Positions 1 to 40,080 of a stretch of DNA of 40,080 nucleotides are shown here, piece by piece; the stretch's first letter is position 1, and every line of letters starts with the position of its first letter. The stretch is from contig JASHNW010000057.1 of assembly GCA_030041435.1 (NCBI GenBank), forward strand, positions 1 through 40,080, given 5' to 3'. The notes beneath the pieces are model-generated. The model searched no databases and had not been told where the DNA came from. It saw nothing but the letters and a program-made list of their open reading frames with translations. Source of the DNA: Acidobacteriaceae bacterium. GTDB lineage: Bacteria; Acidobacteriota; Terriglobia; Terriglobales; Acidobacteriaceae. Made by a program: the position numbers and the translations under genes.

Positions 1-441
1 CGCGGTGCGGGGATGCAGGAGATATACCAAATCACGGCGGCGCTGAAGGCGCTGCCGCATTGCAAACACGTCGCGCTGCTGACGGATGGGCGTTTCAGCG
101 GCGTTTCGACAGGGCCGTGCATTGGGCACATTTCACCGGAGGCCTTAGCAGGCGGGCCGATTGGCAAAATTGTCGATGGCGATCTGATCGAGATTCTCAT
201 CGATCGAAACGCGTTGAGCGCCAGCGTGCATCTGGTGGGAGAGAGGGACGAGATATTTGGTGCCGAAGAAGGCGCGCGGCGGCTGGCGGCGCGCTCGGCG
301 CGGGTCGATTTGCGGGCGCATCCGGACTTGCCGGACGATACGAAGCTGTGGGCGGCGCTCGTGGAAGCGAGCGGTGGCATCTGGGGCGGATGCATATATG
401 ACGTGGAGGAGATTCTGGAGCGGCTCGGAGCGAAAGCATGA
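1..441 (+). CDS. IlvD/Edd-family sugar-acid dehydratase, C-terminal part (gene enters from left edge)
   Basis: The reading frame is open from base 1, so only the last ~146 residues are present. They show the family's C-terminal signature [18 protein letters not shown] followed by [11 protein letters not shown] and DGDLIEI, which belongs to the Fe-S dehydratases of the IlvD/Edd family (dihydroxy-acid, phosphogluconate, xylonate and arabonate dehydratases). The tail [15 protein letters not shown] resembles, from memory, that of pentonate dehydratases rather than the amino-acid enzyme. The stop overlaps the next start by ATGA (438-441), and the next two genes encode the following steps of the oxidative pentose pathway. 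That context favours a D-xylonate or L-arabonate dehydratase. The family is certain. The substrate is inferred from neighbours, and the Fe-S ligands lie outside the window. Confidence 0.9.
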
Positions 442-1268
442 TTCTGTATCGGACGAACGATGGATGGGTAGTGGAGCAGGCAGGGCGGTTCAATCCGGTA
501 GCGGAGGCTTCGCTGGATGAGCTGCTGATTCGGGAGGATCTGCATGGATATCTCGAGTCGCGCCTGAAGTCCAACGCCACGGCCGCGGGCGCGCTGCGCG
601 CCAATGATTTGCTGGCGCCCATTGGCAGCCAGGAGGTCTGGGCTGCGGGGGTGACGTATTTGCGCAGCCGTGCGGCACGTATGGCGGAGTCGAAGGACGC
701 GGGCGGCGGCGACTTCTACGATCGCGTCTATGCTGCGGAACGGCCGGAGCTGTTCTTCAAGTCGCAGGCCCACAAGGTAGTGGGACCTGGCGGCGCAGTG
801 GGGTTGCGCAGCGATGCGAAGTGGTCGGTGCCGGAGCCGGAGCTGGTGCTGGTGATCGATCCCAGGGGGCTAATCGTGGGTTATACGGTGGGCAACGATA
901 TGAGCTCGCGGGACATCGAGGGGCAGAATCCTCTGTACTTGCCGCAGGCGAAGATTTACGACCGGAGCTGCGCCTTGGGTCCGGGAATTCTGATGACGCG
1001 CGAGGCTCTGCCGGCCGCCACACACATCTCACTCCATATCGAGCGAGGCGGCACGACGGCCTTTACGGGAGAGACGACGCTGGCGCAGATGAAGCGCACC
1101 CCGCAGGAGCTGGCGGCGTATTTGTACCGCGACCAGACCTTTCCGCAAGGGGCGTTTCTGCTGACGGGGACGGGTGTGGTTCCGCCCGACTCTTTTACGC
1201 TGGAACGAGGAGACCTGATCCGAATTGGGATCGATGGGATTGGGATCCTCGTCAACCCCGTGAGCTGA
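438..1268 (+). CDS. FAH-family protein, probable 2-keto-3-deoxy-pentonate dehydratase
   Basis: The 276-residue protein has the fumarylacetoacetate hydrolase (FAH) fold signature. The likely metal ligands are Glu133 and Glu135 (in [10 protein letters not shown]) and Asp154 (in [11 protein letters not shown]), followed by the typical [21 protein letters not shown] stretch. FAH-family members include 2-keto-3-deoxy-arabinonate dehydratase, which converts the product of pentonate dehydratase to 2,5-dioxopentanoate. Flanking by an IlvD/Edd dehydratase and a 2-oxoglutarate semialdehyde dehydrogenase makes that role the best guess here. The start ATG overlaps the previous stop (ATGA) and has GGAG seven bases upstream (427-430). 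Alternatives are another FAH-type hydrolase or decarboxylase. The family call is firm; the substrate is inferred. Confidence 0.88.
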
Positions 1269-1279
1269 TGGGAGCGGTG

Positions 1280-2824
1280 ATGGAGACGGCGCAAGTTTGG
1301 ATTGGCGGAACCTGGCGCGCAGCCGAAACGACGGGAGAATTTCAGGCAGAGAATCCTTCGACGGGAGACAAGCTGCCGCGTAAATTCCCGGTGAGCGCCT
1401 GGAAGGATTGCGACGCAGCGCTGACAGCTGCGGTCGAGGCGTCTCACGAACTGGAGAGAGTCTCGCCTGAGAATATTGCTCGATTCCTGGAATCCTACGC
1501 CGGTGAGATTGAGAAGGCTGCCGATGCTCTCGCTCGTGCGGCGCATGAGGAGACAGGCCTGGCGATCAAGCCGCGGCTGCGGGACGTGGAACTGCCGCGG
1601 ACGACGGATCAGCTGCGGCAGGCGGCGCAAGCGGCGCGAGATGGATCGTGGCGGCGGGTCACGATCGACAAAGAGCGCAACCTGCGGTCGTGCCTGGGGC
1701 CGGTGGGGCCGGTGGTGGTTTTTGGGCCCAACAATTTCCCGTTTGCGTATAACGCTGTGAGCGGGGGCGATTTTGCCGGAGCGATTGCGGCAGGGAATCC
1801 GGTGATTGCGAAGGCGCATCCGCTGCATCCGTATACGTCGCTGTTGATGGCTGGTTGCGCGTTCGAAGCGATGAAAGCATCGGCGCTGCCGAAGGCGACG
1901 GTGCAGATGATTTATCACGTGGACCCGGAGACGGGGCTGCGGCTCGTGAGCGATGCGCGGGCAGGAGCCACAGCTTTCACCGGCAGTAGGGCGGCCGGCC
2001 TTACGCTGAAGCGAGCGGCGGATGCGGCGGGAAAACCGGTTTATCTGGAGATGTCCAGCCTCAACCCGGTGGTGTTTCTGCCGGAGGGGCTGAGGCAAAA
2101 CGCGCAAAAATGGGCGCTCGAACTGGCAGACAGCTGCACGGCGGGCTCCGGGCAGTTCTGCACGCGGCCGAATTTGGTTTTTCTCTTTGCGGGTGACGCG
2201 GCCGAGACATTTCTGCACGAAGTGGCGGCGGCGTTTCAGGGACGCGAGCCGCATGCGCTGCTGGCGGCGAGTGTGCAGGAGCGGCTGGGCGAGTCGATTG
2301 ATGCACTGCGCAGCGCGGGGGCCGAGGTGGCAACCGGAGCGACGGCGCTGCCAGGGCCCGGCTATCGTTATGCCAATACGCTGCTGCGCGTGCCCGGAGA
2401 GATCTTCCTGTCGAAGCCGGAAGAGTTCATGCGCGAAGCGTTCGGCAACGAGGTTCTGGCGGTGACGGTGACGACCGAACGGCAACTGCTGGACGCTCTG
2501 GGGCATCTGGAAGGGAACTTGACGGCGAGCGTGTATTCCGCTGCGCCGGGCTCTTCTGCGAGTTGGGGTGCGGATGAGGCACTCTATGAGAAAGTGGCGC
2601 CGGCGCTGCGGAGAAAGGCCGGGCGCTTCCTGAACGATAAGATGCCGACGGGGGTTGCGGTGAGTCCGGCGATGAATCATGGTGGCCCGTACCCCGCGAC
2701 CGGGCATCCGGGGTTTACGGCGGTCGGATTTCCGGCGGCGATTACGCGGTTCACAGCGCTGCGCTGTTACGATCACGTCCGCGAGGACCGGCTGCCGGAG
2801 TGGCTGCGGGAAGACAGGGTATAG
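1280..2824 (+). CDS. Aldehyde dehydrogenase, probable 2-oxoglutarate semialdehyde (2,5-dioxovalerate) dehydrogenase
   Basis: This is a 514-residue NAD(P)-dependent aldehyde dehydrogenase. Visible family features are GPNNFPFAYNAVSGGDFAGA around residues 149-168, cofactor-site AGNPVIAKAHPLHPYTS (171-187), TAFTGSRAAG (231-240), the general-base Glu257 in YLEMSSLNPV, and the catalytic Cys294 in SGQFCTRPNL. This motif style is that of the 2-oxoglutarate semialdehyde dehydrogenases, which make 2-oxoglutarate at the end of the Weimberg pathway. An upstream in-frame ATG at 1268 overlaps the previous stop (TGATG). The ATG at 1280 was chosen because GGGAG (1270-1274) is well placed before it. Translation is probably coupled to the FAH gene. 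The gene ends the operon. Confidence 0.92.
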   Translation: METAQVWIGGTWRAAETTGEFQAENPSTGDKLPRKFPVSAWKDCDAALTAAVEASHELERVSPENIARFLESYAGEIEKAADALARAAHEETGLAIKPRLRDVELPRTTDQLRQAAQAARDGSWRRVTIDKERNLRSCLGPVGPVVVFGPNNFPFAYNAVSGGDFAGAIAAGNPVIAKAHPLHPYTSLLMAGCAFEAMKASALPKATVQMIYHVDPETGLRLVSDARAGATAFTGSRAAGLTLKRAADAAGKPVYLEMSSLNPVVFLPEGLRQNAQKWALELADSCTAGSGQFCTRPNLVFLFAGDAAETFLHEVAAAFQGREPHALLAASVQERLGESIDALRSAGAEVATGATALPGPGYRYANTLLRVPGEIFLSKPEEFMREAFGNEVLAVTVTTERQLLDALGHLEGNLTASVYSAAPGSSASWGADEALYEKVAPALRRKAGRFLNDKMPTGVAVSPAMNHGGPYPATGHPGFTAVGFPAAITRFTALRCYDHVREDRLPEWLREDRV

Positions 2825-2971
2825 GGTGTAAAAGGTAGGTTCAGGCGTGGTGGCTGGGTCCTGAGCGGCAATGGCCGCACGAAGAAAATCTCCGAATGCG
2901 TGCGGGTTTCGCCGCGAAAAGAGACATGGCTGCCAGTAAGCTGCGGACAGTTCGCGTCTAAGAAAGCTGTG

Positions 2972-5900
2972 ATGATGGAATTCCACATTTCGCGCGAGGC
3001 TCGCGACCGCTACCAGGTGAGCGATGCCCTGTTCAATTTTGTCGGCAATGTGATTTTTGGCGATCTGGCGCAATGCCGCGAGCTGGCGTATCGGATGAGC
3101 GAGGCGCGGGACCGGAACGCGCCGGTGCATCCGGGTGCGCTGTTTGCGATGGGGCTGATCGACGAGATCAGCCACGCGATGGTGGCGCAATACCGGAAGA
3201 GGCGCGATCCGGGTGTGACCGATGCAGCTCTGAAGTGGTTTGGCGCACGCGTGGGCGAGGACAATGTCGAGCGCTTGCTGAGGGCATTCATCGAGGAATT
3301 TCCCAATGTTGGAATTTACAGAGGCGAGGCTAACCTGGACGCATGGCTGGATGGCTCGACAGATGGCCTGAAGCATCGGGAGGCAGTGCTCGAGGAACTG
3401 ATGCTGCTGTGGCTCGCGAATCAGAATCCAGCGTTTCAGCCCTTCAAAGAACTGTACAAAGATGAAAAGCTGGCGCAAAAGACCGCGTACAAGGAAGTGA
3501 CGGCGGAGCTGCGCAGCTATTTTGCGACCCGTCCGGAGACCGGAATGGGACGCGGCAATCTGCTGGACCTGCTGCGCGCCCCGATGGAGGCATCGCCCGA
3601 TTCGCTGACTGGGCAGCTGGCGTGGATCAGGCAGAACTGGTCGCAGTTTATCGGCGAGAACCTGAGCAAAGTATTACTCGCGACGGATGTGCTGAAGGAA
3701 GAGGAAATCGCCATCTGGATGCGCTTTCATCCGCCGTCGGAGCATCGGCGCCACGATCCGTTTGAGTTCGGCAAAGGGCAGTACGATGTTCCCGTCTACT
3801 CCCGGGATGGGCATCCCGGAGACGTCGAGTACGAGCGGTTCAGTCCCGATCTGGACTGGATGCCGAACGTGGTGATGATTGCGAAGAGCACCTACGTATG
3901 GCTCGCGCAGCTGTCGCGGCAGTACGGGCGGGCGATCGGGCGGCTCGATCAGATTCCCGACGAGGAGCTGGATCTGCTGGCGCGGCGCGGGCTGAACGCG
4001 CTTTGGCTGATCGGTGTGTGGGAGCGGAGCCGGGCTTCGCAGACGATCAAGCGGCTGCGCGGGCAGGCCGATGCCGTTGCGTCGGCGTATTCGCTGGACA
4101 GCTACCGGATTGCGGACGATCTGGGCGGCGATTACGCGTACAACAATCTGCGGGAGCGCGCTGCGCGCTACGGAATCCGGTTGGCGAGCGACATGGTGCC
4201 GAATCATATGGGCATCGATTCGCCGTGGGTGGTGGAACATCCGGAGTGGTTCCTGTCGCGGCAGGACAAACCTTATCCCGCGTATAGCTTTGAAGGCCCC
4301 GATTTGTCGCACGATGGACGCGTCGAGATCAAGATTGAGGATCACTACTACGACCAGACCGACGCAGCGGTTGTGTTCCGGAGGAGGGACAACGCGACGG
4401 GGCATGTGGAGTACATCTACCACGGCAACGACGGCACGAGCTTCCCGTGGAACGACACGGCGCAGCTGAATTATCTGCGGGCGGACGTGCGTGAGCAGGT
4501 GATTCAGACGATTCTGCACGTGGCGCGGCTGTTTCCCATCATTCGTTTCGACGCGGCGATGACGCTGGCGCGCCGGCACGTGCAGCGGCTGTGGTTTCCA
4601 ATACCGGGCAGCGGCGGATCGATCCCCTCGCGGGCGGAATTCGCTATGACCCAGGAGCAATTCGATGCAGCGATGCCGCACGAGTTCTGGCGAGAAGTAG
4701 TGGATCGCGTGGCGGCAGAAGTTCCGGGAACCTTGTTGCTGGCAGAGGCATTCTGGCTGCTGGAAGGATACTTCGTGCGCACGCTGGGCATGCATCGCGT
4801 GTATAACAGCGCGTTCATGAACATGATGCGGGACGAGGAGAACGCGAAGTATCGGTCGGTCATCAAGAACACGATCGAGTTCGACCCTGACATTTTGAAG
4901 CGGTACGTGAACTTCATGAGCAATCCGGATGAGCGCACGGCCATCGATCAGTTTGGGACCGGCGATAAGTATTTCGGCGTGTGCACCATGATGGCGACGT
5001 TGCCGGGGTTGCCGATGTTCGGGCATGGGCAGATCGAGGCGTTCACAGAAAAGTACGGAATGGAGTATAAGCGGCCGCGGTACGAGGAGACGCCGAACCC
5101 GCATCTGGTGGAGCGGCACCAGCGCGAGATTGCCCCCCTGCTGAAGAATCGCCACGTTTTTGCGGAGAGCAAACACTTCTGGCTGTTCGATTTCTGGCGC
5201 GACGACGGCACGGTGGATGAGAACGTCTTCGCGTGGTCGAATCGACTGGGCGATCAGCGGGCGTTGGTCGTTTATCACAACAAATACGCGAGCACCGCGG
5301 GGACGCTGCACGGGTCGGCAGCGAAGGCCGACAAGGCAACCGGGGAGCTGTCGTTTGTCAGGATTCACGAGGCGCTGGGTTTGCCAGGTGACGGAGATGC
5401 CCTGCTGGCGTACCAGGACAACGCGAACGGCCTGCACTATTTGCGGCACGCACGCGAGATTCGGGAGCGCGGGTTATCTCTGCGGCTGGGAGCGTATCAA
5501 TATCACGCTTTGCAGAACTGGCGCGACTTGCGGTCGAGCGAAGCGCATCCGTGGGAGGCCCTGTGCAGCGATCTGAATGGAACGGGCGTCTGGAGTCTGG
5601 ACGAGGCGCTGGACAAGTTCAGGCTGCGTCCGGTGCATGCGGCTTTGCGGCGGGCGCTGGATGCGGATTTGCTGCGTTGCTACTCGGATCTGGCGGAAGT
5701 GGAAGGCGAGAGTGCCGACGGGAAGCAGTTGTCACGCGCGAGCCAGGCGCCTTGCGGACGGGAAGAGACGTTCGACGGGCTGACGAGGCGGGCGGAACGA
5801 TTCTTCCGCGAGGCGATGGCGTCGGTGCAGGGCGGGAAAGCGGAAGAAGTCGCCGAGGAGGCCGCAGCACAGAAGGTTGGCGCTGAGGCGAGCGCCAGCG

Positions 5901-6697
5901 CTGCACCGGCAGCAGTCGACGGGGCACGCGGACGTTATCGCAAGGCGCAAAAGAGATACCGCAACTTGTTGGAGGCCGCGGCGCGGGTTCCGGAGATGGA
6001 GAAGCTGTGCGTGCACACGTGGCCGCCGGACGCACGCACGGTGCTACCGAGCTATAGTCCCACGGCGAGCGCGGCAGCGGTGTGGGCGCCGGTGGCGGCG
6101 TGGTGTTTGGTGAGTGCTTTTGCAGATTTGCTTCCGCAGGAGAAAAACCGCGGGGAAGTGTTCGACAAGCTGTATCTGCGATCCGTGCTGGCGGAGGTGT
6201 TTCACCCGCTGGGACTGGAAGGCGATGCCGCGTTCCGGGCAGCAGCGCGGGTTCGCCTCCTGATCGCCCAGGCCGCTGGCGGGCAGAGCGGGCCTGGAGC
6301 GGCATGGGACGATCCGGATGTGGTTTGGCTGACGGGATTGCACGAGGCCGATGGACATCGTTACTTCAACAAAGAAGCCCACGAGCAGGTTTTATGGTGG
6401 ACTATGCTGGTGCGTCTGGTGAGCCTGGCGGAGTCGGATCCTGCGGGGAGATCGGCCGCGACGCGCAGGGCCGTGCAGGAAATGGAAGCACAGGCAGAGA
6501 AGGCGATGCTCGCCGCCAGGACAGCGGGGTACAAGCTGGGCGAGTTGCTGAAAGGCCAGGAAGAAGCCACACGAGAGGCTGCTGCGCGAGCCGCCGGTCA
6601 GCCGGAAGACGAATCCATCATCGAAGATTCGGGCACCATGACTGGCAGCGACGGATACAAATCCGAGAGCGAAAAGCATCCTGTCCGGGAGGCGTGA
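2972..6697 (+). CDS. Very large GH13 (alpha-amylase superfamily) protein, specificity unknown
   Basis: The protein is about 1241 residues long. A central TIM-barrel of glycoside hydrolase family 13 is recognised by SDMVPNHMGID (~residue 406, region I), the nucleophile Asp527 in IIRFDAAM, the acid/base Glu592 in LLLAEAFW and the third catalytic Asp653 in FMSNPDERTA. In region IV the almost universal His before that Asp is replaced by Pro (NPD rather than NHD). About 270 residues precede the barrel-like part and show no family I recognise. The C-terminal ~350 residues are Ala/Glu-rich and partly coiled-coil-like. No signal peptide is visible, so a cytoplasmic alpha-glucan role (hydrolase or transglycosylase) is likely. 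Start: ATG codons at 2972 and 2975 are adjacent; an in-frame ATG at 2900 is possible, but its extra residues look unlike the protein. Confidence 0.85.
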   Translation: MMEFHISREARDRYQVSDALFNFVGNVIFGDLAQCRELAYRMSEARDRNAPVHPGALFAMGLIDEISHAMVAQYRKRRDPGVTDAALKWFGARVGEDNVERLLRAFIEEFPNVGIYRGEANLDAWLDGSTDGLKHREAVLEELMLLWLANQNPAFQPFKELYKDEKLAQKTAYKEVTAELRSYFATRPETGMGRGNLLDLLRAPMEASPDSLTGQLAWIRQNWSQFIGENLSKVLLATDVLKEEEIAIWMRFHPPSEHRRHDPFEFGKGQYDVPVYSRDGHPGDVEYERFSPDLDWMPNVVMIAKSTYVWLAQLSRQYGRAIGRLDQIPDEELDLLARRGLNALWLIGVWERSRASQTIKRLRGQADAVASAYSLDSYRIADDLGGDYAYNNLRERAARYGIRLASDMVPNHMGIDSPWVVEHPEWFLSRQDKPYPAYSFEGPDLSHDGRVEIKIEDHYYDQTDAAVVFRRRDNATGHVEYIYHGNDGTSFPWNDTAQLNYLRADVREQVIQTILHVARLFPIIRFDAAMTLARRHVQRLWFPIPGSGGSIPSRAEFAMTQEQFDAAMPHEFWREVVDRVAAEVPGTLLLAEAFWLLEGYFVRTLGMHRVYNSAFMNMMRDEENAKYRSVIKNTIEFDPDILKRYVNFMSNPDERTAIDQFGTGDKYFGVCTMMATLPGLPMFGHGQIEAFTEKYGMEYKRPRYEETPNPHLVERHQREIAPLLKNRHVFAESKHFWLFDFWRDDGTVDENVFAWSNRLGDQRALVVYHNKYASTAGTLHGSAAKADKATGELSFVRIHEALGLPGDGDALLAYQDNANGLHYLRHAREIRERGLSLRLGAYQYHALQNWRDLRSSEAHPWEALCSDLNGTGVWSLDEALDKFRLRPVHAALRRALDADLLRCYSDLAEVEGESADGKQLSRASQAPCGREETFDGLTRRAERFFREAMASVQGGKAEEVAEEAAAQKVGAEASASAAPAAVDGARGRYRKAQKRYRNLLEAAARVPEMEKLCVHTWPPDARTVLPSYSPTASAAAVWAPVAAWCLVSAFADLLPQEKNRGEVFDKLYLRSVLAEVFHPLGLEGDAAFRAAARVRLLIAQAAGGQSGPGAAWDDPDVVWLTGLHEADGHRYFNKEAHEQVLWWTMLVRLVSLAESDPAGRSAATRRAVQEMEAQAEKAMLAARTAGYKLGELLKGQEEATREAAARAAGQPEDESIIEDSGTMTGSDGYKSESEKHPVREA

Positions 6698-6712
6698 TTC
6701 GACGCTGAAAGC

Positions 6713-9385
6713 CTATTCCGCGCGCAGCGCTTCCATGGGGTCGACGCGCGAGGCTCGGCGCGCCGGCAGGTAGGCGGCGAGCATGCCGCTGAGGAAGAGC
6801 AGAACCGAGGCGAGGGCGAGGGTCCAGCCATCGTGGGCCTGGACGCCGTAGAGGAAGCCGCGCAGCAGGCGGCTCGACGCGAAGGCCAGACCGCTGCCCA
6901 CTGCGACGCCGATGAGGAGCATCACCCCAGCCTGGCGCATGACCAGCCACAACAGATTGCCGCGGCCGGCGCCAAGAGCGATGCGCAGGCCCATTTCACG
7001 GGTGCGCTGCGTGACGACGTAAGCCAGAAGGCCGTAGAGGCCGGCGACGCAAAGTAACAGGGCTGAGAAGCCGAAGATCTCGAGCAGATGAGCGGCGAGG
7101 CGCTGGCTGCCATAGGAGTCTTCGACGATCTGGTCCATGGTGATGACGTTGGCGTGGGCGAGTTCGGGGCTCGCCTGGCGGAGGATGTCGCGCAGCTCGG
7201 GGATCATTCCGGAAGTGGGGCGCTCGGTGCGGACCGCAAGGTCCATGGCGATGCCCTCCAGTGCGTTATAGAAATTTGAATCCGGCGTGATCTGGGGGAT
7301 GGAGACTTCCACTTCGGGCATTGACTCCTCGGCAACGGAGCGCTGGCGGGCGTCGTCGAGGATGCCGACGATACGTGTCGGAGTCTTTGGACGCATATTC
7401 AACAGCTTCTGTCCGATGATGGCGGCGGGATCGTGTTTGTCGGGTGAATAGAGACGGGCAAAGGCCTCGTTGACGACGACGACGGGCTGAGAGGTAGCAG
7501 TATCTTCGGCGTCGAAGTATCGGCCCGCAGCCATTTTGAAGCCGAAGACGCGATGCACGTCGGGGCTGACGGCCTTCATGAAGGAGAGGATGGCGTAGCC
7601 GTTCATTTGCATCTGCAGGTGGATGGTGAATGTGCCGCCGAGCGGGACAACGCTCATGAGACCGGCGGACTGGACTCCCGGCAGATGCTGCGCCCGCTCG
7701 ATGAGCGGTTCATAGAGGGCCTGGGTCATATTGCGGCCGGCAAAGCGGAAGGTCGGGATGTCGAGGTTGGCAACGAGGATGTGGTCGGTGCGGTAGCCGA
7801 GCGGGACGTGGCGGAGCGACCAGATGGTGCGAAGGAGGAGCCCGCAGGCGACGAGCAGGGTGAGCGACATGGCAATCTCGACGGAGACCAGTGCGCCGCG
7901 CATGCGATGGTGGCGGCGTCCGGCGCCGGTTTGGAGTCCGCCTTGTTTGAGCGCCGGCTCGATGGGGGCGCGGACGGCGATGAGCGCAGGCCATGCGGTG
8001 GACATGAGCGCTGACACAACCGTGAGCCCGAGCAGCGCGACCAGGATCCATGCGTCGGGCGTGGCGGGCGCGGGCAGTGGGAGATGCCGGGTGAGTTCGC
8101 GGTTCAGGAGTCGAACCGAAGCGAATGCGAAGCCGGCTCCCAGCACAGCAGCGCAGCCACTGAGGACGAGGCCCTCCACCATCATTTGCTGCACGACGCG
8201 CCAGCGGCTGGCCCCGAGTGCGCCGCGCATGGCGATTTCGCGCTGGCGGGCCGTGCTGCGCGCCAGCAGCAGATTCGTGACATTGACGCTGGCGATGAGC
8301 CACAGGACGCCGGCGGCGGCGAGCAGTGCAAGGAGGGCTTTGCGGATATCGGCGTCGACCAGTGTGTCTGCATACGGCTTAACCGTCGCCACACTGGCCT
8401 GGCTGCGCTGATCGGGATCGGTGTATTGCGCCGCGACACGCTTCTGGATGGTGGCCATTTCGGCGGCGGCTGTGGCGAGGCGCACGCCGGGGCGCAGGCG
8501 CGCGATGACCATGTAGTGATCGGAGTTCCAGTCGCGCCCCTTGTCGCGATCGCCGAGCTGCATTCCGACCCAGACCTGGGGCGAGAGATTGGCTGCGTTG
8601 GCGGGATAGCGAAAGCCAGGCGGCATGACGCCGGCGACGGTGTAGGGGTTGTTGTTGATGTGCACCACGCGGCCCAGGATGTTTTTGTCGGAGGCGAAGG
8701 CTTCCTTCCAGACCGCGTCGCTGAGCACAATGAGGCCGGCGTTCCTGCTGGCCGCGTAGCCAGGAGTTTCCGGAATGAAACTGCGGCCGAGGCGCGGCTG
8801 GACGCCGAGGGTGTCAAAGAAGTCGGGACTAACACTCTGGCCGCTGATCTCGAGAAAGGTGGTTTTGCCTTCGAGGTAATTGCGACCGCCGAGGCCGCTC
8901 GAAAACGCGATTTGCTGGAAAGAACGGCTCTGCCGGATCCACTGCTCCACGTCGAGCCACGGCGCGGGTGAGCCTTGCGGAGATTTGCCGTCACTTTCCT
9001 GAATGAGAACGAGCCGCGAAGGGTCGCGATACGAGACCGGCTGAAGGAGCACGTGGTCGACGACTGTGAACATGGCCGCGGCCGCGCCGATGCCGAGAGC
9101 GAGCGTGCCGATCACCGTCGTCGCGAAGCCGGGCGAGCGGCGCATCTGGCGCAACGCATAGCGGAGGTCCTGGCCGAAACGCTCGAGAAAGAGCCAGCCC
9201 CAGGTCTCGCGCGTTACGTCTTTGGAGATGGCGATGTTGCCGAGCCCCCTCGCGGCCGCAGCGCGGGCTGCGGGCTCGGATTCGCCCCGGGCAACGCGAT
9301 CGGCGATGGCCATGCGCAGATGCGTTTCCAGTTCGGCGTCGAGGTCGGCTTTGCGTCTGTTGAACCGGAGCCATCCGAGCATCAT
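6713..9385 (-). CDS. ADOP-type MacB-like ABC permease
   Basis: The 890-residue membrane protein opens with a soluble prefix (LDAELETHLRMAIADRVARG, then AARGLGN), typical of acidobacterial 'duplicated orphan permeases'. Next come FGQDLRYALRQMRRSPGF, a first membrane segment (TLALGIGAAAAMFTVVD), a large periplasmic MacB-type domain, a FtsX-like three-helix block (~430-560), a second periplasmic domain, and a C-terminal FtsX block ending in [20 protein letters not shown]. It is the membrane half of a MacB/LolCDE-type mechanotransmission system, but no ATPase gene is near. The start ATG (9385) has AAGGAG eight bases upstream, and the gene follows padR by 26 bp in the same direction. It converges on the GH13 gene with a 15-bp gap. 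Confidence 0.93.
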   Translation of the reverse strand: MMLGWLRFNRRKADLDAELETHLRMAIADRVARGESEPAARAAAARGLGNIAISKDVTRETWGWLFLERFGQDLRYALRQMRRSPGFATTVIGTLALGIGAAAAMFTVVDHVLLQPVSYRDPSRLVLIQESDGKSPQGSPAPWLDVEQWIRQSRSFQQIAFSSGLGGRNYLEGKTTFLEISGQSVSPDFFDTLGVQPRLGRSFIPETPGYAASRNAGLIVLSDAVWKEAFASDKNILGRVVHINNNPYTVAGVMPPGFRYPANAANLSPQVWVGMQLGDRDKGRDWNSDHYMVIARLRPGVRLATAAAEMATIQKRVAAQYTDPDQRSQASVATVKPYADTLVDADIRKALLALLAAAGVLWLIASVNVTNLLLARSTARQREIAMRGALGASRWRVVQQMMVEGLVLSGCAAVLGAGFAFASVRLLNRELTRHLPLPAPATPDAWILVALLGLTVVSALMSTAWPALIAVRAPIEPALKQGGLQTGAGRRHHRMRGALVSVEIAMSLTLLVACGLLLRTIWSLRHVPLGYRTDHILVANLDIPTFRFAGRNMTQALYEPLIERAQHLPGVQSAGLMSVVPLGGTFTIHLQMQMNGYAILSFMKAVSPDVHRVFGFKMAAGRYFDAEDTATSQPVVVVNEAFARLYSPDKHDPAAIIGQKLLNMRPKTPTRIVGILDDARQRSVAEESMPEVEVSIPQITPDSNFYNALEGIAMDLAVRTERPTSGMIPELRDILRQASPELAHANVITMDQIVEDSYGSQRLAAHLLEIFGFSALLLCVAGLYGLLAYVVTQRTREMGLRIALGAGRGNLLWLVMRQAGVMLLIGVAVGSGLAFASSRLLRGFLYGVQAHDGWTLALASVLLFLSGMLAAYLPARRASRVDPMEALRAE

Positions 9386-9411
9386 GGCGTTCTCCTTGCG
9401 GTGCGGGCGGA

Positions 9412-9762
9412 TCAGGCCTCGAGGATGGACCCAATGGCGGCGACCATCGCGTCCCAACTTGAACGGTCGCGGGCGAGCTGGCGGCGGCCCTCGCTGGTGA
9501 TCCTGTAGAAACGGGCGCGCTGGTTCTGTTCGGTCATCCGCCACTCGGCGGCGATCCATTTATGGCGCTCCATGCGATGAAGCGCCGGATAGAGGGAGCC
9601 GGTTTCGACCTGGAGAACATCGCCGGAGCGGGTGCGAAGAGCCTGGCTGATGGCGTAACCGTGCTGCTCTCCCCATTGGAGGGTTTGCAGGACGAGCATA
9701 TCGAGGGTGCCTTGGAGCAGCTCGATGCGATTGCGATATCCGTCGGTGGACCGCTTGATCAT
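9412..9762 (-). CDS. PadR-family transcriptional regulator
   Basis: This 116-residue winged-helix protein has the PadR pattern: LLQGTLDMLVLQTLQWGEQHGYAIS, then VETGSLYPALHRMER (recognition helix and wing) and FYRITSEGRRQL. PadR proteins are usually autorepressors that also control a neighbouring membrane protein gene. Here the ADOP permease follows 26 bp downstream in what is surely an operon, the arrangement commonly seen in acidobacteria. A palindrome, TGTAGGCACTCTACA, starts right at the start codon and fits an autoregulatory operator. The inducer is unknown. The short length places it with the PadR proteins that carry a minimal dimerisation helix. Confidence 0.93.
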   Translation of the reverse strand: MIKRSTDGYRNRIELLQGTLDMLVLQTLQWGEQHGYAISQALRTRSGDVLQVETGSLYPALHRMERHKWIAAEWRMTEQNQRARFYRITSEGRRQLARDRSSWDAMVAAIGSILEA

Positions 9763-9776
9763 GTAGGCACTCTACA
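9762..9776. promoter_or_regulatory. Palindrome at the padR start, candidate PadR operator
   Basis: TGTAG and CTACA are perfect 5-bp arms around a 5-bp centre, overlapping the first base of the padR start codon. The same NNTAG-N5-CTANN layout recurs at 21391-21405, upstream of the second PadR/permease locus. Operator function is inferred from position and symmetry. Confidence 0.45.
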
Positions 9777-9872
9777 CCCATAAGGGATAGATTGCCTGCT
9801 TCCTGAACGAAAAACAGGCGGGCGATGACATACATCACCTGTCAAAACTTGCGGCGGCGAAGTTCTGTTGAG

Positions 9873-10592
9873 CTACTGGTCCGGGTTGACCAGGTGGTGG
9901 GCGATGGCGAACATGGCCAGCTCAAGCCGGGTCGAGACGCCCGTCTTATCGAAAATGTTCGAGAGGTGGCGCTTGACTGTCTCTTCGCTCAGGCCGAACT
10001 GCTTCGCTATGTCGCGATTGGAGCAGCCCTCAACGATGCAGGCGACAACTTCCATTTCGCGGGGGGTAAGGCCGAAGGTCTTGCGGTCCGGCACGGCGGC
10101 CTTCTGCATGAGCTCATGGAGCGCCCCGACAAGGTTGACGACGCGGCGGCCACCGATCCAGTAATCGCCGCTGACGACAGCGCGAATGGCGGTGGTGAGG
10201 TGGTCGGCGAGGGCGTCTTTGAGGATGATGCCGCGGGCCCCGATCTGCAGGGCCTCAATGACCTGCTGCGTAGTGATCGTGCTGGTCAGGAGAACGATCT
10301 TGACGCTGGGCGAGCCGCTCATGATGGCGCGCATGGCTTCGAGTCCGGGCAGGCGCGGCATATAGAGGTCGAGCAGCAGGATATCGGGAAGCAGGTCGAG
10401 GGTTTGGGTAATAGCCTCATCGCCGTCGCCGCATTCGCCCACGACCTCGAAGGTACGGTCGGTCTGGAGCATATTGCGGACGCCGATGCGAACCACCGGG
10501 TGATCGTCGGCGAGGAGGATGCGGATGGCCGGCGTTGACGATTTAGCGGGACGAGACGGGGCCGGCTTCGCTGGCCTGGACGGACTGGTCAT
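9873..10592 (-). CDS. NarL/LuxR-type response regulator
   Basis: The protein (239 residues) has a receiver domain at ~23-140 with the acidic pair LLADDHP, phosphoacceptor Asp75 in ILLLDLYMP, Thr/Ser in VLLTST and Lys in GIILKD. A LuxR-type helix-turn-helix follows at ~174-230 (LTPREMEVVACIVEGCSNRDIA then LSEETVKRHLSNIFDKTGV). The first ~20 residues are a Pro/Ala/Ser-rich tail. Its start overlaps the stop of the receiver-HPt gene (10589-10592, ATGA in the coding direction), so the two are translationally coupled and likely act in one phosphorelay. The sensor kinase is not in the window. The target genes are unknown. Confidence 0.94.
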   Translation of the reverse strand: MTSPSRPAKPAPSRPAKSSTPAIRILLADDHPVVRIGVRNMLQTDRTFEVVGECGDGDEAITQTLDLLPDILLLDLYMPRLPGLEAMRAIMSGSPSVKIVLLTSTITTQQVIEALQIGARGIILKDALADHLTTAIRAVVSGDYWIGGRRVVNLVGALHELMQKAAVPDRKTFGLTPREMEVVACIVEGCSNRDIAKQFGLSEETVKRHLSNIFDKTGVSTRLELAMFAIAHHLVNPDQ

Positions 10593-11329
10593 ATCTTCAG
10601 CCTTTCCTTGAGGATAACCTCGGCGCGGAGGAGATAGTCCTCGAGTTCGTCGAGTTTGCTGGAACGATTACCAGAATCGTCAATACCCGCCTCGATAGCT
10701 GAAGCGGTGGCCGAAACCCCGACGGCGCCGATCATCGCGGCTCCGCCTTTGACTGTGTGAGCCTCGCGCCGGACGGCTTCGGGGTCGCCCGAGCGCATCG
10801 CCGCGATGCGGGTTCTGGTGTCGCAGAGGAACGCCGAAACAACCTCTTCGAGCCCGGTAGCAGGCATGGAGTGGCAGAGGCGGTCGAACACGGCGGCATC
10901 GAGGTCGGCGGCCGTGACGGGAGCAGGTGAACTTCGGGACATCCGCGATGGGTTGCGGTGGTCGATGAGGGCGAAGGCGGCGCGGAGATCTTCTGGTTCG
11001 AGCGGCTTTTTGAGGATGCCGTCGTAGCCATCGACCTGCGACGGCGGCGTGGCGCTCATAGCAAACAGAAACGCGCAGGGCGCGTGGGCGCGCAGACGGG
11101 CGGCCAGCTCGGGGCCGGCGAGCGAAGGCATACGCAGGTCTGCGATCACACAGTCGGGAGGCTCGGACTCGGGCTGGCCGTCGAGCAGGGCGAGAGCCTG
11201 TTCGCCTCCGCTTGCCTGAACCACGGTACAGCCCTCAGCCTCGAGAAGGACCGCCGCAATAGCCAGACTAACGGGGTCATCATCGATGGCGAGGATACGG
11301 CGCGGCGGGGGTGTACGGCCGGAATCCAT
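10589..11329 (-). CDS. Receiver-HPt phosphorelay protein
   Basis: This protein (246 residues) combines a receiver domain (~11-125) with a C-terminal histidine phosphotransfer domain (~140-240). Receiver features are the acidic cluster IDDDP (15-19), phosphoacceptor Asp64 in VIADLRMP, the FAMSAT switch segment and Lys107/108 in GILKKPLEP. The HPt signature is REAHTVKGGAAMIGA with His191 as phosphoacceptor. It has no output or kinase domain, so it would relay phosphate from an unlinked hybrid kinase. The likely acceptor is the NarL-type regulator whose start overlaps this gene's stop. Such receiver-HPt pieces are usually the C-terminal part of hybrid kinases; here they stand alone. Confidence 0.9.
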   Translation of the reverse strand: MDSGRTPPPRRILAIDDDPVSLAIAAVLLEAEGCTVVQASGGEQALALLDGQPESEPPDCVIADLRMPSLAGPELAARLRAHAPCAFLFAMSATPPSQVDGYDGILKKPLEPEDLRAAFALIDHRNPSRMSRSSPAPVTAADLDAAVFDRLCHSMPATGLEEVVSAFLCDTRTRIAAMRSGDPEAVRREAHTVKGGAAMIGAVGVSATASAIEAGIDDSGNRSSKLDELEDYLLRAEVILKERLKI

Positions 11330-11468
11330 GTTCGCTGCGATTTTACACAGGTGTCATCTGCTTTCACAGAGCGTTTGTGAACGGGCCACAGAACCTTCGC
11401 CCCAAATGACTTAGTTTCGGGACGCTCCTCTGCGTGTAACTGCTAAGTCTGGGGAAGATGCAGCCTGC

Positions 11469-11903
11469 TCAGCGGATCACCGCGATCAGGATCACGGCCA
11501 CAAGAATGAGAATGATGATCAGCAGCATATTGTTGTCGATCGTGCCGGCGGCGAATTCCTGTTGAGCATGAGCGGCGCGCGCGGACAGATCCGCGAGCTC
11601 GCTGTCGGAGAGACTGGGAATCGCGTTCTGCACCTGCGCTGGATCGATGTGTTTCGATTTCATGGCTCGAAGCGCCGTGGGGGAAGAGAGGAACTGCGTG
11701 AGAGTCCCGATATTCTTCCCACGGGCTGCAGAAGCAGACTGCACCTGCTGCTGCAGCTGCGCCGGGCTCACGAGGTGTGCATCCTGAGCTGGGTTCTGAG
11801 CGGATTGCTGGGCGGGAAGCACCGGCGAATATGCGAAAAGTGAAAGCAGCGCGGACAGCGCAAATCCGCGCGTCAGAAATATGAAAGACCGTCTCGCTTG
11901 CAT
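11469..11903 (-). CDS. Small exported membrane protein, possibly PA2779-like
   Basis: A 144-residue protein of unknown function. It begins with a signal peptide or N-terminal membrane helix (MQARRSFIFLTRGFALSALL, cut plausibly after LPA) and continues with a Gln/Ala-rich segment. A conserved-looking core follows (SKHIDPAQVQNAIPSLSDSE then LADLSARA), and the end is a very hydrophobic C-terminal helix (NNMLLIIILILVAVILIAVIR). The core pattern and C-terminal helix resemble PA2779-type small proteins, but this is from memory and tentative. The start at 11903 was chosen because GGGAG lies seven bases upstream; a longer frame from 12038 gives an implausible leader. It lies downstream of ftsK in the same direction, 146 bp away. 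Confidence 0.7.
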   Translation of the reverse strand: MQARRSFIFLTRGFALSALLSLFAYSPVLPAQQSAQNPAQDAHLVSPAQLQQQVQSASAARGKNIGTLTQFLSSPTALRAMKSKHIDPAQVQNAIPSLSDSELADLSARAAHAQQEFAAGTIDNNMLLIIILILVAVILIAVIR

Positions 11904-12049
11904 GGCGGCTCCCGATAGAGATTTTGATGCCGTGATGAAATCAAGCTGTTCAGATGCGGTCGCTCCGGCAAGGGTTGCCGCATCCCGGGGCTGCGACGAC
12001 TGGGCGAAGACCGGAGTGTGAACGACGTCAGACCGCAAACGAAAATCCT

Positions 12050-14587
12050 TTAACGCAGAGTAGTTTCCACTTCGTTGAGCCAGTCGGGGGGCTTGAGGAT
12101 TTCGCGGGGCTTGGGGCCGTCGGCGGGGCCGACGATGCCGTCGCGCTCCATCATGTCGATCAGGTGCGCGGCGCGGCCGTAGCCAATACGAAGCCTGCGC
12201 TGCAGGAGCGAGGTTGAAGCCTTGCCGAATTCGAGCACCAGCCGGACCGCGTCTTCGAAGAGATCGTCGCTGGCGTCGTCGCCTTCCTCGTCGCCCAGCC
12301 CCGCTTCGCTGCCGCTCCCGTCTTTCGGCGCTTCGAGGAAGCCCTGGACGTATTCGGCCTGGCCCTGCTTCTTCCAGAAATCTGTCACCGCGGCGATTTC
12401 TTTTTCCGTGACAAACGGTGCGTGGACGCGGTGCAGGCGCGAAGTTCCGGGCGGCAGGTAGAGCATGTCGCCGCGGCCCAGCAGGGCTTCTGCTCCGTTG
12501 GCGTCGAGGATGGTGCGGGAGTCGACCTTGGTGGCGAGACGGAAGGAAATGCGCGTGGGAACGTTGGCCTTGATGAGGCCGGTGATGACGTCGACCGAAG
12601 GGCGCTGCGTGGCCAGAACGAGGTGGATACCGACGGCGCGGGCCATTTGCGCCAGGCGCGTGATGGATTCTTCGACGTTGGCCTTGTCGAGCATCATGAG
12701 GTCGGCCAGCTCGTCGATGATGATCATGATGTAAGGAAGCGGTTTCTCTTCCTGGGCTTCTTCAAACAGGCTGGGCGTTGCGGCGTCGAAGAGACGGTTG
12801 TACTGCTCGAGGTTACGGACGCTGCGCGACGCCAGGAGCTTGAGGCGGCGCTCCATCTCGCGGACGGCATTGCGCAGCGCGTTGGCGGCGAGTTTAGGCT
12901 CGGTGATGATGGGCGTGAAGAGGTGCGGGACGCCTTCGTACATGCCCAGCTCGACACGCTTGGGATCGACGAGGATCAGCCGCACCTGCTCGGGCGTTGC
13001 CTTATAGAGCACGGACATGATCATGGCGTTGATGGCCACGGATTTGCCGCTGCCGGTGGAGCCGGCGATGAGCACATGGGGCATGGTGGCGAGGTCGGCG
13101 ACGACGATGCGGCCGTTGATGTCCTTGCCCATGGCGAGGGTCAGCTTGCTCTTCGAGGTGGCGAAGTTTTCGCTCTCGATCACGTCGCGGAGCCAGATGG
13201 TCTCGCGCTCGTCGTTCGGCACCTGAATGCCGACGGTGCTTTTGCCGGCCATGCGCTCGATGAGGATGGATTCGGCTTTGGTGGCGAGACAGAGGTCTTC
13301 GGCGAGACCGGTGACGCGGCTGTACTTGATGCCGGCGTCGGGGCGGAACTCGAAGGTGGTGACAACGGGGCCGGGGTTGATCTGGACGACCTGGCCCAGC
13401 ACGTCGAACTCGGCGCACTTTTCGACCAGCACCTGGGCAGAGGCGCGCAGCGCATCTTCGCGAACGGGCGACGGATCGTCGCTGCGATGGAGCAGCGTGC
13501 TGGGCGGCAGGCGGAATCCGGTAACCGATTTGGAGGCGACCGTTACGGTTCGGACGTCGCTGTCGGCCCGCTCGGTTATCGCGAGCGTGGAGGAGACAGC
13601 ATGCGTAGCCTCGGCGGCTGCTTCACGGCGCGATACCGGCTGCTGACGCAGTGGCGCAGTGGCTGCCGGCGCCAGTTCGGGGTCTGCTTCCAGGATGGCC
13701 AGCGGAGCCGATGCGACCGGCTCGGGCACAACCGTGCGCGGCATCTGGTCCCAGAGTCCCGGAGTGACCGGTATGGACTCAGGTTGCGCGGGCGCATACG
13801 TTTCGGAGAACCCGCCGCGGCGGGCGGGAACGTCCTCTGCGTCCCCGGCAAAGGCGGCAGCGGCGGGAATCTGGCCGGCGCCTGACTTGCGAGCGGCTTT
13901 TTCGGCAGCTTTGCGGGCCTTTGCTGTCTCTTTTTCGTGGATGCGATCGAGTTTGGCCGCGGCGCGGAGTTCCTTTTTCATCGCGCGTGCGCGGCGCCAA
14001 TTGGCCCAGCGGTCTCGCCAGGCGAGCAGAAAGGCGAAGCGGATGCCGAGCCATTCCTTCGCAGTGTTGAAGCTGAATGTGGTGCAAAGGTAAATCGAAG
14101 CCGCAACCAGGGTAATTGTGACGATGCAGGCGCCGGGAAAGTTGAGGAAGCGCACGAGCCAATCGGCGATGAGGCGGCCAGTGAGGCCGGCGACGGGCAA
14201 TCCCCAGGGGAAGTGAGGGTGGTTTGGCAGCAGGCCGAAGAGCGCCGGGGCGAAAAGCAGGCTGAGCACGACGCCGATGGCCCTGGCCGCGGGAGAACCG
14301 GCAGGACGGGAGCGCATCCAGTTCCAGCCGAGAGCGCCGATGAGCAGCGGAAGCAGATAGGCCGAGAGGCCTTCGATCTGCAGGAGGAGATCACCCAGAT
14401 GGGCGCCGAAGGGTCCGATCCAGTTGCGAACGGGGCCCGGGCCGACGGTGTCGAAGGAGGGGTCGGTAGGGTGCCAGGAGACGAGCGAGAGGAAGAGGAG
14501 GATGGCGGAGGCGAGAGCCAGCAAACCCACCAATTCATTCAGGCGGCGGTTGCGGGTCGGGGTGAGGACCAGTCGAACGGGTTTCAT
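12050..14587 (-). CDS. ftsK: DNA translocase FtsK/SpoIIIE
   Basis: The protein has 845 residues from the ATG at 14587. The N-terminal membrane domain carries several helices (residues ~20-180, starting ELVGLLALASAILLFLSLVSW). A variable linker rich in Lys/Arg/Ala follows. The RecA-like motor has Walker A GSTGSGKS near residue 510, Walker B-like IMIIIDELADLMM and the LVLATQRPSVDVITGLIKAN segment. The C-terminal gamma winged-helix domain is FEDAVRLVLEFGKASTSLLQ with YGRAAHLIDMMERDGIVGP. It pumps DNA at the division septum and activates dimer resolution. An upstream in-frame start (14746) would add an unlikely Arg/Pro-rich leader. No clear ribosome-binding site precedes 14587, so the start is the least sure part. 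Confidence 0.95.
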   Translation of the reverse strand: MKPVRLVLTPTRNRRLNELVGLLALASAILLFLSLVSWHPTDPSFDTVGPGPVRNWIGPFGAHLGDLLLQIEGLSAYLLPLLIGALGWNWMRSRPAGSPAARAIGVVLSLLFAPALFGLLPNHPHFPWGLPVAGLTGRLIADWLVRFLNFPGACIVTITLVAASIYLCTTFSFNTAKEWLGIRFAFLLAWRDRWANWRRARAMKKELRAAAKLDRIHEKETAKARKAAEKAARKSGAGQIPAAAAFAGDAEDVPARRGGFSETYAPAQPESIPVTPGLWDQMPRTVVPEPVASAPLAILEADPELAPAATAPLRQQPVSRREAAAEATHAVSSTLAITERADSDVRTVTVASKSVTGFRLPPSTLLHRSDDPSPVREDALRASAQVLVEKCAEFDVLGQVVQINPGPVVTTFEFRPDAGIKYSRVTGLAEDLCLATKAESILIERMAGKSTVGIQVPNDERETIWLRDVIESENFATSKSKLTLAMGKDINGRIVVADLATMPHVLIAGSTGSGKSVAINAMIMSVLYKATPEQVRLILVDPKRVELGMYEGVPHLFTPIITEPKLAANALRNAVREMERRLKLLASRSVRNLEQYNRLFDAATPSLFEEAQEEKPLPYIMIIIDELADLMMLDKANVEESITRLAQMARAVGIHLVLATQRPSVDVITGLIKANVPTRISFRLATKVDSRTILDANGAEALLGRGDMLYLPPGTSRLHRVHAPFVTEKEIAAVTDFWKKQGQAEYVQGFLEAPKDGSGSEAGLGDEEGDDASDDLFEDAVRLVLEFGKASTSLLQRRLRIGYGRAAHLIDMMERDGIVGPADGPKPREILKPPDWLNEVETTLR

Positions 14588-14797
14588 AGGGGACACACGT
14601 CGCACCTTCCGGCTTGAGGCCGGAGGGACGAGCCGAATCCCCAGAGCAGTCTGATTATCGCAGAACCCGGACGCGAGGCGGGGCGAAACGGGGAGGGGGA
14701 ATCGAGGGGGGCAACGGATTCGAGAGGGACGGGAGATGCGATTCACAGGCGAGCCCGGCGGGCATGATCAAGCCAGAAGCCTACTTTCTTGAAATCG

Positions 14798-14827
14798 TCT
14801 TACATCTTGCAATATATCTTACAAGAT
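14798..14827. promoter_or_regulatory. Direct and inverted repeats, candidate operator of the AbrB/MazE-PIN pair
   Basis: TCTTACA occurs at 14798-14804 and again at 14817-14823, 19 bp apart (about two helical turns). ATCTTG (14804-14809) and CAAGAT (14822-14827) form an inverted pair. The block is AT-rich against a GC-rich background and ends 14 bp before the antitoxin start. Autoregulation by AbrB-type antitoxins makes it a likely operator/promoter; function is inferred. Confidence 0.5.
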
Positions 14828-14841
14828 GATATTGTGTTGCT

Positions 14842-15069
14842 ATGGATTCTGTATGTGCGCGACTGAGTGCCAAAGGCCAACTCGTCATTCCGGCCGAACT
14901 GCGCGAAGCGCTGAAGCTCACTGCTGGAACGGAGGTATCGATTCAGCGCCAGGGAAACACACTCGTGTTGCGTCCGATTACGTCGCAGTTCATCCAGAGC
15001 CTTGCCGGATGTACGCGCGGGGCGGGCCATGAACGGGAGCACGCGCATGGCGACGACGAAGAGCGATGA
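14842..15069 (+). CDS. AbrB/MazE-type antitoxin
   Basis: A 75-residue protein with the swapped-hairpin AbrB DNA-binding fold: ARLSAKGQLVIPAELREAL, then LTAGTEVSIQRQGNTLVLRPI. The C-terminal tail is short, charged and His/Glu-rich, as expected for the toxin-binding end. Its stop overlaps the start of the PIN-domain gene (15066-15069, ATGA), the standard antitoxin-first arrangement. It should bind and neutralise the PIN toxin and repress the shared promoter. The AT-rich repeats just upstream are the likely binding site. Confidence 0.88.
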   Translation: MDSVCARLSAKGQLVIPAELREALKLTAGTEVSIQRQGNTLVLRPITSQFIQSLAGCTRGAGHEREHAHGDDEER

Positions 15070-15497
15070 AAACGTTCGTGCTCGATGCCAGCGCCGTCCT
15101 GCGCTTTACTGACAAGGAGCCAGGATATGTGCGCGTCCGCGACCTGTTCGAAGCCGCTGCCCGAGGCGAATTGCGTCTGCTGATCAGCGCAGTGAACTGG
15201 GGGGAGATTGTCCACGCCGTCGCGAAGAGGTGCGGCGCCCAGTCTCAACACATCCTGGACAATCTGGCGTCGTTGCCCATGACCATCGTGCCCGTGGATG
15301 CCGGTGCTGCTTCCCGAGCGGCGCATTTCAAACTCCTTTACGGCGTGCCCTACGCCGACGCGTTTGCAGGAGCGCTGGCGGTTGCGCCGTCCGGGGGTGG
15401 AAACAGCACCCAGGCGGCCACGCTGGTGACAGCGGACAATGACTTCCGGGGAATCCCCGGCGGCAAGATCGACGTCGAGTTTCTGCCAGGAAAATAG
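15066..15497 (+). CDS. PIN-domain ribonuclease toxin (VapC-like)
   Basis: The protein is 143 residues. It has the four acidic positions of PIN nucleases: Asp7 in FVLDASAVLR, Glu in VNWGEIVHAV, Asp in PYADAFAGALA and Asp in TADNDFRGI. VapC-type toxins cleave specific RNAs in a metal-dependent way. Coupled translation with the AbrB-type antitoxin supports a type II toxin-antitoxin role. A small Gly/Ser-rich insertion (SGGGNSTQ) precedes the last strand and is unusual but does not disturb the acidic residues. All key residues are present, so the toxin is probably functional. Confidence 0.88.
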   Translation: MKTFVLDASAVLRFTDKEPGYVRVRDLFEAAARGELRLLISAVNWGEIVHAVAKRCGAQSQHILDNLASLPMTIVPVDAGAASRAAHFKLLYGVPYADAFAGALAVAPSGGGNSTQAATLVTADNDFRGIPGGKIDVEFLPGK

Positions 15498-15531
15498 ACA
15501 GCGATCCGACCCGGCCAGGGTGCGATGGCGG

Positions 15532-16566
15532 TCATTCCCGGCTGCTGCCGTAGATGGCGATGCCCTGGTCGACTTTGTACATCATGTCGGCGGCGCGGGC
15601 GGTGAAGGCGGAGTCGGGGTACTTCTGCTCCATGCGCGTGACTACGCCGTGGGCAAAGTTGCGGTCCTCATCGGCGCGCTTGCCGTTGCCGTCGGCCTCA
15701 CACATATCGCCCGCGGCAGCTTCGCGCCAGGCGGCGTCGTAGAGGGCTTCGGCGGCATTGGGCGAGTCGGGGTGGTCGTCGACGTATCTGAGGTAGTAGC
15801 CGGCTTCCTGCTCGGGGCATTTTTCCGAGCCCTGCCAGTCGCCGCAGAGCTTGTTATCGATGAGGTCGAAGGCGGCGAGGTCGGCCCAGCGCGTGCGGGG
15901 GAAGTACTTGATGACATCCTTCATCTCGTCTTCGTCCATCAGCTCGCGCAGGTAGTTCGCCTTTTCGTGCGCGGAGGGCAGCGTGGAGGCGTCGGTTTTC
16001 TGGATTTGCCAGCGAATGTCAGCCGCGCGGTACATGGCCTCCGGCGTCCAGGGCGATTGCGGGAACATGATGACGACGCGGCGGTAGAGCAGGCGGGCCT
16101 CTTCGGCCATGTGGGGCGGCGGATCGGGGACGGCGGCGGCCTGCTCGGCAGCGTCGGCGGCCCCGAACAGGATGAGATCGCCATGGGGCGTGTTCATGTC
16201 GACGATGCCTTTGTCGATGATCCAGCCGGAGACGGGCTGAGCCTGGTCCTGGCCGCCAAAGACGGGCTGGTCGGACTGGCGGGTGTCCGGCGCGTCGGTG
16301 TTAGCGAAGACTCGCAGCCATTTGCCGCTGCGCTCGACGACCACGATTTCCCGGCCGGGCAGGATGTGAGCCACCTGGTCGGAGGTGTCGTCGGCGCTGG
16401 CGTAGAGATCGGCCTCGCGGACGATGGTGGCGAGGGTGCCGTTCTTCGGCATGTTGACTTTGGGCAGCGGCTTTTGCGCGTGCGCGGCGGTGAGGGAGAC
16501 GGTGGCGAGGGCCAGCACGAGGGCCAGCACGAGGGCGGCGGAATGGCGGACCGACAGGTGAGGCAT
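15532..16566 (-). CDS. Exported protein with SH3-like and TPR-like repeats
   Basis: An exported protein of 344 residues. It has a clear signal peptide (HSAALVLALVLALATVSLTA followed by AHA-Q). The N-terminal half resembles a bacterial SH3 domain (GTLATIVREADLYASADDTS then GREIVVVERSGKWLRVFA and VSGWIIDKGIVDM). The C-terminal half has BamD/YbgF-like helical repeat signatures (LLYRRVVIMFPQSPWTPEAMYRAADI, YYLRYVDDHPDSPNAAEALYDAA, RMEQKYPDSAFTARAADMM) suggestive of a periplasmic scaffold. A GTG at 16605 overlaps the stop of the threonine dehydratase gene (GTGA) and could be the true coupled start. The ATG at 16566 was preferred because it gives a typical signal peptide. Function unknown; envelope or peptidoglycan association is inferred. 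Confidence 0.75.
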   Translation of the reverse strand: MPHLSVRHSAALVLALVLALATVSLTAAHAQKPLPKVNMPKNGTLATIVREADLYASADDTSDQVAHILPGREIVVVERSGKWLRVFANTDAPDTRQSDQPVFGGQDQAQPVSGWIIDKGIVDMNTPHGDLILFGAADAAEQAAAVPDPPPHMAEEARLLYRRVVIMFPQSPWTPEAMYRAADIRWQIQKTDASTLPSAHEKANYLRELMDEDEMKDVIKYFPRTRWADLAAFDLIDNKLCGDWQGSEKCPEQEAGYYLRYVDDHPDSPNAAEALYDAAWREAAAGDMCEADGNGKRADEDRNFAHGVVTRMEQKYPDSAFTARAADMMYKVDQGIAIYGSSRE

Positions 16567-16601
16567 GACGAGGATATGACGAGAAAAGCGTGCGGTTCGT
16601 C

Positions 16602-17603
16602 TCACGGGCGGCTTTCTTCGGCGAGGACGGCTTTCAGAACCTCGGGCTCGACATTGCCACCGCTCATGACGACGACGGCCTTGCGAAAGGGGAGCAGGTC
16701 GGCGGCGTGGAAGAGGATGGCGGCGGCGGAAACTGCGCCGCTGGGTTCCGGGGTAAGCCGGGCGCTGAAGAGCAGGGTGCGCATGGCGGCGCGAATCTCG
16801 TCTTCGCCGACGGTGACGATGTCGTCGACGTAGGCGCGGATGTGTTCGAAGTTACGCAGCCCAAGGGACTGGGTGCGGAGGCCGTCGCAGAGGGTGCGGG
16901 TGGTCTTTTCGGCAGGCCAGGTGACGAGCGAACCCGAGCGGAAGCTTTCCTGAGCATCGGCGGCCAGCTCGGGCTCGACTCCGATGACGCGAACCGCAGG
17001 ATTCGAGAGCTTGATGGCGGTGGCAATGCCGCTGAGCAGCCCGCCGCCGCTGACCGGCGAGAGCACCAGGTCGACGTCAGGCAGGTCTTCGAGGATTTCG
17101 AGGCCGCAGGTGCCCTGGCCGGCGACGATCTGGTCGTCGTCGTAGGGCGGAATCATGACGTAGCCGTGGGCGGCTGCAAGCTCCTCGGCCTTCTCTTTGC
17201 GATCGGAGCTGGCGGGGCCGACTTCGACGATTTCTGCGCCGAGGGCGGAGGTGGCGCGCTTTTTTACCGCGGGCGCGTTCGACGGCATCACGATGACGGC
17301 CTTCGCGCCGGCGACGCCGGCGGCATAGGCGACTCCCTGAGCATGGTTGCCGCTGGAATAGGTGATGACGCCGCGGGAGCGCTGTTCGGGGGTGAGCTGC
17401 GCGATTTTGTTCCAGGCGCCGCGGAGCTTGAAGCTGCCGATGGGCTGCAGGCCTTCGGCTTTGACCCAGACTTCGGCGCCCTCGAGGCCGGGGGCGAAGA
17501 GGCGGACCAGCGGGGTGCGAGCCGCGACGCCGCGGATGCGGGTCCGGGCTTCCTGGAAGGCCTGGAGGGTGAGCAGGGTGGGCGCGGCGGTGGTGGTGGC
17601 CAT
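16602..17603 (-). CDS. Threonine/serine dehydratase (PLP-dependent, no ACT domain)
   Basis: A fold-type II PLP enzyme of 333 residues. The Schiff-base Lys59 lies in PIGSFKLRGA, the substrate loop in SSGNHAQGVAYAA and the phosphate-binding Gly loop in SGGGLLSGIA. It ends shortly after VVVMSGGNVE, with no C-terminal regulatory ACT-like domain. This is the size of catabolic threonine dehydratase and serine racemase-like enzymes, which form 2-oxobutyrate or pyruvate plus ammonia. Without the regulatory domain, feedback control by isoleucine is unlikely. Start ATG at 17603. The downstream exported-protein gene begins at or just after its stop, suggesting an operon although the functions seem unrelated. 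Which amino acid is preferred cannot be told. Confidence 0.9.
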   Translation of the reverse strand: MATTTAAPTLLTLQAFQEARTRIRGVAARTPLVRLFAPGLEGAEVWVKAEGLQPIGSFKLRGAWNKIAQLTPEQRSRGVITYSSGNHAQGVAYAAGVAGAKAVIVMPSNAPAVKKRATSALGAEIVEVGPASSDRKEKAEELAAAHGYVMIPPYDDDQIVAGQGTCGLEILEDLPDVDLVLSPVSGGGLLSGIATAIKLSNPAVRVIGVEPELAADAQESFRSGSLVTWPAEKTTRTLCDGLRTQSLGLRNFEHIRAYVDDIVTVGEDEIRAAMRTLLFSARLTPEPSGAVSAAAILFHAADLLPFRKAVVVMSGGNVEPEVLKAVLAEESRP

Positions 17604-17778
17604 GAAATTTATTGTGAACCAGGCAGCGGCCTGGCGGCGAGGCCGTGGGCGAGCCCTCCACCAGGATCGCCCTAAGACGGGTTACAGGTTACGGGTGCGC
17701 CTGCGGTGCGACCCACGCCTCGGGCAAAATCAGCCGTGCGGGGTGCGCGGATTTCCCACATCTGTCAGCGTCAGGTAT

Positions 17779-17825
17779 CCCACCCTGTCGCGTGCAAAGG
17801 CAGACGCGACAAGGATGGGGCACCC
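17779..17825. repeat. 47-bp dispersed palindromic repeat, copy 1
   Basis: A 47-bp sequence bounded by CCCACCC and GGGGCACCC, with inner arms TGTCGCGT and ACGCGACA around GCAAAGGCAG. It matches the copy at 32574-32620 in 45 of 47 positions. It lies between genes and is of the REP-like intergenic type. Confidence 0.85.
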
Positions 17826-17848
17826 GGGGGGCGGGGAGCGGGGCAGGA

Positions 17849-17877
17849 AAAATTTTCGCCGGTAAAAATCGGCGAAA
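17849..17877 (-). terminator. Rho-independent terminator-like hairpin after the Cys-rich gene
   Basis: The arms TTTCGCCG (17854-17861) and CGGCGAAA (17870-17877) enclose an 8-base loop. Read on the minus strand the stem is followed by ATTTTTCC. It stands 39 bp past the stop of the gene at 17917, the right place for its terminator. Confidence 0.65.
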
Positions 17878-17916
17878 TACTTTGTTTTCGGGTAGCTACG
17901 GATTCGGTTTGAGGCC

Positions 17917-18444
17917 TCAGGGCTGCACCTGCCGGGAAACAAGGTAGTTTCCAGGACCCTCAGGAGGGGCATTTTGCGTGGGCGGAGCGGAAACAGGGTA
18001 GTTGTCGAGAGGTCCAGGGACGGCGAGCGTCTGAGCGAAGGCGCGGAGCTGCTCGTGCAGGGCGTCCATAGCAGCCTTTTCGGCTGCGCGCTGAAGCTGG
18101 TCGCGACGGCCGGCGATGAGGGCCATGAGGCGGCCGGCGGAGCGGTGCGAGATATCGCGCGAGGCGAGGGCGTTGAGGATCATCTCGACGACGTTCTCCA
18201 GGGCTTCGGCGTCGCAGCGCGGAATGAACTGGTGGTGCCTGCGCCAGTAGGCACTGAGCTCGGCGCGGGTGGGTGCGGCATCGGGGCCGGGCGTCTCGCC
18301 CGAGGGCGTGGCGGGCTGGTGGGGCGCATGGCGGCGGCGGGCGCGAGCCTCGGGGGTGTGGTGGCGGCAGAACTCGTCGCCGCGCAGGGCGGGACAGCGG
18401 CAGGGCTGTCCATTGTCGAGAGCGAAGGCGCAATCAGGGGTCAT
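17917..18444 (-). CDS. Hypothetical protein with N-terminal Cys/His cluster
   Basis: A 175-residue protein I cannot assign. Its N-terminus carries Cys5, Cys15, Cys17, Cys26 and His28/His29 in DNGQPCRCPALRGDEFCRHH, a compact pattern that could bind one zinc ion. I recall similar heads on acidobacterial hypothetical proteins. The middle (~70-150) is predicted helical and Arg/Ala-rich. The tail repeats a motif: PGPLDNYPVS and GPGNYLVS about 20 residues later. The start at 18444 was chosen for GGAG eight bases upstream; 18462 is an alternative. The gene sits alone between two hairpins. A nucleic-acid-binding role is possible but unproven. Confidence 0.65.
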   Translation of the reverse strand: MTPDCAFALDNGQPCRCPALRGDEFCRHHTPEARARRRHAPHQPATPSGETPGPDAAPTRAELSAYWRRHHQFIPRCDAEALENVVEMILNALASRDISHRSAGRLMALIAGRRDQLQRAAEKAAMDALHEQLRAFAQTLAVPGPLDNYPVSAPPTQNAPPEGPGNYLVSRQVQP

Positions 18445-18465
18445 GTGGGATCTCCGGTGCAAAGG

Positions 18466-18495
18466 AAAAGGCCGCGCGGCGGCGGCCTTTTTCTT
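18466..18495 (+). terminator. Strong GC hairpin with T-tract (plus strand)
   Basis: AAAAGGCCGC (18466-18475) pairs with GCGGCCTTTT (18482-18491) and is followed by TTCTTTTTC. It is a textbook intrinsic terminator on the plus strand, yet no plus-strand gene ends nearby. On the minus strand the same hairpin falls just upstream of the Cys-rich gene, followed by TTTTCC, so it could attenuate that gene's leader. Confidence 0.65.
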
Positions 18496-18997
18496 TTTCT
18501 ACTCTATAAGTTCAGGATACCAAGTTCAGCGGTGAAGTCTGCCAAACTTTTTTGGCCGTAAGTCGTCCAGGGTCAACACAAGTTACTTTGGGTAAGTGGT
18601 GGAAACTTGACAAGAAAAGCGGAGAGGGTGAGGAGGGCGGGAGTGGTGGCCAGCATTTTCCTTCACGGTACTGGCGAAGGGCCCGTCATCACTCTTCCAT
18701 GCGGCTGATCGGTTCGTCTCCTGGCCCATTTGTGCCATTTTCACATTTCATTGAGATGTGTCACTGTGATGCGCGGCCGATCAGGCGCCAGGCCGCTCGC
18801 CCGCACTGCGATGAGCGGACAACCCTGCGGGGCGGAGTGAATCTCATTTTGACCAGGCGGCTGGTGTGGGTTACACCAGTAACTTGAGAAATATCGCGGG
18901 CATGCTCAACCTGAACGTGTCTGCATCCGTCTGATTGCTGGAGCAGGAGCCGCGCGTCGGGTTTGGCAAGCGCCATTGCCCGGCCTGGAGAGAGGGG
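18496..18997. other. Gene-free stretch upstream of the carboxypeptidase-regulatory-like gene
   Basis: About 500 bp without a supportable coding region. Open frames here have unnatural composition and no family signature. It contains the palindrome at 18861-18879, and presumably holds the promoters of the divergent genes starting at 18444 and 18998. I see no tRNA cloverleaf. Confidence 0.5.
18861..18879. promoter_or_regulatory. 19-bp palindrome, candidate regulator site
   Basis: CTGGTGT and ACACCAG are perfect 7-bp arms around GGGTT, located ~120 bp upstream of the start at 18998. It has the size of a dimeric repressor/activator site; the binding protein is unknown. Confidence 0.4.
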
Positions 18998-20059
18998 ATG
19001 GGATCCCTGATGAGGAGCGCCGGGAAACGCGGTTCACTGCTGCGTGTGTGCCTGCTGTGTGTGGGACTGGCGGCGCTGCCGGCGCTGGCTTTGGGCCAGC
19101 AGACCGACGCTCTGCAGAGTGCAGACGAACCCAATTCCGCCGGGGAGCCACCCAGCACCGCTACGATTATCGGCACCGTCAAGGATACGAATGGAGAGGT
19201 GGTTCCGCAGGCCATGGCCGTGCTGACGACCGCTGTGGCGGAGCAGAAGTACACGGCGACAACGGACAGTAACGGCTTCTTTTCGCTGAGCGCGAGCCCG
19301 GGAACGTATGCGCTGGCGGTTTCGAGTCCGGGGCTGGTTTCGTGGACCTCCAGCCTGACCCTGACGGGGGGCGAGTATCGGGAAATCGCCGGCATCGTGC
19401 TGAAGGTGAATGCCGTGGTCTCGACGGTTCGGGTGGGAGGCTCGCGGGAGGAGATTGCGGCGGAGGAGGTGCGCGTGGAGGAGACGCAGCGGATTATCGG
19501 GGCGTTTCCTAACTTTTACGTCACCTACGATCCCGACCCGGTGCCGCTGACAACGAAGCAGAAGTTCAGCATGGACTGGAAGTTCTCCATCGATCCGTTC
19601 GCCTTTGTGGGGGCGGGCATTACGGCGGGCATCGAGCAGGCGCAGAACGACTTTTCCGGCTACGGACAGGGCGCGCAGGGCTATGGGAAGCGGTTTGGCG
19701 CGGCCTATGCCGACGATTTTGTGAGCAACATGATCGGGGGAGCGATTCTGCCGTCGCTGCTGCACCAGGATCCGCGCTACTACTATCGCGGGAAGGGCAG
19801 CGTGGCGGCGCGGGCGGCGTATGCGGTGTCGACCATTTTCATCTGCAAGGGCGACAACGGACACTGGCAGCCGAATTACTCGTTCATTGCGGGAAACTTC
19901 ATCTCGGGTGCGATTTCAAACCTGTATTACCCCAAACAGAGCCGCGGCCTCGCGATCACGCTCGACAATGGGCTGATTGCGACGGCGATGGGTGCGACCG
20001 GAGCGCTGGCGGAAGAGTTTCTGCTGCGGACGTTTACGCGGGGCGCGAAGGGGCAGTAA
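18998..20059 (+). CDS. Exported protein with carboxypeptidase-regulatory-like domain
   Basis: The protein is 353 residues with a signal peptide (LLRVCLLCVGLAALPALALG-QQ). A beta-sandwich of the carboxypeptidase-regulatory-like type follows (ATIIGTVKDTNGEVVPQAMA, SNGFFSLSASPGTYALAVSS). The C-terminal ~170 residues are a hydrophobic/aromatic domain (FSMDWKFSIDPFAFVGAGIT, LPSLLHQDPRYYYRGKGS, SFIAGNFISGAISNLYYP) that I recognise only as common in acidobacterial exported proteins; it may be membrane-associated. The start at 18998 was chosen because GAGAGGGG precedes it. A second ATG lies at 19010. Function unknown; an outer-envelope protein is likely. A cluster of hairpin repeats begins nine bases after its stop. 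Confidence 0.75.
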   Translation: MGSLMRSAGKRGSLLRVCLLCVGLAALPALALGQQTDALQSADEPNSAGEPPSTATIIGTVKDTNGEVVPQAMAVLTTAVAEQKYTATTDSNGFFSLSASPGTYALAVSSPGLVSWTSSLTLTGGEYREIAGIVLKVNAVVSTVRVGGSREEIAAEEVRVEETQRIIGAFPNFYVTYDPDPVPLTTKQKFSMDWKFSIDPFAFVGAGITAGIEQAQNDFSGYGQGAQGYGKRFGAAYADDFVSNMIGGAILPSLLHQDPRYYYRGKGSVAARAAYAVSTIFICKGDNGHWQPNYSFIAGNFISGAISNLYYPKQSRGLAITLDNGLIATAMGATGALAEEFLLRTFTRGAKGQ

Positions 20060-20067
20060 GGGCACCT

Positions 20068-20269
20068 GCCCACTCAAGCCAAAGGCGGGCTTGAATGGGC
20101 CACGCAGCCGCACGCCCACTCAAGCCAAAAGAGGGCTTGAATGGGCCACGGAGCCGCTCCAAAAGAGAGCTTGCATGGGCCACGGAGCCGCTCGCCCACT
20201 CAAGCCAAAGGCGGGCTTGCATGGGCCACGCAGCCCACTCAAGCCAAAAGAAGGCTTGAATGGGCCACG
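20068..20269. repeat. Cluster of five hairpin repeats (BIME-like)
   Basis: Five copies of a ~37-bp palindromic unit lie at 20068-20104, 20114-20150, 20159-20184 (left part shortened), 20194-20230 and 20233-20269. Each unit is GCCCACTCAAGCC, a 7- to 11-base loop, then GGCTTGAATGGGC and CACG; the arms pair over 13 positions with one mismatch. In two copies GCATG replaces GAATG. A sixth copy stands alone at 21292-21327. The cluster sits directly behind the gene ending at 20059 and may protect or terminate its transcript. Confidence 0.9.
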
Positions 20270-20280
20270 CGGCAATCCGT

Positions 20281-20442
20281 TTAATTCGGCTTGCGGCGAA
20301 AGATCCAGAACACCAGCGCCAGCACAAGCACCAGGACGATGAGCGACGCGAGCGCGTGGGCGTTGCCCCCGTGGTGCGGCCTGGTGTAAAGCCAGGGAAT
20401 ACCCAGCAGGGATACCAGGGCGATGAGCGGAATGGATGCCAT
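20281..20442 (-). CDS. Small two-helix membrane protein (53 residues)
   Basis: A short gene reading MASIPLIALVSLLGIPWLY, a polar hinge with TRPHHGGNAHA, then LASLIVLVLVLALVFWIF and the positively charged end RRKPN. The two hydrophobic segments and the basic C-terminus (likely inside) are good membrane-protein signals. GGAG lies nine bases before the ATG. The stop is 12 bp from the hairpin-repeat cluster, which could serve as its terminator. No family is recognised. The codon use and topology, not similarity, support it. Confidence 0.6.
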   Translation of the reverse strand: MASIPLIALVSLLGIPWLYTRPHHGGNAHALASLIVLVLVLALVFWIFRRKPN

Positions 20443-20526
20443 AACAAGTGTCTCCATCGTCAGGTCGTGGTTCGCAGCACAGGCTTGCCTTTGCCGTTCG
20501 ACCTCAGCTTTGCATTGCCGCGTGGC

Positions 20527-20970
20527 TTATCGACGGAGCCATGCATCCAGAAGAGGATGGGCCGGTCGCGCAAAGGGATTCACAATCGTAACTCCCCTCC
20601 AGATAAAACCGTCCTGCATATCTTCCGATAACAGAAGGCGACAATCCGCCTCCGCGGCGGCGCTGAGAATCACGGCATCCCACAGGCCAAATTGACGAGT
20701 GGCCAGATCGATGGCAGCCAGCATGACGGGGACCGTGGTTTCGATCAGCGAAAAGGCGTCGCGCCAGTCGAGAATGGCGGATCGGGCAACGGAGGGTGCG
20801 CGGCCCGCCTTACGAACAAGAACCTGAAAGAGCTCGCCGAGCGCCTGCACGGGGACAAGCACGGAGTCGTGAGGCAGCCTGTCGATCAGGTCGAGCGAGG
20901 CGCGCTTCATCGAGGCGCCATTGACGCCTTCCGCGTACGCGAGGACGTTGGTGTCCAGCGCGGCTCTCAT
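20527..20970 (-). CDS. PIN-domain toxin (VapC-like)
   Basis: A 147-residue PIN nuclease. Acidic positions are Asp6 in ALDTNVLAYAE, Glu in VQALGELFQVL, Asp in GLWDAVILSAAAEA and Asp in LLSEDMQDG, the usual tetrad of metal-dependent ribonucleases. The start overlaps the stop of the Phd-type antitoxin (20967-20970). LLLSEDMQDGFIWRGVTIVNPF is the standard C-terminal strand pair of VapC proteins. It should act as an RNA-cleaving toxin released when the antitoxin is degraded. It is unrelated in detail to the PIN toxin at 15066. Confidence 0.9.
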   Translation of the reverse strand: MRAALDTNVLAYAEGVNGASMKRASLDLIDRLPHDSVLVPVQALGELFQVLVRKAGRAPSVARSAILDWRDAFSLIETTVPVMLAAIDLATRQFGLWDAVILSAAAEADCRLLLSEDMQDGFIWRGVTIVNPFARPAHPLLDAWLRR

Positions 20971-21212
20971 TGCTGGTTCTCGTACAACTCATCGCGCGTC
21001 CAGCGGCCGGCCCGGGTGACGCGTTGCTTCCGCAACCTTGTGAGAAGAGATTTACGGCCATCGACTACAGTTCTCTCCGGCTCAGACACGGGAGAGATTC
21101 TCGCAATGGGTTGACCATGGCTGGTGACAACGTAGCTGCGACCCTGGCGGACGCCATCCAGAAGCCGGGAGAATTTCCGATTGGCGTCGGTCGCCGAAAC
21201 CGCTTTGTCCAT
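20967..21212 (-). CDS. Phd/YefM-type antitoxin
   Basis: An 81-residue antitoxin whose N-terminal Phd/YefM DNA-binding fold is clear: AVSATDANRKFSRLLDGVRQ, then SYVVTSHGQPIARISPV. The C-terminus (KSLLTRLRKQ ... GRWTRDELYE) is the flexible toxin-binding part. The ATG at 21212 was chosen; a GTG at 21224 would add MEFD. A perfect palindrome (21236-21258) lies upstream, as expected for autorepression. Translation of the toxin is coupled through the four-base overlap. Confidence 0.88.
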   Translation of the reverse strand: MDKAVSATDANRKFSRLLDGVRQGRSYVVTSHGQPIARISPVSEPERTVVDGRKSLLTRLRKQRVTRAGRWTRDELYENQQ

Positions 21213-21235
21213 ATCGAATTCCACCCCGTCGGGAG

Positions 21236-21258
21236 ATAGTAGTGATATTCACTACTAT
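21236..21258. promoter_or_regulatory. Perfect 23-bp palindrome, operator of the Phd-VapC pair
   Basis: ATAGTAGTGA and TCACTACTAT are perfect 10-bp arms around TAT. The site is AT-rich and ends 24 bp before the antitoxin ATG. Position, symmetry and known Phd autoregulation make this a strong operator candidate. Confidence 0.75.
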
Positions 21259-21291
21259 ACGCTTCGGCGTGGCGCTTGCAGGGGAGTCGAT

Positions 21292-21327
21292 CCCCACTCA
21301 AGCCAGAAGAGGGCTTGCATGGGCCAC
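21292..21327. repeat. Isolated copy of the hairpin repeat of 20068-20269
   Basis: The unit CCCCACTCAAGCC, AGAAGAG, GGCTTGCATGGGC, CACC matches the five clustered copies apart from a few positions. It lies between the Phd promoter and the remnant-PadR/permease operon. Confidence 0.85.
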
Positions 21328-21390
21328 CAGCCCAAGTGAGGGGTGGTTCGACCCTCCACTTGACAAAGATGCGGTCTCGTCACAGACTGG

Positions 21391-21405
21391 CATAGTTAAA
21401 CTATG
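21391..21405. promoter_or_regulatory. Palindrome upstream of the PadR remnant, candidate PadR operator
   Basis: CATAGT and ACTATG are 6-bp arms around TAA, 20 bp before the remnant-PadR ATG. The layout (NNTAG-N5-CTANN) equals that of the site at 9762-9776. TTGACA at 21360-21365 could be part of the promoter. Confidence 0.45.
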
Positions 21406-21425
21406 GCAGCCGCAGGGAGCCGCTC

Positions 21426-21515
21426 ATGACCGCTCTCATCCGCCGCAAAACCCCGGTGAGCCGCGATGAAATTCCGCCGGGCACGCTGTATCTCCTGCCT
21501 AAGAGGTGGGTATGA
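21426..21515 (+). pseudogene. PadR regulator remnant (29 codons), coupled to the permease
   Basis: The short frame begins MTALIRRKTPVSRDEIPPG and continues [10 protein letters not shown] before its stop. DEIPPGTLYLL matches the N-terminal opening of PadR regulators (compare LLQGTLDMLVLQTL in the intact PadR at 9412-9762), after which the helix-turn-helix is missing. The stop overlaps the permease start (ATGA at 21512-21515), as an intact padR would. The simplest reading is an internal deletion that removed the DNA-binding domain but kept the start and the coupling stop. Alternatively it is now a leader peptide that keeps the permease translated. Confidence 0.65.
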
Positions 21516-24268
21516 GTTTCCCCGGAGAAATATGGCGGCGTCTGCAGATGCTGCTGCACCGCGGCCGCTTCAACCAGGAGATGGAGGAGGAGATGCGGCT
21601 GCATCTGGAGCTGCGGCGGCAGCAGCAGATGGCCGCGGGTGCTGCGCCCGACGAGGCACGATGCGCCGCTCTGCGCCGCTTCGGCAACGCCACGCGGATT
21701 CGTGAGCAGAGCCGGACGGCATGGGGCTGGGACTGGCTGGAATCGCTCCTGCAGGACGCGGGCTACGGCTTGCGCGGCCTGCTGCGCAGCCCCGGACTGA
21801 CGACCGTCGCGCTGCTTTCGCTTGCGCTGGGGATTGGGGCCAACACGGCAATCTTTTCTTTGCTCGATGCGGTCCTGCTGCGATCGTTGCCGGTGGCGGA
21901 TGCGCAGCAACTCGTCCTCTTCGGTCACGGGCGCTGGGTGGGCAGTATGTCCGGTCTGCCCAACAGAAGCTGGGACCTGTTTTCGTATCCCTTCTATCGC
22001 GCATTCAGCCGGGAGACCAATGTTTTCTCCGGCGTGACCGCGATCAACAGCATCGAGATGGGTGCGCATGCCTCGTTCGCCGGCGGCGCTCTCCAACTGG
22101 CGCGGGCCGACCTCGTTTCCGGCACGTATTTCAGCGTCCTCGGGGTTCATCCCATTCTCGGCCGCACCCTCACCGAGGACGATGACCGCGCGCCTGGAAC
22201 TGGTCCCGTGGCGGTCGCGAGCTACGCCTGGTGGACGCGTCACGGCCGCGACCCCGCGGTGCTGGGCAAGACGGTTCGCATCGAATCGACCAACTACACC
22301 GTGGTCGGCGTCGCCCAGCCTGGCTTCTTCGGCGCCACCGTGGGCCAGTCTCCCGACTTCTGGATCCCTCTCTCCATGGAGAAAGAAATTTCTCCGGGAT
22401 GGAACGGCCTCGACGACAAGGATTTCCAGTCGCTCTACCTGATTGCGCGGCGTAAACCGGGCATTCCTCTGGCGCAGGCCGCCACCAGCACGAACCTGCT
22501 CTTCCGCCAGATCATCCGCAGCGAATACCTCGGCGCGAACCCCTCGCCGAAGGAGCTCCAGGACGTCCAGCGCGCGCAAATCGATCTCACACCCGCGGCC
22601 CGCGGGCTCTCTCAGCTCCGTCTGCAGATGTCCCTGCCTCTCGAAATCCTGATGACCGTCGTCGGTCTGGTCCTCCTCATCGCCTGCGCCAACATCGCCA
22701 ATCTTCTGCTGGCGCGCGGAGCGGCGCGTTCGCGCGAAATCGCGATCCGCATGGCGCTCGGGGCAACGCGCGCGCGCCTGGTTCGCCAGTTGCTCACGGA
22801 AAGCTCGCTGCTGGCCGGCGCGGGCGCCCTGCTCGGGGTTGGCCTGGCGTGGAGAGCCGGCGCACTGCTGCTCCGTCTCGGCGCGCGACACGGAGAGCCC
22901 GCTCCCCTCGACGTGGCGCCGGATGGGCGCGTACTCCTGTTCACGCTGGCGATCACGGGCGTGACCGCAATTTCGTTCGGCGTTGCCCCCGCCCTGCGCG
23001 CCACACGCCCGGCCATGGCGTCGTCGCTCAAGGAAGGCCGTGGCACGATCGGTGCGCCCCTGCGCAACCGCCTCGGCCGCGGCCTCATCGTCGCGCAAAT
23101 CGCGCTCTCTCTGGTTCTGCTGGCGGGCGCCGGCCTTTTCGTGCGCAGCCTGGTGAAAATTGCGGGGGTCGACACGGGCTTCGACAAGCACAACGTGCTC
23201 ATCTTCGGCCTCGACGAATACGCCACCGGCCTCGCGCAGGACGAACGCCTCAACAACCTGCAGCAGCAGATCGAGGACCGCGTCCAAACCGTGCCGGGCG
23301 TCCGCGCGGCCAGCTTCTCCATGTTTACCTTCAACGAGGGCGAGTGGTCCGACGACATCACCGTCCAGGGCGTTCCCCGCACGACGGAGAACAGCGAGGA
23401 CGTTCTCTACAACGTGGTCGGCGCCCGATTCTTTTCCACCTTCGGCCTGCCCATTCTCGCCGGCCGCGGCTTCACCGCGCAGGACACGCCGCACGCGCCG
23501 CAGGTGGCCCTCGTCAACGAGGCTATGCAGCGCCGCTACTTCCCCGGCGGCTCCGCCGTCGGGCATCGCTTCGGGCTGGGCAACGATCCCGCCCACAGCG
23601 GCGATATTGAAATCATCGGTGTCGTGAAAGACGCGAAATACGTCACCCTGAGCGAGCAGCCGCAGATGGTCGCGTACTTCCCGTGGACGCAGCACCTGCA
23701 ATACTTCAGCAACTTCTCCGTGCGCTACCAGGGCGACCCGCGCGCGGTGACCGCCGCAGTACGCCAGGCCATCGCCAGCGTCAATCACCACGTCGTCGTC
23801 AGCAGCGTCTACACGCTTGCCGATCAGGTCGACAGCTCCATCGGCAACCAGCAGCTCATCGCCCAGTTGTCCACGTTCTTCTCGCTGCTCGCCACCTTCC
23901 TCGTGTGCGTCGGCATTTACGGACTCATGTCCTATGCCGTTGCACGCCGCACGAATGAAATCGGTGTGCGCATGGCCCTCGGCGCCGGCCGCTCCGACGT
24001 ACAGTGGATGGTGATCCGGGAAATCCTCGCGCTTGCCGCCGCGGGACTTCTTTTCGGCATTCCCGTGGCGCTTCTCGGCGCCAATCTCGTCGCCAAACTG
24101 GAAGACCCGCACCTGCTGTCGCGCATCCTCTTCGGCGTCGGTCCCAACGATCCTGTCTCGCTCGCCGCGGGCGGATTCCTCATGCTCGCCGTCGCGGCCC
24201 TGGCCGGCTATTTGCCGGCGCGCCGCGCGTCGCGGGTGAATCCGGTGGAGGCACTGCGGACGGAGTGA
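21512..24268 (+). CDS. ADOP-type MacB-like ABC permease
   Basis: A 918-residue permease with the ADOP layout. The soluble prefix reads [20 protein letters not shown] then [13 protein letters not shown]; next come [41 protein letters not shown], a MacB periplasmic domain, and the FtsX block with [30 protein letters not shown] split over ~390-440. A second periplasmic domain and the C-terminal block ending [21 protein letters not shown] complete it. No ATPase is nearby. The ATG at 21512 has AGAGG five bases upstream and overlaps the stop of the PadR remnant. It converges with the MBL-fold hydrolase gene across a structured element. Confidence 0.93.
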
Positions 24269-24283
24269 TGGTTGTGGCAACAG

Positions 24284-24394
24284 AGCAGTTTCGGAATACA
24301 CGCAGACTTTTTGAGGCCGGTACAGGGTGGCTTTTTCCTGATTAAAAAGCCACTTGAGCGTGTGCCTTCGGTCTACACCAATTCCGAAACTGCT
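24284..24394. repeat. Nested inverted-repeat element between convergent genes (possible bidirectional terminator)
   Basis: The outer arms AGCAGTTTCGGAAT (24284-24297) and ATTCCGAAACTGCT (24381-24394) are perfect over 14 bp. An intermediate pair is ACACGC (24298-24303) and GCGTGT (24358-24363). The inner stem is GTGGCTTTTT (24327-24336) and AAAAAGCCAC (24344-24353), perfect over 10 bp with a 7-base loop. The permease gene ends at 24268 and the MBL-hydrolase gene at 24463, facing each other. The inner stem is terminator-like on both strands; the outer arms also suggest a small MITE-like element. Confidence 0.75.
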
Positions 24395-24462
24395 GTAGTG
24401 CAAAAGCGCGTTTCGAGCTGCTTTTTGCATTCTGACGCCGGATTCACTCACGCACGCGAGGT

Positions 24463-25377
24463 TCAGAAATCGGTTGGCGCCAACGCCGGTTTGCCTTTGT
24501 CGCTGAGCACGATCTGGCCGCAGGGCGTGTGGTGGTCGTGGGTGAAGAGGACGAGCCACTGCTCGGGGATGGCGCGCGCGTAGAAGCGTTTGCGCTGGGC
24601 GATGCAGGTGACGGGGTCGAGATCGTAGCCCATGACCCAGGTGATGTCGAGGTGGGCGCTGGTGGGGATGAGGTCGGAGATGTAGCAGGCGTGGCGGCCG
24701 GCGGATTCGATGTGGATGGCGAGGAGCTGCGCGGTGTGTCCGGGGAAGCACTCGACGGAGATGCCGGGGACGATAAGGGTGACCTGGCCGGGCTCCGTGT
24801 CGAGCAGGGTCATCTGGCCGCTGGCTACGAGGGGGTCGTAGTTGGCGGAGATGTAGCTGACGGCGTCGCGTTCGAGCTGGAGGTGGCCGTGATCGACTTC
24901 GCCGCGATGGGCGTAGTAGCGGGCGTTGGGGAAGGTGGGGACGATGGCGCCGGCGGGGGTGCGAGTGGTGTTCCAGCCGCAGTGATCGAAGTGGAGGTGG
25001 GAGTTGATGACGATGTCCACTTCTTCGGGGCGGATGCGGGCGGCCTCGAAGGCGTGCAGGAGCTGCTGTTTGTTGGCGTAGATGTCGCGGAGTTTGTGGC
25101 TGAGCTTGTTGCCGATGCCGGTTTCGATGGCAACGGTGTGGCGGCCGGTGCGGACGATGACCGTGTTCAGGCCGAGCAGGATGCGGTTTTGGTCGTCGGC
25201 GGGGGCGCGCTTCGCCCAGAGGGGTTTGGGGACGACGCCGAACATGGCGCCGCCGTCGAGGAGATACCAGCCGTCGGAGAGGATGGTGAGCTCGAAGTCG
25301 CCGAGGGTGGTGCGGCCGCGGACGAGGTCGGCGGAGTCGGGGCGAACCGCAGGATGATTGCCGTGATGGGCGTGCAT
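24463..25377 (-). CDS. MBL-fold metallo-hydrolase
   Basis: A 304-residue metallo-beta-lactamase-fold enzyme. The metal motif is INSHLHFDHCGWN with His127, His129, Asp131 and His132. Later ligands are likely the His in VECFPGHTAQL, the Asp in ACYISDLIPTSAH and the His in LFTHDHHTP. The order and the conserved DITWVMGYDLDP segment resemble lactonase-like or alkyl-hydrolase MBL enzymes (the quorum-quenching AHL-lactonase relatives). No signal peptide is seen, so it is probably cytoplasmic. The start lies four bases after the stop of the S9 peptidase gene, so the two form an operon. Substrate unknown. Confidence 0.88.
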   Translation of the reverse strand: MHAHHGNHPAVRPDSADLVRGRTTLGDFELTILSDGWYLLDGGAMFGVVPKPLWAKRAPADDQNRILLGLNTVIVRTGRHTVAIETGIGNKLSHKLRDIYANKQQLLHAFEAARIRPEEVDIVINSHLHFDHCGWNTTRTPAGAIVPTFPNARYYAHRGEVDHGHLQLERDAVSYISANYDPLVASGQMTLLDTEPGQVTLIVPGISVECFPGHTAQLLAIHIESAGRHACYISDLIPTSAHLDITWVMGYDLDPVTCIAQRKRFYARAIPEQWLVLFTHDHHTPCGQIVLSDKGKPALAPTDF

Positions 25378-25381
25378 GGCC

Positions 25382-27655
25382 TCAGCGTTTCCGCTCGCTC
25401 TTTTCGTCGCGGCCGGGCTGCATCAGGTAGCGATCGAAGTGGTCGAGGATCTTCTCAAAGAGAACGGTGCGGTCGTCGGGGCCGGCGATGGAGTGGGTTT
25501 TGCCGGGAAAGACGTTGTAGTCGTAGGCGATGTGGGCTTTGATGAGCTGCTCGATGTACTGCATGTCGCCTTCGATGTGGACATTGTCGTCGCCAGTGCC
25601 GTGCATGAGCAGGAGATGGCCGTGGAGGTTGGCAGCGCTGGTGACGTCGGAGTCGTCACGGTAGTTCTGGGCGTCGTCGGCGGGCAGGCCCATGTAGCGC
25701 TCGGTGTAGATGGAGTCGTAATCGCGCCAGTCGGTGACGGGAGCGACGGAGACGCCGGCGACGAAGCTGTCGCTGTGGGAGAGGGCGAAGAGGGTAAAGC
25801 TGCCGCCCCAGCTCCAGCCCCACCAGCCGAGGCGGTGCGGATCGATTTCAGGAAAGCGGCGCAGGACCTGATCGATGGAGGCCATCTGATCGGCGAACTG
25901 CGGCGGACCGAATTTGTGCCAGCAGGCCTGCTCGAAGTCGCGGCCGCGGCCGCCCATGCCGCGGTTGTCGACGTGCAGGACGGCGAAGCCATCTTCGGCG
26001 AGCAGCTGATCGAAGAAGAAGGTCTTGTCGCCCCACGCGTCGCGCGCTGTGCCGACGTCGGGACCGCCGTAGGGATTCACGATGAGCGGAACGCTGTGCG
26101 GTGCGGACTTGTCCGGCGGCAGCAGAAGGGTTCCGTAGAGAGTGGTGGTTTTGTCGGCGGCGGTCAGCTCGAGCACCTGCGGGGCGATCAGCTTGTGGCC
26201 CTCGAGGGGTTTTGAGTTCCAGAAGATGACGCAGTCGCCGGTGGGCGAGCAGGAGGCCACGGTGGGCGGGGTCATGCGCGAGGAATAGGTGTCGATGAAG
26301 GCGCCGGATTTGGGGGAGAAGTCGGGATCGTGGGTGCCGGGGAACTGCGTGATCTGGCGGCGATTGCTGCCGTCGAGCTGGACAGCCCACACCTGCTGCT
26401 GGCCGGTGGCGGCGTCGAAGGCCAGATACCAGACGGTCTGCGAGGGTTCGTCGACGGCCTTGACGGCTTGGACCTCGTAGTCACCGCTTTCGAGCTGATT
26501 GGCGGGCGTCGCTTCCGCGCCGAGAGGATTGTTCGGATCGAAGGTGTAGCGGTAGATGTGGGTGTGGCCGTCGCGCCAGCTGAGAACGAGGAACTGGTGG
26601 TCGCCGATGAAGGTCACATCGTAGGTGGTGTTGAGGTATTTCGGATCGGACTGATCGAGGACGAGCCGGACTTCGCCGGAGTGCACGTCGGCAAACCATA
26701 AATTGAGGTGCTGATGGTTGCGCGAGAGAGTCTCGACCCAGACGGTGTGAGGGTTGATCCAGCCAAAGCGGGGGATGTAGTCGTTGCCGGTGTCGAGAGG
26801 GATTTTGAGCCAGCGCGTGGAGCCGCTGCCGACGGCGACGACGCCGATGCGCACGGCGGGGTTGGGGTCGCCGGGCTGGGGGTAACGCTGGTCATCGACG
26901 GTAGCGTGGGTGGGCATGAAATTGACGAGCGGGTACACCGGCACGGCGGCCTCGTTCATCTGGAGGAAGGCGATCTGCTTTGAGTCCGGCGACCAGAAGT
27001 AGTTGCTGCGGACGTCGAGCTCCTCGAGGTAGACCCAGTCGACGCCGCCGTTGAGGAGGGTGTCGTCGTGGGTGGCGGTGAGAGCGAGGGGCGGCACGGA
27101 TCCGTCGGTGCGCTGGGTGTAAATGTTGCCGTCGCGGAGGTAAGAGACGTACTGACCGCTGGGGGAGAATTTGGGATCGTCGCCGCTCTGCATGGCGCTG
27201 TTGCCGATCTGGACTCCGGTGGAGTTCTGGAGATCGAAGAGCCACAGTTCGCCGTTGGTGTCGAAGAGGACGTGGCTGGAGTCGGGCGACCAGATGTAGT
27301 TGGGCTCGTCGTAGCGTTCGCGGTGGTCGCGGTCGCGTTCGGAGATGTTGGCGTCGAGCAGGGAGGCGATCTTCGCGGAGGGGAGGAGGATCTGCGGCTC
27401 GGCGCCGGGGGGCTGAATCTGCATGAGGTTGCCGCTGTCGTCGATCCAGGTGGCGCGTTTGCCGTCGGGCGACCAGCTGATGCCCTGGGGCGGGTTTCCG
27501 GTTACGGAGCCGGGGTGAGCGAAGATTTCCGACACGGTCCAGGGATGGTTGGCCTGGGCAGAAACGGAGGGGGGAACCAGGGCAGCGAAGGCGAGAACAA
27601 GAAGAGCAAATCTGAAGATGTGTGAGGGGACGCAATCCAAATTTTTGCGATCCAA
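25382..27655 (-). CDS. Dipeptidyl-peptidase-IV-like S9 peptidase, exported
   Basis: A 757-residue enzyme with a signal peptide (FALLVLAFAALVPPSVSA-QA). The N-terminal beta-propeller has repeated WSPD/FSPSG blades (WSPDGK, WSPDSS, FSPSGQ, WSPDSK) and the double-Glu pair Glu211/Glu212 in WVYLEELDVRSNYF, which in DPP IV binds the free N-terminus of the peptide. The C-terminal hydrolase triad is Ser615 in WGWSWGGS, Asp689 in GTGDDNVH and His721 in GKTHSIAG; the spacing matches DPP IV. It should cut dipeptides, often after Pro or Ala, in the periplasm. The frame starts with TTG (27655, or possibly TTG at 27640); no ATG gives the signal peptide, so the exact start is uncertain. Confidence 0.92.
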   Translation of the reverse strand: MDRKNLDCVPSHIFRFALLVLAFAALVPPSVSAQANHPWTVSEIFAHPGSVTGNPPQGISWSPDGKRATWIDDSGNLMQIQPPGAEPQILLPSAKIASLLDANISERDRDHRERYDEPNYIWSPDSSHVLFDTNGELWLFDLQNSTGVQIGNSAMQSGDDPKFSPSGQYVSYLRDGNIYTQRTDGSVPPLALTATHDDTLLNGGVDWVYLEELDVRSNYFWSPDSKQIAFLQMNEAAVPVYPLVNFMPTHATVDDQRYPQPGDPNPAVRIGVVAVGSGSTRWLKIPLDTGNDYIPRFGWINPHTVWVETLSRNHQHLNLWFADVHSGEVRLVLDQSDPKYLNTTYDVTFIGDHQFLVLSWRDGHTHIYRYTFDPNNPLGAEATPANQLESGDYEVQAVKAVDEPSQTVWYLAFDAATGQQQVWAVQLDGSNRRQITQFPGTHDPDFSPKSGAFIDTYSSRMTPPTVASCSPTGDCVIFWNSKPLEGHKLIAPQVLELTAADKTTTLYGTLLLPPDKSAPHSVPLIVNPYGGPDVGTARDAWGDKTFFFDQLLAEDGFAVLHVDNRGMGGRGRDFEQACWHKFGPPQFADQMASIDQVLRRFPEIDPHRLGWWGWSWGGSFTLFALSHSDSFVAGVSVAPVTDWRDYDSIYTERYMGLPADDAQNYRDDSDVTSAANLHGHLLLMHGTGDDNVHIEGDMQYIEQLIKAHIAYDYNVFPGKTHSIAGPDDRTVLFEKILDHFDRYLMQPGRDEKSERKR

Positions 27656-27771
27656 AACGAGGCTCCGGGCTACCCGGCTGGGAGTTGGGGAACCGGGCAG
27701 CTAAGGTGAAAGAGAATTTTATCCTCTTTCCATTGTTCCAATGCCGGGGTGCAGGCTGGCGGCGGGGGCGA

Positions 27772-29379
27772 TTAGTGGGCGGCGGCGGGTCCGCCCTTGT
27801 GCTTCTTCATAAGAAAGATGAAGGGGACCATGCAGGCTGCGCCGACAGCGAGGACGGCGATGACGTCGAGGTAGGCAAGCTGCGTGCTCTGGCGGACGAG
27901 CTGCTGGTAGAGCGTGCCTTGGGCGAGGGCGCGGGCCTGCGCGGCCGATGCGGTGAGGCCGCCGCCATGCTGGTAGTAGCCGGCGAGGCCCTGGACGCGC
28001 TGGCGGAGCAGCGTGCTGGCGGCGTTGAGGCCCATGGCGAGGCGGTCCTGATGCTCCTGGCTGCGGCGGGCGACCAGGGTGACGAAGAACGAGGTGCCGG
28101 TGCTGCCGCCGATGTTGCGGGCAAGGTTCATGAGGCCGGAGACGTCGTTGTTCTTCTCGAGGGGGACGTCGGTATAGGAAACGGTGTTGATGGGCACGAA
28201 AAGGAAGGCGAGCCCGGAAGCCTGGAAGACGCGCATCCACGCCACGTAGGAGTAGCTGGCGTAGGTATCGATGGTGTGCATGGTGAAGAGGGCGGCGGAG
28301 AGGGTGGTAAAGCCGACGGCAATGAGCCAGCGAGCGTCGACGCGGCTGACGAGGAAGCCGACCAGGGGCATCATCATCATGACCGCGATGCCGCCTGGGG
28401 AAATAACGAGGCCGGCCTGGGTGGCGGTATAGCCCATGAGTTCCTGCACGAAGAGCGGGATGAGCACCGTGGTGCCGAAGAGGGCGAAGCCGAGCACAAA
28501 CATGAGCAGAAAGGAGACCGCGAAGTTGCGGTTGCGGAACATGGTGAGATCGAGGATGGGGCGGTGGCCGCGGCGAATCTGCGCGATCTCCCAGAAGATA
28601 AGCACCACGAGGGCGGCGATGCAGAGGAAGAAGAAGGTGGCGATGATGTGCGAGCCGAACCAGTCTTTCTCCTGACCTTTATCGAGGACGAACTGGAGCG
28701 AGCCAAAGCCGAGCGAGAGCAGGCCGAAGCCCATGTAGTCGAGGTTGAGGCCGCGTTTGCGCTGGCGGGCGACTTCGCGCAGGATGTGGGGCGGGTCCTC
28801 GACCATGCGGGAGGTGAGGACGAGGGAGAGGATGGCGACGGGAACGTTGATGAAGAAGACCCAGCGCCACGTGAAGTTGTCGGTGATCCAGCCGCCGAGG
28901 GTGGGACCGATAACAGGAGCCAGGACGACGGCCATGCCATAGATGGCGAAGGCGAGGCCGCGTTTTTTGGGAGGGAAGGTGTCGACGAGGATGGCCTGCT
29001 CGCTGGGCTGGAGGCCGCCGCCGCCGGCGCCCTGGAGGACGCGGAAAAAAATGAGGAGCGGCAGCGAGGGCGCGAGGCCGCAGAGCATGGAGCTGACGCC
29101 GAACAGCGCCACGCAGATCATGTAGAAGCGCTTGCGGCCAATGAACGAGACCAGATAGGCGCTGGCGGGGAGAATGACGGCGTTGGAGACGAGATAGGAA
29201 GTGAGGACCCAGGTGGCTTCGTCGGGCGAAGCGGCGAGGCCGCCGGCGATGTGAGGGATGGCGACGTTGGCGATGGAGGTGTCGAGGACCTCCATGAACG
29301 TGGCCAGGGTGACAGTGAGCGCCACGGCCCAGGGATTGTGTTTCGGCTTCCAGGCTGCGTCGAGGTCCAGGGGCGGCAT
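27772..29379 (-). CDS. DHA2-family (EmrB/QacA-type) MFS drug exporter
   Basis: A protein of 535 residues with about 14 predicted membrane helices. Family motifs are LDTSIANVAIPHIAGGL in helix 1 (motif D1), WVLTSYLVSNAV, the motif-A-like loop GRKRFYMIC and motif C in AVVLAPVIGPTLGGWITD. The length and the helix-14 end (VLAVGAACMVPFIFLMKK) fit the DHA2 drug:H+ antiporters. The partner membrane-fusion protein (EmrA/HlyD type), often encoded alongside, is not seen in this window. No regulator is next to it. Drug specificity cannot be told. Confidence 0.93.
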   Translation of the reverse strand: MPPLDLDAAWKPKHNPWAVALTVTLATFMEVLDTSIANVAIPHIAGGLAASPDEATWVLTSYLVSNAVILPASAYLVSFIGRKRFYMICVALFGVSSMLCGLAPSLPLLIFFRVLQGAGGGGLQPSEQAILVDTFPPKKRGLAFAIYGMAVVLAPVIGPTLGGWITDNFTWRWVFFINVPVAILSLVLTSRMVEDPPHILREVARQRKRGLNLDYMGFGLLSLGFGSLQFVLDKGQEKDWFGSHIIATFFFLCIAALVVLIFWEIAQIRRGHRPILDLTMFRNRNFAVSFLLMFVLGFALFGTTVLIPLFVQELMGYTATQAGLVISPGGIAVMMMMPLVGFLVSRVDARWLIAVGFTTLSAALFTMHTIDTYASYSYVAWMRVFQASGLAFLFVPINTVSYTDVPLEKNNDVSGLMNLARNIGGSTGTSFFVTLVARRSQEHQDRLAMGLNAASTLLRQRVQGLAGYYQHGGGLTASAAQARALAQGTLYQQLVRQSTQLAYLDVIAVLAVGAACMVPFIFLMKKHKGGPAAAH

Positions 29380-29648
29380 GGATGAGTGTTTGAAGAGAAA
29401 GGATAGCAGGAGGATGCAGGAAATTGAGGGGACGATCTGGAGGGATGCCGAGGCATCACCTCGTCCGCGTTGCGCTCCGAAACTTCCGATGCAATCCGTG
29501 CGCGAGCCAGTCGAATCCCGCCCTGGGCGTGCACCGTCTGGCTGATTATTTTCGAGCGGAAGGGGTAGCGGCGCGTCTTTCCGGATAGAAAGACCCCGGA
29601 GCCGCGCGGGCGGGAGTCCTTCGAATTCGTAACTTTAAGAGGCTAAAA

Positions 29649-30434
29649 ATGGGACTGAGACGCGATGCAGCCGAAAGTCGAAGGACGAGTTTTGGGGGAG
29701 TGTCTGTGCCGGCGACAATCACCCTGTTGCTGGTGCTGGCGCTGGTGGCAGGCGGCGCGAGCGCGCAGGACGTGCAGCCCGCGGCATCGCCATCCGCGGC
29801 GCATACTTACCAGACGCTTTACCTGACGAATGCTGTGGACCAGAACCAGGCGACCGAGATTACCGGGGTGCTGCGGAACATGCTGCCCAAAGCGCGGATC
29901 AACTACGTGCGGACAGAGAACGCCATCGCGATGGAGGGAACGGATGAGGATTTCGCGACGGCGCGCAAGGTGCTTGCCGATCTCGACCGGCCGGAGAGAA
30001 CCTGGCGCATTACGTACACGATGACGCAGATGAACGGCGACACGCCGGTGGGCGCACCGCAGCACGTGGCAGTGATCGTCGCCGCGGGAGATCGCACGTA
30101 TGTGAAACAGGGGAAGCGAATTCCTATTGTGACGGGGACGACGGGCAATGACGCGACGCCAGGCACGCAGGTGCAGTACATCGACGTGGGAATGAACATC
30201 GATGCCTCCGCTTATGGGTCGGCGGACGGTCTGCGACTGGAGACAAAGATTGTGCAGTCCGGCGTGGTCGATGAACCGTCGAGTATGGGCGCGAAGGATC
30301 CGGCGATCCGCCAGACCACGCTCCAGGGCACGTCGAACCTGACGCCGGGCAAGCCGCTGGTGCTGGGCTCGCTGGAGGCGCCGGGGAGCACGGCGCAGGA
30401 GAAGATCGAAGTGGAGGCGGAGGTGGTTCGGTAA
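29649..30434 (+). CDS. Exported secretin-like protein of unknown function
   Basis: The protein is 261 residues with a signal peptide (ITLLLVLALVAGGASA-QD). The next part resembles a secretin N-domain (YQTLYLTNAVDQNQATEITG, ENAIAMEGTDEDFATARKVLADLD). It continues with a beta-rich segment ending in the secretin-like ALEGTS-type turn RQTTLQGTSNLTPGKPLVLG and SLEAPGSTAQEKIEVEAEVVR. It lacks the long membrane barrel of GspD-type secretins. I recall this layout as an acidobacterial hypothetical family. AGAGG lies eight bases before the ATG. A 7-bp hairpin (29575-29594) sits in the upstream region. Function unknown; a periplasmic role in secretion or envelope assembly is only a guess. Confidence 0.7.
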   Translation: MGLRRDAAESRRTSFGGVSVPATITLLLVLALVAGGASAQDVQPAASPSAAHTYQTLYLTNAVDQNQATEITGVLRNMLPKARINYVRTENAIAMEGTDEDFATARKVLADLDRPERTWRITYTMTQMNGDTPVGAPQHVAVIVAAGDRTYVKQGKRIPIVTGTTGNDATPGTQVQYIDVGMNIDASAYGSADGLRLETKIVQSGVVDEPSSMGAKDPAIRQTTLQGTSNLTPGKPLVLGSLEAPGSTAQEKIEVEAEVVR

Positions 30435-30528
30435 GGCGGGAGAGACGCGGGCGCCGCGGCAGCGATTCGCAATGGGAACGGGCGGGGAGCTATTCTGGTT
30501 GCCCTTCCCCACATTGCGAGGAGGCTTC

Positions 30529-31068
30529 ATGGAACGACGCACCTTCCTGCGCGACGCCGCGCTGGCAACCGCGGGTCTGCACGAATTCTTCACGAGCCAC
30601 GCCGAGGCACAGACGGCGGCCACGCTGCATGTGGTGGGCGCCGGGGAGGACCGCTTCGGCGAAGCTCGTTCGCTGGGGTTCAGCTCGATGCTGTTCAAGG
30701 TGGCAACCGGCGATACCGGCGGCAGGCTGTTCCTGATGGAGCACAGGCACCTGATGCGGGGAGGACCACCGCTGCACCTGCACCTGGACCAGGAGGAATG
30801 GTTCTACGTGATGGAGGGGGAAGTGGCGTTCCAGGTGGGCGAGCAGCGAGTTCAGCTGAAGCCGGGCGAGTCAGTGCTGGCGCCGCGACGTATACCGCAC
30901 ACCTTTTCGTCGGTGGCGGCGACGCCGAGCCGGATGCTGATCGCCTTTTCGCCCGCGGGGCGGATGGAGGCGTTTTTCCGCGAGGTCCACGACCCGCACA
31001 TGAGCGATCCGGCGGTTTGGCGGCGCTATGGCCTCAAATTGATTGGGCCTTCGCCTTTCTGGACGTGA
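30529..31068 (+). CDS. Tat-exported cupin-domain protein
   Basis: A 179-residue protein with a twin-arginine start (MERRTFLRDAALATAGLHEF), so export of a folded, probably metal-bearing protein is likely. The cupin fold shows GGPPLHLHLDQEEWFYVMEG (metal ligands in HLH and Glu), then VQLKPGESVLAPRRIPHTFSSV with a third His. The GAGGAGG ribosome site is six bases before the ATG. Small secreted cupins of this type may be dioxygenases, isomerases or sugar-binding proteins; nothing in the sequence or neighbours decides which. Confidence 0.85.
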   Translation: MERRTFLRDAALATAGLHEFFTSHAEAQTAATLHVVGAGEDRFGEARSLGFSSMLFKVATGDTGGRLFLMEHRHLMRGGPPLHLHLDQEEWFYVMEGEVAFQVGEQRVQLKPGESVLAPRRIPHTFSSVAATPSRMLIAFSPAGRMEAFFREVHDPHMSDPAVWRRYGLKLIGPSPFWT

Positions 31069-31122
31069 GCGCCAGCAGCCGGTGGCGGCCCCCGCGCGGG
31101 TGGTATTCTGCAAATTCCGGCT

Positions 31123-31899
31123 ATGCATGCAGAACTCGAGGCGCTGATCCGCCTGCAAACCATCGATCAGGAGACTACGCAGCTGCGCGCGGAGATTGCG
31201 GCGCTGCCGAAGCGGCTGGCGACGCTGGAGGCGCGGCTGGTGGCGGAGAAAGCGGCTGTGGAAGCGGCGCAGAAGGCGCTGAAGGACGAAGAGGCGGCGA
31301 GGCGGCGGCAGGAAAGCGACCTGAAGGACCAGCAGCAGAAGATTGCGAAGTACCGCGAGCAGTCGTCGAAGGTGAAGACGAACGAGGAATTCCGCGCCTT
31401 CCAGCACGAGATCGAGTTTGCCGAGGCGGAGATCAGGAAGATCGAGGACCGCGAGCTGGAGGGCATGGAGCGGGCCGAGCAGCTGGAGCAGAAGCGCAAA
31501 GCGGCGGAGAGCCAGCTGAAGGACAACGCGAAGGCTGTGGAGATTGAGAAGGAAGATGCGCGGGCGGCCAGCGCCGAGCAGCAGAAGCGCCTGGAGGAGC
31601 TGACACGGCGGCGCGAAGAAGAGCGGAAGCTGGTCTCAGAGGAGTTGCTGCGGGTCTACGACCGGGTGTCATCCTCGTCGCGAGGAACGGGCGTGGCCTA
31701 CGCGCAGGGGCAGCGGTGCCTCGGCTGCCACATGGGGTTGCGTCCGCAGATGTGGAATCAGATTCGCGGGGGCGAGATTCTGACGTGCGAATCGTGCGGG
31801 CGGCTGCTGTATTACGATCCGGCGAAGGAGCCGCAGGCAGAGCCGGAGCCGGAGAAGCCGAAGCGCGGGCGGAGGGCGCCGGTTGCGGGCGTGGAGTAA
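31123..31899 (+). CDS. Coiled-coil zinc-ribbon protein (PF02591-type, CdsZ/FlgZ-like)
   Basis: The protein has 258 residues. The first ~185 form a long antiparallel coiled coil (heptads such as [20 protein letters not shown] and repeated Glu/Lys/Arg runs), including the family segment [20 protein letters not shown] four-Cys zinc ribbon follows (Cys199, Cys202, Cys222, Cys225 in QRCLGCHMG ... [14 protein letters not shown]). A Glu/Pro/Lys tail closes it. Relatives have been tied to secretion chaperones, flagellar assembly and nucleic-acid contacts. The role here is unknown. A dispersed repeat lies six bases downstream. Confidence 0.9.
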
Positions 31900-31904
31900 A
31901 ACAT

Positions 31905-31978
31905 CCCTCAGGGACTGAAGCTTTTTCCCCTGGGCCCCCTGCGGCACGACTGAAGTCGTGCCCTGATACAAAAACTTT
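31905..31978. repeat. Dispersed palindromic repeat, free copy C (same family as the TlyA insertions)
   Basis: This ~74-bp sequence begins ...CCCTCAGGGACTGAAG and contains the 20-bp hairpin GGCACGACTGAAGTCGTGCC (31943-31962), followed by CTGATACAAAA. The hairpin is identical to that of unit B (38798-38817) and differs at one base from unit A (38636-38655), both inside tlyA. This copy lies between two genes. Confidence 0.88.
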
Positions 31979-32025
31979 GCATGACGCGAGCGGCCGAGCC
32001 GATCCGGAGGCCGCAGCCTGGACCG

Positions 32026-32568
32026 ATGAAACGCATTGCCATCGACATGGACGAGGTGCTGGCGGATACGCTGGCCGAGCATATTGCCCGCTATAACCGC
32101 GATCACGGCGAGGCGATTACCAAAGCGGATCTGGAAGGCAAGTGGCTGTGGGACGTGGTGTCGATGGATCGCCACGACCGGCTGGAGGGTTATCTGCGCT
32201 CGGAGGATTTTTTCGAGGACCTGCCGGTGATGGCGGACAGCCAGCGCGTGCTGCGGGCACTGGCGGAGCGGTACGAGATCTTTATTGCGACGTCGGCGAT
32301 GGAGTTTCCGAACTCGTTTGGGCCGAAGTATCGCTGGCTGCGGCGGCATTTTCCGTTTCTCAATCCGCGGAATTTTGTTTTCTGCGGATCGAAGAGCATT
32401 CTGCACGCCGATTATCTGATCGACGATCAGCCGCGGCACTTTCGGACGTTTGTGGGGAAGGGAATCCTGTTCACGGCTCCGCACAACATGGGCGTGACGG
32501 GGTATCCACGGGTGGATAGCTGGGCGCAGGTGGAGGGGATGTTTTTGGGAGGCGGCGGACCGGTATGA
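32026..32568 (+). CDS. 5'(3')-deoxyribonucleotidase-like HAD phosphatase
   Basis: A 180-residue HAD-superfamily enzyme starting MKRIAIDMDEVLADTLAEH, with nucleophile Asp7 and acid/base Asp9. Motif II is IFIATSAM, and motifs III/IV include the downstream Lys of FGPKYRWLRRH and the pair DYLIDDQPRHF. This pattern is that of 5'(3')-deoxyribonucleotidases (NT5C type), which dephosphorylate nucleotide monophosphates. The upstream in-frame ATG at 31981 was set aside because the 15 added residues fall next to the repeat and are not family-like; the ATG at 32026 has GGA five bases upstream. Confidence 0.88.
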   Translation: MKRIAIDMDEVLADTLAEHIARYNRDHGEAITKADLEGKWLWDVVSMDRHDRLEGYLRSEDFFEDLPVMADSQRVLRALAERYEIFIATSAMEFPNSFGPKYRWLRRHFPFLNPRNFVFCGSKSILHADYLIDDQPRHFRTFVGKGILFTAPHNMGVTGYPRVDSWAQVEGMFLGGGGPV

Positions 32569-32573
32569 TGCGG

Positions 32574-32620
32574 CCCACCCTGTCGCGTCCAAAGGCAGAC
32601 GCGACAGGGATGGGGCACCC
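32574..32620. repeat. 47-bp dispersed palindromic repeat, copy 2
   Basis: This copy has perfect inner arms CCTGTCGCGT and ACGCGACAGG around CCAAAGGCAG, and differs from the copy at 17779-17825 at two positions. It lies between the convergent ends of the HAD gene and the third ADOP permease and might act as a terminator. Confidence 0.85.
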
Positions 32621-32646
32621 AGGTTCGGCAGGGGCGGGCACCGGAA

Positions 32647-35046
32647 TCACTCGCAGCGAATGGCGGCGACCGGGTCGAGGGATGCGGCACGGCGCGCGGG
32701 CAGCCAGCAGGCGATGAGTCCGACCGGCGCGAGCACGGCGGCGACGGCGAAGAAGACATCGGGGTCGGTGGGGGAGACGCCGATGGGCAGGCTGGCCATG
32801 AGACGGGCGGCGGGGATGGCCGCGGCCAGGCCGAGAGCGAGGCCGGCGCCAATTTGCCAGAAGCCGCTGCGCATGACGAGCAGCATGATATTGCGCATGC
32901 TGGCGCCGAGTGCGATGCGGACGCCTATCTCCTGGGTGCGGCGGCTGGTGGACTGCGCGAGCACGGCGTAGATGCCGACCGAGGCCATTACCAGAGCGAT
33001 GAGCGCAAATCCCGTGAAAACTTTGCTGAACAGGCGCAGATACCAGAGCTGGTGATCGACGGCCGCGGTGAGCAGGTAGGTGTCGCGGAGGGGAAGATCC
33101 GCGTCGATGTTCTGGACCGCGGCGCGGACGGCGGCGGTGGGGTTCGAGGTGGAATGGACGACGAGGGTCATGTCATTCCAGCCTTCCTGGCGCCAGGGCA
33201 GGAAGAAAAGCGGGCGGGGGTTGTTGTTGTTCAGGTCCTGGACCAGGTTGGCGCAGACACCGACGACGGTGACCCATCCCTCCGGCTGGTTTTTGTCGTC
33301 GAAGTAGCGGAAGCGCTTGCCGATGGCCGACTCGCCGGGCCAGAAATGCCTGGCCGCGTCGAGGGTGACGATGGCGGCAAAGTGGTGGGCGGCGCCATCG
33401 GTCTGGTTGAAGTCGCGTCCGAGGAGGAGCGGCACGCCGACGGTGGAGAGGTATCCGGGCGTCGCAACAACGAAGGAGATGCCGGGGCGATGAGCGCGGT
33501 CGACGAGGCGGTGTTCGATTTCGATATCGGTTTCGGGGCTGCCCAGGCCGGGCGGATTGGAGACAATGGCGGCGCGCGAGACGCCGGGGACAGCGTCGAG
33601 GCGGGGCAGGAGCCGATCGAAGAAGCGCTGGATGGTATCGGCATCCTTGTAGCGTTCGTGGGGAAAGTCGAGGCGGGCAACCATCAGCTTATCTGCGGGG
33701 ATCGATTTGTTCGATGCGAAGGTGCGAATGAGGCTGTGCACGAAGATGCCGGCGCCAGTAAGCAGAACGAGGGTGAGCGCGAACTGGCAGATCACGAGAA
33801 CGGCACTGAGAGTTGCGCCGCGATGACGCCCGACCGTGTGGCTGCCTTCCTGGAGCATCGCATTGAGGTCGGGGCGCGAGGAGCGCAGGGCGGGGGCGAG
33901 GCCGAAGACCAGACCGCTGAGGATGCAGAGTGCGGCGAAGTAGCCGAAGACGGAATAGTCCATGGTGAAGTGCACCCAGTAGGGGCGACCGACGGAGGAG
34001 GTGGCGAAATCGAACCAGCGCAGAGCGCCGAAGGCGAGGCCGAGGCCGGCGAGGCCGCCGAGCACGCTGAGCAGCACGCTTTCGACGAAAAGCTGGCGCA
34101 TGACGCGCCAGCGCGAGGCGCCCAGAGCGGCGCGGATGCTCATTTCGCGCTGGCGTCCGACGGCGCGGCTGAGCATCATGTTGGCGACGTTGGCGCAGGC
34201 GATGAGCAGCACAAAGCCAACCGAGGCGAGCATGAGCAGGAAGACCATTTTGATGTTGCCGCCGTTGTAGCGCTCGTGGAAGGACTCGACCAGAACGCCG
34301 GCGTTCCTGTTGGTATCGGGGTATTGTGCGGCCAGACGGTGGGCAATGGCGTCGAGCTCCGATTGCGCGGTGGCCATTTTGACGCCGGGCTTGAGCAGGG
34401 CGAAGGCCTGAAGCTGGCGATTGTCGCGTTTGAGGTCGTCCGCGGTGGGGATGAGGGACATCCACATTTCGACGATGGTGGGAAACGCGAAGCCTTTGGG
34501 CATGACGCCGATGATGATGGCAGGCGATTCATTGACGCGAACCTGGCGGCCGATGACGGAGGGCGATCTGTTATAGCGCTCCTTCCAGACGGTGTAGCCG
34601 ATGATGAGCGCGGGAGGGGCGCCGGGCTCGGCATCGGAGGGCTGGAAGTCGCGGCCGAGGATGGGGTGCATGTGGAGCATGGAGAAGATGCCGGTGGTGG
34701 CGCGCTCCATGTGGTAGGCCTGGGGCGGATTGCCGGGCTCGCCGAGGACACCTTCGAGGTCGGCGGCGCCCTGGAGGCCGTCGAGGGTGTGCGACTGCGC
34801 GCGCAGATCGAGGAGGTCGGCCCAGGAGATACGATTATCCCCGTCGCTGCGGGTCAGGTTGCGGCCGGCGACAGCGACCAGGCGGGCTCCGCCGGGAACG
34901 GGCACGGGCCGGAGCAGGGCCGCGTCCACAATGGTGAAGACCATGGTGTTGAGGCCGATGCCGAGGGCGAGGGTGACGACGACGGCAGCCGAGAACCAGC
35001 CATGGGCGCGGATCATGCGCAGGGCGAAGCGGAGGTCGTTGGCCAT
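32647..35046 (-). CDS. ADOP-type MacB-like ABC permease, short form without soluble prefix
   Basis: This 799-residue permease starts directly at MANDLRFALRMIRAHGWF, then AAVVVTLALGIGLNTMVFTIVD. The FtsX block carries LLIACANVANMMLSRAVGRQ and REMSIRAALGASRWRVMRQL. A second periplasmic domain follows, and the C-terminal block ends ACWLPARRAASLDPVAAIRCE. Unlike the other two permeases here, it lacks the soluble N-terminal prefix domain, and no PadR gene is next to it. The in-frame region upstream of 35046 is Arg/Pro-rich and not family-like. It is convergent with the HAD gene and tandem to korAB, separated by a GC hairpin. Confidence 0.92.
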   Translation of the reverse strand: MANDLRFALRMIRAHGWFSAAVVVTLALGIGLNTMVFTIVDAALLRPVPVPGGARLVAVAGRNLTRSDGDNRISWADLLDLRAQSHTLDGLQGAADLEGVLGEPGNPPQAYHMERATTGIFSMLHMHPILGRDFQPSDAEPGAPPALIIGYTVWKERYNRSPSVIGRQVRVNESPAIIIGVMPKGFAFPTIVEMWMSLIPTADDLKRDNRQLQAFALLKPGVKMATAQSELDAIAHRLAAQYPDTNRNAGVLVESFHERYNGGNIKMVFLLMLASVGFVLLIACANVANMMLSRAVGRQREMSIRAALGASRWRVMRQLFVESVLLSVLGGLAGLGLAFGALRWFDFATSSVGRPYWVHFTMDYSVFGYFAALCILSGLVFGLAPALRSSRPDLNAMLQEGSHTVGRHRGATLSAVLVICQFALTLVLLTGAGIFVHSLIRTFASNKSIPADKLMVARLDFPHERYKDADTIQRFFDRLLPRLDAVPGVSRAAIVSNPPGLGSPETDIEIEHRLVDRAHRPGISFVVATPGYLSTVGVPLLLGRDFNQTDGAAHHFAAIVTLDAARHFWPGESAIGKRFRYFDDKNQPEGWVTVVGVCANLVQDLNNNNPRPLFFLPWRQEGWNDMTLVVHSTSNPTAAVRAAVQNIDADLPLRDTYLLTAAVDHQLWYLRLFSKVFTGFALIALVMASVGIYAVLAQSTSRRTQEIGVRIALGASMRNIMLLVMRSGFWQIGAGLALGLAAAIPAARLMASLPIGVSPTDPDVFFAVAAVLAPVGLIACWLPARRAASLDPVAAIRCE

Positions 35047-35117
35047 GAATCCGGTACGCAGGCGGGGGACGAGCGGTTCCAGGGAGAAAAGACGAATGAA
35101 CCGCAGAAGCCGCGCCC

Positions 35118-35158
35118 GGGGCGCGCGAACCGAGTCGGCGGCGCAAAGGGCGCGCCCC
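35118..35158. terminator. GC-rich inverted repeat between korB and the permease
   Basis: GGGGCGCGC (35118-35126) and GCGCGCCCC (35150-35158) are perfect 9-bp arms 44 bp beyond the korB stop. There is no T-tract, so termination is plausible but unproven; it could also be a repeat. Confidence 0.4.
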
Positions 35159-35201
35159 CCCGCAGAGGCGGAGGGCGCGGTGTGGATTTCGACCGGGCCG
35201 C

Positions 35202-36101
35202 CTACATCAGCTCGTCGATAAATTTCTGAGCAACGGCGGGATCTATGTGAAGGGGGTAGTCGAGCATTGTCTTGCCGCCCTGAGTGACCGGCTCGGCTTC
35301 GTGGAGGGCGGGCAGGTCGGTGCGCTCGAAGAATTTTCCGATGGGGATCTCTTCGCCCCAGAGGGTGGACTTTTCGATGGCAGCCTGCCAGTCCGTCGGG
35401 TCGTAAGCGGGATTCTCTTCGAGCTTTTTGACGCGCGGACGGAACCACTGGAAGGTGTTGTCCTTGTTGTAGGTGACGCAGGGGCTGAAGACGTCGAGGA
35501 AGGAGAAGCCGCGGTGCTGGATGGCCTGCCTGATGAGGTCAGTAAGGTGTTTCTGCTCGCCTGAGAAGCCGCGGGCGACGAAGGTGGCGCCGGCAGCGAG
35601 CGCCATGGTGATGGGGTTGATGGGGCCTTCGATGTTGCCGTAGGGCGCGCTCTTGGTCTTCATGCCGAGGCGGCTGGTGGGCGAGGTTTGGCCGGTGGTG
35701 AGGCCGTAGATCTGGTTATCCATGACGATGTAGGTGAGGTCGACATTTTTGCGGATGGTGTGGGTGAAGTGGTTGCCGCCGATGCCGAAGCCGTCGCCGT
35801 CGCCGCCGGTGACCAGCACGGTGAGCTCATGGTTGGCCATCTTGACGCCCGTGGCGACGGGCAGGGAGCGGCCGTGGAGCGTGTGCATGCCGTAGGTTTC
35901 AATGAAGCCGGGGAAATTGGACGAGCAGCCGATGCCGCTGATGGTGACGATCTGGTGATTGGGAATCTGCAGCTCGACGAGGGCCTTTTGCACGGCGGCG
36001 AGGACGCCAAAGTCGCCGCAGCCGGGGCACCAGTCGGGATCGACGCGGCCTTTGAAATCCGCCATGGTGAGCGGTTTTGGGGTTTCAACAATTGTCGCCA
36101 T
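35202..36101 (-). CDS. korB: 2-oxoacid:ferredoxin oxidoreductase beta subunit
   Basis: The 299-residue beta subunit has the 4Fe-4S and thiamine-diphosphate features of the family: WCPGCGDFGVL (Cys25, Cys28), ISGIGCSSNFPGF, and the Mg/ThDP loop VTGGDGDGFGIGGNHF with NQIYGLTTGQTSPTS. SPCVTYNKDN carries the fourth Cys. It binds ThDP and passes electrons to ferredoxin while the alpha subunit completes the active site. Gene order and size match 2-oxoglutarate:ferredoxin oxidoreductases of aerobes and of the reductive/oxidative TCA cycle, rather than pyruvate-specific multi-domain enzymes. AGGAG is eight bases before the ATG, ten bases beyond the alpha-subunit stop. Confidence 0.93.
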   Translation of the reverse strand: MATIVETPKPLTMADFKGRVDPDWCPGCGDFGVLAAVQKALVELQIPNHQIVTISGIGCSSNFPGFIETYGMHTLHGRSLPVATGVKMANHELTVLVTGGDGDGFGIGGNHFTHTIRKNVDLTYIVMDNQIYGLTTGQTSPTSRLGMKTKSAPYGNIEGPINPITMALAAGATFVARGFSGEQKHLTDLIRQAIQHRGFSFLDVFSPCVTYNKDNTFQWFRPRVKKLEENPAYDPTDWQAAIEKSTLWGEEIPIGKFFERTDLPALHEAEPVTQGGKTMLDYPLHIDPAVAQKFIDELM

Positions 36102-36111
36102 TTTGGATCTC

Positions 36112-37890
36112 CTAAACCATGATTTCGTGGGCGGGGACGGAGAGCGTGGTGTCGCCGGCCAGTTGGTCGCGGACCGCTTCCACGATGTGGTGCGGCATGA
36201 AGGGCTCGCCGTCGTACTTACGGATGTGGCCGTCGGCGACGAAGCTGGTTTCGCTGCGCAGGTAGCGGGCGAACTGGCCGCTGTAGTTGTTTTCGACGAT
36301 GATGGTGCGCTTCGCGTTGCGGAGCTGCCCGACGATGGCTTCGCCGTGGAGAGGGACGAGCCAGCGAATCTGGAGTTGGTTCGCAGAAATGCCCTGGGCG
36401 GCAAGCTGGGCGCGGGCTTCTTCGATGACGCCCTGGGTGGAGCCCCAGCCGATGAGGGTGACGTCGGCGTCGGGCGGGCCCTGGAGGCGCGGCGGCGCGA
36501 TGGCGTCGGCGATGCCCTGCTCCTTGCGCATGCGTTTTTCCATCATGGCGCGACGCTTGCCGGCGTTGGTGTACATGTCGCTGATGAGGACGCCGTCTTC
36601 GTCGTGCTCGTCGCTGGCGACCACATGGGTGTAGCCGGGGACGCCGGGGATGGCGCGCGGCGAGACGCCGCTTTCCGTGATGAGGTAGCGCTTGTAGCTT
36701 CCGTCGCCGTGGCCGTTGGGGGATGTGATCATTGCGCCGCGATCGATGGGCGGGGCGAAGTCGAGGAGTTTGGGGTCGACGCTGAGGCGGCCTTCGGAAA
36801 GCAGCAGGTCGCAGAGGACGAGGCCGGGGACCTGAAACTTGTCGGTGACGTTGAAGACTTCGTGCATGAGCGTGAAGCAGTCGCCGATGTCGAGCGGAGC
36901 AGCGATGACGCGGGGGTAATCGCCGAAGGCGGCGCCCAGCATCTGCCAGAGGTCGCCCTGCTCGGTTTTGGTGGGGACGCCGGTGGACGGGCCGGCGCGC
37001 TGGCAGTCAATGACGACGATCGGGATTTCCGCCATGGCGGAGAGGCCGAGAGCTTCGGACATGAGAGCGAAGCCGCCGCCGGAAGTGGCGCACATGGCGC
37101 GGACGCCCGCCTGGGCGGCGCCGATGACCATGTTGACGACGCCGATTTCGTCTTCGACCTGGCGGACCATGATGCCGGCTTTGCGGCCGTTGGCGGCCAT
37201 CCAGTGCAGGACGCCGGTGGAGGGGCTCATGGGATAGGCGCAGTAGAATTTGCAGCCCGCGGCGGCTCCGCCCATGGCCAGCGCGGTGTTGCCGCTGAGG
37301 ACGGCGTACTTGTTGTCGGTCATGGGCAGGGGCGTGGAGAAGGCCCTGAAGTTCTGCGTGGCGTAGTCGTAGCCGGCGCGGGCGACGGCGATGTTTTCAT
37401 CTGCGACGGCGGCGGCCTTTTTGCCAAACTGCTCGCGGATGACGTCTTCGAGGGACTGGAAGCCGATGCCCATCATGCTGAGGGCGGCGCCGATGGCGAG
37501 GGTGTTCTGCGCCACTTTGTTGCGGGTGATATCGGCGAGGGTGGAGACGGGGAGCGGGCAGAGCTGGACACCGGCGGCATGTTCGCCGGGCTTGATGGCG
37601 TCGGCGTTGTAGATGCAGGCGCCGCCGGGACCGAGCAGGGTGAGATGCCGGTCCATGGTGTCCTGATTGAGGGGAATGAGGAGGTCGAGGGTGTCGCCCA
37701 TGTTGGTGACGGGATCGACGCCGGTGCGGATGGTGAGGAAGGTGTGGCCGCCGCGGATGATGGACTGGTAGGCGTTGTAGGCGTTGAGGTGCAGGCCGCG
37801 GCGGGAGAAGATTTTGGCGAAAATGTCGCCGGGTGTGGCGACTCCCTGACCGGCGGCTCCACCGATCCCGATGGAGAATGTATGGCTCAT
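36112..37890 (-). CDS. korA: 2-oxoacid:ferredoxin oxidoreductase alpha subunit with fused gamma domain
   Basis: A 592-residue protein fusing a gamma domain (1-~190: FSIGIGGAAGQGVATPGDIFA, NAYQSIIRGGHTF) to an alpha subunit (~200-592: NTALAMGGAAAGCKFYCAYP, MSPSTG, RQVEDEIGVVNMVIGA, ATSGGGFALMSEALGL, QRAGPSTGVPTKTEQGDL). The YPMSP-STG motif is the alpha-subunit hallmark. With the beta subunit it forms a two-gene enzyme that oxidises a 2-oxoacid, most likely 2-oxoglutarate, to the acyl-CoA and reduced ferredoxin. No ferredoxin (delta) gene is adjacent. GGGAG precedes the ATG at 37890. It probably supports the TCA cycle and could consume the 2-oxoglutarate made by the operon at the left edge. Confidence 0.93.
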   Translation of the reverse strand: MSHTFSIGIGGAAGQGVATPGDIFAKIFSRRGLHLNAYNAYQSIIRGGHTFLTIRTGVDPVTNMGDTLDLLIPLNQDTMDRHLTLLGPGGACIYNADAIKPGEHAAGVQLCPLPVSTLADITRNKVAQNTLAIGAALSMMGIGFQSLEDVIREQFGKKAAAVADENIAVARAGYDYATQNFRAFSTPLPMTDNKYAVLSGNTALAMGGAAAGCKFYCAYPMSPSTGVLHWMAANGRKAGIMVRQVEDEIGVVNMVIGAAQAGVRAMCATSGGGFALMSEALGLSAMAEIPIVVIDCQRAGPSTGVPTKTEQGDLWQMLGAAFGDYPRVIAAPLDIGDCFTLMHEVFNVTDKFQVPGLVLCDLLLSEGRLSVDPKLLDFAPPIDRGAMITSPNGHGDGSYKRYLITESGVSPRAIPGVPGYTHVVASDEHDEDGVLISDMYTNAGKRRAMMEKRMRKEQGIADAIAPPRLQGPPDADVTLIGWGSTQGVIEEARAQLAAQGISANQLQIRWLVPLHGEAIVGQLRNAKRTIIVENNYSGQFARYLRSETSFVADGHIRKYDGEPFMPHHIVEAVRDQLAGDTTLSVPAHEIMV

Positions 37891-38365
37891 ATCAGCTCCC
37901 GCAGAAAGACAGGGCATTGGCTGGTGAAGCGCTTTACTTCCCAGCCTGGGGACCCCGGCTTCCGGAATGCGGACCAGAATACACCCGCGAGTGGACGATT
38001 CGACAGGGGGTGGGCACAGAGCACAGAGCACAGAGCTCAGAGCGCGGAGCGCAGGGCTCAGGGATCAGGGTGCAGAGCGCGGAGCGCATGGATCAGGAAG
38101 CAGCGAAATTATTGCGGCAGTTGGGGGGGGGCGCGTTTTCTATGTCGCGCTTCATCTGGTGCGTGCTGCCGGCCGGAGATGGTGTTGAGCCAGAGGATGC
38201 GGCCCTTGCCGTCGAAAAAGGACGATGCAGCGGAAGGTGTCATGCGCGCGCGGCGAAGATCTTGGGGTGGTCTTCCCCTGTCTGCCAACGTCGGACTGGC
38301 AAGGGGGAACAGCCTCTAACGAGGCCAACGGCGGGTTTCCATGGGGCAACGGGCGGCCTCGGCGA
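37891..38365. other. Gene-free stretch between korA and tlyA with tandem and palindromic repeats
   Basis: About 475 bp without a confident gene. Around 38014-38095 a degenerate short-repeat tract of ACAGAGC/GCGGAGC words runs on. A palindrome lies at 38273-38309 (TTCCCC, TGCCA ... TGGCA, GGGGAA). A 44-codon minus-strand frame (38109-38243) contains FFDGKGRILWLNTISG and runs through a run of eight C; it could be a gene remnant, but I do not recognise it. Confidence 0.5.
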
Positions 38366-39457
38366 TTAAGGCCAGGTGGCGTGGAGGAGGAATTCGCGGT
38401 TGCCCTCGGCGCCGGTGATGGGCGAATCGATGACTTCGATGGCTACACCGCCCAGCTCTTCGATGCAGGCGCGGACGCGATCGATGGCGAGCTGATGCGC
38501 GGCGGGATCGCGGACGATGCCGCCTTTGCCGACGTGTTCGCGGCCGGCTTCGAACTGGGGCTTGATGAGGATGACGGCTTCCAGGGGAAGCCTTCTTTCA
38601 GGGGCTAAAGCCCCGGTTTCTTTGCTGGCCTGAACGGCACGAATGAAGTCGTGCCCCTGCAAAACACATGGGCCGGGTGGGCCTGCAAAGCTATCGGGTG
38701 CCTCCGTCAGGCTCTTCTCAGTCTGGTGCTGGATGGGGTCAGCTCCTGAAAGGCTTTCCTCAGGGGCTAAAACCCCGGTTTCTCTTGCGGTCTTATCGGC
38801 ACGACTGAAGTCGTGCCCAGATACAAAAGCGCCGGAATTTTCGGTATAGGCAGACTTTCCGGAGTTGGGAGGCTTGCAGGGAGTAGTCCCACCAGCGGAA
38901 TCCGTACCCGGCGCTTTCAGCCTTGCCGGTCCGGCGGTATCGGACGCGCGGCGGATAGCGGTGAGAACGGGAGGCAGCACGAGCGTGGCGGAGATGAAGG
39001 AGACATCGACGGAGAAGAAGCCGATGCCTGGCGGCAGGTCGCCGGGATTCAGCAGGCGAGCGTTGGTCCGTTCCATGAGGGTCACGCGGGGATCGTCGCG
39101 GAGGGATTGGGCGATCTGGCCGTAGCCGGTGTCGACGGCGAGGACGCGGACAGCGCCCGCCTGGAGCATGCAGTCGGTAAAGCCGCCGGTGGAGGCGCCG
39201 ATGTCGAGGCAGAAGCGGCCGTGGAGATCGATGCGCCAGTGGGCGAGAGCGGCTTCGAGCTTGAGGCCGCCGCGGCTGACGTAGCGGAGGTCGCTGCCGA
39301 GCAAGCGGATGGGCGCGTCTGCCGAGACGGCGTGGCCGGGCTTCGAGAGCTTCTGCTCGGCGACGAGGACGCGGCCGGCGAGGATGAGCGCCTGGGCGCG
39401 CTCGCGGGTGGGGGCGAGGCCGCGCTCGACCAGCAATTTGTCGAGACGAATTTTCAT
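38366..39457 (-). CDS. tlyA: TlyA-type rRNA 2'-O-methyltransferase with ~120-residue in-frame repeat insertion
   Basis: The 363-residue product begins with an S4-like RNA-binding domain (MKIRLDKLLVERGLAPTRER ... AQALILAGRVLVAE) and a FtsJ-like methyltransferase (SRGGLKLEAAL, LDIGASTGGFTDCMLQAGA, VDVSFISATLVLPPVLTAI, then VILIKPQFEAGREHVGKGGI and EGNREFLLHA). The catalytic set is Lys66-Asp151-Lys299-Glu355. Against M. tuberculosis TlyA (69, 154, 182, 238 from memory) the spacings agree at 85 and 56, but Asp-to-Lys is 148 rather than 28. So about 120 residues (~170-290) are inserted. The insert includes GHDFSRADKTARETGVLAPE and GHDFIRAVQASKETGALAPE, encoded by repeat units A and B. The frame is kept. 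TlyA methylates 16S/23S rRNA; whether this one is active is unknown. Confidence 0.9.
   Translation of the reverse strand: MKIRLDKLLVERGLAPTRERAQALILAGRVLVAEQKLSKPGHAVSADAPIRLLGSDLRYVSRGGLKLEAALAHWRIDLHGRFCLDIGASTGGFTDCMLQAGAVRVLAVDTGYGQIAQSLRDDPRVTLMERTNARLLNPGDLPPGIGFFSVDVSFISATLVLPPVLTAIRRASDTAGPARLKAPGTDSAGGTTPCKPPNSGKSAYTENSGAFVSGHDFSRADKTARETGVLAPEESLSGADPIQHQTEKSLTEAPDSFAGPPGPCVLQGHDFIRAVQASKETGALAPERRLPLEAVILIKPQFEAGREHVGKGGIVRDPAAHQLAIDRVRACIEELGGVAIEVIDSPITGAEGNREFLLHATWP
38595..38666. repeat. Dispersed palindromic repeat, unit A, inside tlyA
   Basis: It starts CTTTCAGGGGCTAAAGCCCC and contains GGCACGAATGAAGTCGTGCC (38636-38655). On the coding strand it encodes the peptide GHDFIRAVQASKETGALAPE of the TlyA insertion. 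Confidence 0.88.
38754..38828. repeat. Dispersed palindromic repeat, unit B, inside tlyA
   Basis: It starts CTTTCCTCAGGGGCTAAAAC and contains GGCACGACTGAAGTCGTGCC (38798-38817), identical to the hairpin of the free copy C. It encodes GHDFSRADKTARETGVLAPE in the same frame as unit A. Units A and B begin 159 bp apart, a multiple of three. Confidence 0.88.
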
Positions 39458-39529
39458 GGGCGAATCTTCGCGGACGGATTTTTGAGTGCTGCATCCAAAT
39501 AATTGCGGGTCCGTACCGATTATTCTCCG

Positions 39530-40080
39530 ATGGCATACGAAACTGCGAGCAACGATTCGGCGGCGGCGCGGCACTTTCATCCCCTGACGTGGATCGGGTG
39601 GCTGCTGGCGGTGGTGTTTTTGGCCGGTGCGCTTTGGCTGGCGCATCACATGGCCTCGATGCGAGGGCAACTGGACCTGGCCGAGGGAAATGCATCGCAG
39701 CTGCGCGTGCAGCTGGGGCGCGCGGAGCAGATTGTGAGCGTGATGACGTCGCCGAATGCCAGACACATTGTGCTGACGGAGACGCGGCAGGCGGAACATC
39801 CGGCGGGTCAGGTGAGCTGGCTGGAGAACAAGGGCGCGCTGGTGTTCATCGCGGCCGGGCTGCGGCCGTTGCCGGCAGGCAAGACGTATGAGCTGTGGCT
39901 GGTGCCGGAGCAGGGGAAAGCGCCGATTCCGGCGGGGCTGTTCCGGCCGGACGCGGATCGCGGGGCGACGGTGGTGCTGCCGCCGATTCCTGCGGATACG
40001 CAGGCGAGGCTGTTCATGGTGACGGAAGAGCCGGCGCAGGGGTCGACGACGCCCTCGCTGCCGATTGTGATGGAAGGGCA
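39530..40080 (+). CDS. Membrane-anchored RskA-like (anti-sigma C-terminal domain) protein, runs off right edge
   Basis: The frame is open to the last base, giving 183 visible codons. A short N-terminus leads to one membrane helix (WIGWLLAVVFLAGALWLAHH), a short coiled stretch (MRGQLDLAEGNASQLRVQLG) and then the RskA-type C-terminal domain (AGLRPLPAGKTYELWLVPEQ, IPAGLFRPDADRG, LFMVTEEPAQGSTTPSLPIV). In anti-sigma-K factors this domain is extracytoplasmic and follows a cytoplasmic zinc-binding anti-sigma domain. Here that cytoplasmic domain is missing: only ~20 residues precede the helix. No sigma factor lies to the left; tlyA is divergent, 72 bp away. The gene may be a degenerate or partner-dependent anti-sigma protein. 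Confidence 0.8.
   Translation, partial: MAYETASNDSAAARHFHPLTWIGWLLAVVFLAGALWLAHHMASMRGQLDLAEGNASQLRVQLGRAEQIVSVMTSPNARHIVLTETRQAEHPAGQVSWLENKGALVFIAAGLRPLPAGKTYELWLVPEQGKAPIPAGLFRPDADRGATVVLPPIPADTQARLFMVTEEPAQGSTTPSLPIVMEG

Follow-up and report, generated by a model that had tools for sequence, protein, structure and literature searches.

A palindromic insert in tlyA

The window, by which we mean the whole 40,080-nt stretch of DNA analysed, is contig C125 of an Acidobacteriaceae genome of 5.77 Mb in 134 contigs (G000). Its minus strand carries tlyA, which encodes a TlyA-family rRNA 2'-O-methyltransferase and whose reading frame contains no stop codon through a long inserted segment. Two copies of a short palindromic repeat are located within this segment, and another copy is found between ORFs elsewhere in the window. 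The features are:

38366..39457, minus strand: tlyA, gene for a TlyA-family rRNA 2'-O-methyltransferase with insert (363 residues plus stop)
38588..38935, minus strand: inserted segment in TlyA, approximately residues 175-290, found neither in solved TlyA chains nor in 17 of the 24 relatives read
38758..38829, plus strand: repeat copy 1 in tlyA, approximately residues 210-234, palindromes at 38763-38776 and 38798-38817 (covariance model E 1.2e-23)
38596..38667, plus strand: repeat copy 2 in tlyA, approximately residues 264-288, palindromes at 38601-38614 and 38636-38655 (covariance model E 8.7e-21)
31906..31974, plus strand: intergenic repeat copy, between an ORF ending at 31899 and an ORF starting at 31981 (covariance model E 1.6e-16)

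The tlyA start at 39457 was picked by alignment to relatives, and another ATG is present upstream at 39799. The predicted protein matched TIGR00478 (NCBIfam) with 226.6 bits (cut-off 185.8), the match being split in two stretches, and also has FtsJ and S4 Pfam matches. Residues K66, D151, K299 and E355, which we take to be the catalytic tetrad, are invariant in all 34 aligned TlyA proteins. Their spacings (85, 148 and 56) are those given by the initial annotation, which had also claimed some 120 extra residues between Asp151 and Lys299 on the basis of the Mycobacterium tuberculosis protein, where the tetrad is presumably at 69-154-182-238 and the Asp-Lys spacing is only 28. Alignment to a solved TlyA chain (PDB 7s0s_B) bears out the latter claim. 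Query residues 3-173 correspond to chain residues 21-192, and query residues 293-358 to chain residues 192-257; since chain residue 192 is matched by query residue 173 as well as by 293, about 119 extra residues enter at a single point.

The insert is made up of repeat units at about 38596-38667 and 38758-38829, with the remainder of approximately 38588-38935 being spacer. In a direct repeat-pair comparison, 69-nt copies at 38588-38656 and 38750-38818 were 81% identical. Reading of the open frame confirmed that both copies encode the same peptide, GHDF(S/I)RA...ETG(V/A)LAPE, in a common frame. In the AlphaFold model, the core blocks of TlyA mostly have pLDDT values >86, while residues 181-290 range from 32 to 63 (<50 at residues 189-269) and contain a single low-confidence helix (269-280, within copy 2). 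The insert is positioned between a helix ending at residue 174 and a strand starting at residue 292, and is modelled as a low-confidence, mostly unstructured loop, at a place where the initial annotation had anticipated a surface loop. The two repeat copies occupy one TlyA loop past the helix that follows Asp151, and the catalytic residues stay in place.

A dispersed repeat family

The repeat is approximately 72 bp long. Its two hairpins, CAGGGGCTRAAGCCCC and GGCACGRCTGAAGYCGTGCC, are unlike each other and separated by about 20 bp, and either CTGATACAAAA or CCTTCAAA comes next. An alignment of 35 copies gave the unit as CCTCAGGGGCTAAAGCCCC, about 20 variable bases and GGCACGACTGAAGTCGTGCC ahead of either ending. 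Twelve base pairs are predicted, one of which shows a both-sided change (A-U in 24 of 35 copies, G-C in 11), and rare forms with this varying pair broken were found elsewhere. The consensus hairpin energy is -21.8 kcal/mol. The left palindrome is degenerate in the intergenic copy at 31906-31974. Covariance model matches at all three places bear out the earlier description of two copies in the insert and a free intergenic one.

Searches of whole genomes illustrate that the repeat is a dispersed family, both intergenic and intragenic. A pattern for the right hairpin had 18 matches in the window's genome versus none for a reversed control pattern, and a broader hairpin pattern was present in all 12 genus genomes, with no matches to its control. 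With up to 150 candidates scored per genome, the covariance model (E ≤0.01), some matches of which overlap or are partial, yielded 70 matches in the window's genome and at least 28-149 per genome across the 12 genus genomes, including this one. A search of Rfam over positions 31700-39460 detected no family at the gathering score, and five matches up to E 1 were far below the cut-off.

To describe where copies lie relative to genes, we applied a strict codon test to 50 distinct full-length copies in the window's genome (three weak matches are omitted from this count). Two were in frame (TlyA copy 1 and a copy in a YdiJ-like gene), 12 had one coding flank, and 36 had no clear coding flank. The codon model detected no copy that breaks a gene, that is, with both flanks coding on the same strand and the frame broken (0 of 50). 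The model is home-made (two of eight seed pieces, which had several stops, were dropped before training), and its in-frame counts are a lower bound because it missed TlyA copy 2. Adding that copy and one in the PurF leader by direct reading gives at least four in-frame copies in three genes. By this weak model, the remaining copies look intergenic, as would be expected if insertions in genes were usually purged.

Filled and empty TlyA loops

To compare TlyA across relatives, we searched 61 genomes, 56 of which had a match. Thirty loci were taken and 24 loops read; eight of the 30 loci were missed by the first search pattern, two of these were read later, and the locus of G001 was unreadable. 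The repeat was present in seven loops and absent from 17. The window's genome has two copies. G008 has one, accompanied by degenerate partial copies, and G003, G007, G009, G010 and G011 have one each. Empty loops also occur within the genus, in G002, G004, G005 and G006 (4 of the 11 genus members read). Named records gave matching results, with the loop of L069 equal to that of G003, L071 to that of G011, and L070 to the empty loop of G006. The right hairpin at this TlyA site is of two subtypes, with one or the other present depending on the species. In a tree of the TlyA flanks, most inner branches are unresolved (8 of 11), and the supported ones require two or more gain or loss events; for example, G007 has the repeat and its sister G004 is without it. 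In G011 (L022, L071), the TlyA loop additionally contains a repeat of the GTCGGACGCGTGTCGGAC type (VRHASDRVRHESEAVRH), and G008 has a similar stretch.

Instead of mobile DNA, the segment could be a functional domain or regulatory loop that is conserved in TlyA, as its presence at the same site in seven species of one genus and its conserved peptide might suggest. The initial annotation had set against its own reading the case of a segment conserved in all acidobacterial TlyA proteins, which the 17 loops without it contradict. Given also that the repeat unit occurs in unrelated proteins and between genes, and that the structure model is unstructured and of low confidence, we consider a TlyA domain extremely unlikely. 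An assembly or sequencing artefact is scarcely credible. Most genomes are multi-contig (including the 134 contigs of the window's genome) and repeats break assemblies, but an in-frame insert lies at the same TlyA site in seven separate assemblies and in the named records L069 and L071, and peptide matches also occur in single-contig genomes (e.g., G067 and G081).

Repeat-bearing proteins other than TlyA

A peptide profile built from eight element peptides had at least 435 matches (E ≤0.1) in the 12 genus genomes, three of which were scored up to a cap. Most matches were within short frames, and genes were told from chance frames by the codon model and then by family models. Of 197 distinct full-length copies, which derive from fetched loci partly chosen by peptide matches, 13 were in frame according to the strict codon test (five in TlyA and eight elsewhere). 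Overall, the repeat was found in frame in 17 protein families, TlyA included, although this is not a random set, being drawn mostly from peptide matches with long frames. The initial annotation had anticipated such matches in unrelated proteins. The hosts other than TlyA are:

AlaRS: G002 and G004 in the genus, G117 and G163 in other genera
RecG: G004, G007 and G010
ThiL: G004 and G007
YdiJ/GlpC-like FAD/Fe-S protein: the window's genome and G006
Error-prone DNA polymerase (DnaE2 type): G008
Protein with a hydrazine-synthase-alpha-like domain, two repeat copies: G007
PurF, repeat upstream of the first Cys: G000, G003 and G004
FolC: G109 (other genus of the family)
Lhr-type helicase: G142 (other genus of the family)
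ArgRS and RsmB: G117 (other genus of the family)
GyrA, MnmG and RNase R: G014 (other genus of the family)
MurC: G126 (other genus of the family)
Agmatine deiminase: G143 and G151 (other genera of the family)

Long open frames at six further peptide matches (L231, L235, L236, L237, L368 and L369) were rejected as genes, and two loci were excluded from the 17 families (L364, with no family match, and L365, where the element precedes the matched region). In a broader sample of Acidobacteriaceae, the peptide profile matched at least 41 of 150 genomes and at least 33 of 79 genera, and in a phylum-wide sample it matched at least 10 of 247 genomes, all within Acidobacteriaceae.

Alignments to solved structures place the inserts of AlaRS, RecG, GyrA, MnmG, ArgRS and MurC between conserved segments. 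In AlaRS, one loop is filled in four species of three genera, between segments ending LTG and NASLRIIADH, at a site where chain 3hxu passes from residue 272 to 275. Among the genus AlaRS loops read, two of nine have the repeat and seven are without it, the window's genome having a short ELTGVKNDLGNASLRIIADH. The RecG site corresponds to residues 591 to 593 of chain 1gm5, and three of the ten genus loops read have the repeat (seven are without it). In GyrA, the element lies between query residues 675 and 711, at a point where chain 6rks passes from 738 to 742, and the inserts in MnmG, ArgRS and MurC are likewise between conserved segments. In PurF, residue 1 of chains 1ao0, 1gph, 6czf and 1ecb is matched by the Cys that follows the element. 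A leader is removed in known PurF, and the element would hence sit in the removed leader. We infer a translation start upstream of the element from the similarity of the leader among three species.

Some of these proteins contain further repeat-derived sequence. ThiL has several segments derived from the element in both G004 and G007, and in G007 (L165 and L233 being the two thiL loci) they are spread over more than one site of the protein. The AlaRS loop of G004 (L289) includes, next to the palindromic element, a CAGAGCACAGAGC-type stretch in the translated frame, and a similar repeat is intergenic at window positions 38014-38083. This loop appears to gather intergenic repeats of several kinds.

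How the repeat is read in host genes

The RecG loop is read in three modes, namely GHSFSRA from the minus strand in G007, YQGTTSVVP from the minus strand in G004, and GLKPTSFRAGYGTAEAVPFQ from the plus strand in G010. This is the best evidence that DNA insertion came first and frame filtering afterwards. DnaE2 of G008 reads the third minus-strand frame (ARLQPC). In these non-GHxF modes, the hairpins are spaced by 34, 36 and 37 nt, and each frame is open. With a spacing of 35 nt, one minus-strand frame gives GHGFSRAEK...GALAPEG across both hairpins. The spacing in the GHxF mode was 35 or 32 nt in all 11 counted non-TlyA copies and all seven counted TlyA copies, versus 48 of the 129 remaining copies. 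Fisher's test of the 11 non-TlyA copies against the rest gave P = 4e-5, a biased value since the peptide profile has one spacing. The comparison covers copies with both hairpins fitting the patterns (150 unique contexts), so that several in-gene copies are omitted (e.g., TlyA of G009) and the remaining group may hold unrecognized in-gene copies. The frame statistics are biased as well, because the profile by which most in-gene copies were found gives preference to a single frame and spacing. The commonest spacing among the other copies is 34 nt, and in-gene copies mostly have 35 nt. A tentative and somewhat doubtful extension is that the element has a coding-adapted form, in which protein-level selection on selfish DNA would have fixed a version with a benign peptide, and that the AlaRS and RecG loops were re-invaded across species and genera.

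A hairpin in mRNA might also be skipped by the ribosome, leaving proteins of normal length, for which the byp elements of yeast mitochondria and T4 gene 60 are precedents. The stable hairpins (-21.8 kcal/mol) within essential genes are compatible with this idea. Skipping, however, would not demand inserts that lack stops and maintain the frame, as the accepted ones do, and the RecG copies are open in each of their three modes with a hairpin spacing that fits. We therefore regard ribosome skipping as very unlikely. The repeat is probably translated as a harmless extra loop, judging from the reading frame.

A candidate mobilizing transposase

A gene on another contig of the window's genome (C106:893-1381, locus L228) encodes a REP-associated tyrosine transposase (RAYT), as predicted by REP_Tyr_transpos (NF047646; 109.2 bits, cut-off 80). 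A partial repeat copy (L228, 847-918) spans the 3' end of this gene and provides the final codons together with the stop, and a second copy, inverted, abuts the start of the gene. Across 20 Y1-transposase loci, sampled from 29 matches in the genus, five have the repeat on both sides (in G000, G004, G006, G008 and G011; in G000 and G008, one of the pair is partial). At three others a single or weak copy lies to one side, and the remaining 12 have none. A transposase gene flanked by repeats is the published REPtron layout (PMC3733652). The RAYT-type transposase most likely mobilizes the repeat in trans, a link that rests on one subset of the transposases, as 12 of 20 loci are without a nearby copy. 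At locus L062 (G004:C111, approximately 1887-2575), six or seven element copies in one orientation are located beside a Y1-transposase gene.

An alternative to transposition would be that existing copies spread by recombining with one another or by gene conversion, RAYT being uninvolved. It could explain the two hairpin subtypes at the same TlyA site and is compatible with copy arrays such as that at L062. Target-site evidence of transposition is absent as well; target-site duplications were sought in AlaRS and RecG alleles, which are too diverged for a judgement. Set against this, a quarter of the Y1-transposase loci (5 of 20) have the two-sided REPtron layout (PMC3733652), and insertions in new loops, such as that in RecG of G010, need a first arrival. 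We consider spread by recombination without RAYT unlikely.

From the dispersed repeat family, its in-frame positions in many hosts, the empty orthologues and the repeat-flanked transposase genes, we propose that the tlyA insert consists of copies of a short non-autonomous repeat that disperses through Acidobacteriaceae genomes, and assign this reading a probability of roughly 0.8. A RAYT-type tyrosine transposase, whose own gene is flanked by the repeat, would mobilize it in trans, and insertions in genes would mostly be purged. Copies would survive in loops, linkers or a leader peptide when read in a mode that has no stops and leaves the frame of the host intact, and they would be translated as a polar extra segment, usually GHGFSRAEK....GALAPEG. 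Both transposition by RAYT and the near-neutrality of the inserts are inferred from sequence.

Relation to known repeats

Rickettsia palindromic elements (RPEs), the precedent named in the initial annotation, were reportedly described by Ogata et al. in 2000 and in later work; the acidobacterial hosts are not known to be obligate intracellular bacteria. According to the accessible part of PMC2229807, RPEs are likewise short palindromes found between genes and in frame in conserved genes, with a tolerant host protein. The same source gives them as 105-146 bp long, with long stem-loops and terminal inverted repeats (PMC2229807), whereas the acidobacterial repeat is about 72 bp long, its two hairpins are small and separate, and a transposase gene is associated with it. 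The likeness, on a comparison by description, is one of mode of action. As in RPEs, the same repeat is found between genes and in frame in unrelated genes, and empty orthologues exist. These orthologues and the 17 host families support the initial interpretation as a protein-tolerated palindromic family comparable to the Rickettsia elements.

Intragenic REPs outside Rickettsia have already been published, within ORFs of several phyla (PMC3733652, accessible part). As described there, the hosts of intragenic GTAG/CGTC REPs include DNA repair genes, DnaE2 and tRNA synthetases, GTAG REPs are linked to RAYT genes, and repeats give stop codons to adjoining ORFs, all of which resemble the acidobacterial case. 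Sections 15 and 16 of that paper report no intragenic repeats for Acidobacteria. RAYT-associated REPs share with the present repeat the flanking of a RAYT gene by repeat copies. The element consensus is, however, without GTAG/CGTC at the hairpin foot; its flanks in our alignment (A2) are CTCA before the left palindrome and CTGATAC or CCTTCAAA after the right one. A REPIN consists of two inverted copies of one REP, whereas the element has two unlike palindromes, with loops that each carry CTRAAG in one common orientation. The element does resemble REPINs, as far as the accessible part of PMC3116915 describes them, in that two hairpins form one dispersed, RAYT-linked unit.

The TIRtrons (TIRYT) of Acidobacteria are similar in having tyrosine transposase genes flanked by inverted repeats, and one Koribacter versatilis repeat, that of ORF 1552, forms a repeated family (PMC3733652, accessible part). 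The GGGGWSAS motif published there does not fit the GGGGCTRA of the element, and the K. versatilis repeat was set beside the element by description (PMC3733652). The transposases themselves are classified in PMC6006769 (accessible part). Among titles and opening lines of abstracts, subscription papers and supplements excepted, we found no paper on protein-coding palindromes in Acidobacteriota. Elements of this kind, which work like RPEs and intragenic REPs, are already known, while neither this family nor its range of hosts in Acidobacteriota seems to have been described in searchable papers.

Protein-coding selfish DNA, best known from Rickettsia, is hereby extended to a large soil-bacterial family for which there is a candidate mobilizer. 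The inserts also provide a natural map of insertion tolerance in essential enzymes (AlaRS, ArgRS, GyrA, MurC, MnmG and RecG). As the same loop can be compared when empty, filled, and filled in different modes, the entry of palindromes into proteins without death of the host becomes testable.

Additional repeats in the window

Two other repeats were observed in the window. A second palindromic repeat is located at 17779-17828 and 32574-32623 (CCCACCCTGTCGCGT...GACGCGACAGGGATGGGGCACCC; 94% identical over 50 nt), with one copy intergenic, and Rfam detected no family at the gathering score for the copy at 32574. A third repeat family, at 20050-20268 and 21274-21327, comprises five copies with the core CCCACTCAAGCCAAAAGAGGGCTTGAATGGGCCAC over short overlapping ORFs.
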